Shown one piece after another: positions 1 through 64,000 of a stretch of 64,000 nucleotides of DNA. Position 1 is the stretch's first letter. Every line of letters starts with the position of its first letter. The notes beneath the pieces were generated by a model. The model was not told where the DNA came from. It was given only the letters and a program-made list of their open reading frames with translations, and ran no database searches. Source of the DNA: Clostridia bacterium (lineage in GTDB: Bacteria; Bacillota; Clostridia; Christensenellales; Aristaeellaceae); NCBI GenBank assembly GCA_017470145.1, contig JAFUFB010000006.1, forward strand, positions 42,120-106,119, read 5' to 3'. The position numbers and the translations under genes were made by a program.

Positions 1-617
1 CGATGTCGCTGTACCTCCTCCTTCAGCAGCCCTGTGTAACGGGAATGAGGCGCGTGGAAAATGTCGTTAAAGCCCCGGGTCAGCGGCTCCTCCCGGAACA
101 GGGTGCGATGGGAATAAACCCCGGACAGCTTGACAGGCAGAGGGTGCTTTTCAATGCCATAATGGTAATACAGCCCTGCCTGGGCGGACCAGCACAGATG
201 CAGCGTAGCCGTCACATGGCTGTCCGCCCAATCCATCAGCTCCGTCAGCTCCTGCCAATAGTCCACCTCGGTAAAGGGCAAGGTCTCCACCGGCGCGCCG
301 GTAATAATGAGGCCATCGAACCGCCGATCCTTCACGGAGGAGAAGGATCGATAGTATTTCTGCAGATAGTCCTCCGAGGTGTGCTTGTAAATATGGGAAT
401 CCAGCCGCAAAAAGGTGGGGCGCACCTGCAGCGGCGTGTTGGACAAGAGCCGCAGCAATTGCAGCTCCGTGTCCTCCTTATTGGGCATAATATTTAATAT
501 CGCGACCTCTAATTCCCGGATATCCTGGGAGGCAGCCCGGGATTCATGCATCACAAAGATCTGCTCCGCTTCCAGCCGCTGCGATACAGGCATTTCATCG
601 CTGATTCGAATCGGCAT
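1..617 (-). CDS. metA: Homoserine O-acetyltransferase (MetA family), 3' end outside window
   Basis: Activates homoserine for methionine synthesis in the cytoplasm. Only the first 205 residues are present; the gene runs off the left edge. The catalytic Cys is residue 142 (LHLCWSAQAG). Residue 111 is Glu (GAPVETLPF); in characterised MetA proteins Glu here goes with acetyl-CoA and Gly with succinyl-CoA, so I infer an acetyltransferase although the family is often named succinyltransferase. The ATG is preceded by AGAGGTG at a spacing of seven bases. A good promoter and a short upstream reading frame lie ahead of it, so expression may be controlled in the leader. Family assignment is secure; acyl donor is inferred. 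Confidence 0.95.
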   Translation of the reverse strand, partial: MPIRISDEMPVSQRLEAEQIFVMHESRAASQDIRELEVAILNIMPNKEDTELQLLRLLSNTPLQVRPTFLRLDSHIYKHTSEDYLQKYYRSFSSVKDRRFDGLIITGAPVETLPFTEVDYWQELTELMDWADSHVTATLHLCWSAQAGLYYHYGIEKHPLPVKLSGVYSHRTLFREEPLTRGFNDIFHAPHSRYTGLLKEEVQRH

Positions 618-696
618 CTCTCTGCACCTCTTTCTTATTTTTTTATTCGATCAAAAGGCGCCGCGCCCTCTTGGATAAGACAGGATCAACACGAGG

Positions 697-771
697 TTAC
701 GCCCAGGCGCGGGCCACAGGATTCCGCTCCCCGGCCCACATCCGGCACCGCAACAAGGCGTTGCGAATCAT
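697..771 (-). CDS. Possible 24-residue leader peptide of metA
   Basis: Short reading frame between the metA promoter and metA, starting MIRNALLRCRM and ending in ARAWA. Its ATG has an excellent ribosome site (AAGGGGGTGA, about six bases upstream), better than most genes here. It contains five Arg codons, two Met and two Trp codons, and is followed by a short GC stem and TTTT before metA. It resembles no family I know. It could be an attenuation leader, a small protein, or chance. Confidence 0.4.
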   Translation of the reverse strand: MIRNALLRCRMWAGERNPVARAWA

Positions 772-804
772 GCGGCTCACCCCCTTCAAAATCAATGATT
801 CAGC

Positions 805-833
805 ATTGTAACCAGAATTTCCTACGGTGTCAA
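805..833 (-). promoter_or_regulatory. Sigma-A promoter for metA
   Basis: TTGACA (828-833) and TACAAT (805-810) on the minus strand with a 17-base spacer. Transcription would start near 798 and give a leader of about 180 nt that holds the short reading frame. Confidence 0.75.
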
Positions 834-859
834 TAGGGAATTCCGACCGCCTGCCCTTC

Positions 860-1654
860 TTATTGCAGCAGCATCCGGTCATTATCCAAGGCACGATTCT
901 TTTTCGCGGAATAGCACTGCAGCAGAGCCTCCACCGTGGTGGCCGCCCGCTCCTCCCCAGCGATATCCAGCAGAATGCTCCCTTCGTCCATCATGATGGT
1001 CCGGGTTCCGACGCTCAGAGCAGAGCCCATGTTGTGGGTAATCATCATGGTGGTCAGATGATACTCCCGCACCGTTTGCTCCGTAATCTCCATCACCTTC
1101 TCCGCCGTGGCTGGATCCAGGGCAGCGGTGTGCTCGTCCAGCAGTAACAGCCGCGGGGGCACGATGGTGCACATCAGCAGGGTCACCGCCTGTCGCTGCC
1201 CACCGGAAAGCAACCCCACCTTGGTCCTCATCCGATTTTCCAGCCCCATGCCAAAGGCGGCCAACCGCTCCCGAAACAGCTCCACCTGCCTGCGGGAGGG
1301 CGCGAAGCTCAGGGGCTTCGCGGTGGCCCGGGAATGGGCCAGGGAGAGGTTTTCCTCAATGGTCATGTTCGGCGCGGTTCCCTTCATCGGGTCCTGAAAC
1401 ACCCGGCCTATGACCCGGGCCCGACGATGCTCCGGCAGATAGGTGATCTCCTCCCCGTCCAGCAGGATGCGGCCCTCCGTCAACAGGAAGGTGCCGCAAA
1501 TCGCATTAAACAGGGTGGACTTTCCCGCGCCGTTGGAGCCCAGAATGGTGAGGAATTCCCCCTCCTCTACCCGCAGATCCAGATGATTCAGCGCAATATT
1601 TTCAATGGGCGTTCCCTTTTCAAAAACCTGATGGGCCTGAATCAATTCAAGCAT
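860..1654 (-). CDS. ABC transporter ATP-binding protein (PF04392-associated system)
   Basis: Cytoplasmic ATPase of 264 residues that powers the neighbouring permease. Walker A GSNGAGKST is at residues 39-47, the signature LSGGQ at 149-153, Walker B LLLLDEH at about 168-174 and the switch His in MMITHN. Sequence style matches ATPases of the ABC-type uncharacterised transport systems that pair with PF04392 binding proteins. It overlaps the permease gene by 8 bases and its ATG has GGGAGG upstream, so translation is coupled. It is the last gene of a five-gene minus-strand transcript. Substrate unknown. Confidence 0.88.
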   Translation of the reverse strand: MLELIQAHQVFEKGTPIENIALNHLDLRVEEGEFLTILGSNGAGKSTLFNAICGTFLLTEGRILLDGEEITYLPEHRRARVIGRVFQDPMKGTAPNMTIEENLSLAHSRATAKPLSFAPSRRQVELFRERLAAFGMGLENRMRTKVGLLSGGQRQAVTLLMCTIVPPRLLLLDEHTAALDPATAEKVMEITEQTVREYHLTTMMITHNMGSALSVGTRTIMMDEGSILLDIAGEERAATTVEALLQCYSAKKNRALDNDRMLLQ

Positions 1655-2540
1655 GACGCTTGCCTCCCCTCTTCTGCCTGCTCAGGGCCGCATTCCGCTT
1701 GATGGCGGGCATGGCCAGGGTAAAGCCCACGATCACGGCGGACACCAGCTTCAGCATGTAAGCATCCAGCGGGCTGTAACGGGTGGCCAGGGCGATGATG
1801 TACCGATAAATGATGGAGCCCGTCAGGGCGGAGATGAACCCCAGGGTCACGCCCCGCCGGCCAAAGATCGCTTCCCCAATGATGACAGAGGCCAGCCCTA
1901 CCACCAGGATGCCCGTGCTGGAGGAGATATCCGCATAGCCCTGATACTGGGCGATCAGGGCGCCGGAAAGAGCAATCAAGGCATTGGAGAGGCAGAAGGC
2001 GATGATCTTGCAGACATCCACGTTGATGGAGGAGGCGCGAACCATCTCCTCGTTGTCTCCCACCGCCCGGATGCACATCCCGATATGCGTATGAAACAGC
2101 AGGGTGATGAGTCCGCCGCAGAGCACCGCCATCACAATGGGCAGCACCGTCATGGCGTCGTTCTTGGAAAGGAAAGGAATCAGCTTGAAGATGGTCTGCG
2201 CCCGCACCAGGGACAGGTTGGGGGAGCCTCCCAGCACCATCAGATTGACGGAATAAAGCCCGCTCATGGTAATGATGCCGGAGAGAATCGGATGGATACG
2301 ATAGCGGGTTTGCAATATGCCCGTCACCGCCCCCGCACAAGCCCCCGCCAGCAGGGCCGCAAACAGCGCCAGCACGGGATGGCCGGTGGCGGTCACCGCG
2401 GCGGAAACCGACAGGCCGAAGGCAAAGCTTCCCTCCGTCGTCAAATCCGGCGTGGAGAGAATTCGAAAGCTGATGTAGATGCCCAGGGCCAGTACGCCAT
2501 AGAGCAATCCCAGCTGGAGAGAACCAATCAGGAGTTTCAT
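1647..2540 (-). CDS. ABC transporter permease (PF04392-associated system)
   Basis: Integral membrane protein of 297 residues with about eight hydrophobic segments, of the LivH-like (BPD_transp_2) type that accompanies PF04392 binding proteins. It would form the membrane channel with the ATPase downstream. A ribosome site GGAGG precedes the ATG. A 14-bp stem-loop lies between it and the upstream binding-protein gene, which should let the binding protein be made in excess. Some members of this system class carry amino acids such as tryptophan or tyrosine; nothing visible here decides the substrate. Confidence 0.85.
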   Translation of the reverse strand: MKLLIGSLQLGLLYGVLALGIYISFRILSTPDLTTEGSFAFGLSVSAAVTATGHPVLALFAALLAGACAGAVTGILQTRYRIHPILSGIITMSGLYSVNLMVLGGSPNLSLVRAQTIFKLIPFLSKNDAMTVLPIVMAVLCGGLITLLFHTHIGMCIRAVGDNEEMVRASSINVDVCKIIAFCLSNALIALSGALIAQYQGYADISSSTGILVVGLASVIIGEAIFGRRGVTLGFISALTGSIIYRYIIALATRYSPLDAYMLKLVSAVIVGFTLAMPAIKRNAALSRQKRGGKRHA

Positions 2541-2618
2541 GGAGAACTTCCTCCCTCGTTTTTATGCCTCGGGAAGGCGCGAGCGCTTTTTCCTTTCCTT
2601 TGGCGGAAGCATTGGTAA

Positions 2619-2650
2619 GAATAAGCCTCCGGCTTGCCGGAGGCTTATTC
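2619..2650 (-). terminator. Stem-loop between binding protein and permease
   Basis: Perfect 14-bp inverted repeat (GAATAAGCCTCCGG, loop CTTG). It lies inside the operon and has no long T-run, so it is more likely a partial terminator or mRNA 3'-end stabiliser for the binding-protein message than a full stop. Confidence 0.7.
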
Positions 2651-2666
2651 CTGATCCACCCAAAAC

Positions 2667-3659
2667 TCAGTTCGCAGTCAGATATTGCACTTCACCCAAC
2701 TCGCTCAGGGAAGCCGGCACTTCCAGCCCCAGGGCAGCCAGCGTATCCTGATTGATGGAGACGATATTGGCGGGCACAACCTCCGCGGGGATCTCCGCCA
2801 CGGGCGTACCGTTCAGCACCAGGTCAGCGATCTTCGCGGTTTCTTCCCCAATGTAGATATCGCTCATGGCCAGCGTCGCCAGGCAGCCGGACTGCACAGT
2901 AGTGGCGGAGCAGCAGTAGGTGGGCACACCCTCCTCCGTCGCCAGCTCAGCCAGGATATCCACCGCCGCCTGCACCACGGAGTCGTTGGCGATGAACAGT
3001 ACGTCCGCTCCCTGGTCCAGCACCGCCTGCGTCGCGGTCTGCACCTCGCCGGAATTGGCGACGGTCTTTTCCACATAGGCGTATCCATTGGCGTCCAACC
3101 AGCTCTTGGCGGTGTTCATGGCGTTCACCGCGTTCACTTCGCTGGTGGCGTAGATCAGCCCAAAGGTCTTTACATCCGGCGTAATCTGCAGGCCCATGGA
3201 AATGATATCCCCGGAGGGAATCGCGTTGGAGGTTCCGGTGGCGTTCATGTCCGGCGTGTCCAGATCGCTCATGACCCCCGCCACCACCGGCGCGGCCACG
3301 GAGCAGAACACATTGGGAATCGCGGATTCCAGCCCGACGAAGGCCTGGGTCGGCGGGGTGGCGATGGTAAAGACCACGTCATAATCGCTGTCCGCCATGT
3401 TCTGGCAGATGGTCTGGAGATTGGTGGCGTCCCCCTGGGCGCACTGATAATCAATGGTCAGGTTTTCGCCCTCCACATAGCCCAGGCCGGCCAGCCCCTG
3501 GATGATACCCGTTTTCATATCCAGAAACGCGCCGTTTTCAATCAGCATGATGATGCCCGCCTTGTAGGCCTTCCCAGCCTCCGCGTCCGCAAAAGCGGCG
3601 GAAAGGGACAGCAGGCACAGGGTCAGCGCCAGGAGCAGAGAAATCAGTTTCTTCATCAT
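2667..3659 (-). CDS. ABC transporter substrate-binding protein (PF04392 family)
   Basis: Extracytoplasmic binding protein of 330 residues. A signal peptide covers about residues 1-26 (Lys-Lys, hydrophobic core, AAFADA); there is a Cys in the core but no clear lipobox. The mature part has the two-lobed Peripla_BP-like fold of the ABC_sub_bind family (GIIQGLAGLGYVEG, FTIATPPTQAF, NAIPSGD). The ATG overlaps the stop of the upstream dehydrogenase as ATGA; a second ATG directly follows. The permease and ATPase downstream complete the importer. Ligand unknown. Confidence 0.9.
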   Translation of the reverse strand: MMKKLISLLLALTLCLLSLSAAFADAEAGKAYKAGIIMLIENGAFLDMKTGIIQGLAGLGYVEGENLTIDYQCAQGDATNLQTICQNMADSDYDVVFTIATPPTQAFVGLESAIPNVFCSVAAPVVAGVMSDLDTPDMNATGTSNAIPSGDIISMGLQITPDVKTFGLIYATSEVNAVNAMNTAKSWLDANGYAYVEKTVANSGEVQTATQAVLDQGADVLFIANDSVVQAAVDILAELATEEGVPTYCCSATTVQSGCLATLAMSDIYIGEETAKIADLVLNGTPVAEIPAEVVPANIVSINQDTLAALGLEVPASLSELGEVQYLTAN

Positions 3660-4777
3660 CTTGTTCCTTCTTTCTTTTCTTTTTCATGATATTCTTGCAG
3701 CCTCCGGAAAGCCTCCTTCAGCAGATCAAGCGTAATGGGATAGGGGTTATGATCGATATCGTGCATCTTCAGCACCGCCGGCAACACCTCCGCCATCTGC
3801 GACGAGGTAATGCCAATCTCCTCTACGGAGACTGGCAGCCCTACCGATCGGTTGAAGGCATACATGGCCCGGAAATCCTCCTCCCGGCCATCCGCCAGCA
3901 ACAGAGGCAGCACCCCGAAGCCCACCACCTCGCCATGCAGATGCTCCGCCTCGATCTTCAGCTCCGGGAAGGCGGTCAGAGCGTAGAAAATCGCGTGGGC
4001 CAGCCCCGTGTTGTAATCGATGATGCGATCCGCCGTCAGCAGGATGGAAGCCACCGCCGTGGTGACAATGATGGTCAGAATCACCTGGGTAAGCTCCTCC
4101 GTCACCTCGCCGCGCTGATGATCCTGATAGGCCTTGGCCCCATATTTCAGCAGAGGATCCAGGCAGGACCGGCTGACAGACACGCCCATGGCGTGATACC
4201 AGGCTAAATCCTCCCCCCGGCTGGACATGGTGGACTCAAAATATTTCGCATAGGTGTCGCCCATCCCTGCCCACAGATATCGGGGCGGCGCCTGGGCAAT
4301 GACACTGGAATCAATAAAGGTGTGCACCGGAGGGCCCGGCAAGAAACAGGGTGCCGCAAAGCTGCCATCCGGGTGATACAGAATGGAGACCGCTGTGCAG
4401 GCAGCGCAGGTGGACGCAATGGTCGGAAAGGCGTAGACCGGCTTTCCCATCCGGAACCCCAGGGCCTTGCAGGTATCCAGGGCTTTTCCCCCTCCCACGG
4501 CAAATATCATCTCCGCAGCCTGCACCGCCTCCTGGCTCGACAAGGCCTGAATGTTCTCCTCCGAGGCTTCTCCACCATACCAAAGGCGCGCCAGGATGCG
4601 AATTTCCGGCGCCGCTGCGGCGGCAATTTGATCCGCCAGGGCGGCCATGGCCTTCTGCCCACCGATGATGACCGCCTGCTTTCCCGTCGGGCCACAGATG
4701 GCTGGCACCTGCCTCAGCGCCTCCGGGCCAATGGTCCACGCAGGCAGGCGCAGGGAATAATTTTCCATCGATCTCAT
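3656..4777 (-). CDS. Iron-containing (GldA-like) alcohol dehydrogenase
   Basis: Cytoplasmic NAD(P)-dependent dehydrogenase of 373 residues, related to glycerol dehydrogenase. The NAD-binding motif GGGKALDTCKA is at 95-105. Metal ligands fit Asp174 (GMGDTYAKY), His261 (GLAHAIFYAL) and His279/281 (AEHLHGEVV), matching the Asp-His-His set of GldA. The start chosen overlaps the upstream Dabb stop by ATGA; an internal ATG three codons later is possible. It sits between a Dabb protein and an ABC importer, so it probably works on the imported compound. Exact substrate cannot be read from the sequence. Confidence 0.85.
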   Translation of the reverse strand: MRSMENYSLRLPAWTIGPEALRQVPAICGPTGKQAVIIGGQKAMAALADQIAAAAAPEIRILARLWYGGEASEENIQALSSQEAVQAAEMIFAVGGGKALDTCKALGFRMGKPVYAFPTIASTCAACTAVSILYHPDGSFAAPCFLPGPPVHTFIDSSVIAQAPPRYLWAGMGDTYAKYFESTMSSRGEDLAWYHAMGVSVSRSCLDPLLKYGAKAYQDHQRGEVTEELTQVILTIIVTTAVASILLTADRIIDYNTGLAHAIFYALTAFPELKIEAEHLHGEVVGFGVLPLLLADGREEDFRAMYAFNRSVGLPVSVEEIGITSSQMAEVLPAVLKMHDIDHNPYPITLDLLKEAFRRLQEYHEKEKKEGTR

Positions 4778-5094
4778 GCCTGCTCTCCTGCCTCCTCCGT
4801 CCAGCTGTCAAAGGAAGCAATGGCTTCCACCGCCGGGTTATATTTCGCGCCGATGGCCTGATGCAGCGGGTGGCGCAAATACAGCGGCAAGGATGCTTCG
4901 TCCTTGAGCAGCATCTCCACCAGCACCGTCATGTTCTGGGGCCGCTCCACCACGTTACGCTCCACCCGAACGGAGAGAATATCCTCCGGCAGCGCGGCCT
5001 GCAAAGCGGCGAAGGTCTCCCGATACTCCTGCTCCGCCTCCTCTGTAAAAACCCCGGGCTGCAGGCGCATCATCACCAGATGCTTCAGCGCCAT
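4774..5094 (-). CDS. Dabb family (stress-responsive A/B barrel) protein
   Basis: Small dimeric alpha-beta barrel protein of 106 residues. The typical Dabb pattern is visible: MALKHLVMMRL at the start, the central LRVERNV-like strand and a HPLHQAIG helix near the end. I chose the ATG after GGGGAGGAGG rather than an in-frame ATG 12 codons upstream that lacks a ribosome site. First gene of the operon with the dehydrogenase and ABC importer. Dabb proteins include aromatic cyclases and carbon-sugar decarboxylation helpers, so a catabolic role is plausible but unproven. Confidence 0.8.
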   Translation of the reverse strand: MALKHLVMMRLQPGVFTEEAEQEYRETFAALQAALPEDILSVRVERNVVERPQNMTVLVEMLLKDEASLPLYLRHPLHQAIGAKYNPAVEAIASFDSWTEEAGEQA

Positions 5095-5158
5095 ATTGCC
5101 TCCTCCCCTTTCTTCCACCAGATCATCCATCTGCTTTCATCTGCGTTTCCTTATGGAT

Positions 5159-5187
5159 GTAATACAGAGAATTGTGACGCTTGTCAA
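5159..5187 (-). promoter_or_regulatory. Sigma-A promoter of the Dabb-dehydrogenase-ABC operon
   Basis: TTGACA (5182-5187) and TATTAC (5159-5164), spacer 17, on the minus strand. Confidence 0.65.
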
Positions 5188-5239
5188 TTGAAACAGTGTT
5201 TTTCTGCTGGTTTTTTTGCGCTGGAAGGCCATATAAAAG

Positions 5240-5269
5240 CCTCCCCAGCAGCCTTCGCTGCCGGGGAGG
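5240..5269 (-). terminator. Terminator of fumC
   Basis: GC-rich hairpin (CCTCCCC-AGCAGC against GCTGC-CGGGGAGG, one mismatch) ten bases after the fumC stop, followed on the minus strand by TTTTATAT. Confidence 0.8.
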
Positions 5270-5278
5270 AATCATTAT

Positions 5279-6673
5279 TTATACCATCTGTTCCGGATGG
5301 AAAACTTCGTCGAAACGTTCCGCTGTCAGGAAGCCCAGTTGAACGCAGGCCTCCTTCAGGGAGATATTCTCCCGATAGGCTTTCTTTGCCGTTCTCGCCG
5401 CGTTTTCGTATCCGATGTAGGGGTTCAGCGCCGTAACCAGCATCAGGGATCGATCCAGATTCTCCCGCATCTTTTCCCGATTCGCCGAAATCCCCGCCGC
5501 ACAGCGCTCCGTAAAGGCCTGGATGGACTCACTCAGCAGCCGGACGGACTGCAGGAAGTTATAAGCGATGACCGGCAGGAACACATTCAGCTCGAAGTTT
5601 CCCTGGCTGGCGGCCAGGGAAATGGCCGTGTCGTTGCCTATGACCTGCACCGCCACCATGGTCACCTGTTCGCACTGGGTGGGGTTCACCTTACCGGGCA
5701 TAATGGAACTGCCAGGCTCGTTTTCCGGGATGGAAATCTCCCCCAGGCCGCACCGGGGCCCGGAAGCCAGCCAACGCACATCGTTGGCAATCTTCATCAT
5801 GTCGCAGGCCAGGGCCTTCACCGCCCCATGGGCAAAGACGATCTCGTCCCGGGAGGTCAGAGCATGGAACTTGTTCTCCGCGGAGGTGAAGGGCTTCCCC
5901 GTAAGCAAGGCGATCTCCTCTGCCGTCCGGACGGCGAAGCCCTCCGGCGCATTAAGCCCCGTGCCCACGGCGGTGCCCCCCAGGGCCAATTCGTACAGCG
6001 GGGGCAGCGCCCGAGAAATCAGCTCCGCGTCCCGCTGCAGGGAGGCCCGCCATCCGCTGATCTCCTGGGCGAAGGTGATGGGCACCGCGTCCATCAGGTG
6101 GGTGCGGCCGCTCTTTACTGCATCCCGGTTCTCCTCCTCCAGCCTAAGAAAGGTCTGAATCAGCCCCTCCACCGCGGGCAGCAGCCGATCCTGCAGGGCC
6201 ACGGCCGCGGCGATATGCAGCGCAGTGGGAAAGGTGTCGTTAGAGGATTGGCTCATGTTGACGTCGTCGTTGGGATGGAGCAGGAGCTTCCCCGCGATTT
6301 CGTTGCCCCGGGCGGCGATGACCTCGTTGGCGTTCATGTTGCTCTGGGTGCCGCTGCCCGTTTGCCAAACCACCAGGGGAAAATGGTCCTGCAGATTCCC
6401 CGCGATCACCTCCTCCGCCGCCGCGCAAAGGGCAGCCCGCTTCTCTTCCGTCATCTTCGCCGGAAGCAGCGCCCCGTTGGCCTGAGCCGCCGCCTTTTTT
6501 AAGATGCCAAAGGCGTGGATGATCTCCGTGGGCATGGTTTCCACCCCCACCCCGATGGGAAAATTCTCATGGCTGCGTTGGGTCTGGGCGCCCCAGTATT
6601 TCTCCGCCGGCACCTGCACCTCCCCCATGGAATCGTGCTCGATTCGATATTTTTCTGCCTGTGATTCCTGCAT
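5279..6673 (-). CDS. fumC: Class II fumarate hydratase
   Basis: Interconverts fumarate and L-malate in the cytoplasm. 464 residues, normal for FumC. Visible family motifs in order: [30 protein letters not shown] with the catalytic His, [11 protein letters not shown] and the signature [11 protein letters not shown] with the mobile-loop Ser. The SSND and [10 protein letters not shown] forms favour FumC over aspartase. I start at the ATG following AGGAGGGG; an in-frame reading 35 codons further up has no ribosome site and poor similarity. It lies 91 bases downstream of the MATE gene on the same strand and may be co-transcribed with it. Confidence 0.95.
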
Positions 6674-6764
6674 GCTGTGTTCCCCTCCTGATATGGTTTT
6701 CTGTCCACTTGGAATTGCCCGATGGGATTTTTGCCCTTCCCTTCCGGGTAAACTCATTGATACT

Positions 6765-8141
6765 TCACGCGTGAGCACTCTTCACATGGAGCCACCGATC
6801 TCCTCGCATCCGCAGATGCTGGGCCACGGCCCGCAGAATCCATTCCACCACCAGGGCGATCCAGATGCCCGGCACCCCCAGTCCAAAGGGAATGGTCAGA
6901 ACATACCCCAAGGCACATCGGCCCGCCGCCAGGGCGATGACCGCGCAAGCCCCGGTGAAGGCCCCATCCCCCGCCACCCGCAGGATCATGGCGGTCATAT
7001 TGCTGTCGCAGGCAAACAGGGGCAGCCCCACCGCGCCAATGGCCAGACAAAGATAAATCATGGAAACGCTTTCCGGGGGCACGCTGTACATCTGCAGCAG
7101 CAGGGGCGTCAAGGGATAGAGAATCAGGGAGGTCAAGGCCATGGCGATTCGCCCTACCCGAATCAGATTTCGCCCATAGCTCCGCAGCAGATCATACTTC
7201 CCCGCCCCGAAGCATTGGCCACACACGGTGCACACCAGGGAGGTCAAGGCCCCGGAGGTGGCCTGATACAGGTTCAGAATGGAGTTCGCTCGGGCGTGGG
7301 CCGCCATGTCCATGGTGGAGAGGCGAGCCAGATACACATTCACCAGCAGCATGCCCCCCTGCAGCAGCAGGGATTCCACCGCCAGGGGCATGCCCAGGGA
7401 GAAGATATCCCGGGTCACCTCCGGGCGGAAACGGAAGAAATAGGAAATCCGGACCCCATAATCATTCCGCACCCACAGAATCCACACCAGGGCCATCACC
7501 ATGCCGATGGTCCGGGCCACGATGTAGGAAAGCCCCGCCCCGGCGACCCCCATCTGGAAGCCGTTGATAAACAGCAGGGACAGGAAGAGATGGGCCAGAT
7601 TGATGACGATGGTCAACAGCAGGCTGGAACGGGTATCGCCTAAATTGCGGTAGATATTGAAAATCGCGTTAAAGATGGAGAAGGGCAGGAAGGAGATGCA
7701 CATCATCCGCATGTACCGCACGGCATATTCCTGCACCAGGGGCTCCACGTCCGGATACAGGGCCCGCACCACCGTCTCCGCCCCGGCGTAAAGCCCTGCG
7801 GAGAGGGCCAGGGCCACCAGGAAGCAGACACCTGTCACCTCGCCCACCGCCCGCTTGATCTCCTGATTGTCCCCCCGACCCTTGGCCCGGGCCACGGCGA
7901 TGGCGCCGCCGGAGGCCAGGGAGGTAAAAATGATGGAAATCATACCATTCACCGTGCCCACCAGGGAGGTAGCGGCCATGGCGGCCTCCCCGACCCGGGA
8001 CACCAGCATGTTGGACAGCACACCGATGAAGAAGATAAAGAAGGAATCCAGCAGCAGCGTCAGGAACATCTTCCGCAGCTCCGGATAGGTAAACAGCTCC
8101 GTGGTCAACAGCTTTTCCAGCCGGTTTCGAACAGCGCGCAC
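6765..8141 (-). CDS. MATE family efflux transporter
   Basis: Membrane protein of 458 residues with about 12 hydrophobic segments, of the MATE family (Na+/H+-driven export of drugs or metabolites). Typical N-terminal half motif [22 protein letters not shown] and the LPLAVESLL-like second-half motif are present. No ATG fits; I chose GTG seven bases after GGGGGAGGG. Reading further up to an ATG at 8468 would run through its own promoter and the LysR gene, and the residues there look non-coding. The divergent LysR protein is its likely regulator. Confidence 0.88.
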
Positions 8142-8174
8142 AGGCAATCCCTCCCCCTCAGTCACGCGAGGCAC

Positions 8175-8203
8175 ATTATATGCCAGTTTCTCCCCGCCTT
8201 CAA
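8175..8203 (-). promoter_or_regulatory. Promoter of the MATE gene
   Basis: TTGAAG (8198-8203), 17-base spacer, perfect TATAAT (8175-8180) on the minus strand. It faces away from the LysR promoter 36 bases to the right. Confidence 0.7.
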
Positions 8204-8238
8204 GCGGAAATCCTTTCTCTTCCTTTGAAAAAATATAA

Positions 8239-8267
8239 TTGACAAAAACGGCAGTTTCGCATACAAT
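8239..8267 (+). promoter_or_regulatory. Promoter of the LysR gene
   Basis: TTGACA (8239-8244), 17-base spacer, TACAAT (8262-8267). Back-to-back arrangement with the MATE promoter is typical of LysR autoregulation. Confidence 0.75.
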
Positions 8268-8321
8268 CCATTTACCCACTCGATTAGTAGGAATTGAGCA
8301 GGGGAAAGGAGCCGATACTTG

Positions 8322-9236
8322 ATGACGCTGCAGCAACTGCGATATGTAATCACCATTGCGGAGACAGGGTCTCTGGGCAAGGCCGCGGAGCGGCTGTTTG
8401 TTTCCCAGCCCTCCCTGACCAGCGCGGTCAAGGAGTTGGAGAAGGAGCTGGGGATGCCCCTTTTTCACCGGACCAGCAAGGGCGTGACCCTAACGACGGA
8501 GGGCATTCGCTTTCTGCCCTACGCCCGCCAAGTGGATACGCAATACCTGAACCTGATGGAGGAATTCGGGAAGATCGAGAAGCGGAAGACCAGCTTTGCC
8601 GTTTCCACCCAGCATTACTCCTTCGCGGTCAAGGCCTTTGTGGCCATGGCGCAACAGGCGGATGTGGCGGAATACGAGCTGGCCATCCGGGAAACCCGAA
8701 CCCAGGAGGTCATTACCGACGTCAGCAGCCTGCGCAGCGAAATCGGCGTCATCTACCTGAACGAAAGCAACCGGAAGCCACTGTTGAAGCTGCTGGATCA
8801 GGAGGGGCTGAACTTTCATCACCTGATCGAATGCGACGCCTATGTCTACCTCTGGAAGGGGCACCCGCTGGCGGGGCGGAAGTCCATTACCCTGGAGGAT
8901 CTTCGTCCCTATCCCTGCCTTTCCTTCGAGCAGGGGGACGCCCCCTTCTATTTCTCGGAGGAGCTGATGTCCACGGAGAAATATTCCCGCCTGATTCGCT
9001 GCTGCGACCGGGCTACAGTGCTGAACCTGATGGTTGGCCTGCAGGGGTATACCCTTTGCTCCGGCATCATCTGCGAGGAGCTCAGCGGGGTGGATTACAT
9101 CACCGTGCCCTTCGCTGCCGACAACGCCCCGGAGGACGCCACCATGGAAATTGGCTATATTGACCGGAAAAACAATGTCCATACCACCCTGGGGCTGCAA
9201 TACATCGAAGAGATGAAGAAATACCTGAACGTATAG
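8322..9236 (+). CDS. LysR family transcriptional regulator
   Basis: DNA-binding regulator of 304 residues. The winged helix-turn-helix is at residues 1-60 (LQQLRYVITIAETGSLGKAAE, then VSQPSLTSAVKELE, LFHRT); the rest is the two-lobed effector-binding domain. I use the ATG rather than the TTG directly before it; the ribosome site GGGGAAAGGAG serves either. It is divergent from the MATE exporter, the usual place for its target. Effector unknown. Confidence 0.93.
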   Translation: MTLQQLRYVITIAETGSLGKAAERLFVSQPSLTSAVKELEKELGMPLFHRTSKGVTLTTEGIRFLPYARQVDTQYLNLMEEFGKIEKRKTSFAVSTQHYSFAVKAFVAMAQQADVAEYELAIRETRTQEVITDVSSLRSEIGVIYLNESNRKPLLKLLDQEGLNFHHLIECDAYVYLWKGHPLAGRKSITLEDLRPYPCLSFEQGDAPFYFSEELMSTEKYSRLIRCCDRATVLNLMVGLQGYTLCSGIICEELSGVDYITVPFAADNAPEDATMEIGYIDRKNNVHTTLGLQYIEEMKKYLNV

Positions 9237-9258
9237 TAATCAGCTCAAAATATTCTTC

Positions 9259-9282
9259 CGCGCGCCTTTAAGCGCGCGTTTT
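9259..9282 (+). terminator. Terminator of the LysR gene
   Basis: CGCGCGC, loop CTTTAA, GCGCGCG, then TTTT. Confidence 0.8.
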
Positions 9283-9300
9283 CTGTTCACTTTATTTTCC

Positions 9301-9327
9301 ATTCCATCTTGACGAACAAGATGGAAT
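9301..9327. promoter_or_regulatory. Candidate operator of the arabinofuranosidase operon
   Basis: Perfect 10-bp inverted repeat ATTCCATCTT / AAGATGGAAT with a 7-base centre, overlapping the -35 box of the promoter below. Size and position fit a repressor site; no regulator gene is adjacent on this strand. Confidence 0.5.
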
Positions 9328-9337
9328 TATGTTTAAT
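9309..9337 (+). promoter_or_regulatory. Promoter of the GH51-DUF6171-GH105-psuK operon
   Basis: TTGACG (9309-9314), 17-base spacer, TTTAAT (9332-9337). Weaker than consensus, as expected for a regulated promoter. Confidence 0.5.
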
Positions 9338-9404
9338 AGGAGGTGACAGGCGCCCTGGGAAACGGGGCGGAAGGAAAGGAAATATAAAGGGGGACATATC
9401 CATC

Positions 9405-10868
9405 ATGGCGGTCATTACGCTGAATCCAAAGCGCAGCAAGGGTACCATTCATAAGCATATCTACGGCCATTTTTCCGAGCATCTGGGCCGGTGTATCTAT
9501 CAGGGCATTTATGTAGGAGAGAACAGCCCCATCCCCAATATCCGGGGCATCCGGACGGATGTGGTAGAGGCCATGAAGAAAATCGGCGTGCCGGTGCTCC
9601 GCTGGCCCGGCGGCTGCTTCGCGGATGAATATCACTGGAAGGACGGCATCGGCCCGAAGGAAAACCGGAAGCGCATGGTGAACACCAACTGGGGCGGCGT
9701 GGTGGAGGATAACTCCTTCGGCACCCATGAATTCCTGGACCTGTGCGGCCAGGTGGGCTGTGATCCCTACATCAACGCCAACGTAGGCAGCGGTACGGTG
9801 CAGGAGATGGCGGAATGGGTGGAATACGCCAATTCCGACGGGGATTCCTCCGTGGTGCAGGAAAGATGGAAGAACGGCCGGAAGGAGGCCTGGGGCGTTC
9901 GCTTCTGGGGCGTGGGCAACGAGAGCTGGGGCTGCGGCGGCAACATGCGGCCAGAATATTACGCGGACGTATATCGCCGGTATCAGACCTATTGCCGTAC
10001 CTATGGGGAAAATCGCCCCTTCCGCATCGCCTGCGGCGCCAGCGAATTTGATTATCGGTGGACGGAGGTGCTGATGCGGGAGGCTGGCCGCTATATGGAC
10101 GGGCTGTCCCTGCATTACTATACCCTTTGCGGCGACAGCTGGCAGGAAAAGGGCAGCTCCACGGAATTCACGGTTCCGGATTACTATAAGACGCTAAAGA
10201 AAGCGTCCCGGATGGAGGAGCTCATCAGTGGACACGACGCCATCATGACCCGATATGACCCGGAAAAGCGGGTGGGACTTATCGTGGATGAATGGGGCAC
10301 CTGGTACGATGTGGAGCCGGGCACCAATCCGGGCTTCCTCTATCAGCAGAACACCATGCGGGACGCCCTGGTGGCAGCCATCACCCTGAACATCTTCAAC
10401 CATCATTGCGATCGGGTCATCATGGCCAACATTGCCCAGACGGTGAACGTGCTGCAGTCCATCATCCTGACGGAGGGGGAAAAGATGATCCTGACCCCCA
10501 CCTATCACGTGTTCGACCTGTTCCAGCCCCATCAAGATGCAAAGGAAGTGGATTGCTTCGTTCAGGCGGAGCAGACCGGGTTGGAGGGCTGGCTGCTGGA
10601 GCAGGTGTCCGCTTCCGCCTCGGAGAAGGAGGGCATCTACACGGTTACCGTGGCGAACCTGGACGCGGAGCAGCCGGAAGCTCTTCGCATCACGGGTCTG
10701 CAGGCAAAACAAGCCCAGGCCCTGGTCCTGACCGGGGAAATTCACGAAAAGAACGATTTCGAGTGCTCTCCCCTGGCGGTGCAGCCCCTGGCGGCAAAGG
10801 TGGAGGAAAATGGTGATGTGGCTTTGACCCTGCCGCCCTGCGCCGTGGCCCGCGTTACCCTGTCATGA
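9405..10868 (+). CDS. Alpha-L-arabinofuranosidase, GH51
   Basis: Releases terminal L-arabinose from arabinan, arabinoxylan or arabinogalactan oligosaccharides. 487 residues with no signal peptide, so it works on imported fragments. The acid/base Glu is E173 (GVGNESWG) and the nucleophile E295 (VDEWGTWYD); RWPGGCF near residue 66 is typical of GH51. C-terminal beta domain is complete. I start at MAVITLNP, ten bases after AAAGGGGG, instead of an upstream in-frame ATG inside the promoter/operator. First gene of a four-gene sugar operon; its stop overlaps the next start by ATGA. Confidence 0.95.
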
Positions 10869-11134
10869 CGGGAACTAAGCCCTGTCTGAAATGCCTGCTG
10901 CGGGATCTGCCGGAGGAGGCGACCTTGGCGGCGAATCTACAGGAGTTGATCTCCCAGATTCCGGAGGAAGATCGGGCCCTCCAGCCCCTGGCACAGGAGC
11001 GGCTGGCAGCCTGCCGGAGCTGTCCCTGGCTGCGCCGGGGAACCTGCGGGCTCTGCGGATGTTTTGTGGAGCATCGGGCGGAGAAAAAGAAGGCTACTTG
11101 CCCAGATAGTCCGCCCCGGTGGAAAAATGACTGA
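10865..11134 (+). CDS. DUF6171 family Cys-rich small protein
   Basis: 89 residues with eight Cys residues: CLKC near the start and a C-terminal knuckle of the form CRSC...CGLCGCF...CP. The pattern suggests a bound zinc or iron ion, and it looks like the uncharacterised DUF6171 family of Clostridia. Starts within the GH51 stop (ATGA), so it is translationally coupled to a sugar hydrolase. Function unknown. Confidence 0.7.
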
Positions 11135-11172
11135 CGTAAGCGCTCCCTCGGAGCGGGGAGCGAAAAGAAAGG

Positions 11173-12210
11173 ATGGAAAAACCCATGCGAATCGAATGTG
11201 ACGAAAATGAAATCAAAAAGGTCATTGACGCGGTGGTCCGCCATACCATGACCATGGACATGACCTGGGACTGGCCCTGCGGCGTGGCCTATTACGGGGT
11301 CTGCGAAGCGGCGAAGGCCACCGGGAAGGAAGAATACCTGGCCCTGGTGAAGGAGCGGGTGGATACCTATCAGGGCTTCGGCCTGCCGGTGTACACGGTA
11401 AATACCTGCGCCATGGGCCACAGCCTGCTCTCCCTGCATGAATGGACGGGGGACGAGACCTACAAGCGCCTTGCGGAAACCTATATTGACTATCTGCGCA
11501 ATCGGGCGGAGCGATTTGGCGACCGGGTGCTGCAGCACACCGTCAGCGCCAACAACGATTTTCCCGAGCAGGCCTGGGCGGACACGCTGTTCATGGCAGC
11601 CTATTTCATGCTGCGGGCCGGCGTCGCCTGGAAGGACGAGGAGCTGCTGCTGGATGCGCTGAATCAGTTCGCCTGGCATATTACCTATCTGCAGAACAAG
11701 CAGAACGGCCTGTGGTACCACGGATATAACAATGTGAATAAGGATCATATGTCCGGCATGCACTGGGGCCGGGCCAATGCCTGGGCGGCCCTTACCATGG
11801 CGGAAGCTCTGAAGCGCACCCCCCAGTGGTATCTGTATCCTGCCTGCATGGAGATTCAGGGGTCCCTGGCGGAACAGCTGACCGCCCTGAAGGGGCTGCA
11901 AACGGAGAAGGGCCTCTGGCGCACCGTGCTGGACGATCCGGAGAGCTATGAAGAAATCTCCGCCAGCGCGGGCATCGCCGCTTCCATGGTCCGGTCCGAA
12001 AATCCCTACTACCTCCAGTGCGCCCAGAAAGCGCTGCCGGGCCTCCTGGAGAATATCTCCCCCGAGGGCCGGGTGCTGAATGTATCCGGCGGCACCGCTG
12101 TGATGAAGGACCTGGAGGGATATCGGAACATCACGAAAAACTGGCCTCAGGGATGGGGGCAGGGCCTGGCGCTGGCCTTCCTGTCCAAGTTGGTGGGCCA
12201 GGAGGCGTAA
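11173..12210 (+). CDS. Unsaturated rhamnogalacturonyl hydrolase, GH105 (YteR-like)
   Basis: Cytoplasmic (no signal peptide) alpha6/alpha6-barrel hydrolase of 345 residues that removes the unsaturated uronic acid left at the non-reducing end by pectin lyases. The catalytic Asp is D137 in QAWADTLFMAA, matching YteR Asp143; the WHITYLQNKQNGLWYHG and HWGRANAWAA segments are family hallmarks. Start preceded by AGAAAGGATGG. Follows DUF6171 with a 38-base gap that holds a small hairpin (CGCTCCC...GGGGAGCG). Fits a rhamnogalacturonan role beside GH51. Confidence 0.9.
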   Translation: MEKPMRIECDENEIKKVIDAVVRHTMTMDMTWDWPCGVAYYGVCEAAKATGKEEYLALVKERVDTYQGFGLPVYTVNTCAMGHSLLSLHEWTGDETYKRLAETYIDYLRNRAERFGDRVLQHTVSANNDFPEQAWADTLFMAAYFMLRAGVAWKDEELLLDALNQFAWHITYLQNKQNGLWYHGYNNVNKDHMSGMHWGRANAWAALTMAEALKRTPQWYLYPACMEIQGSLAEQLTALKGLQTEKGLWRTVLDDPESYEEISASAGIAASMVRSENPYYLQCAQKALPGLLENISPEGRVLNVSGGTAVMKDLEGYRNITKNWPQGWGQGLALAFLSKLVGQEA

Positions 12211-12215
12211 GGACT

Positions 12216-13157
12216 GTGCAGGAACGAAACACAGAACAAACAGCATCCCCCGTTGTAGTGGTAGGCGGGGCCAATGTGGATATCGGCGGTCAGTCCGCCG
12301 GGCCCCTGCGGTCAGAGGATTCGAATCCGGGGAGGGTTCGCATTTCTGTCGGCGGCGTGGGGCGGAACATCGCCCACAACCTGCGCCTGCTGGGGCTGCC
12401 AGTGCTCTTTCTGACCGCCCTGGGCAAGGATGCCCAAGGGGATCGGGTAGCGGCGGAATGCGCGATGGCGGGGATCGATTGCGAACGAATTCTGCGAACC
12501 CATGAGGCGCCTACCTCCACCTATCTCTTTATCGCTGACGAGGCAGGGGATATGCATCTGGCCATCTCGGATATGGAGATTTGCCGGCAGATCAGCCCCG
12601 ATTATCTCTCTGCCCAGGCGGATGTATTCTCCAGTGCGGCAGCGGTGGTGGCAGACGCGAACCTGCCGGAGGAAAGCCTGCGATACCTGGCAGAGCGGGT
12701 AGAAGCACCCCTGTTTGTGGATCCGGTCTCCGCTGCCAAGGCTGGTCGAATTCGGGACATTCTGGGGTGCATCCACACGCTGAAGCCCAACCGCCTGGAG
12801 GCGGAGCTGCTCAGTGGGATCACGATTCAAACAGAGGCAGATCTGCTTCTTGCGGCGGACAGGCTGTTATCCACCGGGATGAAGCGGGTGTTCATTTCCC
12901 TGGGAACGGAAGGCGTCTTCGCGGCGGAAGAGGATCAGCGACTGCGTATCCCCTGCTGCCCGGCAGCGCCGGTGAACATGACTGGCGCCGGGGACGCCAT
13001 GATGGCGGGGCTGGTCTGGAGCTTCCTGCAAGGCTTGTCCCTGGCGAATTCCGCCCGGGCCGCCGCTGCAGCCGCGGCCATCGCGGTGGAAGGGCGGCAC
13101 ACGGTCAACTCCGATCTGAATCCCGCTGCCCTGCGGCAAAGAGCGTTGCAGGGATAA
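12216..13157 (+). CDS. psuK: PfkB-family kinase, pseudouridine kinase-like
   Basis: Cytoplasmic sugar/nucleoside kinase of 313 residues, the same length as E. coli PsuK. Features shared with PsuK: VVGGANVDIGG with LRSEDSNPG, GGVGRNIAHNL, VVADANLPEESL, FVDPVSAAKAGRIR, IHTLKPNRLEAE and the anion-hole/catalytic NMTGAGDAMMAG. I chose GTG five bases after the GH105 stop, with GGAGG and TAAGGA upstream; there is no ATG. The partner glycosidase psuG is not nearby, and the setting is a pectin operon, so the substrate could have drifted to another sugar. Family certain, specificity probable. Confidence 0.8.
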   Translation: MQERNTEQTASPVVVVGGANVDIGGQSAGPLRSEDSNPGRVRISVGGVGRNIAHNLRLLGLPVLFLTALGKDAQGDRVAAECAMAGIDCERILRTHEAPTSTYLFIADEAGDMHLAISDMEICRQISPDYLSAQADVFSSAAAVVADANLPEESLRYLAERVEAPLFVDPVSAAKAGRIRDILGCIHTLKPNRLEAELLSGITIQTEADLLLAADRLLSTGMKRVFISLGTEGVFAAEEDQRLRIPCCPAAPVNMTGAGDAMMAGLVWSFLQGLSLANSARAAAAAAAIAVEGRHTVNSDLNPAALRQRALQG

Positions 13158-13191
13158 AGTGAATGAAAGCGCAATTCAAATCATGTCAAAA

Positions 13192-13225
13192 AAAGGCGCT
13201 GGTCCAGAAATGGATCAGCGCCTTT
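13192..13225 (-). terminator. Convergent terminator between psuK and the aldolase
   Basis: AAAGGCGCTG ... CAGCGCCTTT hairpin. On the minus strand it is followed by TTTTTTT, so it mainly ends the aldolase transcript; it may also serve psuK on the plus strand. Confidence 0.85.
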
Positions 13226-13227
13226 CG

Positions 13228-14004
13228 TTACTCTGAAATATTTCGCACGGCCTCCGCCAGGTAAGCACTGATGATCCGCGCATCCTGGGCAATGGTCATC
13301 CATTGCACTCCTCTATCCACCAGCTCCTGGCAGGATTCCTTCGTTGGCCCCGCGCAGGACCCGCAGTATTTCCCGTTCTCCGCCGCCAGTTGGGCCGCCC
13401 GGGTTTGTACCTCCGCGATCCGAGCTGACTTGTCTTTGGGATCCACCTCCGTCATGGACATGCCCAGATCCGCCGGCCCCACAAACAGGGACTGATATCC
13501 CGGCACCTTAGCGATCTCCTCCAGATGCTCCACTGCTTCCACGCTTTCGATCTGGAAAATTTTCCACACCTCATCCTTCGCCTGCCGCAGATATTCCGAC
13601 TCATTGTCAATCCCGTACTTGATGGCCCGCAGCGGCCCGATGCCCCGCTTTCCGCCATCCGCGGGATAGGTACAGGCTTCCACAGCCTGCCGGGCGATCT
13701 CGGGCGTGTTCACGAAGGGGAAGATGATCCCGTCCGGCCCCATGTCCAAGGTGTTCTTGATCTGATAATACTCCACCCCCGGCACCCGAACGAACGCACA
13801 GGCGCCCGTCGCCTGGGCCGCCAGCACATGGTGATAGATTTCCCGCCGATCCATCATCCCATGTTCCGAGTCGATCCAGACAAAATCGCACCCGGAATAT
13901 CCCACAATCTCGCTGACCGATGAATCCGCGAACAGGACAAACACACCAACCACTGGCTTTCCCTGCTCCATCTTTTCCTTGATTTTCTTTAGCCGCTCAT
14001 TCAT
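13228..14004 (-). CDS. HpcH/HpaI aldolase family protein (2-keto-3-deoxy-sugar-acid aldolase type)
   Basis: Class II, metal-dependent aldolase of 258 residues that splits 2-keto-3-deoxy acids to pyruvate and an aldehyde. Visible: GCDFVWIDSEHG with the metal-site region, FVRVPG with the active-site Arg, DGIIFPFVNTPEIA, QIESVEAVEHLEEIA and FVGPADLGMSM. Start is the ATG eight bases after AGGAGGTT; an in-frame ATG 35 codons upstream has none. Near GH88/GH105 enzymes it plausibly handles a keto-deoxy uronate. It has its own promoter and a palindrome across the start of transcription. Confidence 0.88.
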   Translation of the reverse strand: MNERLKKIKEKMEQGKPVVGVFVLFADSSVSEIVGYSGCDFVWIDSEHGMMDRREIYHHVLAAQATGACAFVRVPGVEYYQIKNTLDMGPDGIIFPFVNTPEIARQAVEACTYPADGGKRGIGPLRAIKYGIDNESEYLRQAKDEVWKIFQIESVEAVEHLEEIAKVPGYQSLFVGPADLGMSMTEVDPKDKSARIAEVQTRAAQLAAENGKYCGSCAGPTKESCQELVDRGVQWMTIAQDARIISAYLAEAVRNISE

Positions 14005-14107
14005 TTTATCCAACCTCCTCGCGTTTCCTGCCCCTATTTGGGTTTCTCGCTCCATCGCCCCACCATCGGCAGTACGCCATGATTCGAGCACATCTGCCCA
14101 TTGCGAC

Positions 14108-14129
14108 ATTTGATTTGATCAAACCAAAT
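14108..14129. promoter_or_regulatory. Candidate operator of the aldolase gene
   Basis: Near-perfect palindrome TTTGATTTGATCAAACCAAA plus one more matching base on each side (one mismatched pair). It sits just downstream of the -10 box, covering about +2 to +23, a classic LacI- or GntR-type repressor position. Confidence 0.6.
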
Positions 14130-14137
14130 TCAAGATG

Positions 14138-14166
14138 ATTATACAGGAAGCGATCCTCGAGGTCAA
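14138..14166 (-). promoter_or_regulatory. Promoter of the HpcH/HpaI aldolase gene
   Basis: TTGACC (14161-14166), 17-base spacer, perfect TATAAT (14138-14143). Confidence 0.8.
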
Positions 14167-14234
14167 TCTGCTTTCTCGTTTTAGCGGGTCATGCCACACA
14201 GCCCGGAGAAAAACGCAGCCATCATGCGAGACGA

Positions 14235-14266
14235 AAAGCCCCGATCCGGCAAGGGATCGGGGCTTT
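14235..14266 (-). terminator. Terminator of the GH2/GH88/Lpl transporter operon
   Basis: 13-bp perfect stem AAAGCCCCGATCC / GGATCGGGGCTTT, 16 bases after the GH2 stop. Confidence 0.85.
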
Positions 14267-14282
14267 GTGGGTGGAAATAATT

Positions 14283-16604
14283 TTATTCCTTGGGAATTCG
14301 CTGCAGGTGAATGTTGAGCGCTTTGCTTAGCTCCTGATCCGCCTTCAGCGGCCCCAGCTCCTGCAGAGGCCCATCCGGGAATCTTTTCAGCATGCCGTCC
14401 ACATCTATCTTGGCGTACTCGCCCAGCTTGAAGGCCAGGAAGATGGCCTGCTCCAGCAGGGGCCGGGTTTCCGCCTTCGCTGCCAGCTCGCTCACCAAGT
14501 CCGCCGCGGAATAGTAGCCTTCCTTGCTGCTGGAGACCGGGGCTGCCAGCTCCTCCGGGGAGACCCCGGCCAACAGCTTCGCCCGCATCTCCTTCCGCAG
14601 CTTCACCGAGGGCAGGGCATAGATGTCCGGCTCCTCCGCCACCTTCTCCAGCACCGTGGCGTCGGAAGCGGGCCCGGCCACCGCCTGCAGGGAATTCATC
14701 CCCGACTGCAGCGCCACCTGGAACACAAACACCTTGTCCGCAGTTTTCGCCTCCACCAGCTCGCCGTTCAGGTATAGGCTCACCAGGGGCTGATTGGAAT
14801 AAACCCGAATCTCCGTACTGTCCCCCGCCCGCTGGGCATAGCGCTTGCCGCAGATATGCACCATGGGCTCCTCCGTCCAGTAGGCATGGTAGATATAGTA
14901 GCTATCCTTCTTGATCTTCCGGTCCATGGTCACCAGGCCCTTGTTGTTCCTTCCAGCCACGCCTCCCTCGTTCCGGGCGGCGGCGCCGAAGTCGAACATG
15001 TTCCACAGGAAGCTGCCCCACACCCAGGGCCGATCGTGGAACACCTTGGCCAGATGCTCATGATACAGGGTCTGATAATCCTCGGAATAATCCTTCGCCT
15101 CCGGGTTCGCGCTGTGATAGGTCAGAATGCCCTCCGCCCCGTATTCCGAAACGCCGATGCAGCGGTTGGGATACTTGGCGTGGTAGGCGTCCAGCCAGGG
15201 GCCGTTGTCCGCCATGGTGCCCACATACCAGCCCATGTAATGGTTATAGGCCTCCACGTCCGTAATTTCGTGCAGGTCACAATCCTCCGGCGTCCCCGCC
15301 ACATGGGCCAGGGTGGTCAGTCGGGTGGGATCCAGCTGCTTCACCAGCTTCTCCAGCGCCCGGTGGTTCTCCACCAGCTGGTCGCTGAGCTTGCCCCCCA
15401 GCAACACCTCGTTGCTCAGGCCCCAGAAGCAGATGCAGGGATGATGAGCGCTCTGAATAATCAGCTCCGTCATCTGGGATACACAGTTCTCGTGGGCCGC
15501 CGGATCCTCGTTCATAATGGTGATAAAGGGGATCTCAGCCCAAACCACGAAGCCCAGCTCATCGCAAGCGTCGTAGAAGTCCTGGGAGTGCTGATAATGG
15601 GCCAGGCGAATGGCGTTAGCCCCCAGCTCCTTGATGATCCGGGCGTCCTGATAATGCTCCTCCCGAGTCAAGGCGTTGCCCTTGTACAGCTGATCCTGAT
15701 GGCGGCAGACGCCCCGCAGGGGCAGGGGCGCGCCGTTGAGGAAGAAGCCCTTCGCCGGGTCGCAGGAGAAGGAGCGGACGCCAGTGCGCAGCGTTACCTC
15801 GTCCACCACCTCGTTGCGGCGGACCAGCTGGGCCTGCACCGTGTACAGGTTCGGCTCCGCCGGGCTCCATTTTTTCGCCCCCGGCACCGGCAGGGTCACC
15901 CCCGGGGCCGCCACGGGGCGCAGGGCGCTGGCCGCCTCCCGGCCCGAGGCATCCAGCAGAGTCCAGAGCACAGTATAATTCTCGTCCGCGCCCTTCACCC
16001 AGGCATCCAGATGGAAATCTGCGCCGCAGGCGGTGGGCTCCGCATGCACCGTTACGCCGGGGCCCCCGTGATAATCCAGATCGAAATGGGCCGCCGCCAC
16101 GCTGATCAGCTTCACGCCACGGTACAGCCCGCCATAGAAAGTGAAATCCGCATACTGGGGATAGACATTGCTGCGATACTCATTGCTGACATTGATGGCC
16201 AGCAGGTTCTCCCCCCCGTGGCACAGCTCCGTCACGTCCGCCCGGAAGGCGGAATAGCCACCCTCGTGATCCGTCGCCTTCTGACCGTTTACATAGAGAA
16301 CGGCCTGAAGCCCCGCCGCGGGGATCTCCACATACAGCCGGCCCCCGGGCAGAGGCTGGGCCGGGATCTCGAAAGCATGGAAATACCAATAGCTGCCCCG
16401 GGCGTAATGCTCCACCGGCGCGCCCTGCAAATCCCCCTGGGACCAGTCTTTGGCCGGCACCTCAATATCATGGCCGTCGTGGCCGTCCACCGCGTTCCAG
16501 CTATGGGGCAGATTCACCCGCTGGCCCTCCACCGGCCAAACCGCCGGCTCCGCTTCCCGCTGGACAAACAGCCAATCCTCATTCAGTGGAATGATTTTCC
16601 GCAT
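14283..16604 (-). CDS. GH2 beta-galactosidase/beta-glycosidase
   Basis: Hydrolyses beta-linked galactosides or a related beta-glycoside; 773 residues, no signal peptide, so it acts on imported oligosaccharides. Order: sugar-binding jelly roll (about 1-170), immunoglobulin-like domain (170-275), TIM barrel with acid/base E399 (GLSNEVLLGG) and nucleophile E487 (GVSEYGAEG), then a C-terminal beta domain and an alpha-helical tail of about 100 residues. I start at MRKIIPL after AGAAAGGAAG rather than at an ATG 16 codons upstream in the intergenic hairpin. Last gene of the minus operon with GH88 and the Lpl importer. Exact sugar unknown. Confidence 0.92.
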   Translation of the reverse strand: MRKIIPLNEDWLFVQREAEPAVWPVEGQRVNLPHSWNAVDGHDGHDIEVPAKDWSQGDLQGAPVEHYARGSYWYFHAFEIPAQPLPGGRLYVEIPAAGLQAVLYVNGQKATDHEGGYSAFRADVTELCHGGENLLAINVSNEYRSNVYPQYADFTFYGGLYRGVKLISVAAAHFDLDYHGGPGVTVHAEPTACGADFHLDAWVKGADENYTVLWTLLDASGREAASALRPVAAPGVTLPVPGAKKWSPAEPNLYTVQAQLVRRNEVVDEVTLRTGVRSFSCDPAKGFFLNGAPLPLRGVCRHQDQLYKGNALTREEHYQDARIIKELGANAIRLAHYQHSQDFYDACDELGFVVWAEIPFITIMNEDPAAHENCVSQMTELIIQSAHHPCICFWGLSNEVLLGGKLSDQLVENHRALEKLVKQLDPTRLTTLAHVAGTPEDCDLHEITDVEAYNHYMGWYVGTMADNGPWLDAYHAKYPNRCIGVSEYGAEGILTYHSANPEAKDYSEDYQTLYHEHLAKVFHDRPWVWGSFLWNMFDFGAAARNEGGVAGRNNKGLVTMDRKIKKDSYYIYHAYWTEEPMVHICGKRYAQRAGDSTEIRVYSNQPLVSLYLNGELVEAKTADKVFVFQVALQSGMNSLQAVAGPASDATVLEKVAEEPDIYALPSVKLRKEMRAKLLAGVSPEELAAPVSSSKEGYYSAADLVSELAAKAETRPLLEQAIFLAFKLGEYAKIDVDGMLKRFPDGPLQELGPLKADQELSKALNIHLQRIPKE

Positions 16605-16632
16605 CTTTTTCTTCCTTTCTTGGATAGCGCAT

Positions 16633-16663
16633 CGCGCGAAGGAATGCTTCACTCCCTCGCGCG
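16633..16663. repeat. Small palindromic unit related to the 150-bp repeat
   Basis: Hairpin CGCGCGA ... TCGCGCG between GH88 and GH2. Its GCGAAGGAATGCTTCACTCC matches the outer arm of the dispersed 150-bp element (37003-37022) at 18 of 20 bases, so it may be a truncated relative. Confidence 0.5.
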
Positions 16664-16669
16664 GTTGGC

Positions 16670-17818
16670 TTATTTGTTGGGATACCAGAACAGCAGGGGA
16701 TCCCCGCTGAGCTTATTGATGGCCTCGATGAAATAGTAATCCCCGTAGGTCATGGTGATGTGCCGCCCCGGCTCATCATGCCAGGCGGAAGTGCATTTCT
16801 GGAAGATGGCGGGATCCTCCAGCTTCCAGTCCGCCGCGTCCGCCTCCTGGGCCTTTAGAATCCGGATCGCCGCGTCGAAATAGAACTTCCCCTCCAGCTC
16901 CGGCAGGGCCCGGGCCAGCTCCAGCAGCCCGCAGGCCGCCACGTTTCCCGCCACGTTGTCCTTCAGATTCGGCTCCGCCGGCTGGCGGAAATCGCACCGG
17001 GGCATCCAGTCGTCCGCAATCTGGCTGATGAAATAATTCGCCACCCGTTTCGCCGTGTCCAGATACCGCTGGGCCCCGGTGTGCAGATAGGACAGCACAA
17101 AGCCGTACAGCGCCCAGCTCTGGCCCCGGCTCCAGCTGCTGCCGGATTCGTAGCCCTGGCCGCCGGGGTTATCCAGGAATTCTCCCGTCTCGGCGTCAAA
17201 GATCACGATATGGTTGCAGCTACCGTCCGGCCGGACAAAATGGGCGATGGTGGTATCCGCGTGCTTCATGGCGATCTGGCGGAACCGGGGATCCCCCGTC
17301 TCCTCCGTAGCCCAGTATAGCAGCGGCAGGTTCATCATGCAGTCCACGATGGCCCAGCCCTCCCGGCCCTGGCCGTTCCAGGCCCGGATGAATCCGTTGG
17401 AGTTGTAGCGCCCCGCCAGAGTCTCCGCCGCGAAAAGGGTCCGATCGTAGCTCTCCTGATTCTTCTCCAGGGCATAGCGCACGCCGCTCTGAATCAGCCA
17501 CATGAAGCCCACGTCATGGCTCAGGTTCTTGAAATCCCGCAGGGCCTCGTCCAGCATGGTCTCCGCCCGCAGGGCTTCCTCCCGATAGATCTCCGCCCCG
17601 GTCATGCGGTACATCTGCCACATGTTGGCCGGCCAGAAGCCGTTGGTCCACCAGCCGATGCGGTTCTCTTTCCAGTTTTTGCCGTCCGTGGTGTAGGGAA
17701 TCCAGGGGGTCTGGCGGGCCTTTTCCACCGCGTAACGCATCTTGCGGTCCAGCTTTTCCTTCTTGTCCGCCAGCCAGGCTTGGTCTTGGAAGGAACTTAC
17801 GATATCAAAGTTTGGCAT
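16670..17818 (-). CDS. Unsaturated glucuronyl hydrolase, GH88
   Basis: Alpha6/alpha6-barrel enzyme of 382 residues that removes unsaturated glucuronic or galacturonic acid from lyase-generated oligosaccharides, in the cytoplasm (no signal peptide). The two key Asp residues of UGL are seen: D102 in LSHDVGFMW and D159 in AIVDCMMNLPLLYW; GSSWSRGQSWALYG and HITMTYGDYYFIEA are family hallmarks. Ribosome site AGAGGTG before the ATG. Sits between the Lpl permeases and GH2 in one transcript, so its substrate should be what that importer brings in. Confidence 0.92.
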   Translation of the reverse strand: MPNFDIVSSFQDQAWLADKKEKLDRKMRYAVEKARQTPWIPYTTDGKNWKENRIGWWTNGFWPANMWQMYRMTGAEIYREEALRAETMLDEALRDFKNLSHDVGFMWLIQSGVRYALEKNQESYDRTLFAAETLAGRYNSNGFIRAWNGQGREGWAIVDCMMNLPLLYWATEETGDPRFRQIAMKHADTTIAHFVRPDGSCNHIVIFDAETGEFLDNPGGQGYESGSSWSRGQSWALYGFVLSYLHTGAQRYLDTAKRVANYFISQIADDWMPRCDFRQPAEPNLKDNVAGNVAACGLLELARALPELEGKFYFDAAIRILKAQEADAADWKLEDPAIFQKCTSAWHDEPGRHITMTYGDYYFIEAINKLSGDPLLFWYPNK

Positions 17819-18006
17819 ATTGCACCTCTGTTAGGTTCGCTTTGCGAGGATTTTGCGGCTTCGCCGCGAAGTTAGTTTTTCTGCGTATATCCCAGCGGGG
17901 TACCGGTCGCCAACATAGTCGCGACTCCACACTGTGGAGATCGCTCCTTGTTGGCTCAGATAAAATTTTCCGCAATTTCCCCCGCAGGGGGGCGGAAAAT
18001 TTTATC
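17819..18006. repeat. Intergenic stretch packed with palindromes
   Basis: No gene. Contains GCGGCTTCGCCGC, CTCCACACTGTGGAG and a large 15-bp perfect stem GATAAAATTTTCCGC / GCGGAAAATTTTATC that encloses a CCCCC/GGGGG stem and overlaps the permease stop. Likely an mRNA processing or stability island, perhaps made of short interspersed palindromes. Confidence 0.65.
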
Positions 18007-18913
18007 CCTTCACCGCCCCCACCATCACGCCCTTCACGAAATACTTCTGCAGGAAGGGATAGATGCACAGGACGGGCACGGTGGTCAGGATAATGGTGGA
18101 ATATTTAATGGTCTCCGCGAAATCATCCACCCGGTCTGTCTCGCTGCCGGAGGAATTCAGCAGATTGGAGTTGGCAATCAGGATGGACCGCATGATGTTC
18201 TGAATGGGCAGCTTGTTGTTATCCTGCAGATAAATGCTGGCCGGGAACCAGGCGTTCCAGTGCCCTACGCCGTAATACAGCAGCAGCACCGCGATGGTGG
18301 GCATGATCAGGGGCAGGGTAATCCGGAACACGATCACCAGATCGTTGGCACCGTCCAAATAAGCGGATTCCGTCAGGCTCTCCGGCACCGCCTGGATGGC
18401 CGTGCGGCAGATGATGCAGTTATACACACTAATGGCGCCGGACAGGATCAGAGCCCACAGGGTATTATACAGCCCCAGGTCCCGAATGTTCAAGTAGATC
18501 GGGATCATGCCGCCGCTGAAGAACATGGTGAACATGATCAGGAACTGAATCACGGGCTTCAGCAGCACATTTTTCGACGCCAGGAAATATCCCGTAAACA
18601 GCGTCAGCAGGATATTCAGGGGCAGGCTCACCAGCAGGATCAGCAGGATGTTCTTGTATCCGCTGAGCAGCAGTGGATGGGTAAAGGCCAGGCTGTAGGC
18701 GCTGGTGGTAACCATATGGGGCAGCAGCATGATGCCCTGATGGGCGGACAGATAGCTGGTGGAGGTGAAGGAGGCCACCAGGCAATACCACATGGGATAG
18801 AGTGTAATCACGCACAGGAAGATCAGCAGGAACGCGTTGATCGCAGTAAAGACCTTGCTGCCTGTGGATTCCTTGATGTGGTTGTTATGCTTCACTCTCG
18901 CAACGGTAGACAT
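18002..18913 (-). CDS. Carbohydrate ABC transporter permease (LplC/YtcP type)
   Basis: Inner-membrane permease of 303 residues with six hydrophobic segments. The ABC-contact EAA loop reads SAYLDGANDLVIVFRITLPL. The C-terminal KYFVKGVMVGAVKG is the standard ending of CUT1 LplC-like permeases, so the gene is full length. Pairs with the LplB-like permease 21 bases upstream. No ATPase is present in the window for this system; CUT1 importers commonly share an MsmK-type ATPase encoded elsewhere. Confidence 0.93.
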   Translation of the reverse strand: MSTVARVKHNNHIKESTGSKVFTAINAFLLIFLCVITLYPMWYCLVASFTSTSYLSAHQGIMLLPHMVTTSAYSLAFTHPLLLSGYKNILLILLVSLPLNILLTLFTGYFLASKNVLLKPVIQFLIMFTMFFSGGMIPIYLNIRDLGLYNTLWALILSGAISVYNCIICRTAIQAVPESLTESAYLDGANDLVIVFRITLPLIMPTIAVLLLYYGVGHWNAWFPASIYLQDNNKLPIQNIMRSILIANSNLLNSSGSETDRVDDFAETIKYSTIILTTVPVLCIYPFLQKYFVKGVMVGAVKG

Positions 18914-18934
18914 TTTGTATCCTTCCCTCCTTTC

Positions 18935-19900
18935 TCAGAACAGGCTGGAATCGGTGGTCTTGCTGCTGAGATAATTGGTAAACAGCAGGAAGGCCAGATT
19001 CACAATGGTATTGAACAGGCTCACCGCCGTGGACAGGGAATACTGTGGCTGGCCGGAGGTGGCGCCCAGGGAAATTCGATAGGTATAGGTGGAGAAGATA
19101 TCCGCCACCTCGTAGGTCGTGGGCTGATACAGGAGCAGCGTCTTTTCGTAGCCCACGTTCAGGATGGAGCCCATCCGCAGGATGAACAGGATCATAATGG
19201 TGGGCAGCAGGCCGGGCAGGGTAATATGGATCAGCTGCTGGAAGCGGTTGGCGCCGTCGATGCGGGCCGCTTCATACTGCTCCATGTCAATGCCGCTGAG
19301 GGCCGCCAGGTAGATGATGGAGTTCCAGCCAATGCCCTGCCAGATGTCGGAGATCACATAGATCAGCCGATAATATTTGGGATCCTGCAGCCAGTTTTGC
19401 TTCGTGCCCCCGAAGAAGGCCACGATGTCGGACACCAGGCCGTTCTGCTGGGTGTAAATCTTCACCAGGGAGCACAGCACCACCAGGGAGATGAAGTAGG
19501 GCATGTAGGTAATGGTCTGAACGGTGCGCTTGAATTTGTTGTGCCGAACCTCGTTCAGCATCAGCGCCAGCGCGATGGGCGCCGGAAAGCCGAAGAGGAT
19601 GGTCAGCCCGGAAATCAGGAAGGTGTTGCGCAACAGCCGCCAGAAATAGGGATCGTTGAAGAAGGTTTCGAACCAGTAAAAGCCAACCCATGGGCTGTTT
19701 TCGATGCCCCGGGTGATGCGATAATTCTTAAAGGCGATCTGGATGCCGTACATGGGCTTGTAGCAGAACAGCGCCAGATAGACCAGCACGGGCAGAATCA
19801 TCAGATACTTGTATTTGTTATGGCTGAAATCCCGGGTGATCTTCTTTCCCAGGGAGAGGCGCTTGTAGTGCGCGTTGATCGCCGCCTTCTCTTTGGCCAT
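18935..19900 (-). CDS. Carbohydrate ABC transporter permease (LplB/YteP type)
   Basis: Permease of 321 residues with six hydrophobic segments and the EAA loop YEAARIDGANRFQQLIHITLPG. The N-terminal KYKYLMILPVLVYLALFCYKP-like segment is typical of LplB; Bacillus YteP imports rhamnogalacturonan fragments with YtcP and YtcQ. I start at the ATG of MAKEKAA; a GTG ten codons upstream is possible. A 150-bp structured repeat and a large hairpin separate it from its binding-protein gene. Confidence 0.9.
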   Translation of the reverse strand: MAKEKAAINAHYKRLSLGKKITRDFSHNKYKYLMILPVLVYLALFCYKPMYGIQIAFKNYRITRGIENSPWVGFYWFETFFNDPYFWRLLRNTFLISGLTILFGFPAPIALALMLNEVRHNKFKRTVQTITYMPYFISLVVLCSLVKIYTQQNGLVSDIVAFFGGTKQNWLQDPKYYRLIYVISDIWQGIGWNSIIYLAALSGIDMEQYEAARIDGANRFQQLIHITLPGLLPTIMILFILRMGSILNVGYEKTLLLYQPTTYEVADIFSTYTYRISLGATSGQPQYSLSTAVSLFNTIVNLAFLLFTNYLSSKTTDSSLF

Positions 19901-19934
19901 GTCGTAAGCCCCCCTTTTCCTTTTTTCCACTCAA

Positions 19935-20086
19935 ATGCGAAGGGATGTTTCGATCCGGGGCCCTTGGAAGACGTCGGCACTTAGCGGGTGGCAAGCGCGC
20001 TGTCGCGCGAAGACAGCCGCTTTGTGCCGCTACGTCTGGAACGGAGGCGCGAGCCGTGCCCCGGAGTGGAACTCCCGCGCGCATGT
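19935..20086. repeat. Dispersed structured 150-bp element, copy A (152 bp)
   Basis: Outside an apical loop it is about 95% identical to 37001-37148. The element folds on itself from end to end: ATGCG/CGCAT, GGGA/TCCC, GTTTC/GGAAC, TCCGGGGC/GCCCCGGA, AGACGTCGGCAC/GTGCCG-ct-ACGTCT and AGCGG/CCGCT. The apex is CGCGC-TGTC-GCGCG here but GGG-CTCG-CCC in copy B, so sequence changed while pairing stayed. Lies inside the Lpl operon between permease and binding-protein genes, and is therefore transcribed. No protein is encoded. Confidence 0.9.
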
Positions 20087-20098
20087 TGCAAATAGAGA

Positions 20099-20142
20099 GG
20101 GAGCAGCGGCGGCCCGTTTCTCGCGGGCCCTCCGCTGCTCCC
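20099..20142 (-). terminator. Large stem-loop after the Lpl binding-protein gene
   Basis: GGGAGCAGCGG ... CCGCTGCTCCC stem with an inner GGCCCG/CGGGCC stem; followed directly by the palindrome CTGACCGGTCAG. On the minus strand no long T-run follows, so it probably limits read-through from binding protein into permeases. The rest of the 312-base gap is the 150-bp repeat. Confidence 0.7.
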
Positions 20143-20212
20143 TGACCGGTCAGGTCAGAGTCCTCTTTTCAGGAGGCATTCCGCCGACCCTTTTGTTTTT
20201 ATTCCCTGCCTC

Positions 20213-21841
20213 TTAGCGGGACAGATAACGATCGTAGCAGTTCTGGCGCAGCTCCAGCACGCGATCCACGTGATACTGGCTCAGGCCGCTGATGAAATCA
20301 TTCCAGGCAGCGTCGTCATTGACGTCCTTGTTGCCCACCAGGAAGGAGGTGCACTGTTCCACCACGTAGGTGCCCAGGTTGGCGTCGTACAGATCCAGCT
20401 CGTCGGATTCGGCGGTGGTGAAGGTCACGCCTGTGGGCCACTTGTGGCCGGAGGTCACTTCCAGCACCTTGTCCATCTGATCGGTATCCCGGCCCATGCC
20501 CAGATAGAACCAGGCGTCATCCGCGTCGATGGAGGCCTGACTGTTCTTCAGATACAGCAGGTTGGTGGCCTGGATGCAGCTGCCGCTCCAGGTGGTGCCG
20601 TTGTACTTCACCATGGGGTCGTTGGAGGTGTCGTTAGCCACCAGGTCGGTCCAGGCGGGCAGGCCCGTCTCTTCGCTCATGTACCAGGAATCGCCTTCGA
20701 TGCCGTAGTTCCAGAACAGGAAGCCTTCCGCGGAATAGGCATAGTCCAGGGCCCGCAGGCAGGTCTTCATGGTCTCTTCGTCCGCGGACTTGGTGATGAC
20801 GCCGGTGATGGAACCGATGCCGCTGCCGCCGAAGATGGAGTAGATGTTGCCTTCGTCATCCGTCGGATAGGGGATGCCGATCCAGGGGCGGCCGTTGCCG
20901 GCGGCTTCCATGTGGTTGTTCCACAGGTTCATCTGGCCCATGGAGGTCAGGGCGATGCCGCTCAGACCGGTTTCCACCTTCTGCTGCACGTTGGTGTCGT
21001 CCACGGTCAGCAGGTCGGTGTCCACCAGGCCTTCCTTATAGATACCGGAGAACCAGCGCAGCCAGTCGCGATACTCATCCGTGCTCTGGGCCAGGATGAC
21101 CTTGTTGTCGCGAATCTCGTACAGATAGCTGGCGTTCACGTTGCCATAAGCGCCGAAGGCGCCGGACAGACCCATCTGATAGAACCGGGGGCTGAAGGCG
21201 GAGGTGAAGGTGGCGCCGTTGTACTTCTCGTTGAACACGCGAATCACGTTTTCAAATTCTCTGATGGTCTTCGGAATTTCCAGGCCGCATTCCTCCAGCC
21301 AGTCCTGCCGAACCACGGGGCCCTGGTAGGAATCGTTCCAGCCGCCGTCTTCCCGGAAGAAGCCAAAGGCGTAATACTGGCCTTCGTCGGTCTTCATCGC
21401 CTTGTCATAGGCGGGGTTGGACTGCAGCCAGGCCCAGTAGGCAGGGGCATACTCTTCCAGATAGGGGGTCAGATCCCAGATCAGCCCATCGTCCAGATAC
21501 TGCTGGGCGTTGTTCATGAAATAGGCTTCCATGATGTTGGGCAGGTTATTGGGGTCGGCCAGCAGCGTGTTGGTGAACACTCCGCCGTCAGAACCGGTGG
21601 TGGGCAGAATCCATTCGATGTTGATGCCCAGCTGCTTGCTCAGGTTCAGATGGAAGGGAGATTCATGCCAATCGGAGTAGTCGGTGTGCACATTGTGGGA
21701 GTCCTGGGAATACCAGGTGATGGTCTTCGTGCCATCCAGGGGATAGATATCCGCCGTGGAAAGCAGGTTCGCCGCCGCGAAGGCGGAGGCTGCTGTCAGC
21801 ACCATGCACAGGGCCAACACCAGGGAAAGCAGTTTCTTCAT
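20213..21841 (-). CDS. Extracellular oligosaccharide-binding protein (LplA/YtcQ type)
   Basis: Solute-binding protein of 542 residues for the CUT1 importer. A signal peptide spans about residues 1-22 (KKLLSLVLALCM, then ASAFAA); the Cys in the core is not in a standard lipobox. Length above 500 and motifs such as WYSQDSHN, GGWNDSYQGPVVRQDWLEE and EYRDWLRWFSGIYKEGLVD match LplA-like proteins. Starts after AAAGGAGG. First gene of the minus-strand transcript with two permeases, GH88 and GH2; divergent AraC gene upstream. Ligand probably a pectin or hemicellulose oligosaccharide, by context. Confidence 0.92.
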   Translation of the reverse strand: MKKLLSLVLALCMVLTAASAFAAANLLSTADIYPLDGTKTITWYSQDSHNVHTDYSDWHESPFHLNLSKQLGINIEWILPTTGSDGGVFTNTLLADPNNLPNIMEAYFMNNAQQYLDDGLIWDLTPYLEEYAPAYWAWLQSNPAYDKAMKTDEGQYYAFGFFREDGGWNDSYQGPVVRQDWLEECGLEIPKTIREFENVIRVFNEKYNGATFTSAFSPRFYQMGLSGAFGAYGNVNASYLYEIRDNKVILAQSTDEYRDWLRWFSGIYKEGLVDTDLLTVDDTNVQQKVETGLSGIALTSMGQMNLWNNHMEAAGNGRPWIGIPYPTDDEGNIYSIFGGSGIGSITGVITKSADEETMKTCLRALDYAYSAEGFLFWNYGIEGDSWYMSEETGLPAWTDLVANDTSNDPMVKYNGTTWSGSCIQATNLLYLKNSQASIDADDAWFYLGMGRDTDQMDKVLEVTSGHKWPTGVTFTTAESDELDLYDANLGTYVVEQCTSFLVGNKDVNDDAAWNDFISGLSQYHVDRVLELRQNCYDRYLSR

Positions 21842-21914
21842 GAGAATCCTCCTTTGTCCTAAATTGGTTATTTTTTTCTCAGCGCGATTTTGGCTCCGCG
21901 CTGGATGTGATTGC

Positions 21915-22046
21915 ATTATAGCGAAAGTTTGCGTTTTGAATCTATTGCATTTTAGCTGCATAACATTGCAAAATTCACAAACTTGGCAAAAAAGGCATTT
22001 TATTTCCCGAATTATATGAAAAAAGCACAGAAAACATTGCGTTTTG
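21915..22046. promoter_or_regulatory. Divergent control region with AraC-type direct repeats
   Basis: Three related 10-mers: TTGCGTTTTG (21929-21938), TTGCATTTTA (21945-21954) and TTGCGTTTTG (22037-22046), plus TTGCAAAATT nearby. The first lies just upstream of the minus-strand -10 TATAAT (21915-21920), which has no good -35, as expected for an activator-dependent promoter. I infer these bind the AraC protein encoded to the right. Confidence 0.5.
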
Positions 22047-22057
22047 CACACTGCGCA

Positions 22058-22086
22058 TTGCAATTCGTGCGCCCATTCTATATAAT
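22058..22086 (+). promoter_or_regulatory. Promoter of the AraC gene
   Basis: TTGCAA (22058-22063), 17-base spacer, TATAAT (22081-22086). Confidence 0.65.
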
Positions 22087-22117
22087 GCATTCATCCTGCA
22101 AAGAAGGGAGGGATCAT

Positions 22118-23065
22118 ATGGCCAGGCAGGAAAACGGGATGCCCGTGGATGTCAGCGCCCCCAACGCCCATGTGCCCAACGAGGGCCCCAAGGCCATCTG
22201 GATTTCGGACGTGGCTTCGCCCCTGTGCAAGTTTGCCCATAAGGCCTCTACCCAGGCCAACGGCACCTACGCCATGCATTCCCATCCCTTCTATGAGATG
22301 ATCTACACCATCTCCGCCGATGTGGAGTTCATGATCGAGGATCATCCCTACCGGGTGGGGGATCATACCCTGGTGGCCATCCCGCCCCGGATTCGTCACG
22401 GCGTGCTGGTAAACACGGATCGAACCTACGAGCGCTTTACCCTGCATTTTGACGAAGCCTGCCTCTCCGTGGAGCGCCGGGTGCTGCTGCAGGAGGTGCT
22501 GCCCAAGCATCTCTTCGACACGGATCAATCCCGGGGAGAGGCCTGCATCTGGCGAAACATGGATCACAGCGGCCTGCTGCAATGCCTGGAGGCCATGGAA
22601 ACCCTCCATCTGGCGAACACCGAAACCGCCGGCATGCTGCTGCCCATCTATGTGGAGTCCGTCCTGGCCACCCTTTACACCGCCCAGCAAACCCAGGGCC
22701 GCCCCGCCGCCCATTCGCCCCACGCCAACACCATTCAGCAGGAACTAGTGCTGTGGGTGGAGCAACATTACACCGAATCCTTCACCCTGGAATCCCTGGC
22801 GGAAAGGTTCTATCTTTCCCGGGGGTATGTGAACACCCTCTTCCAGCAGGCTACGGGCACCACCGTCAAGGCCTATGTGCAAAAGCGGCGCATGTCCTAT
22901 GTCCAGATGCTGCTGTCCGCCGGGCTCTCCGCCGCCCAGGCCGCCAACCGGGCCGGCTTTGAGGATTATACCACCTTTTATCGCGCCTATGTGCGGACCT
23001 ATGGGCACCCCCCTCCTCTGCCAAAAAGGCCGCTGGGCGGAAGGCGCTGCTGGCGGAAGCGCTGA
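22118..23065 (+). CDS. AraC family transcriptional regulator, 3' end probably frameshifted
   Basis: Regulator of 315 residues as read: cupin sensing domain (about 40-150; HSHPFYEMIYTIS, RIRHGVLV) and a C-terminal double helix-turn-helix (about 205-300; FTLESLAERFYLSRGYVNTLFQQATG, then AGFEDYTTFYRAYVRTYG). ATG follows GGGAGGG. After a run of six C (23008-23013) the reading frame turns into atypical residues and stops, while the next frame stays strongly coding (C/G at most third positions) to a TAA at 23190. One extra C would restore it. Likely activator of the divergent Lpl-GH88-GH2 operon. Frameshift may be real or a sequencing error. Confidence 0.85.
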   Translation: MARQENGMPVDVSAPNAHVPNEGPKAIWISDVASPLCKFAHKASTQANGTYAMHSHPFYEMIYTISADVEFMIEDHPYRVGDHTLVAIPPRIRHGVLVNTDRTYERFTLHFDEACLSVERRVLLQEVLPKHLFDTDQSRGEACIWRNMDHSGLLQCLEAMETLHLANTETAGMLLPIYVESVLATLYTAQQTQGRPAAHSPHANTIQQELVLWVEQHYTESFTLESLAERFYLSRGYVNTLFQQATGTTVKAYVQKRRMSYVQMLLSAGLSAAQAANRAGFEDYTTFYRAYVRTYGHPPPLPKRPLGGRRCWRKR

Positions 23066-23252
23066 TGCCCCGGCCCGCCGAGGGCTATTCGCCGGAGCGC
23101 CGTGGCGTCATCTTTCCCACCAACAGCGCCGAGCAGGAGGATCCCACCATGGTCAACGCCGTCCGCATCTCCCCGGAGCAAAATCCGTAACCCCCGCGAA
23201 GGGAAGCGCCTTCGCTGTATTCATATCATCTATAGAAAGGAAAGAAAACCAC

Positions 23253-24002
23253 ATGGAAATTGGAGCGCAATTTTACACCGTCCGGGAGCATTGTCAAAAC
23301 CTGGAGGACTTCGCCGAAAGCCTGAAGAAGGTGGCGGATATCGGGTATCGCACAGTCCAGATCTCCGGCACCTGCCCTTTCCCCGCGGACTGGCTGAAGG
23401 AAAACCTGGAGAAGAATGGCCTTCGCTGCGTCCTGACCCATACGCCTCCGCCCCGCCTGCTGGGGGAGATGGACCAGGTCATCGCCGACCATAATACCTT
23501 CGGCTGCGATCTGGTGGGTCTGGGCTTCTGGGCCTTCGACCCGGAGCGGGATATGAGCTTTGAAAAATTCATGGAAACCTGGCCCCAGGTGGCCAAGCAG
23601 CTAAAGGCCGGCGGGAAGTATTTCATGTATCATAACCACGATCGGGAGTTCATCAAGCGGGACAGCAAGCCCATCCTGCAGATTCTGGCGGAAACCATCC
23701 CCGCCGAAGAGATGGGCTTCACCCTGGATACCTTCTGGGTTCAGGCCGGCGGCGGCGATCCCGCCCAGTGGCTGGAATACCTCAGCGGCCGGGTGCCTGC
23801 CATCCATCTGAAAGATTACGCCTATGGCCGGTCTATGGCCGTGGTGGGTGAAGGCAACATCAATTTCGCCCGGGTCTTCAAAAAAGCGGAAGCCGCCGGC
23901 ACGAAGTATATGCTGGTGGAGCAGGATGACTGCCACGGAGAGGATCCCTTCGAATGCCTCCGCCGTTCCTATGACTATCTCCACAGCTGGGGCTTCCAGT
24001 AA
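23253..24002 (+). CDS. Sugar phosphate isomerase/epimerase family TIM-barrel protein
   Basis: AP-endonuclease-2 type TIM barrel of 249 residues, likely a metal-dependent sugar isomerase or epimerase in the cytoplasm. The metal-site segments YHNHDREF, GFTLDTFWVQAGG, IHLKDY and the final LVEQDDC are intact, and the start MEIGAQFYTVREH is typical. Ribosome site AGAAAGGAAAG. Follows the AraC gene on the same strand and may share its transcript. The pentose- or uronate-related context suggests a catabolic role; substrate unknown. Confidence 0.85.
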   Translation: MEIGAQFYTVREHCQNLEDFAESLKKVADIGYRTVQISGTCPFPADWLKENLEKNGLRCVLTHTPPPRLLGEMDQVIADHNTFGCDLVGLGFWAFDPERDMSFEKFMETWPQVAKQLKAGGKYFMYHNHDREFIKRDSKPILQILAETIPAEEMGFTLDTFWVQAGGGDPAQWLEYLSGRVPAIHLKDYAYGRSMAVVGEGNINFARVFKKAEAAGTKYMLVEQDDCHGEDPFECLRRSYDYLHSWGFQ

Positions 24003-24065
24003 GGGGCCTGCCGCTGACAGCTCCCCCACCTCCACAAAAGCGCGAAATCCCTTTTTCAATCATGC

Positions 24066-24089
24066 TCCCCCGCAAAGCGGGGGACTTTT
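24066..24089 (+). terminator. Terminator after the TIM-barrel isomerase gene
   Basis: TCCCCCGC-AAA-GCGGGGGA followed by CTTTTCTTT. Confidence 0.75.
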
Positions 24090-24129
24090 CTTTCCCCTCC
24101 CTGCCACCAGTGAACCCCAAAATAATCCA

Positions 24130-24158
24130 TTGCATCCCGGCTTTATTTGGTGTAAACT
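24130..24158 (+). promoter_or_regulatory. Possible promoter of the DUF1015 gene
   Basis: TTGCAT (24130-24135), 17-base spacer, TAAACT (24153-24158). Weak match, but placed correctly after the preceding terminator. Confidence 0.35.
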
Positions 24159-24229
24159 GTACCCATCCCCTGCGGGGATAATTGTTTTGGTGTACCCTCA
24201 CCGCGATTAAAGAAGGAGACGTACCCCTG

Positions 24230-25486
24230 ATGCCTGAAAAGAAAAACGCCTTCCGCCCGGCCCAGATTTTGCTACCCAGCGCGGAGATCGCCCCGGAAAC
24301 CTGGGCCTGCCTGGCCTGTGATCAGTATACCTCCCAGCCCGCCTATTGGGAGCAGGTGGAGGAGCTCGTGGGCGATCAGCCCTCCACCCTGCGGCTGATG
24401 CTGCCGGAATGCTATCTGGGGGAGAGCGACGCCCGCATTCCAAAGATTCACGCCACCATGGCGGATTATCTGCAGCAGGGCGTGCTGCAGCCCGTGGTGA
24501 AAAATGGCTTCGTCCTTTGTCGGCGTACCACCCCCTCCGGCACTCGCCTGGGCCTGGTGGGCACGGTGGATCTGGAGGAATATGACTTCGCCCCCGGCAG
24601 CCGGCCCTTGATCCGCCCTACAGAGCAGACCATCGCGGAGCGGCTGCCCGCCCGGCTGAAGATTCGCCGGGGCGCTCCCGTGGAGCTGAGCCATATCCTG
24701 ATCCTCATCGACGATCCGGAGCGCACCGTGCTGGAGCCCCTGGCCCAGAAGGCGGAAGCCCTGCGGAAGCTGTACGATTTCGACCTCATGCAGGGCGGCG
24801 GCCATTTGGCAGGATTTGCGGTGGAAGCCTCGGAGGACCTGGCCCAGGTGGATCACGCTCTGAAAGCCCTGCAGGAAAAACTGGGAGAGCATCCCCTGCT
24901 GCTGGCCGTGGGGGATGGCAATCACTCCCTGGCCACCGCCAAGGCCTATTGGGAGGAAATCAAGGGGACCCTCTCCGAAAAAGAGCGGAAAAATCATCCT
25001 GCCCGCTTCGCCCTGTGCGAAATTGAGAACATTCATGACGAAGCCCTGCTCTTCGAGCCCATTCATCGGCTCATCACCGGCACCACTCCTGAGGAGCTGT
25101 ACGACTGCTGGGAGCGGTACGCGGAGGAACGGGGCATGACCGTGTCCGAGGAAGGCGAAGGCCATACCTTTATCATGAACATCCGGAAGGATGAATATCC
25201 CGTCGTGGTGAAAAAACCGGAGGGCGCCATCCCCTGCGAAACCATCCAGCTGTTCCTGGATGACTTCCTGGAGAGCCACCCCAAGGCCAATATCGACTAT
25301 ATCCATGGCGCCGCCGCCCTGCGGGAGCTCTCCCGCCAGAAGGACGCAGTGGGCTTCCTGCTGCCCGCCATCGATAAGCATACCTTCTTCGACGTGGTGA
25401 AGGAGCTGGGAGTGCTGCCCCGGAAAACCTTCTCCATGGGCGAGGCGGACGAAAAGCGATTCTACATGGAGTGCAAGAAGATTTAA
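24230..25486 (+). CDS. DUF1015 family protein
   Basis: 418-residue cytoplasmic protein of the DUF1015 (COG4198) family; function not established. The hallmark VGDGNHSLATAKAYWEE is present near the middle, and IDYIHGAAAL near the end. In other Clostridia homologues often sit next to serine synthesis genes; here the neighbours are carbohydrate genes. Start chosen at the ATG after AAGGAGAC. Confidence 0.8.
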   Translation: MPEKKNAFRPAQILLPSAEIAPETWACLACDQYTSQPAYWEQVEELVGDQPSTLRLMLPECYLGESDARIPKIHATMADYLQQGVLQPVVKNGFVLCRRTTPSGTRLGLVGTVDLEEYDFAPGSRPLIRPTEQTIAERLPARLKIRRGAPVELSHILILIDDPERTVLEPLAQKAEALRKLYDFDLMQGGGHLAGFAVEASEDLAQVDHALKALQEKLGEHPLLLAVGDGNHSLATAKAYWEEIKGTLSEKERKNHPARFALCEIENIHDEALLFEPIHRLITGTTPEELYDCWERYAEERGMTVSEEGEGHTFIMNIRKDEYPVVVKKPEGAIPCETIQLFLDDFLESHPKANIDYIHGAAALRELSRQKDAVGFLLPAIDKHTFFDVVKELGVLPRKTFSMGEADEKRFYMECKKI

Positions 25487-25502
25487 ACAAACCCTGAAAT
25501 AA

Positions 25503-25523
25503 GCACCCCGCAGAGCGGGGTGC
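25503..25523. terminator. Hairpin between DUF1015 and GH5 genes
   Basis: GCACCCCGC-AGA-GCGGGGTGC. No T-run on the plus strand (AAAAAA follows), so a weak terminator at best; one of several CCCCGC-nnn-GCGGGG units in the window. Confidence 0.6.
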
Positions 25524-25554
25524 GAAAAAACACCTGAGCGAGCGGAGGAAAATA

Positions 25555-26727
25555 ATGAAGCGCATTCTTTCTGTTTTGCTGACGCTGGCCCTGTGCTTGC
25601 TGTCCTTTCCATCCCTGGGGGAAGAAATCGTGATTCCTGAATTAGACATCGTCGCCAAAGAAATCCCGGACAACGAGGCCCTGGGCCTGATTCGGGACAT
25701 GAAGGCTGGCTGGAACCTGGGCAACACCTTCGATGCTTCCAACTGCACCTGGCTGCGGAATAAGATGGATTATGAATCCGCCTGGTGCGGCGTGAAGACC
25801 AGCCGGGAGCTGATCTCCGCCCTGAAGGCCGCCGGCTTCAACACCGTCCGCGTGCCCGTCAGCTGGCATAACCATCTGTCCCCAGACTGGACCATCGACG
25901 TCGACTGGCTGGACCGGGTTCACGAGGTGGTCTCCTGGGTCTATGAGGAAGGCATGTACGTCATCCTCAACATTCATCACGACGATGATCCTGCCTATTA
26001 TTATCCGGACAACGCGCATCTGGAGAATTCAGAGAAATATATCCAAACCATCTGGAGCCAGCTAGCCGCCCGCTTCGGGGATTTCGACCAACATCTGATC
26101 TTTGAATCCATCAATGAGCCCCGGCTCACCGGCACCTCCCATGAATGGTGGTGGGAAGCCTCCAGCCCGGAATGCCAGGAGGCCATGGCCTGCATCGTCC
26201 GGCTGAACCAGGTGTTCGTGGATACCGTTCGGGCCACCGGCGGAAACAACGCCAACCGCTATCTGATGGTTCCCGCCTACGACGCCAACCCGGATTACGC
26301 CTGCGCAGCGGCCTTTACCCTGCCGGAGGATTCAGCGGAGAACCGCATCATCGTCTCCGCCCACGCCTATTCCCCCTACGATTTCGCCCTGCAGCAGCCC
26401 GGCATCGACACCTTCTCCCTGGACAACAACAGCCAGAAGGCAGGAGTCTCCGGCTTCCTGCAGAATCTGTATCAGCGGTACGTCTCCCAGGGCGTCCCGG
26501 TGCTGATGGGTGAATTCGGCGCCATGGAAAAGAACGGCAACCTGCAGTCCCGGGTGGACTGGATCTCCTGGTACGTGGCCCAGGCCCGGGCCCGGGGCAT
26601 CACCTGCTGCTGGTGGGACAACAACCTCTTCGAAGGAAACGGCGAGCGCTTCGGGCTCTTCAACCGCGCCACCGCCGAATGCGTCAACCCCGAGCTGCTG
26701 ACCGCCTTCATGAGATACGCGGAATAA
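25555..26727 (+). CDS. Secreted GH5 endoglucanase (cellulase)
   Basis: Exported beta-glucanase of 390 residues. Signal peptide about residues 1-22. The GH5 barrel shows MKAGWNLGNTFDA, NTVRVPVSWHNH, ILNIHHDDD, acid/base E188 (FESINEPR) and nucleophile E320 (PVLMGEFGAM); WWDNNLF is also typical. No carbohydrate-binding module, dockerin or surface anchor is present, so it is secreted or held only by the signal segment. Probably acts on beta-1,4- or mixed-linkage glucans; the subfamily looks like GH5_4 but this is not proved. The only secreted glycosidase in the cluster. Ribosome site GCGGAGG. Confidence 0.92.
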   Translation: MKRILSVLLTLALCLLSFPSLGEEIVIPELDIVAKEIPDNEALGLIRDMKAGWNLGNTFDASNCTWLRNKMDYESAWCGVKTSRELISALKAAGFNTVRVPVSWHNHLSPDWTIDVDWLDRVHEVVSWVYEEGMYVILNIHHDDDPAYYYPDNAHLENSEKYIQTIWSQLAARFGDFDQHLIFESINEPRLTGTSHEWWWEASSPECQEAMACIVRLNQVFVDTVRATGGNNANRYLMVPAYDANPDYACAAAFTLPEDSAENRIIVSAHAYSPYDFALQQPGIDTFSLDNNSQKAGVSGFLQNLYQRYVSQGVPVLMGEFGAMEKNGNLQSRVDWISWYVAQARARGITCCWWDNNLFEGNGERFGLFNRATAECVNPELLTAFMRYAE

Positions 26728-26749
26728 TAAATGATCTATTTATCCTTAC

Positions 26750-26788
26750 AAATGGCCGGGAAAGCGAAAATCTTTCCCGGCCATTTTT
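26750..26788 (+). terminator. Terminator of the GH5 gene
   Basis: AATGGCCGGGAAAG ... CTTTCCCGGCCATT followed by TTTG; a 14-bp perfect stem. Confidence 0.9.
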
Positions 26789-26809
26789 GCATAAAAATAC
26801 GAAAAGGGC

Positions 26810-26838
26810 TTGTGCAATCTGGCAAATTGTGATAAAGT
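26810..26838 (+). promoter_or_regulatory. Possible promoter of the peptide ABC operon
   Basis: TTGTGC (26810-26815), 17-base spacer, TAAAGT (26833-26838), giving a leader of about 145 nt with a small TTCGGT/ACCGAA stem. Confidence 0.4.
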
Positions 26839-26989
26839 GGGAACTGGTTGAAACAAAAACGACAGGTTTTTTCGGAAAAGTACATAGCGAGGTGTTTCTT
26901 CGCGAGGAATGTTCTTTTTCGGTGAACCGAAATGGGGAACCAAGGCGCGGATGCGCCTGGAATATAATGAGGAAAGAGGTGCCTTTTCC

Positions 26990-28507
26990 ATGAAGAAACT
27001 GTTTGCTTTGGTGCTCGCTTTGGCGCTGGCCATCTCCCTGATGCCCACGGCCCTGGCGGAGGAGAATGTGCTGAAATACGGCGTGGACGCGGACGCGGCC
27101 GGTGGGTTTGATCCCCATACCATCTCCGCCGTGGCCTCCATGCGCATGATCGGCCAGATGTACAACACCCTGGTGGATGTAGATGAAGACCTGAACGTGA
27201 TTCCCGAGCTGGCCACCAGCTGGGAGCAGCCGGACGATGTGACCTACATTTTCCATCTGGCGGAGAATGTTACCTTCCACAGCGGCCGCGCCATGACCGC
27301 GGAGGACGTGAAATATTCCTTCGAGCGGATTCTGGATCCGGAAGTCGGCGCCCTGGGCAATTCCAGCAGCTATGCCGGTGATATCGACACGGTGGAAGTC
27401 GTGGATCCCTACACTGTGAAGATCACCCTGAAGAACATCAACGCTCCCTTCCTGGCCAACCTGTCCTCCTCCTATTGCTCCATCGTGGATAAGGACGTGG
27501 TGGAAGCCAACGACGGCAGCCTGCTGCTGGCGGATGGCGGCACGGGCCCCTACACCCTGGGCGAATGGGTGCCGGACAACAGCGTGACCGTCAAGGCCTT
27601 CGACAACTATTTTGACGAAGCTGGCAAGGCCACCTTCGACGCTATCGAGTTCTACGTCCTGACCGACGCTTCCGCCCGTCTGGCGGCCCTGCGGACCGGC
27701 GCGGTAGATCTGATCTCCGCCGACACCGCCATGCTGGACCTGGTGGAGAACGACGACAGCATCCAGACCGTTTCCTATCAGAGCCGGAACTACACGGGTC
27801 TGTTCCTGAACGTGAACCGGGCGCCCTTCGACAATCCCCTGGTGCGGCAGGCCATCAACCTGGCTCTGGATCGGGAAGAGATCATCGAGTTCGCATTCAA
27901 CGGCAAGGCCACCATCTCCGGCTTCGTGCCCGCCTCTCTGGGCCACTGGGCCGTGGACGTAACAGAGAATGAATATTACACCCAGAATATCGAGAAGGCC
28001 AAGAGCCTGCTAGCGGAAGCCGGATATCCCGATGGCTTCGAGACCAACATTATCGTGGGCCTGCTGGACAGCATCCGGGACACCGGCCTGGTGGTGGAGC
28101 AGCAGCTGGCTGAAATCGGCATCAAGGTAAACGTGCAGGATGTGGAACGGGGCCAGTATCTGGACGCCTGGAATGGTCACGATTTCGATATCATGGTTTG
28201 CCAGAACGGCGCGGGCAGCGATCCCAGCCGGGCAGTAGCCTTCTTCTTCAAGACCGGTTCCTCCGCCAACATCCAGGATTATTCCAATGCTCGGGTGGAT
28301 GAGCTGTGCGAGCTGGCCGTCGCCACGACGGACACCGCCAAGCGCGAAGAGTATTACAAGGAAGCCACCAACATCATCCTGGACGACTGCATCGTGGCCA
28401 TCGTGGCCAGTCCCCAGGAATACTTCCTGGCCTCCACCGCGCTGCAGGGCTTCGCGCCCAACGCCTCCAACGCGAATAACTTCGCGGGCGTAACCTTGGC
28501 GAAATAA
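26990..28507 (+). CDS. ABC transporter substrate-binding protein, family 5 (peptide/nickel)
   Basis: Extracytoplasmic binding protein of 505 residues for the operon downstream. Signal peptide about 1-23 ending ALAEE, without a lipobox Cys. SBP_bac_5 features: GFDPHTIS, LAENVTFHSGRAMTAEDVKYS, GTGPYTLGEW, NPLVRQAINLALDREEI. The last resembles DppA/OppA proteins. The start follows AAGAGGTG. A stem-loop separates it from the permeases, so it should be made in excess. Ligand is probably a peptide; the anmK gene in the operon raises the possibility of cell-wall peptides. Confidence 0.93.
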   Translation: MKKLFALVLALALAISLMPTALAEENVLKYGVDADAAGGFDPHTISAVASMRMIGQMYNTLVDVDEDLNVIPELATSWEQPDDVTYIFHLAENVTFHSGRAMTAEDVKYSFERILDPEVGALGNSSSYAGDIDTVEVVDPYTVKITLKNINAPFLANLSSSYCSIVDKDVVEANDGSLLLADGGTGPYTLGEWVPDNSVTVKAFDNYFDEAGKATFDAIEFYVLTDASARLAALRTGAVDLISADTAMLDLVENDDSIQTVSYQSRNYTGLFLNVNRAPFDNPLVRQAINLALDREEIIEFAFNGKATISGFVPASLGHWAVDVTENEYYTQNIEKAKSLLAEAGYPDGFETNIIVGLLDSIRDTGLVVEQQLAEIGIKVNVQDVERGQYLDAWNGHDFDIMVCQNGAGSDPSRAVAFFFKTGSSANIQDYSNARVDELCELAVATTDTAKREEYYKEATNIILDDCIVAIVASPQEYFLASTALQGFAPNASNANNFAGVTLAK

Positions 28508-28573
28508 TTGATTTTCGTAAAACTGAGTTTGGGGCTCTGAGAACGTGTAAGTGAGACGGGGCCTGATGGATCG

Positions 28574-28595
28574 GGGTGCGGGTTGTCCCGCACCC
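28574..28595 (+). terminator. Stem-loop between peptide-binding protein and permease
   Basis: GGGTGCGGG-TTGT-CCCGCACCC, no clear T-run; likely a partial terminator or stabiliser as in the other ABC operons here. Confidence 0.7.
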
Positions 28596-28632
28596 TGGTC
28601 TGATATTTCCGGAAAATGAAGAGGGGACGATC

Positions 28633-29577
28633 ATGCGGGATTATATCATTCGAAGGCTGTTGATGCTGATTCCGATTCTCATTGGCGTCAGCATTGCCAT
28701 CTTCGTCATCATGCAGCTGATTCCCGGGGATGTGGTGTCCGGCATCCTGGGCATTGAGGAAACGCCGGAGCTGCGAGCCATGTGGGAAGCGAAGCTGGGG
28801 CTGGACAAGCCCCTGGTGGAGCAATATTTCTCCTGGATCGGCAAGGCGGTGACCGGAGATTTTGGAGAATCCTTCCGAACAGGGGAAGCAGTTTTTCCGG
28901 AGATCATGAAGCGATTCAAAATTTCGGCGGAGCTGGCGCTGCTGGCCTGCGTCATCGCTTGGATCATCGCCCTGCCCCTGGGGATCCTGTCCTCCCTGAA
29001 GCGAAACAGCGTCATCGACCGCATTGTGCGGGTGGTGGCGCTGCTGGGGGTCTCCGTGCCTAATTTCGCCTCGGCCACGCTGCTGATCCTCTTCTTCTCC
29101 AAGGCCTTCAATTATTATTCCCCGGTCAAATACGTGGGCTTGTTTGAGAACTTTGGCACAAATATGGAGATCATGATCCTGCCGGCCTTTATCCTGGGCT
29201 CCATCATGGCGGGCTCCGTCATGCGGATGACCCGTTCCTCCATGCTGGAGGTGCTGCGACAAGATTACATCAAGGCCGTCCGGGCCAAGGGCGCGCCGGA
29301 GCGGGTAACCATTTTCCGCCATGCCTTTAAGAATAGCTCCATCCCCATTGTGACCCTCATCGGCATGCAAATCGGCGGGCTCATGGGCGGCACGGTGGTC
29401 ATCGAGCAGATCTTTTCCATCCCCGGCCTGGGGCAATATACCCTGACGGGGATTTCCCAGCGGGATTTCCCGGTGGTGCAGGGTTGCGTGCTGTTCATCG
29501 CCTTTGTGTATGTCATTGTGAACCTGTTGGTGGATATTCTGTATACCTACATCGATCCCCGGATCAGCTACAGCTAA
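28633..29577 (+). CDS. dppB: Peptide ABC transporter permease (DppB/OppB type)
   Basis: Permease of 314 residues with six hydrophobic segments. N-terminal YIIRRLLMLIPILIGVS and IPGD are diagnostic for DppB/OppB; the EAA loop is YIKAVRAKGAPERVTIFRHA, and the end YTYIDPRISY is standard. Start after GAAGAGGGG. First permease of the importer. Confidence 0.93.
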   Translation: MRDYIIRRLLMLIPILIGVSIAIFVIMQLIPGDVVSGILGIEETPELRAMWEAKLGLDKPLVEQYFSWIGKAVTGDFGESFRTGEAVFPEIMKRFKISAELALLACVIAWIIALPLGILSSLKRNSVIDRIVRVVALLGVSVPNFASATLLILFFSKAFNYYSPVKYVGLFENFGTNMEIMILPAFILGSIMAGSVMRMTRSSMLEVLRQDYIKAVRAKGAPERVTIFRHAFKNSSIPIVTLIGMQIGGLMGGTVVIEQIFSIPGLGQYTLTGISQRDFPVVQGCVLFIAFVYVIVNLLVDILYTYIDPRISYS

Positions 29578-29595
29578 GAGAGGAGGCGCGAAATC

Positions 29596-30471
29596 ATGTT
29601 CAAAAAAGGGAAATCCACAAAGAATCGCGCGCTCCCCGGCAACGAGAGCCTCCTGCGTCAGCTGTGGAACGACCCCATGGGCCGGGCGGGGATGATCGGC
29701 GTGGGCATCGTCATTCTGCTGGCGGTGTTCGCTCCCTGGATCGCCCAGTACGACGTGGCCAAGATGCACGCCAAGGATAAGCTCACTGGACCCAGCGCCG
29801 CCTATTGGTTTGGCACGGACAATTTTGGCCGGGATGTGTTCAGCCGCATTGTGTACGGCGCCCGGGTCTCCCTGGTGGTAGGCATCGTGGCGGTGGGCAT
29901 CGCCGCAGGCTTCGGTTATCTCTTCGGCATGATTGCCGGCTTCTTTGAGGGCAAGGTGGAATCCATCATCATGATGGTCATGGACGTCATCTTCGCCTTC
30001 CCCTCCATCCTGCTAGCCCTGTTCATCGTTTCCGCCCTGGGGCCCAGCATCGTCAATACCATGATCGCCATCGGCATCGTGAATATTCCCGTCTTCTGCC
30101 GGACGGTGCGGGCTTCGGTGAAGACCGTGAAATCCACGGACTATATCGCCAATGCCCGCAGCATCGGGCTGAAGAAAATGACCATCCTCTTTAAGCACGT
30201 GACCCCGAACGTCATGGCCCCCTTCACCGTCCAGGCCACCCTGGCCCTGTCCGGCGCCATCCTGACGGAGGCTTCTATGAGTTTCCTGGGCCTGGGCATT
30301 CAGCCCCCGAACCCCTCCTGGGGCAGCATGCTTTCCGACGCCCGGAAATACATGGAGCGGGCCCCCTGGCTGGTGATTTTTCCCGCCCTGTTCATCATTA
30401 TGACCATTCTGTCCTTCAACATCCTGGGGGATGCCCTGCGGGATGTGCTGGATCCGAAGCTGAAGCTGTAA
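29596..30471 (+). CDS. dppC: Peptide ABC transporter permease (DppC/OppC type)
   Basis: Second permease, 291 residues. DppC features: LWNDPMGRAGMIGV, the FGTDNFGRDVFSRIVYGAR signature, EAA loop YIANARSIGLKKMTILFKHV and ending LGDALRDVLDPKLKL. Preceded by GAGAGGAGG. Forms the channel with the first permease. Confidence 0.93.
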   Translation: MFKKGKSTKNRALPGNESLLRQLWNDPMGRAGMIGVGIVILLAVFAPWIAQYDVAKMHAKDKLTGPSAAYWFGTDNFGRDVFSRIVYGARVSLVVGIVAVGIAAGFGYLFGMIAGFFEGKVESIIMMVMDVIFAFPSILLALFIVSALGPSIVNTMIAIGIVNIPVFCRTVRASVKTVKSTDYIANARSIGLKKMTILFKHVTPNVMAPFTVQATLALSGAILTEASMSFLGLGIQPPNPSWGSMLSDARKYMERAPWLVIFPALFIIMTILSFNILGDALRDVLDPKLKL

Positions 30472-30489
30472 GCGGGAGGGGGCAAACAG

Positions 30490-31482
30490 ATGGAAAACCT
30501 GTTGGAAATCCGTAATCTGAAAATTACCACCCTCCGGGGCAAACAGAGCGTCCGCCTGCTGGACAAGGTGGATCTGAACATCGCCAAGAAGCGCTCCTTC
30601 GGCATTGTGGGGGAATCCGGCTGCGGCAAATCCATTACCGCCAACGCCATCTTGGGCCTGCTGCCCTATCCCCTGCGGGTGGCGGAGGGCAGCATTCGAT
30701 ATGACAGCAAGGCGGGGGAGCGGGAGCTGCTGCAGCTAAGCAAAAAGGAGCTGCGGGAGGTACGGGGGCAGGAGATCTCCATGATCTTCCAGGAGCCCAT
30801 GACCTCTCTGGACCCTATCTTTACCGTGGAGATGCAGATGTACGAGGCCCTGTCCTTCCATCACCCGGGCTTGGCTCGGGGGGAGATGCGGGATCGGGCC
30901 CTGGAGATGCTGCGCCGGGTGAATATTCCCCGGCCGGAGCAAACCCTGACCTCCTATCCCCATCAGCTGTCCGGTGGCCAATTACAGCGCATCATGATCG
31001 CCATCGCCCTGATTAACGATCCCCGGCTGCTGCTGGCGGATGAGCCCACCACCGCCCTGGACGTGACCATCCAGGCCCAGATTCTCCGGCTGATGAACGA
31101 CCTGAAGGAGCAGAATGATACCTCCATCATCATGATCACCCACGATCTGGGGGTCATCGCCGAAACCTGCGAGGAGGTGGCGGTGTTCTATGCGGGCCAG
31201 GTGGTGGAGCAGGCCAATGTAGTGGAGCTCTTCGGCCAGACAGCCCACCCCTATACCCTGGGGCTGCTGCGGGCGGTCACCTCCCTGGGCGGGGAAAGCC
31301 GAAAGCTGTATACCATTCCCGGCATCGTGCCCCCCGGCGGGCAATGGGCCCAGGGGTGCCGATTCGCGGATCGATGCGAGAAATGTATGGAGAAATGCCG
31401 CCAGGCCATGCCAGCACTGACGGAGGTGGTCCCTGGCCATCTGTGCCGCTGCTTCCTGCACAGCGAGGAGGTGGAACAATGA
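30490..31482 (+). CDS. dppD: Peptide ABC transporter ATP-binding protein (DppD/OppD type)
   Basis: ATPase of 330 residues. Walker A GESGCGKS at about 45-52, signature LSGGQLQR, Walker [13 protein letters not shown], and the C-terminal OppD_C region with Cys residues ([16 protein letters not shown]) that bind an iron-sulfur cluster in characterised OppD/DppD proteins. Stop overlaps the next ATG (ATGA). Confidence 0.93.
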
Positions 31483-32462
31483 GTATAATCAACCCAAAGG
31501 ACGCGCTGCTGGACGTGCGCCATCTGCAGGTCTATTTTCCCATCAAACGGGGCCTCATGAAGCGAGTGGTGGGCCATGTGCACGCGGTGGAGGACGTCAG
31601 CTTTACGGTCCGTCCCCGGGAGGTCTTTGCCCTGGTGGGCGAATCCGGCTGCGGCAAGAGCACCACTGGCTCCGCCGTGCTGCGGCTCATTGAGCCCACC
31701 GGAGGCGAGGTGTATTTCGGCGGGGAGAACCTCAGCGCCCTGACAGAGGAACAGGTCCGCCTGAAGCGGCGGGATATGCAGTTCATCTTCCAGAACCCCT
31801 ATGCCTCCCTGAACCCCCGCATGAATGTATGGAAGCTGCTGAGCGAGCCCTTGAAGGTGCATTTCGACCTTTCCGCCGGGGAGCTGCGGGAGCGGGTGGA
31901 GGAGATGCTCTCCCGCATCGGCATGACCCCGGACCAGCTGGAGCGCTATCCCCATCAATTCTCCGGCGGCCAGAAGCAGCGGATTTCCATCGCCCGGGCC
32001 CTGATTACCCATCCCAGCTTCGTAGTGGCGGATGAGCCGGTTTCCGCCCTGGATGTATCCATTCAGGCCCAGATTCTGAATCTGATGATGGAGCTGCAGC
32101 AGGAGATGGAGCTTTCCCTGGTGTTCATCTCCCATGACCTGAACGTGGTTCGGCATATCAGCAACCGGGTGGGGGTCATGTACCTGGGTTCCCTGATGGA
32201 AACCGGGGACACGGAGGAGCTCTATCGCCATCCCGCCCATCCCTATACCCAGGCTCTGCTTTCCGCGGTGCCTTCCCATGATCCCCTGCATAAATCCCAG
32301 CACATCATGCTGGAGGGGGATGTGCCCAATCCTGCCAATCCCCCCTCCGGCTGCCCCTTCCATACCCGGTGCGGCCGCTGCACGGAGGAATGCAGGAAGC
32401 ATAAGCCCGCCCTGCGGGAGATCGCGCCGGATCATCTGGTGGCCTGCCACCATGTGGAGTGA
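31479..32462 (+). CDS. dppF: Peptide ABC transporter ATP-binding protein (DppF/OppF type)
   Basis: Second ATPase, 327 residues. Walker [10 protein letters not shown], the FQNPYASLNPRM motif typical of DppF/OppF, signature FSGGQKQRISIARAL, Walker B VVADEPVSALD and the Cys-rich tail GCPFHTRCGRCTEEC. Completes a five-gene peptide importer; anmK follows after 17 bases. Confidence 0.93.
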   Translation: MSIINPKDALLDVRHLQVYFPIKRGLMKRVVGHVHAVEDVSFTVRPREVFALVGESGCGKSTTGSAVLRLIEPTGGEVYFGGENLSALTEEQVRLKRRDMQFIFQNPYASLNPRMNVWKLLSEPLKVHFDLSAGELRERVEEMLSRIGMTPDQLERYPHQFSGGQKQRISIARALITHPSFVVADEPVSALDVSIQAQILNLMMELQQEMELSLVFISHDLNVVRHISNRVGVMYLGSLMETGDTEELYRHPAHPYTQALLSAVPSHDPLHKSQHIMLEGDVPNPANPPSGCPFHTRCGRCTEECRKHKPALREIAPDHLVACHHVE

Positions 32463-32479
32463 ATGGAGGAAAAGAATCC

Positions 32480-33652
32480 ATGCTTGATTTGCTTTCCAAG
32501 GAAACCCTGCGGGTCATTGGCCTCATGAGCGGCACCTCCGCCGACGGCCTGGACGCGGCCCTGGTGGAGATCACCGGCCATGGCTGGGAAACCCGGGTCA
32601 AGCCCCTGGGCTTTGTCTCCCTGCCCTATTCGGAAGCGGTACGGGGGGAGATCCTGCGCCTGGCGGGGGGCGAGGCCGGCGGCAGCCGGGATCTGACCCT
32701 CTTTTCCTTCCTGCTGGGGCAGCTGTCCCTGGAGGCCTGCCTGGCCGTGTGCGAAAAGGCGGGCGTCTCCCCCCAGGAGGTGGATCTGGTGGGCAGCCAC
32801 GGCCAGACCCTGTATCATCAGCCCACCGCGGTTGACTATCTGGGGTATCCGGTTCGGGGCACCCTGCAGCTGGGAGAACCCTCCCTGATTTGCGAAGGGC
32901 TGGGCTGCCCGGTGGTCAGCGATTTCCGGGGGCGGGACCTGGCCGCCGGCGGCCAGGGAGCCCCCCTGGTGCCCTACGCGGAATATTTGCTGTATCGCCA
33001 GGAGGATCTGAACGTGGCCCTGCAGAACATCGGGGGCATTGGCAACCTGACCTTGCTGCCGGCCCACGGCACGCCGGAAGATACCCTGGCCTTCGATACC
33101 GGCCCCGGCAATATGGTGATGGATCAATTGATGGAGCTGTTTACGGGAGGTGGGGCCCGGTTTGATCAGGACGGCGCCTTTGCCGCCCGGGGCCAGGCCC
33201 ATCCAGAGGTTCTCTCTTGGCTGCTGTCCGATCCTTATCTGGCCCAGCGCCCTCCCAAGACCACGGGCCGGGAGGTGTATGGCGCCGCCTTTGTGGAGGC
33301 CCTGATCCGGAAGGGGAAGGAGTATGACCTCTCCCCGGAGGACCTGGTGGCCACGGCCACCCGCTTCACGGCAGAATGTATTGCCCTGGCGGTACGGGAA
33401 TTCCTGCCCGCTCAGCCGGACTATCTGGTGGTGGGAGGCGGCGGCAGCCGAAATCCCACCCTGTTGCGGGATCTGCGGAGCCTGTTGCCCATGCCGGTGA
33501 AGATCAACGAGGATCTGGGCTACGATGGGGACGCCAAGGAAGCGGTGGCCTTCGCGGTGCTGGCCAATGAGTGCGTCCATGGTATCTGCAATAACGTCCC
33601 CTCTGTCACCGGGGCCGCACACCCCGTAGTGATGGGGAAGATCAGCATATAA
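32480..33652 (+). CDS. anmK: 1,6-anhydro-N-acetylmuramic acid kinase
   Basis: Phosphorylates and opens anhydro-MurNAc during cell-wall recycling, giving MurNAc-6-phosphate. 390 residues. Motifs: GLMSGTSADGLDAALV at the phosphate-binding start, GSHGQTLYHQP, GGQGAPLVPYAEYLL, FDTGPGNMVMD with the catalytic Asp region, and VVGGGGSRNPTLL. ATG after ATGGAGGA. Directly follows the peptide importer and faces nagZ across a shared terminator, linking both to murein turnover. Confidence 0.95.
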   Translation: MLDLLSKETLRVIGLMSGTSADGLDAALVEITGHGWETRVKPLGFVSLPYSEAVRGEILRLAGGEAGGSRDLTLFSFLLGQLSLEACLAVCEKAGVSPQEVDLVGSHGQTLYHQPTAVDYLGYPVRGTLQLGEPSLICEGLGCPVVSDFRGRDLAAGGQGAPLVPYAEYLLYRQEDLNVALQNIGGIGNLTLLPAHGTPEDTLAFDTGPGNMVMDQLMELFTGGGARFDQDGAFAARGQAHPEVLSWLLSDPYLAQRPPKTTGREVYGAAFVEALIRKGKEYDLSPEDLVATATRFTAECIALAVREFLPAQPDYLVVGGGGSRNPTLLRDLRSLLPMPVKINEDLGYDGDAKEAVAFAVLANECVHGICNNVPSVTGAAHPVVMGKISI

Positions 33653-33655
33653 GCA

Positions 33656-33694
33656 AAACCCGCCGGGAAAGATTTTCGCTTTCCCGGCGGGTTT
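33656..33694. terminator. Bidirectional terminator between anmK and nagZ
   Basis: AAACCCGCCGGGAAAG ... CTTTCCCGGCGGGTTT, a 16-bp perfect stem with A-run before and T-rich sequence after, so it can work both ways. Confidence 0.9.
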
Positions 33695-33708
33695 GTATTT
33701 TCTTCTCT

Positions 33709-34851
33709 TTATTCCCTGAATCTGCCTTCCTTCAGCTTCAGCACACGATAGACGCTCTCGTCGATCCTTTCTTCCGAAAGCGTCCCCTCCGCCACGGCCT
33801 GCAGCACACCATCGAAGGCTTCATAGTAATTGTAGGGCATCAGTAGAATATCCGCCCCCGCCTGCAGCGCGGCCACACTGGCCTCGGCGGAGGAATAATG
33901 CTCATGAATGGCGCCCATGGCCAGGGCGTCGGTGATAATCACGCCCTGGAACCCCAGCTCCTGCCGCAGCTTTTCCGTCAACAACAGCGAAGAAACAGAC
34001 GCAGGCTCCTTGCTGCCCGTCACATTGGGGGCGGCGATATGAGCTGTCATAATCAGCTCCGTTCCGGCGGCAATGCCCGCCCGGAAGGGGATCATCTCGC
34101 AGGCGGCGATTTCTTCCCAGGTTTTCAGCGTCTCCGCGTACCCCGTATGGGTATCCGCCGCCGTATCCCCATGGCCGGGGAAATGCTTCACGCAAGAGAG
34201 GACGCCCCCATCATGGAGCCCGGCCACCACCTGGGCCACCATCTCCGCCGCCTTTTCCGGATCACTTCCGAAGGCCCGATCTCCGATGACCACGTTCTGG
34301 GGATTGGTGTTCACATCCGCCACCGGAGCAAAGTCGATATCCAGGCCAAAGGCCGTCAGATAATCCCCGATGGTCTTCCCCAGGGTATAGGCCTGGGCCG
34401 GATCCCCCGCCGCGCCGATTTCCGCCATGGAGGGGAACTTCTTCACCCCGAAGGAGGTGGGATGGTTCGCGATGCGGGCGATGCGCCCCCCCTCCTCGTC
34501 GATGGCCAGCAGGGGTGGAATTTCACCCAGGCCATGCAGCTTCTGAGCGAAGCTCCGCAGCTGGCTGGGGGACAGGATATTCTTGCGGAAAAGGGCAAAG
34601 CCCCCGCAGGGGTATTCCGCGTACCGCTCCCGCATCTCGTCCGTCACCCGGGTGGTCCCCGTCCGGTTGTTATCCTCCAATTCCGCCGGACCGAACCGCT
34701 CCTCCAGGGCGTCCGGCCGAACCATAAACAGCTGTCCCACCTTGTCCCGCAGGGCCATTTTTTCCATCTTCGCCATGATTCCATCCTCCTCCGCCGCAGC
34801 GCCGGAGATCATGAGCCCCAGGGCGCTGAGCAACGCTAATGTTCTTTTCAT
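33709..34851 (-). CDS. nagZ: Beta-N-acetylhexosaminidase, GH3 (NagZ-like), exported
   Basis: Removes GlcNAc from muropeptides or similar N-acetylglucosaminides. 380 residues from the chosen ATG. A signal peptide covers about 1-20 (ISGAAAEEDG), so unlike E. coli NagZ it is exported, as in Bacillus. GH3 motifs: LLAIDEEGGRIARI, the NagZ signature KHFPGHGDTAADTHTG with the catalytic His, and nucleophile Asp in VIITDALAMGA. The Bacillus-type second domain is absent. AGAAGGA precedes the start; a TTG three codons earlier is possible. Converges on anmK, so extracellular hydrolysis, peptide/sugar uptake and kinase make one recycling route. Confidence 0.92.
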   Translation of the reverse strand: MKRTLALLSALGLMISGAAAEEDGIMAKMEKMALRDKVGQLFMVRPDALEERFGPAELEDNNRTGTTRVTDEMRERYAEYPCGGFALFRKNILSPSQLRSFAQKLHGLGEIPPLLAIDEEGGRIARIANHPTSFGVKKFPSMAEIGAAGDPAQAYTLGKTIGDYLTAFGLDIDFAPVADVNTNPQNVVIGDRAFGSDPEKAAEMVAQVVAGLHDGGVLSCVKHFPGHGDTAADTHTGYAETLKTWEEIAACEMIPFRAGIAAGTELIMTAHIAAPNVTGSKEPASVSSLLLTEKLRQELGFQGVIITDALAMGAIHEHYSSAEASVAALQAGADILLMPYNYYEAFDGVLQAVAEGTLSEERIDESVYRVLKLKEGRFRE

Positions 34852-34908
34852 GTTTTCCAATCCTTCTCTCCCGGCCGAAAACCCCGGTCAGGCCTTCCCT
34901 GCCCGCTT

Positions 34909-34937
34909 ATTTTACCCCAGGCCGGGCGGAAAGTAAA
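34909..34937 (-). promoter_or_regulatory. Promoter of nagZ
   Basis: TTTACT (34932-34937), 17-base spacer, TAAAAT (34909-34914) on the minus strand. Confidence 0.5.
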
Positions 34938-35045
34938 GGCTTGCGCAGGCCGCCGGGTTATGATAATCTGCTATGCGGCTGCCCCCCCGGCAGCCGTCAT
35001 CGAACGCAACACCACACATTTATCTATCAATGGGGAATCAGGTTT

Positions 35046-35753
35046 ATGAGAATTACAAAACGAGAAATCTCCGCCGCCCTGCGGACCTCCCTGCCCATCA
35101 TGGTAACCTTCATCGTGCTGGGCGCCGGCTTTGGCATCCTGATGCAGGAGCATGGCTACGGGCCCCTGTGGTCCATCTTCTCCGGCGTGGTCATCTTCAG
35201 CGGCACCGGCCAATTCGTCAGCGTATCCATGCTGGACAGCGGCCCCCTGCTGATGGCCGCCATCACCGCCCTGATGATCTCGGCCCGGCATGTTTTCTTC
35301 AGCATCTCCATGATCGGCCGATACAAGCAGGAAGGGAAATGGAAGTGGTACCTGTATTACGCCCTGTGCGACGAAACCTACGCCATGCTCAGCAAGGATG
35401 AGGGCCCAGTGGGGGTCAACACCAGCGGCTACCGGCTGCTGGTAACCCTGTTCGATCAGCTCTCCTGGATTCTGGGCTCCTTCCTGGGCGGATGGCTCAG
35501 CTCCCTTCTGAGCTTCAACTCCACTGGCATCGATTTTTCCATGACTGCCCTTTTTGTGACGGTGTATATCCAGCAATGGATCGATTCCCAGTCCCACATC
35601 CCCGCCATTTTGGGCCTGGCGGCCACCTTGGCTTGCCGGCTGATCTTCGGGAGGGAAATCTTCCTGATTCCCGCCATGATCATCATCATCGTGGTCCTGA
35701 CCCTGATGCGGGACAAGATCGAAAAGAAGGGAGGCGCCGCCCATGCCGCTTAA
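35046..35753 (+). CDS. azlC: AzlC family branched-chain amino acid exporter subunit
   Basis: Membrane protein of 235 residues with about six to seven hydrophobic segments; large subunit of the two-part LIV-E (AzlCD) exporter for branched-chain amino acids or analogues. Family motifs include FVSVSMLDSG and ISARHVFFSISM. The ATG is preceded only by GGGGAATCAGG, a weak ribosome site. Overlaps azlD by 11 bases. Divergent from nagZ. The liv importer lies a few kb away, but no shared control site was found. Confidence 0.92.
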   Translation: MRITKREISAALRTSLPIMVTFIVLGAGFGILMQEHGYGPLWSIFSGVVIFSGTGQFVSVSMLDSGPLLMAAITALMISARHVFFSISMIGRYKQEGKWKWYLYYALCDETYAMLSKDEGPVGVNTSGYRLLVTLFDQLSWILGSFLGGWLSSLLSFNSTGIDFSMTALFVTVYIQQWIDSQSHIPAILGLAATLACRLIFGREIFLIPAMIIIIVVLTLMRDKIEKKGGAAHAA

Positions 35754-36072
35754 TTCCCACGCGCTGCTGGTGATTCTGGTCATGGGTCTCATGACCCTGG
35801 GCACCCGGATTCTCCCCGTGCTGATCTTCGGCCGGGGCAAGGAAGTGCCCGATTACATCATGTATCTGGGCCGGGTTGTGCCCTACACGGCCATGGGGCT
35901 GCTGATCGTCTACTGCCTGAAGGATGTATCCCTGGGGGAGGCGCCCCACGCCCTGCCGGAAATCATCGCCCTGGCGGTGGTCAGCGGAACCTACCTGTGG
36001 AAGCGGAACAGCATCCTCAGCGTCGTCATTGGCACCGTGCTCTACATGTTCCTGGTGCAGTCCGTATTTTAA
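35743..36072 (+). CDS. azlD: AzlD family branched-chain amino acid exporter subunit
   Basis: Small membrane partner of AzlC, 109 residues, four hydrophobic segments. LMTLGTRILPVLIFG and YLGRVVPYTAMGLLIVYCLKD are typical. Start overlaps the azlC end, with GAAGGGAGGCG upstream. Confidence 0.92.
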   Translation: MPLNSHALLVILVMGLMTLGTRILPVLIFGRGKEVPDYIMYLGRVVPYTAMGLLIVYCLKDVSLGEAPHALPEIIALAVVSGTYLWKRNSILSVVIGTVLYMFLVQSVF

Positions 36073-36076
36073 AAAT

Positions 36077-36101
36077 CGCTCCCCCGTCCATTGGGGGAGC
36101 G
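36077..36101 (-). terminator. Terminator of the XRE regulator gene
   Basis: CGCTCCCCC / GGGGGAGCG stem followed on the minus strand by ATTTTT. Confidence 0.65.
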
Positions 36102-36128
36102 AAAAAGCTTGCAACCTAAAATACTTCA

Positions 36129-36157
36129 CACTGATGGATCCCCATCAGCGTTTTTTT
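36129..36157 (+). terminator. Terminator of azlCD
   Basis: CTGATGG-ATC-CCCATCAG followed by CGTTTTTTT on the plus strand. Confidence 0.75.
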
Positions 36158-36159
36158 GT

Positions 36160-36897
36160 TTATAGCTCAAAGGTCACCTGCACGCACCGGGACAGGAAGC
36201 CCACCTCGCTGATGTCCGCGGTTTCCTGTTCATATTCCCGGTCATAGCTCTGCAGTAGGATCTGCCGATCGTTCAGGATCTTGATCTTCCGCAGGTAGCG
36301 ATGCTCGTTGTAATTGATCAGCATCACCGCCCCGTCCACCGGGCTGTTGGCCGGCACTGTCAGCACGATATCTCCCTTATGGATGCGGAAACCCCGCATG
36401 CTGTCGTCCGGAGCCAGGTAGTAGAACACCTTGTCCGGATTGGCCCCCTCGATGCGGCCGTTTTCCACCGGCACCAGCTTGTATCGCACGGGCTTCATGA
36501 CGGCGTTCATCACCGGCACCCGCTTCATCACGCTCTGCAGCGCGTCCAACCAGATGCTGCCAGCCACGCCCTCCTCCTTGTCCTCCTCCGTGGAGGCTAC
36601 CTTCTCCGCCTCCTTGACCCTGGGCTTGGGGGCAGCGGCTTTGGCGGCTAGGGCAGGCTGCACCTGGGCCAGATCCACCGTAGCGGCGATGTCGTCCAGG
36701 GTGAACTCCGCCTCATTCTGCTGCCGCAGGCCGATGGTCTTCAAAATCCGCCGAGCCTGGTCATCCCCGATGATCCGGGTTCCCGCCTCCACGGCCATGA
36801 TGTAGCTCTCGCTGACGCCGCATTTCCGGGCCACCTGCTTCGGGGTCATCTTCTGCCGAATCCGCTCCGTGCGGATTAAATCTCCTAATCTGCTCAC
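36160..36897 (-). CDS. XRE-family regulator with C-terminal S24/LexA-like domain
   Basis: 245 residues. The helix-turn-helix is at about 5-60 (LGDLIRTERIRQKMTPKQVARKCG, then VSESYIMAVEAGTR). A charged linker (about 85-125) leads to a C-terminal domain with APDDSMRGFRIHKGDIVL and YLRKIKIL, which fits the Ser-Lys layout of S24 peptidases as in CI and LexA repressors, so self-cleavage is possible. GTG start seven bases after GGAGG; an ATG 20 codons upstream would cross the terminator hairpin. No phage genes are nearby, so it looks like a housekeeping or stress regulator. Target unknown. Confidence 0.8.
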   Translation of the reverse strand: MSRLGDLIRTERIRQKMTPKQVARKCGVSESYIMAVEAGTRIIGDDQARRILKTIGLRQQNEAEFTLDDIAATVDLAQVQPALAAKAAAPKPRVKEAEKVASTEEDKEEGVAGSIWLDALQSVMKRVPVMNAVMKPVRYKLVPVENGRIEGANPDKVFYYLAPDDSMRGFRIHKGDIVLTVPANSPVDGAVMLINYNEHRYLRKIKILNDRQILLQSYDREYEQETADISEVGFLSRCVQVTFEL

Positions 36898-36923
36898 TTT
36901 TCTGCCTCCATCCGTTTCCTTGG

Positions 36924-36952
36924 AAAAAGCCGGAAACCACCCGGTTTCCGGC
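36924..36952 (-). terminator. Terminator of the liv operon / leader of the XRE gene
   Basis: GCCGGAAACC-GGGT-GGTTTCCGGC then TTTTT on the minus strand: a 10-bp perfect stem with T-run between the 150-bp repeat and the XRE gene. Confidence 0.85.
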
Positions 36953-37000
36953 CTCATTGTAATTGATTTTGACCCTGATTGTAAAGCAATATTTTACTGC

Positions 37001-37148
37001 ATGCGAAGGGATGTTTCACTCCGGGGCCCTTGGAAGACGTCGGCACTTAGCGGGTGGCGAGGGCTCGCCCGAAGGCAGCCGCTTTGTGCCGCTACGTCTG
37101 GAACGGAGGCGCGAGCCGTGCCCCGGAGGGGAACTCCCGCACGCATGT
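37001..37148. repeat. Dispersed structured 150-bp element, copy B (148 bp)
   Basis: Second copy of the element at 19935-20086, same orientation. Identical over long blocks (for example the 32 bases beginning CCCTTGGAAGACGTC). It differs by a 4-base shorter apical loop and a few changes, some of which keep base pairing. Lies ten bases after the livF stop and before the operon terminator, so it is in the liv transcript's 3' end. Confidence 0.9.
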
Positions 37149-37158
37149 AACACGGCGA

Positions 37159-37878
37159 TTATTTACTGGTCTTGCCCAGATAGGCCTCCTGAATGGCGGA
37201 GCTGGAGAGGAGCTCCTCCCCGGTGCCCGCCATGGTGATGCGCCCCGTCTCCAGCACATAGGCGTAATCGCAGGCGTGCAGGGCCGCGTTGGCGTTCTGC
37301 TCGATCAGCAGTACCGTCATCCCCGTTTCCTTCAGGGTCTGAATGATGCGGAAGATATCCTTCACCACCAGGGGCGCCAGGCCCAAGCTGGGCTCGTCCA
37401 TCATGATCATCTTGGGCCTGGTCATCATGGCCCGGCCCACCGCCAGCATCTGCTGCTCACCTCCGGACAGGGTGCCCGCCAGCTGCCAGGAGCGCTCCTT
37501 CAGCCGGGGGAACAGGTCGTAGATATATTCGATGTCCTGCTCAATGACTTCCTTATCCTTCCGCAGATAAGCGCCGATCCGCAGGTTTTCCAGCACCGTC
37601 AGGTTGGGGAACACCCGTCGCCCCTCCGGCACCATAGCGATGCCCGTTTCCACAATCTTCTGGGTGCCGTAATCCGTAATATCCCGGCCCTCGAAATAAA
37701 CCCGGCCCTCCTGGGCCCGAACCAGGCCGGAGATGGTCCGCAGGGTGGTGCTCTTGCCTGCGCCGTTGGCGCCGATGAGGGTCACAATCTGCCCCTGCTC
37801 CACCTCGAAGGAGATGCCCTTCAGGGCTTCGATGCCGCCATAGCTGACCACCAGATCCGTCACTTTCAGCAGGCTCAT
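37159..37878 (-). CDS. livF: Branched-chain amino acid ABC transporter ATPase LivF
   Basis: ATPase of 239 residues. Walker A GANGAGKST, the LivF segment VPEGRRVFPNLTVLENL, signature LSGGEQQMLAVGRAM, Walker B MIMMDEPSLGLAP and ending with the normal IQEAYLG. Last gene of livJ-H-M-G-F; overlaps livG by ATGA. Confidence 0.94.
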   Translation of the reverse strand: MSLLKVTDLVVSYGGIEALKGISFEVEQGQIVTLIGANGAGKSTTLRTISGLVRAQEGRVYFEGRDITDYGTQKIVETGIAMVPEGRRVFPNLTVLENLRIGAYLRKDKEVIEQDIEYIYDLFPRLKERSWQLAGTLSGGEQQMLAVGRAMMTRPKMIMMDEPSLGLAPLVVKDIFRIIQTLKETGMTVLLIEQNANAALHACDYAYVLETGRITMAGTGEELLSSSAIQEAYLGKTSK

Positions 37879-38828
37879 GCTTCCTCCACCTCCTCTTCAC
37901 CTTCCGCAACCTCAATCGGCGCAGATGCCCCTTGGAGCGGGGCCTCTGCTTGTTTCGGTTGACTCGCTCGGCTCTCTTCCGCCTTCGGCGGACGCCCCAC
38001 TGGGGCGTCGATCTCCTCGCTCCCCAAGTAAGCAGCGATAACCACCGGGTTCTGCTGAACCTCCTCGGGGGTGCCGTTGGCGATGGGCTTGCCGAAATCC
38101 AGCACATAGATGCGGTCCGAGATATCCATCACCAGGTTCATATGGTGCTCAATCATGAACACGGTTAAATCAAATTCCTTCTTGATCCGGACGATGAATT
38201 CCCCCAGCTCGTCCGTTTCCTGGGGATTCATGCCCGCCGCCGGCTCGTCCAGCAGCAGCAGCGTCGGATTCGTGGCCAGGGCCCGGGCGATCTCCAACAG
38301 CCGCTGCTTGCCGTAGGGCAGGCTGGTGGCCATCTCCTCCGCCACGTCCGTCAGGCCCACCGTCTCCAGCAGCTTCCAGGCCTTCTGTCGGTTCGCCCTT
38401 TCCTCCTCCGCGTTCAGATGGAACACCTGGGTAAACAGGTTGCTCTTCCGCCGCAGATGCATGGCGGTCATAATATTTTCAAACACCGTCATGCCGGAGA
38501 ACAGCCGGATGTTCTGAAAGGTCCGGGCGATGCCCTGGGCCGTCACCTTATCCGGCGTCATGTGCAGCTTCTCGCTGCCGATCTCCTTGCCGTGGAAGTA
38601 AATCTTCCCCTTGGTGGGCTGATAAACGCTGGTGACGCAGTTAAAGGCCGTGGTCTTCCCCGCGCCGTTGGGGCCGATGAGGGCCACAATCTCCCCCTTG
38701 TCGATATGCATGGAGAAATCGTTCACGGCGATGACGCCGCCAAACTGCATGGTCAGATGCTCCAGCTTCAGCACGGTTTCTCCCGCCGTTTCCACATCGG
38801 GAACCACCTTTACGTCCAATTCGCTCAT
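37875..38828 (-). CDS. livG: Branched-chain amino acid ABC transporter ATPase LivG, with extra C-terminal tail
   Basis: ATPase of 317 residues, longer than the usual 250-270. Walker A GPNGAGKTT, the IARTFQNIRLFSGMTVFENI segment diagnostic of LivG, signature SLPYGKQRLLEIARAL, Walker B LLLLDEPAAGMNP. The normal end VIAAYLG is at about 270; a 45-residue Pro/Ala/Glu-rich tail follows. The DNA of the tail is made of GC palindromes (CCGCCTTCGGCGG, CGCCCCACTGGGGCG, GCCCC...GGGGC), so a palindromic repeat seems to have inserted in frame at the 3' end. Overlaps livM and livF by ATGA. Confidence 0.93.
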   Translation of the reverse strand: MSELDVKVVPDVETAGETVLKLEHLTMQFGGVIAVNDFSMHIDKGEIVALIGPNGAGKTTAFNCVTSVYQPTKGKIYFHGKEIGSEKLHMTPDKVTAQGIARTFQNIRLFSGMTVFENIMTAMHLRRKSNLFTQVFHLNAEEERANRQKAWKLLETVGLTDVAEEMATSLPYGKQRLLEIARALATNPTLLLLDEPAAGMNPQETDELGEFIVRIKKEFDLTVFMIEHHMNLVMDISDRIYVLDFGKPIANGTPEEVQQNPVVIAAYLGSEEIDAPVGRPPKAEESRASQPKQAEAPLQGASAPIEVAEGEEEVEEA

Positions 38829-39922
38829 TTCGCCGCCTCCTTCCGCTTCCGCCGGAACAGATCCGGCAACTCCTTCGTGCCCATGATTCCCTTCCGGAAG
38901 AACAGCACCACCACCATGATGATGATGGAGAACACCACCAGCCGGAAGCCATTGCGCAGCAGCGGCACCTCGAAATTGCCGATCATTTGTTTTTCATCCA
39001 GGAACCGCAGCCACCACTCGCTGGCCGCCACGAAGAGGAAGGAGCTGAGCACGCTGCCCGTCACGGAGCCCACGCCGCCGATGACGACGATAAGCAGAAT
39101 TTCATAGGTCATGGCCGTGGTAAAGAACTTGGCCTGCACCGTGGTCTGATACATGGCCAGCATGGCGCCGCCCACTCCCGCGAAGAAGGAGGAGATGCAG
39201 AAGGCCAGCCGCTTGTGATGAGCCAGGTTGATGCCCATGGCCTCCGCGGCGATCTCGTCGTCCCGAATGGACTTCAGGGCCCGGCCATAGCCGGAGTTCA
39301 GCAGCAGCACGATGAGACCGATGCACACCCCGGCGATGAGGAAGGGCACCAGGGTGGATAGGTACACCGTCACATTGCCGCTGGCGTCCTTGATGTTGAA
39401 ATCGTTAAAGGAGGGATATAGCCGCAGCATGTTGGACCCATTGGTCAGGGGACCCATGTTGTTCCACTGGATCAGCACCCGCATGATCTCGGCAAAGCCC
39501 AGGGTGGCGATGGCCAGATAGTCGCTCTTCAGCCGTAGCACCGGCAGGCCGATCAGGAAGGCGAAGAAGGCCGCGGCCAATCCCGCCAGCACCAGGGCCA
39601 CCACCACCGGCACCGTGAACTGGATCAGCCCGCCATCATAGTACTGGTACACCACCGGCCGGCTTTCCACTGGGATGGTAAAGATGCCGTACACATAGGC
39701 GCCGATCATCATGAAGCCCGCCTGCCCCAAGGAGAAGATACCCGTGAAGCCATTCAGCAGGTTCATGGACACCGCCACCAGGGCGTAGGTCGCGCCCTTT
39801 TTCAGCACGGTGAACAGCATGGAAGTGGGAGGCAATACCTGCTCGGCCACAAAGACCGCCGCGTAAATCACCGCAACGATGATCCAGGTGATTAAGGCTG
39901 GCTTTTTCTCTTTTTTCATCAT
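38825..39922 (-). CDS. livM: Branched-chain amino acid ABC transporter permease LivM
   Basis: Permease of 365 residues with about ten hydrophobic segments. LNLLNGFTGIFSLGQAGFMMIGAY-like and LKSDYLAIATLGFAEIMRV segments and the GYGRALKSIRDDEIAAEAMG loop identify LivM. I use the first of two adjacent ATG codons, seven bases after GAGGTG. Ten bases after livH. Confidence 0.93.
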   Translation of the reverse strand: MMKKEKKPALITWIIVAVIYAAVFVAEQVLPPTSMLFTVLKKGATYALVAVSMNLLNGFTGIFSLGQAGFMMIGAYVYGIFTIPVESRPVVYQYYDGGLIQFTVPVVVALVLAGLAAAFFAFLIGLPVLRLKSDYLAIATLGFAEIMRVLIQWNNMGPLTNGSNMLRLYPSFNDFNIKDASGNVTVYLSTLVPFLIAGVCIGLIVLLLNSGYGRALKSIRDDEIAAEAMGINLAHHKRLAFCISSFFAGVGGAMLAMYQTTVQAKFFTTAMTYEILLIVVIGGVGSVTGSVLSSFLFVAASEWWLRFLDEKQMIGNFEVPLLRNGFRLVVFSIIIMVVVLFFRKGIMGTKELPDLFRRKRKEAAK

Positions 39923-39932
39923 CTTTTTCACC

Positions 39933-40856
39933 TCACACCTTGTCCGTCGTCTTTTCACCAAAAAGCCCGGTGGGTTTGACAACCAGGATAATAATCAGCA
40001 GCGCGAAGGTGAACGCGTCGGAGAAAATAGCCAGGCCCAGGGGTTTCGTAATCAGGCCGGCCTTGAACAGAATCACGTCCAAGCCCTTGATCAGGTTTTC
40101 CATAATGCCGATGATGAACGCGCCGATCACCGCCCCGGGAATGGACCCGATGCCGCCGAACACCGCCGCCACGAAGGCCTTCAGGCCGGGCATAGCGCCG
40201 GAGGTCTGGATGACGGTGGGATAATTGGTGAAATACAGCACGCTGCCCACCCCCGCCAGGAAGGATCCGATGACAAAGGTGGTGGAGATGACGCTGTTGA
40301 TCTTGATACCCATGAGCTGCGCGGTCTCAAAATCTTTGGATACCGCCCGCATGGCCATACCGATCTTGGTCTTGTTGATCAGGGTCACCAGGGCCACCAC
40401 CAGCAGAATCACCAGCACCGGGGTCACCACCGTGACCACCTTGGTGGTGGCGGAACCGATCTTGATGGAATCGGAGATCAGCGGAATGGCGGGGTACTGC
40501 TTGTTCAAGCCGCCCGTGATGTACAGCACCAGGTTCTGCAGGGTATAGCTGACGCCGATGGCGGAGATCATGGCGGACATCCGGGGCGCCGTCCGCAGAG
40601 GCTTATAAGCCACCCGCTCGATCAGGAACCCTACCAGGGCCGTAATCACAAGCACCGCCGGCACGGACACCCACAGGGGCACGCCAGAAGCCGCGATGTA
40701 CACCATGATGATGCCTGCCACCATGAATACATCACCGTGGGCAAAGTTGATCAGCCGCAGAATGCCATACACCATGGTGTACCCAATGGCGATCAACGCA
40801 TACTGCCCGCCCACCGAAATGCCGGAAAGCAGGTAAGGAAAAATGGTATCCCACAT
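39933..40856 (-). CDS. livH: Branched-chain amino acid ABC transporter permease LivH
   Basis: Permease of 307 residues with about eight hydrophobic segments. The start GGQYALIAIGYTMVYGILRLINFAHGD-like region, GMAMRAVSKDFETAQLMGI loop and AVFGGIGSIPGAVIGAF are LivH hallmarks. AAAGGAAGTG before the ATG. A GC hairpin lies between it and livJ. Confidence 0.93.
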   Translation of the reverse strand: MWDTIFPYLLSGISVGGQYALIAIGYTMVYGILRLINFAHGDVFMVAGIIMVYIAASGVPLWVSVPAVLVITALVGFLIERVAYKPLRTAPRMSAMISAIGVSYTLQNLVLYITGGLNKQYPAIPLISDSIKIGSATTKVVTVVTPVLVILLVVALVTLINKTKIGMAMRAVSKDFETAQLMGIKINSVISTTFVIGSFLAGVGSVLYFTNYPTVIQTSGAMPGLKAFVAAVFGGIGSIPGAVIGAFIIGIMENLIKGLDVILFKAGLITKPLGLAIFSDAFTFALLIIILVVKPTGLFGEKTTDKV

Positions 40857-40906
40857 GGCCGGAACACTTCCTTTCGGACCATTGATTGAAAATAAGTACG
40901 AAATAG

Positions 40907-40933
40907 CGGCGGAGGCAGCCGCCCCCGCCGCGC
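40907..40933 (-). terminator. Stem-loop between livJ and livH
   Basis: GCGGCGG ... CCGCCGC with a 12-base loop, no T-run: partial terminator or stabiliser in the 105-base gap. Confidence 0.55.
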
Positions 40934-40961
40934 GAAATATAAGCGGTTGGATTGATGGAAA

Positions 40962-42125
40962 TTAGTCTACCGTCTGCTCCGCAACGAATTCCCAGTCGCC
41001 GGTCTCGTTGTTAGCCTTCTTCACGAAAGCGGAGGTGCGGATGGCGTCGCCGGTTTCGTCAAAGGCAATGTGTCCGGACACGCCGTCGATCTCCACGGTG
41101 GGCAGCACAGCCTTCACCGCCGCGCTGTCGGTGGTGCCGGCCGCTTCCAGGGCCGCCAGGGCGGTAAAGTATCCGTCATAGCCCATGCAGGTCACGCCGG
41201 CGATCATGTCGTTACCGCCGTTGTTGGTCAGGGCTTCGGCATCCTCCGCCAGCCAGGCCTTGAAGCCGTTGTCAAATTCCGCGTTGGCGCCTTCCTGATA
41301 GAAGGTGGTCACGATCAGATCAATGCTTGTGCCCTTCGCCGCGCCGGCCACCACGTTGGAATCCAGCGTGTCACCGCCCAGCACCGGAATGGTGATCCCC
41401 TGGCTGGCCGCCTGGGAAACGATCTGGGTGGAATAAGCGATGGACACTGGGCTGAAGATCAGGTCCGCGCCGTACATCTGAGCGTTGCTCAAGAAGGAAG
41501 TGAAGTCAGAGTTGTTGTTCTGGAAATCGTCATGATACACCACGCCGCCTAGGGCTTCGAAAGCCTGCTGGAAGAAGGTGATCAGACCCTGGTCATAGTC
41601 GTTGCCGGCCTCGCCCAGGCAGTAGGCGGTCTTGGCGCCCAGCTCTTTGAAGGCGTAGTTGGCCAGCACCGTGCCCTGGAAGGGATCCAGGAAGCAAACC
41701 CGGAAATAGTGATCGTTGCCCGCGGTCACCTGGGGATTGGTGCAGGTCAGGCCGATAGCCGGGATGTTGGCATTCTTGAAATAATCGGAACCCGCGATGG
41801 ACACGCCGGAGCCGTAGGAACCCAGCACGATGCTGACGTTCTCAGAAACCAGCTTCTGGGCGGCGGAAGGCGCCTTGTCCGCGGAAGAACCGTTGTCCGC
41901 TGTCACCAGCTCCACCTTGTATTCCGTGTCCCCGATGGTCACGGTGGGCTTTACTTTATTGGCGTACTGGATGCCCAGGGTTTCCTGCTTGCCACCAGCG
42001 CCGGAGTCACCAGAGGCGGGCTCGAACACGCCGATTTTTACCACCGGCAGATCCTCCGCCAGGGCCATCGCGCAGCAGCTCAGCGCCAGCACCAGCGCCA
42101 GTACGATTGTTGCGATCTTCTTCAT
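40962..42125 (-). CDS. livJ: Branched-chain amino acid-binding protein LivJ/K-like
   Basis: Extracytoplasmic binding protein of 387 residues. Signal peptide about 1-23 (LALSCCAMALAED); two Cys are present but the lipobox is not canonical, so lipoprotein status is open. Peripla_BP_6 features: KIGVFEPASGDSGAGGKQ, GSYGSGVSIAGSDYF, GLTCTNPQVTAGNDHYFRV, LGGDTLDS. Start after AAGGAGG. Heads a complete livJHMGF operon. Confidence 0.94.
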   Translation of the reverse strand: MKKIATIVLALVLALSCCAMALAEDLPVVKIGVFEPASGDSGAGGKQETLGIQYANKVKPTVTIGDTEYKVELVTADNGSSADKAPSAAQKLVSENVSIVLGSYGSGVSIAGSDYFKNANIPAIGLTCTNPQVTAGNDHYFRVCFLDPFQGTVLANYAFKELGAKTAYCLGEAGNDYDQGLITFFQQAFEALGGVVYHDDFQNNNSDFTSFLSNAQMYGADLIFSPVSIAYSTQIVSQAASQGITIPVLGGDTLDSNVVAGAAKGTSIDLIVTTFYQEGANAEFDNGFKAWLAEDAEALTNNGGNDMIAGVTCMGYDGYFTALAALEAAGTTDSAAVKAVLPTVEIDGVSGHIAFDETGDAIRTSAFVKKANNETGDWEFVAEQTVD

Positions 42126-42174
42126 TGTCTTTTCCTCCTTCTTGTCGTTCCTCCATAAAAAAAGGACGGGATTA

Positions 42175-42203
42175 AGTATATTCACTTCCCTTTTCCCTGA
42201 CAA
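42175..42203 (-). promoter_or_regulatory. Promoter of the liv operon
   Basis: TTGTCA (42198-42203), 17-base spacer, TATACT (42175-42180) on the minus strand. Confidence 0.65.
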
Positions 42204-42334
42204 CCGTTTCACAACTGAAAAAACATAAAGAAGACAAAAAGTGTGGAAACTGCACATAAAATATGGTATGATGCTTGTGGCCCGGGGTTTTCCGCCCATG
42301 GCCATGACTGAAACAGAAGAGGGAGAAAAGTAAA

Positions 42335-42634
42335 ATGAGTGAATTAACCCAGAGCGAGCTGGAAGAAATTGAAGAGTTTCAAAAGTATAAGTTTGACACC
42401 CAGCTGCTGATTGAGAAAACAGAAGAGGATTTAGACGATTTCGAAATTCGGGATTACATCGCCGAGCATTTTGAAGGCAACGAGCTACTGGTGGTGGGGG
42501 ATGAGGATCTGATCAAGCTCCATTTCCACACCAACGAGCCCTGGCTGGTGGTGGCCTATTGCGCCACCAAGGGCGATATCTACGATATCGTGATCGAGAA
42601 CATGTTCCGCCAGGCTCAGGGCCTGCAGGGATAA
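42335..42634 (+). CDS. Small protein resembling the C-terminal end of FakA/YloV (Dak-related)
   Basis: 99 residues. The stretch LLVVGDEDLIKLHFHTNEPW then AYCATKGDIYDIVIENM closely resembles the final segment of FakA-type fatty acid kinases (VVGDDELVKVHVHTNDPG ... IENM), where an acid N-terminal part here replaces the kinase body. Databases call such pieces kinase-to-dihydroxyacetone-kinase-like. No ATP-binding part is present. AGAGGGAGAAAAG precedes the ATG. Divergent from livJ, followed by its own terminator. Function unknown. Confidence 0.75.
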   Translation: MSELTQSELEEIEEFQKYKFDTQLLIEKTEEDLDDFEIRDYIAEHFEGNELLVVGDEDLIKLHFHTNEPWLVVAYCATKGDIYDIVIENMFRQAQGLQG

Positions 42635-42644
42635 CAAACCTTAA

Positions 42645-42681
42645 AAAAACAGCAATGGAGCTTGCCTCCATTGCTGTTTTT
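42645..42681. terminator. Terminator between the FakA-tail-like gene and pspC
   Basis: AAAAACAGCAATGGAG-CTTGC-CTCCATTGCTGTTTTTT; A-run and T-run on both sides make it bidirectional for the convergent genes. Confidence 0.92.
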
Positions 42682-42692
42682 TCATCATGCAT

Positions 42693-42953
42693 TTATTCTT
42701 CTGGTAGCACCAGGGCGCAGACGAGATAGATCATCGCACCGGATCCCCAGCCGAAAACCAGCACCGCCCATACCAGGCGCACGATGGTGGGGTCGATGCC
42801 CAGATATTCCGCGATACCGCCACAGACACCGGCCAGCCTCCGATCCCGGAGGCTACGGTGCAGCCTTCCTACAGTTCTTCTCCCCTTCACAAAGTACTGA
42901 TACAGGAAATAACCAATGGCCAATCCGGCCGCGATTGACATAATACGTCCCAT
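42693..42953 (-). CDS. PspC domain protein
   Basis: 86-residue membrane protein. An N-terminal hydrophobic segment (SIAAGLAIGYFLYQYFV) is followed by the PspC domain: LHRSLRDRRLAGVCGGIAEYLG, IDPTIVRLVWAVLVF and a second hydrophobic segment ending LVLPEE. PspC proteins take part in envelope stress responses. Start after AAAGGAGAC. An extended -10 (TGCTATACT, 42999-43004) lies upstream. Confidence 0.88.
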   Translation of the reverse strand: MGRIMSIAAGLAIGYFLYQYFVKGRRTVGRLHRSLRDRRLAGVCGGIAEYLGIDPTIVRLVWAVLVFGWGSGAMIYLVCALVLPEE

Positions 42954-43177
42954 GAAGAATGTCTCCTTTCCCATCGGGCATCTTGGTCCGATAGTGGAAG
43001 TATAGCACAAATCCAGCATAGAATAAACGACACAAAGAGCAATATAGCAAAAGTTATTTTTCATAGGGAATGGTATTATTTCTTTCCACACCCTTGCAAA
43101 AGGTAGAAAAATATTGTAAGTTACAGCCTGGATCGATTGAAAACGTGCGTCGTTTTAGAAGTGGATGGTGAGAAATG

Positions 43178-45781
43178 ATGAAGGATATTTTTCTGATTGT
43201 GGATGGAAACAGCCTGATTCATCGGGCTTTTCACGCCCTGCCCCTGATGGACGCGGACGGGGTTTATACCAACGCGATCTACGGCTTTTTGAACATGCTG
43301 CTAAAGGTGGTTCGGGAGGAAAACGTGCAGTATCTGGCGGTTTGCTTTGATGAGCATGGTCCCACCTTCCGCCATACGATTTATCCGGAATACAAGGCAG
43401 GCCGCAACGCCACGCCACCGGAGCTGATTCAGCAGCTGGAAACCATTCGTCCCCTGCTGGACGAAATGGGCATCGCCCGCTTCTCCCTGCAGGGCTGGGA
43501 GGCGGATGACCTGCTGGGAACCCTGAGCCTGCAGGGGGCGGCGGCGGGGGTAACCCCCTTGCTGCTGACCGGAGACCGGGATGCGCTGCAGCTGGTGGGC
43601 GGGGGCACGGAGCTGATGTTTACCCGCAAGGGCATCAGTGAGACCATCCGCTTTACGCCGGAGAAGGTGTACGAGGAATACGGCTTTACCCCCGGGCAAG
43701 TGACGGACTGGAAGGGCTTGGCGGGGGACAGCAGCGACCATATTCCCGGCGTGCCAGGAGTGGGGGACAAAACGGCGGTGAAACTGCTCCAGCAATATGG
43801 CACCCTGGAGGAAATCCTGGCCCATGCAGGCGAAGTAAAGGGAAAATTAGGGGAAAAGCTGACCACCTGGGCGGATCAGGCGAAATTCTGCAAGGAGCTG
43901 GCCACCATCCATCGGGACGCGCCGGTATCCTTCTCCCTGGAAGCCTGTAGCGTGCCGAAATGGCAGGACACCATCCCGGCGCTGCAGCGGCTGAAGCTGT
44001 TCTCCCTGGTGCGGCGGATCAATGAGGGAAATGGAAGCCCGGCAGCCAAGGTAGCGGCCGGCACGGAAAGCGTCTCGGAGAGCCCAGCGGAGAGAAAAGG
44101 CCCCCAGCTCCTGGATTTTCAGGAATGGGAGGAGCTGACGGATGCTGCCAGTTTATCGGCCTGGCTGGAAAAAAGAAAGGATCAGCCCTTTGCGATTTTC
44201 GCCGGGGAAAGCCAGTTGACACTGGCAGCGGAGCAGGGCGCCCGGGCCCGGGTCACCCTGGGGGGCGATTTACTGACCCCGGGATTGGATCCCCTGGAGG
44301 TCATGACATTGCTGGCCCCGGCCCTGGCTGGGGGAAAAGCCCTGGTGCATGACGGCAAGCGCATGCTGCACCGCCTGAGCCAGATAGGCCTGCCCCTGCC
44401 GGATGCCTTTGGGTGGGATACCATGCTGGGAGCTTATTTGCTGAACCCGCAGGAGAAGAGCTATCGGCTCCAGGCCCTTTGCCCAGACTGGGCGGAGGAC
44501 GCAGCGGCAGTGTGGTCCCTGGCGGCCTGGCAGCGGGAAAACATCCAGACGGAGGGCATGGAAAAGCTGATGCGGGAAGTGGAGATGCCCCTGAGCTATA
44601 CCCTGTTCCGGATGGAACGGGAGGGCTTCGCCGTGGACACGGATTATCTGCGGGAGCTGGGAAAGGAATATACGGGAGAGATTGCCCAGCGGCGCAAGGA
44701 GGTCATCGAGGCCTGCGGTCAAGGGGAATTCAACCTGAACAGCACCCAGCAGCTGGGGGAGGTGCTGTTTGAAAAGCTGAAGCTGCCCCATGGGAAGAAG
44801 ACATCCAAGGGGTACTCCACCTCAGCCGAGGTGCTGGAGGGACTCAGGTGGGAAGCGCCGGAGGTGATCGAGCCCCTGCTGCGCTATCGGAAATTGACGA
44901 AGCTGAACGGCACCTATGTGGAGGGCATGCTGCCCCTGGTGGACGCAGGGGGCCGGGTCCATTCCACCTTTGATCAGGTGGCCACGGCCACGGGACGTCT
45001 TTCCTCCTCGGAGCCGAATTTGCAAAACATACCTGTGCGGACAGAAGAAGGCCGGGAGCTGCGAAAGGTGTTTATCCCCCGGCCGGGCTGGACCCTGCTG
45101 GACGCGGACTACAGCCAGATCGAGCTGCGGCTGATGGCCCATTTTTCCGGGGATCCAGCCCTGATCGACGCCTTCCGGAAGGGGGAGGATATTCACGCCC
45201 GCACGGCCAGCGAAATCTTCGAGGTGCCCCCGGAATGGGTAACGCCGGAGCTGCGCAGCCGGGCCAAGGCGGTGAACTTCGGGCTGATTTATGGCATCAG
45301 TGGCTTTGGCCTCAGCCGGAACACCGGCGTCAGTCGCAAGGAAGCTGCGGCCTTTATTGAAAAATACTTCGAGAAATATCCGGGAGTGAAGAGGTTCATG
45401 GACGCCGCGGCCGCGGAAGGCGCGCAAAAGGGATACGCAGAAACACTGATGGGCCGGCGCAGGTATCTGCCGGAGCTGCAGAGCCCCAAGGCTCCCATCC
45501 GGGAATTCGGCAAACGAGCCGCCATGAACACCCCTATTCAGGGTACGGCAGCGGATATTATGAAGCTGGCCATGGTGCGGGTAGAGGAAGCCCTGCGGCG
45601 GGAGAAGCTGCAAAGCCAGCTGATTTTGCAGGTGCATGACGAGCTGCTGCTGGAGTGCCCGCCGGAGGAGGCGGACACGGCGGCGAAGCTGCTGCAGGAA
45701 GCCATGGAGCAGGTGATTCAACTGCAGGTGCCCCTGGTGGCAGAAGTCCATCGGGGAAGCAACTGGTACGAGGCGAAATAA
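43178..45781 (+). CDS. polA: DNA polymerase I, without proofreading motif
   Basis: Repair and Okazaki-fragment polymerase, 867 residues. N-terminal 5'-3' exonuclease/FEN domain (about 1-290; FLIVDGNSLIHRAF, GWEADDLLGTL, GDRDALQL, WKGLAGDSSDHIPGVPGVG). Middle domain (about 300-465) lacks the DxE of an active 3'-5' exonuclease (IFAGES in its place), as in many Firmicutes. Polymerase domain: motif A DADYSQIELRLMAHFSGD, motif B RSRAKAVNFGLIYGISGFG, motif C LQVHDELLLE. Two adjacent ATG codons; I take the second for better spacing to GGTGAG. Ends with a strong terminator. Confidence 0.96.
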   Translation: MKDIFLIVDGNSLIHRAFHALPLMDADGVYTNAIYGFLNMLLKVVREENVQYLAVCFDEHGPTFRHTIYPEYKAGRNATPPELIQQLETIRPLLDEMGIARFSLQGWEADDLLGTLSLQGAAAGVTPLLLTGDRDALQLVGGGTELMFTRKGISETIRFTPEKVYEEYGFTPGQVTDWKGLAGDSSDHIPGVPGVGDKTAVKLLQQYGTLEEILAHAGEVKGKLGEKLTTWADQAKFCKELATIHRDAPVSFSLEACSVPKWQDTIPALQRLKLFSLVRRINEGNGSPAAKVAAGTESVSESPAERKGPQLLDFQEWEELTDAASLSAWLEKRKDQPFAIFAGESQLTLAAEQGARARVTLGGDLLTPGLDPLEVMTLLAPALAGGKALVHDGKRMLHRLSQIGLPLPDAFGWDTMLGAYLLNPQEKSYRLQALCPDWAEDAAAVWSLAAWQRENIQTEGMEKLMREVEMPLSYTLFRMEREGFAVDTDYLRELGKEYTGEIAQRRKEVIEACGQGEFNLNSTQQLGEVLFEKLKLPHGKKTSKGYSTSAEVLEGLRWEAPEVIEPLLRYRKLTKLNGTYVEGMLPLVDAGGRVHSTFDQVATATGRLSSSEPNLQNIPVRTEEGRELRKVFIPRPGWTLLDADYSQIELRLMAHFSGDPALIDAFRKGEDIHARTASEIFEVPPEWVTPELRSRAKAVNFGLIYGISGFGLSRNTGVSRKEAAAFIEKYFEKYPGVKRFMDAAAAEGAQKGYAETLMGRRRYLPELQSPKAPIREFGKRAAMNTPIQGTAADIMKLAMVRVEEALRREKLQSQLILQVHDELLLECPPEEADTAAKLLQEAMEQVIQLQVPLVAEVHRGSNWYEAK

Positions 45782-45787
45782 AGGGCA

Positions 45788-45830
45788 AAAAGAAACAGCA
45801 ATGGCATAAAGCTTCATTGCTGTTTCTTTT
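45788..45830. terminator. Bidirectional terminator between polA and the ECF operon
   Basis: AAAAGAAACAGCAATG ... CATTGCTGTTTCTTTT, a 16-bp perfect stem with flanking A and T runs. Shares the ACAGCAATG core with the terminator at 42645. Confidence 0.92.
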
Positions 45831-45864
45831 ATATTCGTCTCAACGCACGCGGATTAACTCAATT

Positions 45865-47235
45865 TTACCGTATAATCCTCCCCGCCTTCATGATGATTCT
45901 TCGATCGCTGAGGGCCTCCTTGCATCTTTTGTCGTGGGTCACCGTCACAATGGCGAACCCGCTCTCCTTCTGCAGCGTCCGCAGGGAATCCACCATCTGC
46001 CGCAGATGATCAAAATCCTGGCCCACGGTGGGCTCATCCAGGAACAATACCTTCGGGTCGGAAGCGCAAATCGCCGCGATTCCGGCCCTTCTTTTCTGCC
46101 CTTCGCTGAGGCTCTGGGGGTGCCGATCCTCCAAGCCCTCCAGCCCGAAGAGCCCCATCATTCGCTCCGCCCGCTCCGGGCTTTTCGCGTTGCGGCCGAT
46201 CTCCTGCCGCAAGGTGGGCATGAACAGCTGGCTGGAGGGATCCTGGAAAACGAACCCCGCCGCCTGGAACCATTCCGGCATGGGATGCACCCGTTGGGAA
46301 CGAATCAAATGCTGCTCATAGCCCCCGGCGGAAGGATACAGCAACCGGGCCAGCACCTTCATCAGGGTGGTTTTGCCGCAGCCGTTAGGACCCAGCAGGG
46401 TCAGCCGCTCCCCTTCCATCACGTCCATGGATACATTTCGCAGCACATCCACCCCCCGCAGGGTGTAATCCACGTCCTTCAAGGAGATCAGCCGGTTCTT
46501 TCCCGTCAGGTTTTCCCCGTCGTAGGGCAAAATCTGGTCCACCTCCGCCATCAGGCCCTGGGGGTCCGCCTCCCGCCGCAGCCGCCCCTCTCGCAGGGTA
46601 TACACCGCGTCGGCATAGGGCAGCACCATATCCAGCCGATGCTCGATCAGCAGCACCGCCATGCCCTCCGCCGTCATCTGCTTCAGGGCCCGCAGCAACC
46701 GCACCGTGCCCTCCCGGTCCAGGTTCGCCAGGGGCTCGTCCAGCAGCAGGGTTCGCTGCCCCATGGCGAAGGCACAGGCCATCATCAGCCGCTGCTTCTG
46801 GCCGCCGGAGAGCTTCCGGGTGGGCTGATCCGGCTTCAGCCGGGCCAGCCGCAGGGCCTCCTGAATTCGCCCCTCCATTTCGGAGGAGGGGACGCCCAGA
46901 TTTTCACAGCCAAAGGCGATTTCGTCCTCCACCCGGTCGTGGACGATCTGGTCGTCCGCGTTTTGCAGCACGCTGCCCACCTTCCGAGCCCGCCGAGCCA
47001 TGCTCCAGGAGGAAACCTCCTCCCCGTCCAGCAGAATCTGGCCGGAAAGCTTTCCCGGCTGAATTTGGGGAATGACCCCGTTGATCACCGACAGCAGGGT
47101 GGATTTTCCCGTGCCGGAAACCCCCTGCAGCACGGCGAACTGGCCATAGGGCAGGCAGAAATCCAGGTCCTTCAGCACCGGCGCCCCTTCCCCGTAGGCG
47201 AAGGTCACCTGTCGCAATTCCAGGGCGTTTTTCAT
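45865..47235 (-). CDS. ecfA: Energy-coupling factor ATPase, two ATP-binding domains fused
   Basis: 456 residues holding two complete ABC domains, corresponding to EcfA1 and EcfA2 in one chain. Domain 1: Walker A GVSGTGKST, signature LSGGQKQRLMMACAF, Walker B LLLDEPLANLD. Domain 2 (from about 225): Walker A GPNGCGKTT, signature LSEGQKRRAGIAAI, Walker B VLFLDEPTVGQD. It powers the EcfT/S-component pair encoded three and four genes upstream. Overlaps the preceding gene by ATGA; last gene of a six-gene operon. Confidence 0.92.
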   Translation of the reverse strand: MKNALELRQVTFAYGEGAPVLKDLDFCLPYGQFAVLQGVSGTGKSTLLSVINGVIPQIQPGKLSGQILLDGEEVSSWSMARRARKVGSVLQNADDQIVHDRVEDEIAFGCENLGVPSSEMEGRIQEALRLARLKPDQPTRKLSGGQKQRLMMACAFAMGQRTLLLDEPLANLDREGTVRLLRALKQMTAEGMAVLLIEHRLDMVLPYADAVYTLREGRLRREADPQGLMAEVDQILPYDGENLTGKNRLISLKDVDYTLRGVDVLRNVSMDVMEGERLTLLGPNGCGKTTLMKVLARLLYPSAGGYEQHLIRSQRVHPMPEWFQAAGFVFQDPSSQLFMPTLRQEIGRNAKSPERAERMMGLFGLEGLEDRHPQSLSEGQKRRAGIAAICASDPKVLFLDEPTVGQDFDHLRQMVDSLRTLQKESGFAIVTVTHDKRCKEALSDRRIIMKAGRIIR

Positions 47236-48884
47236 CCTTCCTGTACCATAAAGCTGCGATCCGCCACCGCCTTCACCGCCGGGCGATGGCTGACCAGCAC
47301 GATGCTTTTTTCCTTTCTGACCTCGTCCAGGCTTTTCAGGATTCGGCCCTCGTTCAGGGTGTCCAGGTTGCTGGTGGGCTCGTCCAGCAGGATCAGGGGG
47401 GCCTGGGACAGGAAAGCCCGCGCCAGGGCGATGCGCTGCCGCTCCCCGCTGGAAAGCATCTCCCCCATCTCCCCGATGCCCGTGTCGTAGCCCCGGGGCA
47501 GGGTCTGAATGAAATCGTGAATGCTGGCCATTTTCGCCGCCGCCTCCACCTCCGCCCGGGTGGCGTCCATCCGGCCGATGCGAATATTGTTCTCGATGGA
47601 GTCGTTGAACAGCTGGGTCTCCTGGGTCACGTAGGCCTGATTCCGCCGGAGGGAGGCGGTTTTGATCTCTCGCAGATCCCGCCCGCTGAGGGTTACCCGC
47701 CCCGCCTGAGGGTCGTAGAAGCGCATCAGCAGCTTCAGGGCCGTGGATTTTCCCGTGCCGCTGCGGCCCGTAATCCCGATAATCCCCCGCTCCGGAATCT
47801 CCAGGCTGAAATCCCCCAGCACCTTCGTGCCCTCCGGGTAGGCGAAATCCACCCCCTGCATCTCCATCTGCCGGAAGGAGACCTCAGCCCCCACCAGGAT
47901 ATCCGCCGTTTCCGGCTGCTCCTCCAGCAGGCTCAGCACCCGTTCCCCCGCCGCCAGGGTATTGGTCAGGCTCCCCGCCAGGGCGGACAAGGCCGCCACC
48001 GGGCCGAAGGAAGACATGAGCCCCACCTGGGCCAGCAGCGCCTCCCGTAAGCCGATCTCCCCCCGCTGATACAGGTACACGCACAGCAGCAGCATGCCCA
48101 GATCGAACAGCAGGATCACCATCTCCGTCATCCCGCCATAAAACCCGTTTTTCCGGGCCAATTTCCCCTGAGCCTCCCCGATTTCACGGGACCGGGCATC
48201 CAGGGCCTCCAGCCGGTCTTTCCCCTGGCCGTAACGTAAAATTTCCCGGACCCCCCGCAGGGAATCCATCAGAAAGGCGGAGAGATTTCCCGCCCCTTCT
48301 CGCACCTGGACCCCCTCCTCCTTCATGCGCCCGCCGGCAGAGATAGGCAGCAGGGCCCCCACGGACACATAGGCCCCCAGGGCCAGGGGCGCCATCCAGG
48401 GGTGCAGCCAACCGAAGAAGCCCAGCATGCATAGGCTCACCACCACCGCGATGGCGATGGGGGAGATGGTATGGGCGTAAAACACCTCCAGCAGCTCGAT
48501 ATCGCTGGTGACGGTGGAAATCAGCTCCCCCTTGTTCCGGCTGTCCATCTTCGCCGGGGCCAGCCGCCGCAGGGCGCCAAATACATGGTCCCGAATGATT
48601 TTCAGCAGGGTGAAGGCGATGTAATGGTTCCGGTTCTGCTCCCCGTAATGCAAAGCCCCCCGCATCAGCCCCGCCGCCGCGATCCAGGGGAAGAGCCGCC
48701 AGGCCGCCTCCCCTTCTCCCGCCCAGACCAGATACAGAGCCCAGGCGCCCCCTACAGGGATGGCGATGGCGCATAGATGGCCCAGCACTCCCATCAGGAT
48801 GGCCAGCAGCATATGGGGAGAAAGGGGCCGCAGCAGGCCGATGAGCCCCGCCATGACGCGAATTCCGCTTCGTCTGGTCTTCAT
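47232..48884 (-). CDS. ABC half-transporter with fused ATPase (CydC/IrtB-like)
   Basis: 550 residues: six-helix type IV ABC membrane domain (about 1-310), ATPase domain (about 330-550) with Walker A GRSGTGKST, signature LSSGERQRIALARAF (LSSGE rather than LSGGQ) and Walker B LILLDEPTSNLD. Forms a heterodimer with the next half-transporter by all appearances: both overlap by ATGA. Families close to it include CydC and the siderophore importers IrtAB/YbtPQ. Direction of transport cannot be told from sequence alone; the ECF genes around it favour uptake. Confidence 0.85.
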   Translation of the reverse strand: MKTRRSGIRVMAGLIGLLRPLSPHMLLAILMGVLGHLCAIAIPVGGAWALYLVWAGEGEAAWRLFPWIAAAGLMRGALHYGEQNRNHYIAFTLLKIIRDHVFGALRRLAPAKMDSRNKGELISTVTSDIELLEVFYAHTISPIAIAVVVSLCMLGFFGWLHPWMAPLALGAYVSVGALLPISAGGRMKEEGVQVREGAGNLSAFLMDSLRGVREILRYGQGKDRLEALDARSREIGEAQGKLARKNGFYGGMTEMVILLFDLGMLLLCVYLYQRGEIGLREALLAQVGLMSSFGPVAALSALAGSLTNTLAAGERVLSLLEEQPETADILVGAEVSFRQMEMQGVDFAYPEGTKVLGDFSLEIPERGIIGITGRSGTGKSTALKLLMRFYDPQAGRVTLSGRDLREIKTASLRRNQAYVTQETQLFNDSIENNIRIGRMDATRAEVEAAAKMASIHDFIQTLPRGYDTGIGEMGEMLSSGERQRIALARAFLSQAPLILLDEPTSNLDTLNEGRILKSLDEVRKEKSIVLVSHRPAVKAVADRSFMVQEG

Positions 48885-50620
48885 GCCCGGGCTCCTCCCT
48901 TCGCGTATTTTTCCATCTCCGCCTGGCCGGTGTACAGCGCCTGATACTCCGGGCAGGTCTTGAGCAGGGTTTCGTGATCCCCCAGGCCCGCGACTCTTCC
49001 CCGGTCCAGGACCAGGATTCGGTCCGCCCCCACCGCGTTTTCCAGCCGGTGGGTGATCATGAGGACGGTCTTCTTCCCCCGGAAGCCATAGATGGCCTCC
49101 AGGATGGCCGCCTCGCTTTCCGCGTCGATATTGCTGGTGGCCTCGTCGAAAATGTACATAGGGGTATCCCGCAGCAGAGCCCGCGCCACGGCCAGCCGCT
49201 GCCGCTGGCCGCCGGAGAGGTTGGAGGCGTCATTTTCGATGGGCGTATCCAGCCCTGACCCCGCCGCCAGCCAGTCCCACAGCCGGGCCCGCCGGCAGGC
49301 CTCCTCCATCTCCTCCTCCGTGGCCTCCGCCTTCCCCATGCGCAGGTTTTCCCGCACGGTGCCGCTGAAGATATAATCCCCGGCAGAAACCAGGGTCAGG
49401 GTCCGGAAGAGGCTTTCGTCGCTGAGATCGTACAGCTCCTTGCCCCCCAGGGTCAGGGAGCCGAAATACCCCTTCAGCCCGCCGGACAGCAGCCCCGCCA
49501 GGGTGCTCTTGCCGCAGCCGCTTTCCCCCACGATGGCGGTAATGCCCTGGGCGGGCAGGTCAAAGGAGACGCCCGACAGGGCGTCCGTCTCTCCATCGTA
49601 GGTAAAGGTCAGATCCCGGGCGGCCATTTCCAGGGGGAAGCCCGGAGCCTCCGCTCCCTGCTCCTCCTCGTCCAGCCGCAGCATAGCGAACATCTTGTCG
49701 CTAGCGGCCATGCCGTTCATGGCCACGTGGAAATAGCTGCCCAGGGTTCGCATGGGCAGGAAGAAATCCGCGGACAGCATCAGGATCACGAAGGCCTGCC
49801 ACAGGGCGATTTTCCCCGCTAAGGCCTCGGAAACCGCCAGGATGATGCCCAGGGCGGCGCCACCATAGGCCACGGTATCCATGATGATGATGGAATTCAG
49901 CTGCATGGTCAGCACCTTCATGGTGATATCCCGGAACTCCTCCGCCTTCTCGTTCATCTCCCGATGCTTTTGCTCATCCGCGCCGTAAATTTTCAGGGCC
50001 GTCAGCCCCTGCATGTTCTCCAGAAAGGTATCCCCCAGCCGGGTGTACCGCCCCCAGTATTTCCGCAGCAGGTTTTTCGCCAGCTTTTGCACCAGCACGA
50101 TGGCCAGAGGGATCAGAGGCACGCAGATGAACAGGGCGATAGCCGCCCGCAGGCTCAGGGGCGCCACGGCCCCGAAGAGGATCAGCGGGGCCAGCAGGGC
50201 ATAGAAAAACTGGGGCAGATACCGGCCGAAATAGGTTTCCAGCTGGTCAATGCCCTCCACGCACACCTGCACCGCCTCGCCGGTGGACACCTTTTCCGTG
50301 TATCCGGGACCCAGGCAGATCAGCTTTTCGTACAGCCGCCGGCGCAGGGCCCGTTTCGCGTCCGCCGAGGCGAAGTGGGAGGTTCGGGCAGCCCCGTAGG
50401 TGGCCCCCCAGCGAAGGGCCCCCAAGGCCAGAATAGCCAGGGCCCGGGGCCAGATTTCCTCCAGGGAAAGGGGCGCGCCCTCGGAGATGCGGCGCAAAAA
50501 CCAGGCCACGGTGAACACCATCGCCATGTTCCCTACCAGGCGGACCAGCTGAATGATCACCGTCGCCACAATATACTTTACGGAGCCCGGCGCCGCCGCC
50601 AGCAGTTCTCGTTTGATCAT
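48881..50620 (-). CDS. ABC half-transporter with fused ATPase (CydD/IrtA-like)
   Basis: 579 residues: membrane domain (about 1-320) with six hydrophobic segments and CVEGIDQLETYFGRYLPQF typical of this subgroup, and ATPase domain with Walker [10 protein letters not shown], signature LSGGQRQRLAVARAL, Walker B MYIFDEATSNID. Partner of the downstream half-transporter. ATGA overlaps on both sides tie it to EcfT and its partner. Confidence 0.85.
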   Translation of the reverse strand: MIKRELLAAAPGSVKYIVATVIIQLVRLVGNMAMVFTVAWFLRRISEGAPLSLEEIWPRALAILALGALRWGATYGAARTSHFASADAKRALRRRLYEKLICLGPGYTEKVSTGEAVQVCVEGIDQLETYFGRYLPQFFYALLAPLILFGAVAPLSLRAAIALFICVPLIPLAIVLVQKLAKNLLRKYWGRYTRLGDTFLENMQGLTALKIYGADEQKHREMNEKAEEFRDITMKVLTMQLNSIIIMDTVAYGGAALGIILAVSEALAGKIALWQAFVILMLSADFFLPMRTLGSYFHVAMNGMAASDKMFAMLRLDEEEQGAEAPGFPLEMAARDLTFTYDGETDALSGVSFDLPAQGITAIVGESGCGKSTLAGLLSGGLKGYFGSLTLGGKELYDLSDESLFRTLTLVSAGDYIFSGTVRENLRMGKAEATEEEMEEACRRARLWDWLAAGSGLDTPIENDASNLSGGQRQRLAVARALLRDTPMYIFDEATSNIDAESEAAILEAIYGFRGKKTVLMITHRLENAVGADRILVLDRGRVAGLGDHETLLKTCPEYQALYTGQAEMEKYAKGGARA

Positions 50621-51330
50621 CTGCCCATGCCTCCCCGCACCGCCAGCATCGCCGCCACCGCCAGGATGGTCAGCGCCACAAAGATTCCGTCCCGCCGGGT
50701 GAAGCCGACGGGATGATACACCGTAGCCTCCCGCTCCGCCGGGTCGAAGCCCCGGGTTTCCACGGAGAGGGACAGGGTGTCGGACAAATTCACCGTCCGC
50801 ATCACCAGGGGGATCAGGAAGGCTCGATACAGGTTAGAGGGCCGGTACCATCGGAAGGAGTTCAGCCGGGTGTCAATGCCCCTGGTTCTCATGGCCGCCC
50901 GAATCTGGCTCACCTCCCCCCAGATGGTGGGCAGGAAGCGCACGGTGATCAGCATGCCCAGGGTCACGCCCCGGGGCAGCTTCATCTGGTTCAGGCAGCG
51001 AATCAGCAGCGCCGGGGGCACCGCCAGCATGGGCACAATGCAAACCCCGATAACCAGGCATCTTGCCGGGGAAATCCAGAAGCGATCTAGATTTCCGTTC
51101 ATCAGGGCGGTAATGCCCCCGGTAATGATGCCGAAGGCCCCCATGCCGATGGTCATATACAGCAGAGCGGTATACAGTCCGTAGGTCAGATACACCGCCC
51201 CCAGGAAGGTCAGATAGGCGAAGACCCAGGGACTTCCGGCACAGACCATGCCCACTGCCAAGCTCAGCAAACTGCAAAAGAAGGCGGCCAGTGGATGCAC
51301 CGGCCGCCGGGCGTGAAATTGCTCAAACAT
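50617..51330 (-). CDS. ecfT: Energy-coupling factor transmembrane protein EcfT
   Basis: 237-residue membrane protein with about five hydrophobic segments, the scaffold that couples the S-component to the ATPases. The coupling helix region shows RFLPTIWGEVSQIRAAMRTRG and a second LVMRTVNLSDTLSLSVETRGF, matching the two Arg-rich EcfT motifs (xRG). Six bases after the S-component gene. Confidence 0.9.
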   Translation of the reverse strand: MFEQFHARRPVHPLAAFFCSLLSLAVGMVCAGSPWVFAYLTFLGAVYLTYGLYTALLYMTIGMGAFGIITGGITALMNGNLDRFWISPARCLVIGVCIVPMLAVPPALLIRCLNQMKLPRGVTLGMLITVRFLPTIWGEVSQIRAAMRTRGIDTRLNSFRWYRPSNLYRAFLIPLVMRTVNLSDTLSLSVETRGFDPAEREATVYHPVGFTRRDGIFVALTILAVAAMLAVRGGMGR

Positions 51331-51336
51331 GAAGGC

Positions 51337-51891
51337 TTACTCTCCATAGGGCCGCAGCTTTCCGGCCTTCTGCATTTCCCCTGCCACCTTCAGCCCCAGC
51401 AGGGTGCCGGCTACGCTCAACACCACCACCCCCAGGCAGATCAGCGCCGTTTGCCAGGCCTGGCCATGGATGAAATGGTCATAGCTGGAGCCGTTCAGCC
51501 AGATGGAGAAGGGCAGGCTCAGGGGCACGGTCAGAATCATGAACAGGGACGCCCCCGTCACCACCGCCGCGCTTTTCTCATAGCTCCGGAAAATCCCCAG
51601 AGCGATGATCTCCGCCAGCAGGGCTCCCAGGAAGTTATTGAAAAACATGACCGGGGCCATGAACAACAGTGGGAACCCCGTCAGCAGGCCGAAGAGCGTC
51701 AGGCTGCCGGGCTTGCCCACCTTCCGCAGGCCAATAACCGCGAAGAGGGAATAGAACAGGCAAGTCACCAGGGTCTGAATGCCGAAAAGCTCGCTGCGCA
51801 TGACGGGCATCGCCAGGGCGCCGAACAGGGTCGTCACCGCCGCCAGCACCGCCAGGAAGATGATGTCTTTTGCCTTAAATTTACGAAACAT
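51337..51891 (-). CDS. MptD/Trep_Strep family ECF transporter S-component
   Basis: 184-residue membrane protein with five to six hydrophobic segments. The start FRKFKAKDIIFLAVLAAVTTLFG and FLGALLAEIIALG fit the Trep_Strep (PF09605) substrate-capture components. It should bind the cargo for the EcfT/EcfA module. Cargo of this family is not settled. AAAGGAG precedes the ATG; 15 bases after the RpiB-like gene. Confidence 0.85.
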   Translation of the reverse strand: MFRKFKAKDIIFLAVLAAVTTLFGALAMPVMRSELFGIQTLVTCLFYSLFAVIGLRKVGKPGSLTLFGLLTGFPLLFMAPVMFFNNFLGALLAEIIALGIFRSYEKSAAVVTGASLFMILTVPLSLPFSIWLNGSSYDHFIHGQAWQTALICLGVVVLSVAGTLLGLKVAGEMQKAGKLRPYGE

Positions 51892-51906
51892 GGATGGGCT
51901 CCTTTA

Positions 51907-52539
51907 TTACAGCTGCTTCAGGAAATCGGCGATGGCCGGATCCTGGCACTTATCATAGAACAGATCGGCAAAATTCTTTCCGGCGATGGTGGCCTTCACG
52001 AATTCCGGATCCAGATCCTTCAGTATATCGATCAGGGGCCGATAGGTCATGGCCTTCACTCCGTCCAGAATCTTCTTGTTCCGCTGCTCCGGCACCACCC
52101 GCTCCTTAGGATAGCCGTTGCCATGACCGAAACCGAACAGCTGCTGGAAGATCATCTCCAGCTTCAGCTCCGCACCCCATCCGAAGTCCTTGGCGAAGGG
52201 AAGGGCCACGCAGTTGCCGTCGTTGATCTGGGCGAACATATATCCGTCGGAAGGATCCACCAGATGGCCGCAAATGACACCGGGGAAGCTGTTGCAGGCC
52301 AGCATGGCGCCTTCGCCAGTGCCACAGCCCGTTACCACATAGTCCGCCGCCCCGGTGGTCAGCAGCAGGGAGGCCAGCAGGCCACACTGCACATAGGTCA
52401 GCTGGGCCTCGTCCTCTGCGGTATACATGCCGTAGTTGTCCACCGTGTGGCCCATGGGCTCCACCACCTTCCGCAGGGTGGTTTCGATCAGGCTATTCTT
52501 GGCCGCCTGGCTGTTTTCATTGATCAGAGCAATACGCAT
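51907..52539 (-). CDS. RpiB/LacA/LacB family sugar-phosphate isomerase with long C-terminus
   Basis: 210 residues; the first 150 match ribose-5-phosphate isomerase B / galactose-6-phosphate isomerase: MRIALINENS start, HTVDNYGMYTAEDEAQLTY, and active-site TGCGTGEGAMLACNSFPGVICG-like loop with the catalytic Cys. The last 55-60 residues extend beyond the usual length. Start after AAAGGAAAG. First gene of the ECF/ABC operon, an odd partner that hints at a sugar-containing cargo. Substrate unknown. Confidence 0.85.
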   Translation of the reverse strand: MRIALINENSQAAKNSLIETTLRKVVEPMGHTVDNYGMYTAEDEAQLTYVQCGLLASLLLTTGAADYVVTGCGTGEGAMLACNSFPGVICGHLVDPSDGYMFAQINDGNCVALPFAKDFGWGAELKLEMIFQQLFGFGHGNGYPKERVVPEQRNKKILDGVKAMTYRPLIDILKDLDPEFVKATIAGKNFADLFYDKCQDPAIADFLKQL

Positions 52540-52657
52540 TTTCTTTTTCTTTCCTTTCTTTCTATTCTTCTGAGAACGCTTCAGATGTCTTTTCCCCGAA
52601 GGAGAGAAAACAGGGACTTTCACTCTTTCCCCCACGAGGAATGCTTTCCAATCCAAG

Positions 52658-52686
52658 ATTATACTGGTATTTCCAAATAAAATCAA
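52658..52686 (-). promoter_or_regulatory. Promoter of the RpiB-ECF-ABC operon
   Basis: TTGATT (52681-52686), 17-base spacer, perfect TATAAT (52658-52663) on the minus strand. Confidence 0.7.
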
Positions 52687-52696
52687 CGAGCTTTTC

Positions 52697-52720
52697 AAAA
52701 CCCTTGATTCATGGTATACT
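52697..52720 (+). promoter_or_regulatory. Possible promoter of rimO
   Basis: -10 TATACT (52715-52720) close upstream of the rimO ribosome site AAAGGAGG; the -35 (TTCAAA area near 52692-52697) is weak. Confidence 0.4.
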
Positions 52721-52747
52721 CTCCCTGTTTGCAAAGGAGGTTTTTAC

Positions 52748-54067
52748 ATGGCGTATTCCGTAGGCGCGATTTCCCTGGGCTGTAATAAAAACCGGGTGGA
52801 TACCGAAACCGCGCTGGGCCTGCTGCGAGACCGGGGCTTTCGCGTAGTTTCCGATCCGGCACAGGCGGATATTCTGATGGTAAACACCTGCGGCTTTATC
52901 GACCCCGCCAAGGAGGAATCCATCAACACCATATTAGAAATGGCGGAATATAAGCAGACGGGAAAATGTAAGCTGCTGGTGGTCACCGGCTGTCTCAGCC
53001 AAAGATACGAAAAGGATCTGATGCAGGAGCTGCCCGAGATTGATCTGCTGCTGGGGGTCAATCAATATGCCACCCTCCCGGATCAGATTGAGAAGGCCCT
53101 GGGCGGCCAACGGGTTCACGCCTGCCAGGATGATCTTTCCTATTTTGAGCAGGATCGCTTGCTGACCACGCCCTTCTATACCGCCTATACCCGTATCGGC
53201 GAGGGCTGCTCCAATCATTGCACTTTCTGCGCCATTCCCCTCATCCGCGGGCCCTATCGCAGCCGCGGCGAGGAGGAGATTCTGCGGGAGGTGTCTACCC
53301 TGGCCGCCCGGGGCGTTCGGGAGCATGTATTGGTGGCTCAGGATACCACTCGTTGGGGAACGGATCAGGGAGGGCATACTCAATTGCCCCGCCTGATGAA
53401 AAAGCTTGCTCAGATTCCGGGAGTGGATTGGCTGCGGGTGCTCTATTGCTATCCCGACGAAACCAACGAGGAGCTGCTGGATCTCTTGGCGGATACCCCC
53501 AACATCTGTCCATATCTGGATATCCCCATTCAGCATATCAATTCTGATATTCTGAAGCGCATGCATCGCCTGGGCTCCCGGGAGGATATCCTTCGCTGCG
53601 TGGAAGGGGCGAAGAAGCGGGGTCTTACCCTGCGGACCACCCTCATTACCGGCTTCCCCGGCGAAACGGAGGAACAATTCCAGGAGCTGCTGGATTTCGT
53701 CCAGGAAGCGGAGTTTGACCGCCTAGGGGCCTTTACCTATTCCCCAGAGGAAGGCACCGCCGCTGCCCGCATGCAGGATCAGATTCCGGAAGAGGTGAAG
53801 CAGGAGCGCCTGGATCGGCTCATGACCCTGCAGGCGGAGATTTCCCTGAAGAAGAATAAAACGCGCCTGGGCCAGGTGGAACAGATTCTGGTCACCGACG
53901 TCAACGAGGCGGAATCCCTGGCCTTGGGCCGCAGTCGGCTGGAGGCCCCGGAAACCGATGGTGAAATTGTATTCCATTATGGCGAAAAGAAGCCGGAAAT
54001 CGGCTCCTTCGTCCCCATCCGACTCACCCGAGCCGAGACCTATGATTTGATGGGAGAGATGCTATGA
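52748..54067 (+). CDS. rimO: Ribosomal protein S12 methylthiotransferase
   Basis: Radical-SAM enzyme of 439 residues that methylthiolates an Asp of ribosomal protein S12. N-terminal UPF0004 domain with Cys in ISLGCNKNRVDTE (RimO rather than MiaB signature), VNTCGFIDPA and VTGCLSQRY; radical-SAM cluster motif GCSNHCTFCAIP; C-terminal TRAM domain. Start after AAAGGAGG. Its stop overlaps the pgsA start by ATGA, a pair common in Clostridia. Confidence 0.95.
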   Translation: MAYSVGAISLGCNKNRVDTETALGLLRDRGFRVVSDPAQADILMVNTCGFIDPAKEESINTILEMAEYKQTGKCKLLVVTGCLSQRYEKDLMQELPEIDLLLGVNQYATLPDQIEKALGGQRVHACQDDLSYFEQDRLLTTPFYTAYTRIGEGCSNHCTFCAIPLIRGPYRSRGEEEILREVSTLAARGVREHVLVAQDTTRWGTDQGGHTQLPRLMKKLAQIPGVDWLRVLYCYPDETNEELLDLLADTPNICPYLDIPIQHINSDILKRMHRLGSREDILRCVEGAKKRGLTLRTTLITGFPGETEEQFQELLDFVQEAEFDRLGAFTYSPEEGTAAARMQDQIPEEVKQERLDRLMTLQAEISLKKNKTRLGQVEQILVTDVNEAESLALGRSRLEAPETDGEIVFHYGEKKPEIGSFVPIRLTRAETYDLMGEML

Positions 54068-54588
54068 ATTGGCCTAATCGATTGAGCATCCTCCGGGTGC
54101 TCTGCATTCCTGTCATCGTGCTGCTGCTGTATCTTTCCGCCCCCTGGTGCCGTTGGGCCGCCCTGTTGTTTTTTGCCCTGGCCTCCTTTACGGATTTTCT
54201 AGATGGTCATCTGGCTCGGAAAAATCATTGGGTTACCACCTTCGGCAAGTTTATTGATCCCGTGGCGGATAAGCTGCTGGTGCTTTCCACCCTCATTATG
54301 CTTTCCTATTTAAGGCTGGTGCCCGCCTGGATGGTGATCCTGATTCTCGCCCGGGAACTCAGTGTGGACGGCCTGCGTATGATCGCCGTCTCGAATGGCA
54401 AGGTCATTGCCGCTGGCCCCTTGGGAAAAATCAAGACCGCCAGCCAGATGATTCTGATTCTGGCTATCCTTCTGTTCCGTCAGCCCCTATTTTCTTCCAC
54501 CTGGGGAATGATCGCAGGGGTCTGGATCTGCGTCATTACCCTCTGGAGCGGGGTGGATTATTTTGTAAGAAACAGGGATGTATTTTAG
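54064..54588 (+). CDS. pgsA: CDP-diacylglycerol-glycerol-3-phosphate 3-phosphatidyltransferase
   Basis: Membrane enzyme of 174 residues for phosphatidylglycerol synthesis. The CDP-alcohol phosphotransferase motif DG-xx-AR-x8-G-xxx-D-xxx-D is complete (DGHLARKNHWVTTFGKFIDP, then VAD). Four to five hydrophobic segments. Coupled to rimO. Confidence 0.95.
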   Translation: MNWPNRLSILRVLCIPVIVLLLYLSAPWCRWAALLFFALASFTDFLDGHLARKNHWVTTFGKFIDPVADKLLVLSTLIMLSYLRLVPAWMVILILARELSVDGLRMIAVSNGKVIAAGPLGKIKTASQMILILAILLFRQPLFSSTWGMIAGVWICVITLWSGVDYFVRNRDVF

Positions 54589-54949
54589 TCTCAGCGAAGG
54601 GATGTTTTCCACCAAATTTTTTTTCCACAGCGTTGTGAATTCCATGGTTCTCGTGGAAAAAGCTTTTCGGAATCATGTCAAATTGTGTTTTTCTGTCACA
54701 TTTCCGAAATTTTTTCGAGATGAAAGCAGGAATTCACCCCTGAAGCAAGGAATTTATACAGGTAAGCTGTTGAAAAATAGGCGGATTATGCACAGGTTTG
54801 TTCTTCCCTGTAAACCTTGAAAATTCAGCCTTTTCTCCACTTTTCCACCGTTTTCACAGCTCCTACGACAATGACGAGTTATTATATTCATATATTATAA
54901 TGGTGTTCTGGCTCGGCCTGGACACCCAGTCGAAAGGAACGTTTCCCCC
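54589..54949. other. AT-rich gap with DnaA-box-like sites; possible part of oriC
   Basis: No gene in 361 bases, clearly more AT-rich than its flanks. One full DnaA-box match TTATGCACA (54786-54794) and several one-base variants: TTTTCCACA (54621-54629), TTTTCCACC (54605-54613 and 54841-54849), and CGTGGAAAA. A TATAAT (54896-54901) before dnaN gives a promoter. The first bases carry GCGAAGGGATGTTT, shared with the 150-bp repeat. Position upstream of dnaN-recF is where many bacteria have dnaA or an origin; dnaA itself is absent. Confidence 0.5.
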
Positions 54950-56065
54950 ATGAAGTTTACCATGAACAATCAGGACTTGTTGGAAGGTCTGACGACCGTA
55001 ACTCGCGCCCTTACCGCCCGGCCAGCAAAGCAGATTCTGGATGGTGTCCTCATCATTGCTGAGGACGAAAGAATTACCCTGACCTGCTCCGATGGTTCCC
55101 TTTCCATTGAATATACCAATTATGCCACCATTAAGGAGGAAGGCCAGGCTGTACTGCCAGGCCGGATCTTTACCGAGCTGATTCGCAAGATGCCCGGCGG
55201 CGAGGTGGAGGTCTCCGTGCAGAATGACCGTACCGCTTCCATTCGTTGTCAGAAAACCAAGAGTAACCTGGCCATTATGAGCGCGGCGGAATATCCCGAA
55301 ATTTCCGATCTGCGGAGCAGCATCAATATCAAGATTCCGCAGAAGAAGCTGAAGGAAATGATCTCCCATGTCAGCTTCGCTATTGCCACCGATGAAAATC
55401 GACAGATTTTGACCGGTACCCTTCTGGAGGTAAGCCGCAATGAGGCGCGCCTGGTGGCGCTGGATGGATTCCGTCTGGCCATGCAAAAGGTGTTCCAGCC
55501 CTTTGATCTGCCGGAGGATAAGGAAGTCATTAAGGCCATTATTCCTGGCAAGGTCATCAATGAATTGAGCCGCATCCTGCCGGATGACGAAGCTTTCTGT
55601 AATCTGGTGTTCGATCAGGGGCGCATGCAATGCACCTTTGGCAATATTCGCCTACGGTCCGTGCTGCTGGCGGGGGAATATATCGATTATCGGCGGATTC
55701 TTCCCACGGAGTTTAAGACACAAGCCAAGGCCAATCGGGCTGCGGTTTCTGACGCCATCGATCGGGCCAGCCTCATGGCTCGGGAGGCGAAGAATAATTT
55801 AATTAAGATGAGCTTTAAATCGGGCTCTCTGAGGATCTCTTCCAATGCCGAAATGGGCGATGTGGAGGAGGAGCTGGAGGCGGATCTCAACGGCAGCGAT
55901 ATCGACATCGCCTTTAATTCTCGATATATTATCGATGTTATCCGCAATGTCGAGGATGAGGAGCTGTACATGAATTTCAACTCCAACGTCAGTCCCTGCG
56001 TGGTCATGCCCCCCTCTGGGGAAGAATATGTTTACCTGATTCTTCCTGTCCGGGTTTTTCAGTAA
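54950..56065 (+). CDS. dnaN: DNA polymerase III beta subunit (sliding clamp)
   Basis: 371-residue ring-forming clamp with three similar domains. Start MKFTMNNQDLLEGL, middle VSFAIATDENRQILTG, and end FNSNVSPCVVMPP with YLILPVR are typical. Spaced normally from recF. AAAGGAACG before the ATG. Confidence 0.96.
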   Translation: MKFTMNNQDLLEGLTTVTRALTARPAKQILDGVLIIAEDERITLTCSDGSLSIEYTNYATIKEEGQAVLPGRIFTELIRKMPGGEVEVSVQNDRTASIRCQKTKSNLAIMSAAEYPEISDLRSSINIKIPQKKLKEMISHVSFAIATDENRQILTGTLLEVSRNEARLVALDGFRLAMQKVFQPFDLPEDKEVIKAIIPGKVINELSRILPDDEAFCNLVFDQGRMQCTFGNIRLRSVLLAGEYIDYRRILPTEFKTQAKANRAAVSDAIDRASLMAREAKNNLIKMSFKSGSLRISSNAEMGDVEEELEADLNGSDIDIAFNSRYIIDVIRNVEDEELYMNFNSNVSPCVVMPPSGEEYVYLILPVRVFQ

Positions 56066-56105
56066 TTTGCAGGCTGCGGAACCTTCCTTAAAAAGAATTT
56101 TTTCT

Positions 56106-56137
56106 CAGCGCGTCTGATGATCCAGTCGCGCTGTTTT
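56106..56137 (+). terminator. Possible terminator between dnaN and recF
   Basis: CAGCGCG / CGCGCTG with a 14-base loop followed by TTTT. Partial termination is likely because recF has no clear promoter. Confidence 0.5.
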
Positions 56138-56157
56138 CACATCATGAGGTGCTTTCC

Positions 56158-57327
56158 ATGACGATTGAACAGATCAAACTGGTTCATTTCCGGAATTATG
56201 ATCAAATGACGATCCTTCCCCACGAAGGGATTAACATTTTCTTTGGACAGAATGGGTCTGGCAAGACGAATCTGTTGGAAGCCATTCATTATTGTGCCTT
56301 GGGAAAAAGTCATCGCATAAATCAGGATACAGGCGCCGTAATGATGGGGGAAGCTGGCTGCTCCTGCCAAATGTCTGTTCGTAATCAGTATTCCAGAAAT
56401 GATATTGAGGTTCGTCTCCGTCCGGGAGAAGAGAATGTAAAATCCGTCTGGATTGATCAAAAGAAAGCAGCACGCCTATCCGAAATGATGGGTGTCCTTC
56501 GCTGCGTTATCTTTAGCCCCGAGGATTTAAGCTTAATCAAGGAAGGACCCTCCATTCGTCGGAAATTTCTGGATATGATGATCAGCCAGATCAGTCGAAA
56601 TTACTTTGTTTCTTTGCAGCAGTATCGGGCGGCTATGTCTCAACGCGCTGCCATTCTGAGACAAGCGAAGATAGATTATACGCGGCCCGATCCCATGATA
56701 GTGGATTTTGAAATGGCTATGGTGGGGCATGCGAAGGTGATTTATCAAGAGCGAGTGAAATATACGGAGATGCTCTCTACCATTGGTCATCAGCTGTATC
56801 AGCAGATCAGTGGAAAGGATACAGAAGATTTCATTATTCATTATCGGTCACAGTTACCTTCGGAGGAGAATGATCCCCTCTTTTTAAAGAAGCTGCTGGA
56901 AAAGCAAAGAGAGGATGACATGAGGCAGGGCTCCACCCAATCCGGCCCCCATCGGGATGATTTGATACTGACCTTGAATGGAAAACATATGAAGTCCTTC
57001 GCCTCCCAGGGACAGATTCGTACCGCGGCTTTGAGCCTAAAACTGGCCCAGATGAAAATCTTTACTCGCATCACAAATGAATATCCCATTCTTTTATTGG
57101 ATGACGTCATGAGCGAATTGGATTTAAATCGTCGAATGAATTTACTGGATATTGTTTCTGGTGTGCAAACCTTTATTACCTGTTCCGACGAAGGAGACCT
57201 GGCGGAATATCAAAATAATCGGACCTATCATGTGCATAATCCCGAAGGAATAGCACAGGTAGAGCTGATCAAAGAAGGCCCGGATATGCATAAGTTAAAA
57301 TTTTCAGAAGAGCCTGTCTTTGAATGA
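56158..57327 (+). CDS. recF: DNA replication/repair protein RecF
   Basis: SMC-like ATPase of 389 residues that helps load RecA at gaps. Walker A FGQNGSGKTN at 29-38, signature FASQGQIRTAALSLKLAQ, Walker B PILLLDDVMSELD. ATG after AGGTG. Base composition is visibly richer in A/T than the genes to the left. Confidence 0.95.
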   Translation: MTIEQIKLVHFRNYDQMTILPHEGINIFFGQNGSGKTNLLEAIHYCALGKSHRINQDTGAVMMGEAGCSCQMSVRNQYSRNDIEVRLRPGEENVKSVWIDQKKAARLSEMMGVLRCVIFSPEDLSLIKEGPSIRRKFLDMMISQISRNYFVSLQQYRAAMSQRAAILRQAKIDYTRPDPMIVDFEMAMVGHAKVIYQERVKYTEMLSTIGHQLYQQISGKDTEDFIIHYRSQLPSEENDPLFLKKLLEKQREDDMRQGSTQSGPHRDDLILTLNGKHMKSFASQGQIRTAALSLKLAQMKIFTRITNEYPILLLDDVMSELDLNRRMNLLDIVSGVQTFITCSDEGDLAEYQNNRTYHVHNPEGIAQVELIKEGPDMHKLKFSEEPVFE

Positions 57328-57414
57328 CTAAATAAATTCCTTCAATGAGATCCTCTGTCGATCAAAAATACATGGAATTATGCTGCAAGCAAAAACTCCT
57401 ACCTAAACCCAAAA

Positions 57415-57430
57415 TGTTTCACGTGAAACA
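57415..57430. promoter_or_regulatory. parS site 1
   Basis: Perfect 16-bp palindrome TGTTTCACGTGAAACA, the Bacillus-type ParB/Spo0J binding site, in the recF-addA gap. parS sites cluster near the origin. Confidence 0.93.
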
Positions 57431-57454
57431 TTTTCAAAAGAAAGGATCAATCTC

Positions 57455-60400
57455 ATGCCTGAATGGACCCTGGACCAGCAACGTGTCATTCAATCTAATG
57501 CTCGTGAAATCATTTGCAGTGCCGCGGCTGGCAGCGGAAAAACCGCTGTCATGGTGGAACGTATCGTTCGCTTTCTAAAAGAAGGAGTAGAACCTGATCA
57601 GTTTTTGATCATGACCTTTACGAATGCGGCTGCGTCTGAAATGAAGGAAAAGATTAGAAACCGTCTTTTCCAGGAGAGAAGCAATCCCTCAGTTTTGAAT
57701 GCATTAGATAAATTAGATTTGATGCAGATATCCACCATTCATGCCTTTTGTCAGCAATTGATTCGAAATCAATTTCAAATGGTAGAGATGGACCCTAATT
57801 TTCAGATTTGTGATTCATCTCAAAGACAGCGGCTTTTTCATGAAGCCTTTAAGGATGCTTGTGATCAATTATCTGAAAACAAGGAAGCTTCCTTTTCTTT
57901 ATTGAAACAAAGGTATGATCTTCGTCAAGCAGAAGACCTGCTTCATCGGATGGATACCTTCCTTCTGTCCCTACCCAATCCTGCGGAATGGATGAAAAAG
58001 CACATTGAAAATATTCCATCCACCTTTGACGAATCTCATCCCTGGTTTTCTACGGTCTATGACATGGCTCATGATGTTTTGGACCATCTTGAAATACTTC
58101 TGTCGCGTATGTATGAAATGTTTTCGAATGTTTGTGCAATCGAATCCTATAAAGATACCTGGAGAGAAGACGCGAAATTGTTTCACGTGAAACAATCGCA
58201 AATTGATCAGCGCCAGCCAGGCACTGTATCCGCGTCCTTCGCCAGATTGAAAACGCCTAAAGGATTGACGCCCCAGGAGAGCGATTGGAAGGATCGTTAT
58301 CAGAAAATCAGAAACCAATTCAAAAAGGAGTTTGGTGAACTGGACGATCTCCTCATGGTGGATCGAGAAAAAGCCATCTTGGAATGGAAAAATATTCGGG
58401 AATCCTTGGAAACCTTGCAACAACTATTCCTGAAAACTGAAGAGCTTTTCCAGCAGAAAAAGAAATCTAGAGCATTGGTGGATTTTCAAGACTTGGAGCA
58501 ATATGCCGTTCAAATTCTTTCCGATCCCTTAGGTCGGGAGGAGGCCCATGCCACCTGGAGATATATCTTCGTGGATGAATGTCAGGATATCTCCGCTGTT
58601 CAGAATCACATCATTGACCTGCTGCAGGAGAAAGAAAATCACCTCTTCATGGTGGGCGATGTAAAGCAGAGCATCTATCGCTTTCGTCTGGCGGACCCCA
58701 TCATCTTTATGGAGAGAATTCGAAAAATCGAAGCAGCCAATGATCCCCAGGCGGAGTGCATCTATCTGCAGTCCAACTTCCGTTCCCGTCCAGAGATTCT
58801 GGAAGCGACGAATATGGTTTTCCGCAGCATCATGAAGGAAAACGTGACGGAGATTCGCTATAGCCGCCGAGAAGAATTAGTCCCTGGTCGAAAAACTACT
58901 GGTACGGAACCGATTATTATTGAAAAAATTGATAAAGGAGAACAGGATCTTTCAGATCTGGAGGCCTTGGCGCTATATTTGAAGCAGGAGATTTCCGCCT
59001 TGCGTCAGACCCCCTATCCGGAAAAGGATCGGTATTATCAGTATCGAGATTGTGTGATCCTGATGCCCGCTGTTCAGACGGATGGCCCCCTGCTGGCGGA
59101 GCTCTTGACCAAGCTGGAGGTTCCCGTGTTCTTCGATGGCAGCGGAGATTATTATCAGCTGCGGGAGGTACAGATCATTCGGAATCTGCTGGACTGGATC
59201 GATTATCCCCTGCAGGATATTCCTCTCCTCTCCGTTCTCTCCGAACCACCCTTTGAGTTTACGGATGAGGAGTTGGCCCTGATTCGCCTGAAGCATATGG
59301 AGAAGGACTCCTCCTTCCATGAGGCCTTCCATGCCTGTTTGGAGGAGGAGTCCTCCATGGGAGAAAAATGCAGATTCGTCATGGAGAAACTGCATCGCTG
59401 GCAGAACATGGCGGAGACCATGAGCGTCAGTGAATTGATCTGGCGGCTATATGAGGAAACAGGGATTTATTTCATCGTTGCTGTGGATCCGGCGGGAGAT
59501 GTAAAGCAGGCAAACCTCCGAATGCTGGCCCAGCAGGCTGCCCAGGCAGCGAAAAAAGGTATCGTGACCCTGCGGCAGTTCATCAATTATATGAAGGAAC
59601 AGCAATCCTTTGGTGATCAGCAGGCCGCTACTCTCCTGGGCGAGCAGGATGACCTGGTGCGAATCATGACTATTCATAAGAGTAAGGGTCTGCAGTTTCC
59701 CGTGGTGTTCTGCGCGGGCATGGATAAAAGCGCGGTGCGGGCGGATCAGCGGGAGATTTGTTTTCATTCCCGCCTGGGTATGTGTGTGGATTATAAGGAT
59801 CCAGCTCATCGCATCTCTCGTCCCACATTGGCTACGGAGATTTTTTCCTGGAAAAAGAAGCGGGAGGAGATGGCGGAGAAGGTTCGGCTGCTGTATGTCG
59901 CCATGACCCGGGCCCAGGAAAAGCTGTATTTGCTGACCTGCCAAGATACCAATCCCCTCTGGTCTATGCCCGAAGGGGATGGCCGAATTCTGGGGGCCAA
60001 GTCCTACACGGATTGGTGGATGCCAGTTTTTTTACAGGCAGATTCGAAAATTTTATCCACAAGTTATTCACAAGGCACAAAGCCTTATGAAATAAGGGTT
60101 TCAGACGTAAATCAACAGCAAATTGTGGAAAAAGGATCAGATATCCACAATTTAACAGATTGGCTGAATTCCATCATTTCTGCACCGGTTGTGGATGAAT
60201 TGTGGAAAAAAGAGGAGGAGCAAGAGCCCTCTCCGACGTTGCAAAAGAGATCCGTCTCTTCCCTGATCAGAAATGCCCAGCGACAGCTGGAGGAAGAGGA
60301 GCAGGAGGAGACTGCGGAACAGAAGCGAATGCCGGATCAGCTGGCCCAGCGCCTGGCTCATACCGATTTACCGGAAACGCCGGATTTCATGAAGAAGCAA

Positions 60401-60931
60401 GGAAAAATGACTGCCGCCTGGCGAGGCACCCTGACCCATCGGCTGCTGTCCCTGATGAACCTGGATCAGCTGAAGCAGGGGGTGGATCCTGCAGAGGTGC
60501 TGCAACAACAGAAGGATTATATGATCTCTCATCATATGGTTTCGCCAGCGGAGCTAAAGGTGATTCGCGACCAGCAAATTCTGTCCTTCTGGCAATCCAC
60601 CATGGGGCAGCGGATTTTGCAGGCGGATGAAGTCCATAGGGAGTGGAATTTCAATCTCCTGATTCAACGCGATCAGGATATGATTCTCCAGGGGGTCATC
60701 GACTGCGCCTTCCGGGAAGGGGAAGAATGGGTGATTCTGGATTATAAGACGGATCGGAATAAATCGCCGGACCAGCTGCGGGAAGAGTATGCCCCCCAGC
60801 TCCAATGGTATGCCAAAGCCATTGAAGAGCTAACAGGCCAAAGGGTAAAGGAAATAGCCCTGTATGCCTTGGCGCTGGATGAGATCGTTCCCCTAAATTT
60901 GCCCAAAACGAGAAAATCCACGACCAAATAG
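57455..60931 (+). CDS. addA: AddAB helicase-nuclease subunit A
   Basis: 1158-residue double-strand-break repair enzyme. UvrD-type helicase: Walker A CSAAAGSGKTAVMVERI near residue 22-38, FVDECQDISAVQ, GDVKQSIYRFRLAD, IMTIHKSKGLQFPVVF, LLYVAMTRAQEKLYL. C-terminal RecB-type nuclease with GVIDCAFREGEEWVILDYKTD. A poorly conserved linker at about 860-960 coincides with DNA full of DnaA boxes. parS site 2 lies inside the gene, encoding KLFHVKQ. The usual partner addB is not upstream. Start after AAAGGA. Confidence 0.93.
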   Translation: MPEWTLDQQRVIQSNAREIICSAAAGSGKTAVMVERIVRFLKEGVEPDQFLIMTFTNAAASEMKEKIRNRLFQERSNPSVLNALDKLDLMQISTIHAFCQQLIRNQFQMVEMDPNFQICDSSQRQRLFHEAFKDACDQLSENKEASFSLLKQRYDLRQAEDLLHRMDTFLLSLPNPAEWMKKHIENIPSTFDESHPWFSTVYDMAHDVLDHLEILLSRMYEMFSNVCAIESYKDTWREDAKLFHVKQSQIDQRQPGTVSASFARLKTPKGLTPQESDWKDRYQKIRNQFKKEFGELDDLLMVDREKAILEWKNIRESLETLQQLFLKTEELFQQKKKSRALVDFQDLEQYAVQILSDPLGREEAHATWRYIFVDECQDISAVQNHIIDLLQEKENHLFMVGDVKQSIYRFRLADPIIFMERIRKIEAANDPQAECIYLQSNFRSRPEILEATNMVFRSIMKENVTEIRYSRREELVPGRKTTGTEPIIIEKIDKGEQDLSDLEALALYLKQEISALRQTPYPEKDRYYQYRDCVILMPAVQTDGPLLAELLTKLEVPVFFDGSGDYYQLREVQIIRNLLDWIDYPLQDIPLLSVLSEPPFEFTDEELALIRLKHMEKDSSFHEAFHACLEEESSMGEKCRFVMEKLHRWQNMAETMSVSELIWRLYEETGIYFIVAVDPAGDVKQANLRMLAQQAAQAAKKGIVTLRQFINYMKEQQSFGDQQAATLLGEQDDLVRIMTIHKSKGLQFPVVFCAGMDKSAVRADQREICFHSRLGMCVDYKDPAHRISRPTLATEIFSWKKKREEMAEKVRLLYVAMTRAQEKLYLLTCQDTNPLWSMPEGDGRILGAKSYTDWWMPVFLQADSKILSTSYSQGTKPYEIRVSDVNQQQIVEKGSDIHNLTDWLNSIISAPVVDELWKKEEEQEPSPTLQKRSVSSLIRNAQRQLEEEEQEETAEQKRMPDQLAQRLAHTDLPETPDFMKKQGKMTAAWRGTLTHRLLSLMNLDQLKQGVDPAEVLQQQKDYMISHHMVSPAELKVIRDQQILSFWQSTMGQRILQADEVHREWNFNLLIQRDQDMILQGVIDCAFREGEEWVILDYKTDRNKSPDQLREEYAPQLQWYAKAIEELTGQRVKEIALYALALDEIVPLNLPKTRKSTTK
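58179..58194. promoter_or_regulatory. parS site 2, inside addA
   Basis: Second perfect TGTTTCACGTGAAACA, 764 bases from the first, within the addA reading frame. Confidence 0.93.
60053..60208. promoter_or_regulatory. DnaA-box cluster inside addA
   Basis: Two consensus boxes one helical turn apart, TTATCCACA (60053-60061) and TTATTCACA (60064-60072), then TTGTGGAAA (60123-60131), ATATCCACA (60141-60149), TGTGGATGA (60190-60198) and TTGTGGAAA (60200-60208), one or two bases off. The stretch is AT-rich within a GC-rich gene end. Confidence 0.6.
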
Positions 60932-61072
60932 TTATCCACAGGCTGGAAGGATTGAAAAATAAGGCTTCTTCCAAATAAAAAACCCGAGAAGCTTGAAAAA
61001 TAAGGCTTCTCGGATTTCAACAACCTATGTGGAAAACATAATCCACATTGTGAATATCTTGTGGAAAATAGT
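60932..61072. other. DnaA boxes and 18-bp direct repeats after addA; also a hairpin
   Basis: TTATCCACA (60932-60940) right after the addA stop; TGTGGAAAA (61028-61036), TAATCCACA (61039-61047), TGTGAATAT (61049-61057) and TGTGGAAAA (61060-61068) are each one base off. Direct repeat TTGAAAAATAAGGCTTCT at 60952-60969 and 60993-61010. The second copy forms the right arm of CCGAGAAGC / GCTTCTCGG (60984-61013), possibly the addA terminator. Convergent with the MBL gene. Confidence 0.6.
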
Positions 61073-61954
61073 TTACAAATCTTTTTTCTCTTCCTCGTTT
61101 TCCGCCAGTTGAGAAAGGGGCAGGTCGGATTCCATGAAGGGATTATCGGAGGAAATGTTATCCACCGTATCCTTTCCTCCCTCCCCCCCTGCCTCGTCCA
61201 GGGGGAAGGAAATGTTTAAGAATCCTTCCTCGTCGAATTCAACCAGAATCTGATCTCCAATACCTGGCATGGCCAGCACCTCCGTTGTTCGGGAGCCTGC
61301 TGTCCGCGCATAATCCAGGATGATCTCCGTCCGGTGAAAATAATGCATGGGAATTAATAGCCGGGGCTTGACCTCCAGGATGAAGTAATTCGCGCCGGCC
61401 TCAAACATGGTCCCCTGCCGGGGATCCACCGGGAAAAAGGCCACGTCAATGTGCTCCTGGCTGAGAGGGCGAACGGCGGTGACGAATTCCCTTTCTGCCT
61501 CCTCAATCTCCTGTAGGGAGGATTCATCCCGCCAATGCCAGAAATTCAGGTCTCCCGCGTGAAAAAACTGGTGACCTTGAATGTTCAGCAGGAAGGAGAC
61601 TCCCAGGTCCGTAGAGTCAAAGGCCGTCACGGAGACATCCTGCTCCAGTTCTAACTGATCCCCTGGGGCCATGCGCTTCCCCCGGGTCCCTACCGGCATA
61701 TCCGAGGACACAATATAGGAAACATTGGCGTACTCTTTCCATGTGAAAACCACGGGATCCAGATGGTCAATATGCTCATGGGAGATAAAAACGTAAACCG
61801 CTCGGTATTTCTTCAACTGTTCCGGTAAAATCTGTTTATTGCCGCTTAATTCCTGATGTTCCCCTCGCCAGTAGTCAAATACAAAGAGAAGATCCTCGGC
61901 CTCCAGGGAGAAACCGCTGTGGAAAAAATGAGTAATCCTGACTTGTAGACCCAT
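61073..61954 (-). CDS. MBL-fold metallo-hydrolase (UlaG-like)
   Basis: Cytoplasmic metal-dependent hydrolase of 293 residues. The HxHxDH metal motif reads ISHEHIDHLD; later ligands are in FFHAGDLNFWHW (with Asp) and LIPMHYFHRTE. The last 40 residues are acidic and probably disordered. ATG ten bases after GGAGGTG. Substrate unknown; relatives range from UlaG lactonases to RNA-processing enzymes. Confidence 0.8.
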   Translation of the reverse strand: MGLQVRITHFFHSGFSLEAEDLLFVFDYWRGEHQELSGNKQILPEQLKKYRAVYVFISHEHIDHLDPVVFTWKEYANVSYIVSSDMPVGTRGKRMAPGDQLELEQDVSVTAFDSTDLGVSFLLNIQGHQFFHAGDLNFWHWRDESSLQEIEEAEREFVTAVRPLSQEHIDVAFFPVDPRQGTMFEAGANYFILEVKPRLLIPMHYFHRTEIILDYARTAGSRTTEVLAMPGIGDQILVEFDEEGFLNISFPLDEAGGEGGKDTVDNISSDNPFMESDLPLSQLAENEEEKKDL

Positions 61955-62455
61955 CGATTCATCGCACCTCCGAAAGGTCTCTTTCCTCTCCTTGGGAGGA
62001 AAGTGTAACCTCTATCCAGAATCAAGAGATAACCCATCCATCTATTCAAAAGCCACCTGGAGCGAAGGCGGCATCGTACCCAAGCAGGATATATTTTAAC
62101 CATTTTCCCCACTTTTGTCAAATTTTCCCCACAAAATTGCCACAACTTTTCCTTAAAAAGTCAATTTTTTGTAAGAAATAGGCTTTTCATCCCCACTTTT
62201 GATAAAAAAGGTTGATTCAACTTCTACCCTTTTCCTTTTTTTCAGTTGACGAGGGACGGGAGGGATGGTATCTTTTCTCCATGGTTTCAATAAGATTGTT
62301 TCCCCGCAGAGCGGGAGCAATAAATTAAGTGAAACACGAAAAAGCTCCCCCGCGGAGCGGGGAAACGAAGAAAACGAAGAGAAAGCAAAAAGATTTCCTG
62401 CTGATCTGAAGAATCAGTATTTGCTTGAGTAGAAGAAGAAAGAGAGCTTAAACCG
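61955..62455. other. 501-base gene-free AT-rich region with repeats
   Basis: No gene found. TTTTCCCCAC occurs at 62103-62112 and 62123-62132 (20-base period) and CCCCACTTTTG at 62107-62117 and 62191-62201; the core (62095-62260) is strongly AT-rich. Two GC hairpins follow, GTTTCCCCGC-AGA-GCGGGAGC and GCTCCCCCGC-GGA-GCGGGGAAAC, which are also inverted copies of one another (about 62299-62368). Could be origin-related, or terminators and promoter for the flanking divergent genes. Confidence 0.6.
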
Positions 62456-63676
62456 ATGCGAAAAGTGGTGCTGGTTTCCCTGGATGCCTTTTTTGACGCG
62501 GATTTTCAGTACTTAAGGCCCGATGGTGGCTTAACGAAGATGATTCAGGAGGGTAGCGTCTGCCGGCAGGTGAAGACAGTCTTCCCTGCCCTGACCTATC
62601 CGGCCCATGTGACCCTGATTACCGGCTGCGATCCCGTGGATACCCATGTGGGGCAGAATCAACCCTATCAACCGGAAACTCCCGGAAAGGAGCGGGTCTG
62701 GTACTGGGAGCGGAAGCATATTGCTGTGCCTACCCTTTTCGATGCGGTAAAAAACGCCGGAGGAAAAAACTGCTCCGTGCTCTGGCCGGTGTGCTGCAAA
62801 AACCCTACGGCAGATTGGTGCTTCCCAGAGGTGCATCCCCTGCTGGGAGAAAATGTAGTCTTGAAAACCCTGCGCTATGGCACTCCTCTCTTTGTGCTGG
62901 ATTCAGAAAGGCGTTTCGGCTCCCTGCGCCAGGGAATCTCTGAGCCCGGTCTCAGTGATTACGCCGCTGCCATTACGGCCCAGACAATCCGTAAGAAAAA
63001 GCCGGATCTAACGGCGGTGCATCTGATCGATCTGGACGAAATGAGGCATCATCATGGTGTCTTCAGTAAGGAGGCAATCTCCGCCATCCAGCGGAACGAG
63101 GATCGGCTGAATCAAATTCGAAAAGCCATGGAAGAAACCCCCGGCATGGAAAACGCTCTGCTGATAGCTGTCAGCGATCACGGCCAGTCGGATATTTCCA
63201 AGACCATCAACCTGACGGAGAGCCTGCAGAAGCTGGGCCTGGCCGATGATTTTGGCGTCCAGAGCAATGGGGAGAGTGCCTATTTCTTCGCGAAGCGACA
63301 GAATGCGGATGTGGAAAATGCTCTGGCTGTCCTGCAGGATCATCTGGCGGAAAATGGCATCCTGCGCCTGTATTCCCGGGCGGATTTGGACCGGATGAAC
63401 GCGGTAAAAGAAGTGGCCTTTGCCTGTGAGGCAGCGGATCAGGTGGTCTTTAGCGACGGCCTGGATGAAGGCAAAAGAGAAAAGGCCACCCACGGCTTTG
63501 GCCCTGGTCACAAGGCGGAAAACTGCCTCTTCGCCGTCTGGGGAAAGGGCATCCGCGCCGGGTATGAAATGCCCGTCATGCCCATGCGGGACGTAGCCCC
63601 CACCATCGCCGGCCTCATGGGCATCGCTTTGCCGAAAGCGAAGGGGATAGATCATTCTCGAGAGATTATTAAATAG
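62456..63676 (+). CDS. Alkaline phosphatase superfamily phosphodiesterase/pyrophosphatase-like protein
   Basis: 406-residue metalloenzyme of the nucleotide pyrophosphatase/phosphodiesterase branch. Metal and nucleophile positions fit: VSLDAF (Asp9), FPALTYPAHVTL (Thr nucleophile with His), IDLDEMRHHHG, VSDHGQ and GFGPGH. No signal peptide is seen, so it is cytoplasmic unless exported by another route. The ATG has AGAGAG upstream, a modest ribosome site. Substrate unknown. Confidence 0.85.
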   Translation: MRKVVLVSLDAFFDADFQYLRPDGGLTKMIQEGSVCRQVKTVFPALTYPAHVTLITGCDPVDTHVGQNQPYQPETPGKERVWYWERKHIAVPTLFDAVKNAGGKNCSVLWPVCCKNPTADWCFPEVHPLLGENVVLKTLRYGTPLFVLDSERRFGSLRQGISEPGLSDYAAAITAQTIRKKKPDLTAVHLIDLDEMRHHHGVFSKEAISAIQRNEDRLNQIRKAMEETPGMENALLIAVSDHGQSDISKTINLTESLQKLGLADDFGVQSNGESAYFFAKRQNADVENALAVLQDHLAENGILRLYSRADLDRMNAVKEVAFACEAADQVVFSDGLDEGKREKATHGFGPGHKAENCLFAVWGKGIRAGYEMPVMPMRDVAPTIAGLMGIALPKAKGIDHSREIIK

Positions 63677-63834
63677 TGGAAGAAAAAAATCAGGATTGTT
63701 TGCACCGAGTAGGAAGACAAAACTATCATAGATCGGTTTATGATTTTATAAAACAAGTAAGCAATCCAAATTACAGAGAACTAACAGGACTTGAAGATCC
63801 TGGCCAAGACGGTAATGGTGGTGCTGCGGCATGA
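63676..63834 (+). CDS. Doubtful short reading frame after the phosphodiesterase gene
   Basis: 52 codons from a GTG that overlaps the upstream TAG, giving an Asn/Gln-rich product ending DGNGGAAA. No ribosome site of its own beyond upstream coding, no recognised family, more AT-rich than neighbours. May be debris beside the insertion sequence. Confidence 0.2.
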   Translation: MEEKNQDCLHRVGRQNYHRSVYDFIKQVSNPNYRELTGLEDPGQDGNGGAAA

Positions 63835-63864
63835 AAGGGCTTCGTAAGGGGCGAAAAATAAGCT

Positions 63865-64000
63865 TCAATGCAAAACTTTGGGGGCTTTAGGGTTCCGGAC
63901 ATAGGTTCTTCTTGACGCATCGATAATCTTCAGGAAGAAGTATTCATCATCTGGAAACCCATAAGCTTGTCGGCGAACGACTTTGATCTTGTTATTGATC
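63865..64000 (-). mobile_element. 3' end of an ISL3-family transposase, cut by the window edge
   Basis: The minus strand reads 44 residues to a TGA: INNKIKVVRRQAYGFPDDEYF, then FLKIIDAS. The N-N-K-I-K-V-x-x-R-x-A-Y-G-F pattern is the typical C-terminus of ISL3-type (DDE, transposase_20/ISL3) transposases. The rest lies outside. The terminal inverted repeat should be between 63835 and 63865 but cannot be confirmed without the other end. Confidence 0.75.

What the first reader, a model, noticed from the sequence alone, without database searches (positions are those of the whole stretch)
19935..20086. A 150-bp dispersed element that folds end to end, with a changed but still paired apex
Two copies (19935-20086 and 37001-37148) are nearly identical, in the same orientation, in two unrelated transporter operons. 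Each folds as one long imperfect hairpin with six matching stem blocks. The apex differs (CGCGC-TGTC-GCGCG against GGG-CTCG-CCC, four bases shorter) yet still pairs, and the pair next to TCCGGGGC changes from a G.T wobble to C-G. That looks like selection on structure: a structured RNA, a MITE-like element, or a protein-binding palindrome. I know no named family that matches.
Basis: seen in the sequence. Interest (0 to 1): 0.8.

Follow-up and report, generated by a model that had tools for sequence, protein, structure and literature searches.

The report
Mobile repeat with conserved folded core
The two copies belong to a previously unnamed family of short, apparently jumping DNA repeats, found in many Clostridia, whose centre keeps the same RNA-like fold although its letters change; what the fold does is not known.

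Summary
In detail: two same-strand copies, 140 of 152 aligned columns identical, each one long hairpin. They belong to a dispersed family: 23 covariance-model matches in the window's own genome, matches in 29 of 45 genomes of its genus and in 81 of 200 of another family, f44; a class-wide sample of 391 rang only in the own genome and 8 genomes of f44. The core (long arm with a 2-nt bulge and a UU loop, three-way junction, GNRA-capped side hairpin) covaries on an alignment not fitted to structure: 26 of 40 pairs with changes on both sides, score 0.300 against 0.134 shuffled. No Rfam family matches. Some copies show transposition marks: 11-12 bp target duplications in 3 of 64 G425 copies, 8-bp ones in 4 of 30 genus relatives, and an empty site like an excision footprint; 22 own-genome copies, both window copies included, show no exact duplication. 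Best reading: a non-autonomous, MITE-like element carrying a core selected as a fold, probably RNA. Transposase and function are unknown. Unexplained: outer arms pair within a copy yet can differ wholly between related copies.

The parts
19935..20086 (+). element copy 1 (152 nt); + is the strand whose fold carries the GNRA loop
37001..37148 (+). element copy 2 (148 nt)
19962..20044 (+). copy 1 long arm P3: CC/GG, internal loop UUGGA/GGAAC, ACGU stem, 2-nt CU bulge at 20030-20031, UU at 19981-19982, variable apex
   Evidence: fold, letters checked; covarying pairs; conserved bulge and loop
20046..20055 (+). copy 1 side hairpin P4, GGC-GCGA-GCC, GNRA loop at 20049-20052
   Evidence: fold, letters checked; 102 of 105 four-base loops are GNRA
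37028..37106 (+). copy 2 long arm P3
   Evidence: fold
37108..37117 (+). copy 2 side hairpin P4, GGC-GCGA-GCC
   Evidence: fold, letters checked
19935..19961 (+). copy 1 outer arm (P1 and P2), 5' side
   Evidence: fold; alignment
20058..20084 (+). copy 1 outer arm (P2 and P1), 3' side
   Evidence: fold; alignment
18935..19930 (-). neighbour of copy 1: ABC permease
   Evidence: PF00528
20213..22090 (-). neighbour of copy 1: 625-aa ORF ending toward the element; solute-binding type guessed from position only (no Pfam match at E<=1e-5)
37159..37878 (-). neighbour of copy 2: ABC ATPase whose stop codon lies 10 nt beyond the element's 3' end, on the other strand
36160..36957 (-). neighbour of copy 2: HTH plus S24-peptidase protein

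Best explanation
The two copies are members of a family of short non-autonomous mobile elements (MITE-like, about 150-270 bp, imperfect palindromes, no shared ORF seen) of Clostridia. SHOWN: dispersal in many copies, presence and absence at orthologous sites, target duplications in some lineages, and a core conserved as a structure in two families of the class. INFERRED: a transposase supplied in trans moves them; different lineages carry different ends (duplications of 8 bp in genus relatives, 11-12 bp in G425), while the core is kept because its fold is needed, most likely as RNA in transcripts that cross the intergenic insertion sites: a three-way junction with a GNRA-capped side hairpin that may dock beside the junction and be bound by a protein. 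Which protein, and whether the fold serves the element (mobilisation, tolerance by the host) or the host (behaviour of UTRs), is not known; I lean to the element, because copy number is patchy and truncated copies are common.
For: Dispersal. Covariation on a sequence-only alignment with shuffle and slide controls and on 116 distinct CM-aligned rows (0.483 against 0.154, slid versions at most 0.082; that alignment leans to the structure). Unpaired positions conserved: GNRA in 102 of 105 four-base loops (4 rows have other lengths), bulge CU or UU in 102 of 109 rows, UU loop in 106 of 109. The + fold is more stable than its complement in 92 of 109 rows. Insertion marks: direct repeats of 12, 11 and 11 bp in L183, L189 and L114 of G425 at the same spacing (3 of 64 at >=10 bp against 0.00 expected from swapped flanks); 8-bp repeats at a constant offset in L034, L042, L094 and L097 (6 of 30 at >=8 bp against 1.28 expected, the other two at other spacings); L009 filled against L059 empty with a tandem 10-bp unit at the junction, and L007 against L052. 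In nine ortholog pairs of G086 and G241 the core keeps its pairs: of 23 changed core pairs 18 stay paired and 5 break.
Against: No partner transposase found: PF01609 gives 1 hit in G000, 2 in G425 and 0 in G043 (which has 29 copies), and the loci show no match to the element ends; other transposase families were not searched. No direct repeat of 8 bp or more at 22 own-genome, 25 G086/G241 or 16 other f44 copies; G043 1 of 17 (0.89 expected); CANRVK 6 of 22 (2.20 expected) but at mixed spacings. The filled flanks of L009 match the footprint unit only partly. G.U (139) hardly exceeds A.C (104) in paired columns, weaker than expected for a pure RNA constraint. One of five covariation measures, further pair types, was reached by 3 of 500 shuffles. 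At two orthologous low-copy loci the elements are only 70% and 76% identical although neighbouring proteins are mostly 70-97% identical, so copies can decay. No expression data were available.
Confidence: 0.58

Rival explanations
1. A DNA-level structure: the palindrome is recognised as a folded single strand or cruciform by a transposase or recombinase, and the core is its recognition surface; RNA plays no part.
For: G.U is not clearly favoured over A.C in paired columns (139 against 104); the whole element is palindromic; target duplications and an excision-like footprint in some copies.
Against: The third loop base is a purine in all 105 four-base loops and 102 are GNRA, and the + strand folds better in 92 of 109 rows, asymmetries natural for RNA. 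No hairpin-acting enzyme was found, but none was searched for.
Confidence: 0.2
2. A cis-acting or stand-alone regulatory RNA family of the host: copies at gene starts or ends control translation, termination or stability, and spread is secondary.
For: In G086/G241 the element's 3' side lies 21-84 nt from the start of a same-strand mechanical ORF in 12 of 25 cases, and nine copies are orthologous between the two species. Repeats of the B. cereus bcr series are reported as transcribed in UTRs (PMC3446304, passages).
Against: No conserved neighbourhood: among 20 loci, mostly from genomes with few copies, only two ortholog pairs share neighbours. Orientation relative to the downstream ORF is unbiased in G086/G241 (13 opposite, 12 same) and biased to opposite strand in G425 (42 to 18).
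Confidence: 0.13
3. Neutral palindromes: pairing is maintained by template switching between the two arms (quasipalindrome correction), not by selection.
For: Outer arms differ strongly between some related copies yet stay paired, also at an orthologous site where 97 nt around the core are identical (L116/L140).
Against: It would erase the bulge, UU loop and junction, which are conserved; in orthologs core pairs are kept and arm pairs are not (18 of 23 against 7 of 36 changed pairs; 19 of the 29 broken arm pairs come from L116/L140 and L145/L146). So it may explain the arms, not the core.
Confidence: 0.07

Closest known systems
bcr1 and bcr2/bcr3 repeats of the Bacillus cereus group
   Same: Short intergenic repeats, many copies, MITE-like, partly transcribed in UTRs (PMC3446304, passages); bcr1 is listed with a predicted common structure in PMC2267715 (passages).
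   Different: Specific to that species group by the title of its founding paper (seen in reference lists). No sequence comparison was made. Ours is one core in two families of Clostridia.
Other stem-loop repeat families listed in PMC2267715 (e.g. Efa-1, Clop-1, Clot-1)
   Same: Intergenic, multicopy, predicted to fold (passages).
   Different: Only table rows were seen; sequences not obtained, homology not tested.
MITEs in general
   Same: Short, inverted-repeat ends and target duplications in some lineages.
   Different: In MITEs as I recall them only the ends must be conserved; here the middle is the conserved part and the ends differ between lineages.
REP/REPIN elements with RAYT transposases
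   Same: Dispersed extragenic palindromes, non-autonomous.
   Different: REPs are 20-40 bp (title and start of abstract of PMC3733652, listing); ours is about 150 bp or more with a branched core.
IS110 bridge RNAs, omega RNAs and HEARO (recalled, no call)
   Same: Structured RNA tied to a mobile element.
   Different: No Rfam match; the associated proteins were not searched for.

Membership tests
MITE (non-autonomous DNA transposon) | short, multicopy, no coding capacity | tested here: met
   23 matches in G000, 66 in G425, mostly about 105-200 nt between model ends. Mechanical ORFs of 90 aa or more overlap 9 of 64 G425 and 1 of 25 G086/G241 copies; none is shared as far as seen. A version split by a long ORF would escape the model; of the partial copies only printed stretches were read
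MITE (non-autonomous DNA transposon) | inverted-repeat ends shared among copies | tested here: inconclusive
   seen in G425 (17 of 64 copies passed a search for GCGAAAC-like and GTTTCG-like ends) and, by eye, in about 12 of the 27 G000 copies printed (GTTTAGTCG-like); in G086/G241 arms of different copies show no likeness beyond chance level (0.42)
MITE (non-autonomous DNA transposon) | target-site duplication of fixed length | tested here: inconclusive
   11-12 bp in 3 of 64 G425 copies, 8 bp at constant offset in 4 of 30 genus relatives, none of 8 bp or more in 22 G000 and 25 G086/G241 copies
MITE (non-autonomous DNA transposon) | ends match an autonomous transposon in the genome | tested here: inconclusive
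   only PF01609 tried: 3 loci in 3 genomes, no matching ends; other transposase families not searched
a known RNA family (Rfam 15) | covariance model match | tested here: not met
   window at gathering score; 19800-20250 at E<=10; 8 loci of relatives at E<=1: only weak matches, mostly microRNA families, below the families' gathering scores
REP/REPIN | 20-40 bp palindrome | tested here: not met
   element length 148-152 in the window
bcr1 | sequence or structure homology | not tested
   bcr1 sequence not obtained; its founding paper is not held
intrinsic terminator | U tract after the stem on the transcribed strand | not tested
   looked at by eye at a few copies only

The most novel reading that the evidence does not exclude
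The folded core is the true mobile unit: it moves (as RNA or as a hairpin) and its outer arms are written anew as inverted copies at each move or rearrangement, so each copy gets its own private palindrome. This would be a transposition or repair mode not described, to my knowledge, and would explain nearly identical cores with different but well-paired arms, even at one orthologous site (L116/L140).
Probability: 0.12. Interest if true: 0.85.

Novelty: new variant of a known kind. Interest (0 to 1): 0.62.

Why it matters
A structured core kept by selection inside mobile repeats of two families of Clostridia is a ready-made set of natural variants for asking what the fold does. If it is RNA-level, it would join a small set of mobile elements tied to a structured RNA; if DNA-level, it is a new hairpin substrate. 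It also warns that paired changes in long palindromes need not mean selection: in orthologs the arms lose pairs while the core keeps them.

Tried and rejected
Known RNA family: rejected. Phage, plasmid or viral carriage: blastn found 0 matches in phages and plasmids, and three exact-pattern scans of IMG/VR found 0; exact patterns would miss diverged copies. Pre-existing palindrome as target: not supported at L059, where the empty site has no arms. L143/G241 and L134/G241 as clean empty sites: first read so, then dropped, because by eye the G282 site resembles the 5' part of the L143 insert, so G241 may have a deletion. L006 against G059: no clean site. SINE-like source gene: no conserved neighbourhood beyond two ortholog pairs among 20 loci. 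PF01609 partner: no matching ends at the three loci found. Strand by wobble counts: undecided. My first impression that the L116/L140 arms show compensation was not borne out: 1 compensated and 11 broken of 22 arm pairs, although each copy's arms pair on their own. Papers: 8 searches listed no paper that, by title and abstract start, describes this family; of these papers only passages of three were seen. PMC8040213 (passages) reports 3161 candidate RNAs, 250 of them palindromic, and could contain it; its supplements could not be looked up here.

Full report
OBSERVATION. The two stretches are real, on the same strand and identical in 140 of 152 columns, and each folds into one long branched hairpin that none of 200 shuffles matched. 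The window has no third copy at E<=10.

FAMILY. blastn with copy 1 finds 44 pieces in the own genome, a draft of 2.45 Mb in 30 contigs, 83.7% complete; 20 span nearly the whole query. A covariance model R1 (121 positions; rough E-values) was built from 24 copies; 28 had been listed and L001, L074, L016 and one copy with a nested insert were left out. With it: 29 of 45 genomes of the genus have matches, 23 in G000 and 29 in G043; 9 of 391 genomes across the class, namely the own genome and 8 of one other family f44; 81 of 200 genomes of f44, 65 of 165 among good ones, some listings capped. Searched singly with wider scoring: G425 66, G086 14, G173 14, G241 12. G043 is very probably the named MAG RGIG4401 (a contig of the same length) and G463 the MAG CANRVK, titled uncultured Eubacteriaceae (same contig numbers and places); that f44 is Lachnospiraceae is only my guess from its number of genera. 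One exact hit lies in a Succinivibrionaceae MAG, which I take for a binning error.

STRUCTURE. On the sequence-only alignment A2 the structure I named (taken from the fold of copy 2) has 82.5% of cells paired, 26 of 40 pairs with changes on both sides and a covariation score of 0.300; 500 shuffles give 0.134 with none reaching it, slid versions reach at most 0.142; the count of further pair types was reached by 3 of 500 shuffles. On A3 (124 matches from 94 of the 142 loci then held, 116 distinct; fitted to the model, so leaning) the score is 0.483 against 0.154. Over 109 distinct long rows: four-base P4 loops are GNRA in 102 of 105 (4 rows have other lengths), the bulge is CU or UU in 102 of 109, the 5' small loop is UU in 106 of 109, and the + strand folds better in 92 of 109. 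Wobble counts do not settle the strand: G.U 139, A.C 104. Rfam: nothing.

MOBILITY. In G425, 17 of 64 extracted copies (66 matched) passed a search for GCGAAAC-like and GTTTCG-like ends; the best preserved, L114, L183 and L189, begin TAGGCG and carry direct repeats of 11, 12 and 11 bp at the same spacing; the twelfth base of L183 may belong to the element. Swapped flanks give 0.00 expected at >=10 bp, and 5 observed against 1.44 at >=8 bp. Among 30 other copies of genus relatives 6 have repeats of 8 bp or more (1.28 expected); four, L034, L042, L094 and L097, are 8 bp at a constant offset, the other two, L035 and L095, are not. CANRVK: 6 of 22 (2.20 expected), mixed spacings. None at >=8 bp in G000 (22), G086/G241 (25 of 26 matches extracted) or other f44 copies (16); G043 1 of 17 with 0.89 expected. 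The best own-genome site is L009: G043 lacks the 167-nt insert and carries a tandem 10-bp unit there, which looks like both duplications left after excision; the filled flanks match that unit only partly. L007 against L052 is a second presence/absence pair, less clean. Remnants: 5' halves and core-less arm hairpins in G000, 3' halves in G425.

ARMS AGAINST CORE. Arms pair within a copy better than between copies: 0.77 against 0.53 in G425, 0.78 against 0.42 in G086/G241, 0.70 against 0.52 in CANRVK, 0.62 against 0.52 in G000/JAFUDS loci. In G425, 72 of 538 pairs with cores at least 85% identical have arms under 60% identical although both copies' own arms pair well; the other three sets have 0 of 9, 1 of 97 and 0 of 245. 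In nine ortholog pairs of G086 and G241, of 36 changed arm pairs 7 stay paired and 29 break (19 of the 29 at two loci), of 23 changed core pairs 18 stay and 5 break. At L116/L140 a run of 97 nt around the core is identical and the downstream flank is 96% identical, yet the arms differ and each copy's arms pair. So selection on the fold is supported for the core; the arms need another explanation.

CONTEXT. In G425 the ORF on the element's 3' side is on the opposite strand in 42 cases and the same strand in 18; for 32 of the 42 its end lies 12-60 nt from the model edge (mechanical ORFs). In G086/G241 it is 13 to 12. In the window copy 2 ends 10 nt before the stop of an ABC ATPase on the other strand. 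Some loci hold two copies back to back (L132, L137, L139).

VERDICT. A MITE-like family with a conserved folded core, not in Rfam and not described in any paper listed by eight searches of an open-access library; a new variant of a known kind. The mover and the function of the core are open. The nearest analogue by description is bcr1, not tested for homology.

Noticed in passing
L075, L078, L026 (and a variant in L018): A second palindromic repeat (containing CCAGTGGACTGTTTTC or its variant) is nested in outer arms or at the side-hairpin position of some copies.
   Followed up: partly
L021, L030, L048 near 5323, L061, L067, L252: In several copies the side-hairpin position holds one and the same larger palindromic domain of roughly 120 nt.
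   Followed up: no
L252, downstream of the remnant: Sequence that looks like the start of a group II intron (recalled resemblance, no call).
   Followed up: no
window 20094-20145: A separate strong GC-rich hairpin between copy 1 and the neighbouring ORF end; its start is also seen beside the ortholog L077. Terminator-like by eye.
   Followed up: no
L014 (G000 contig C9) and L015 (contig C2): The same copy and flanks appear on two contigs, so the draft genome has duplicated or mixed sequence.
   Followed up: no
L116/L140, L134: In G086/G241 some copies sit beside genes that look like sugar-nucleotide synthesis genes (by eye, not searched), with upstream DNA that differs between species at L116/L140.
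   Followed up: partly
L174 (G425 contig C84): Partial 3' halves of two element types follow a complete copy.
   Followed up: no
L035: A 14-bp direct repeat flanks this copy at 66-68 nt; by eye both copies lie in terminator-like hairpins.
   Followed up: no
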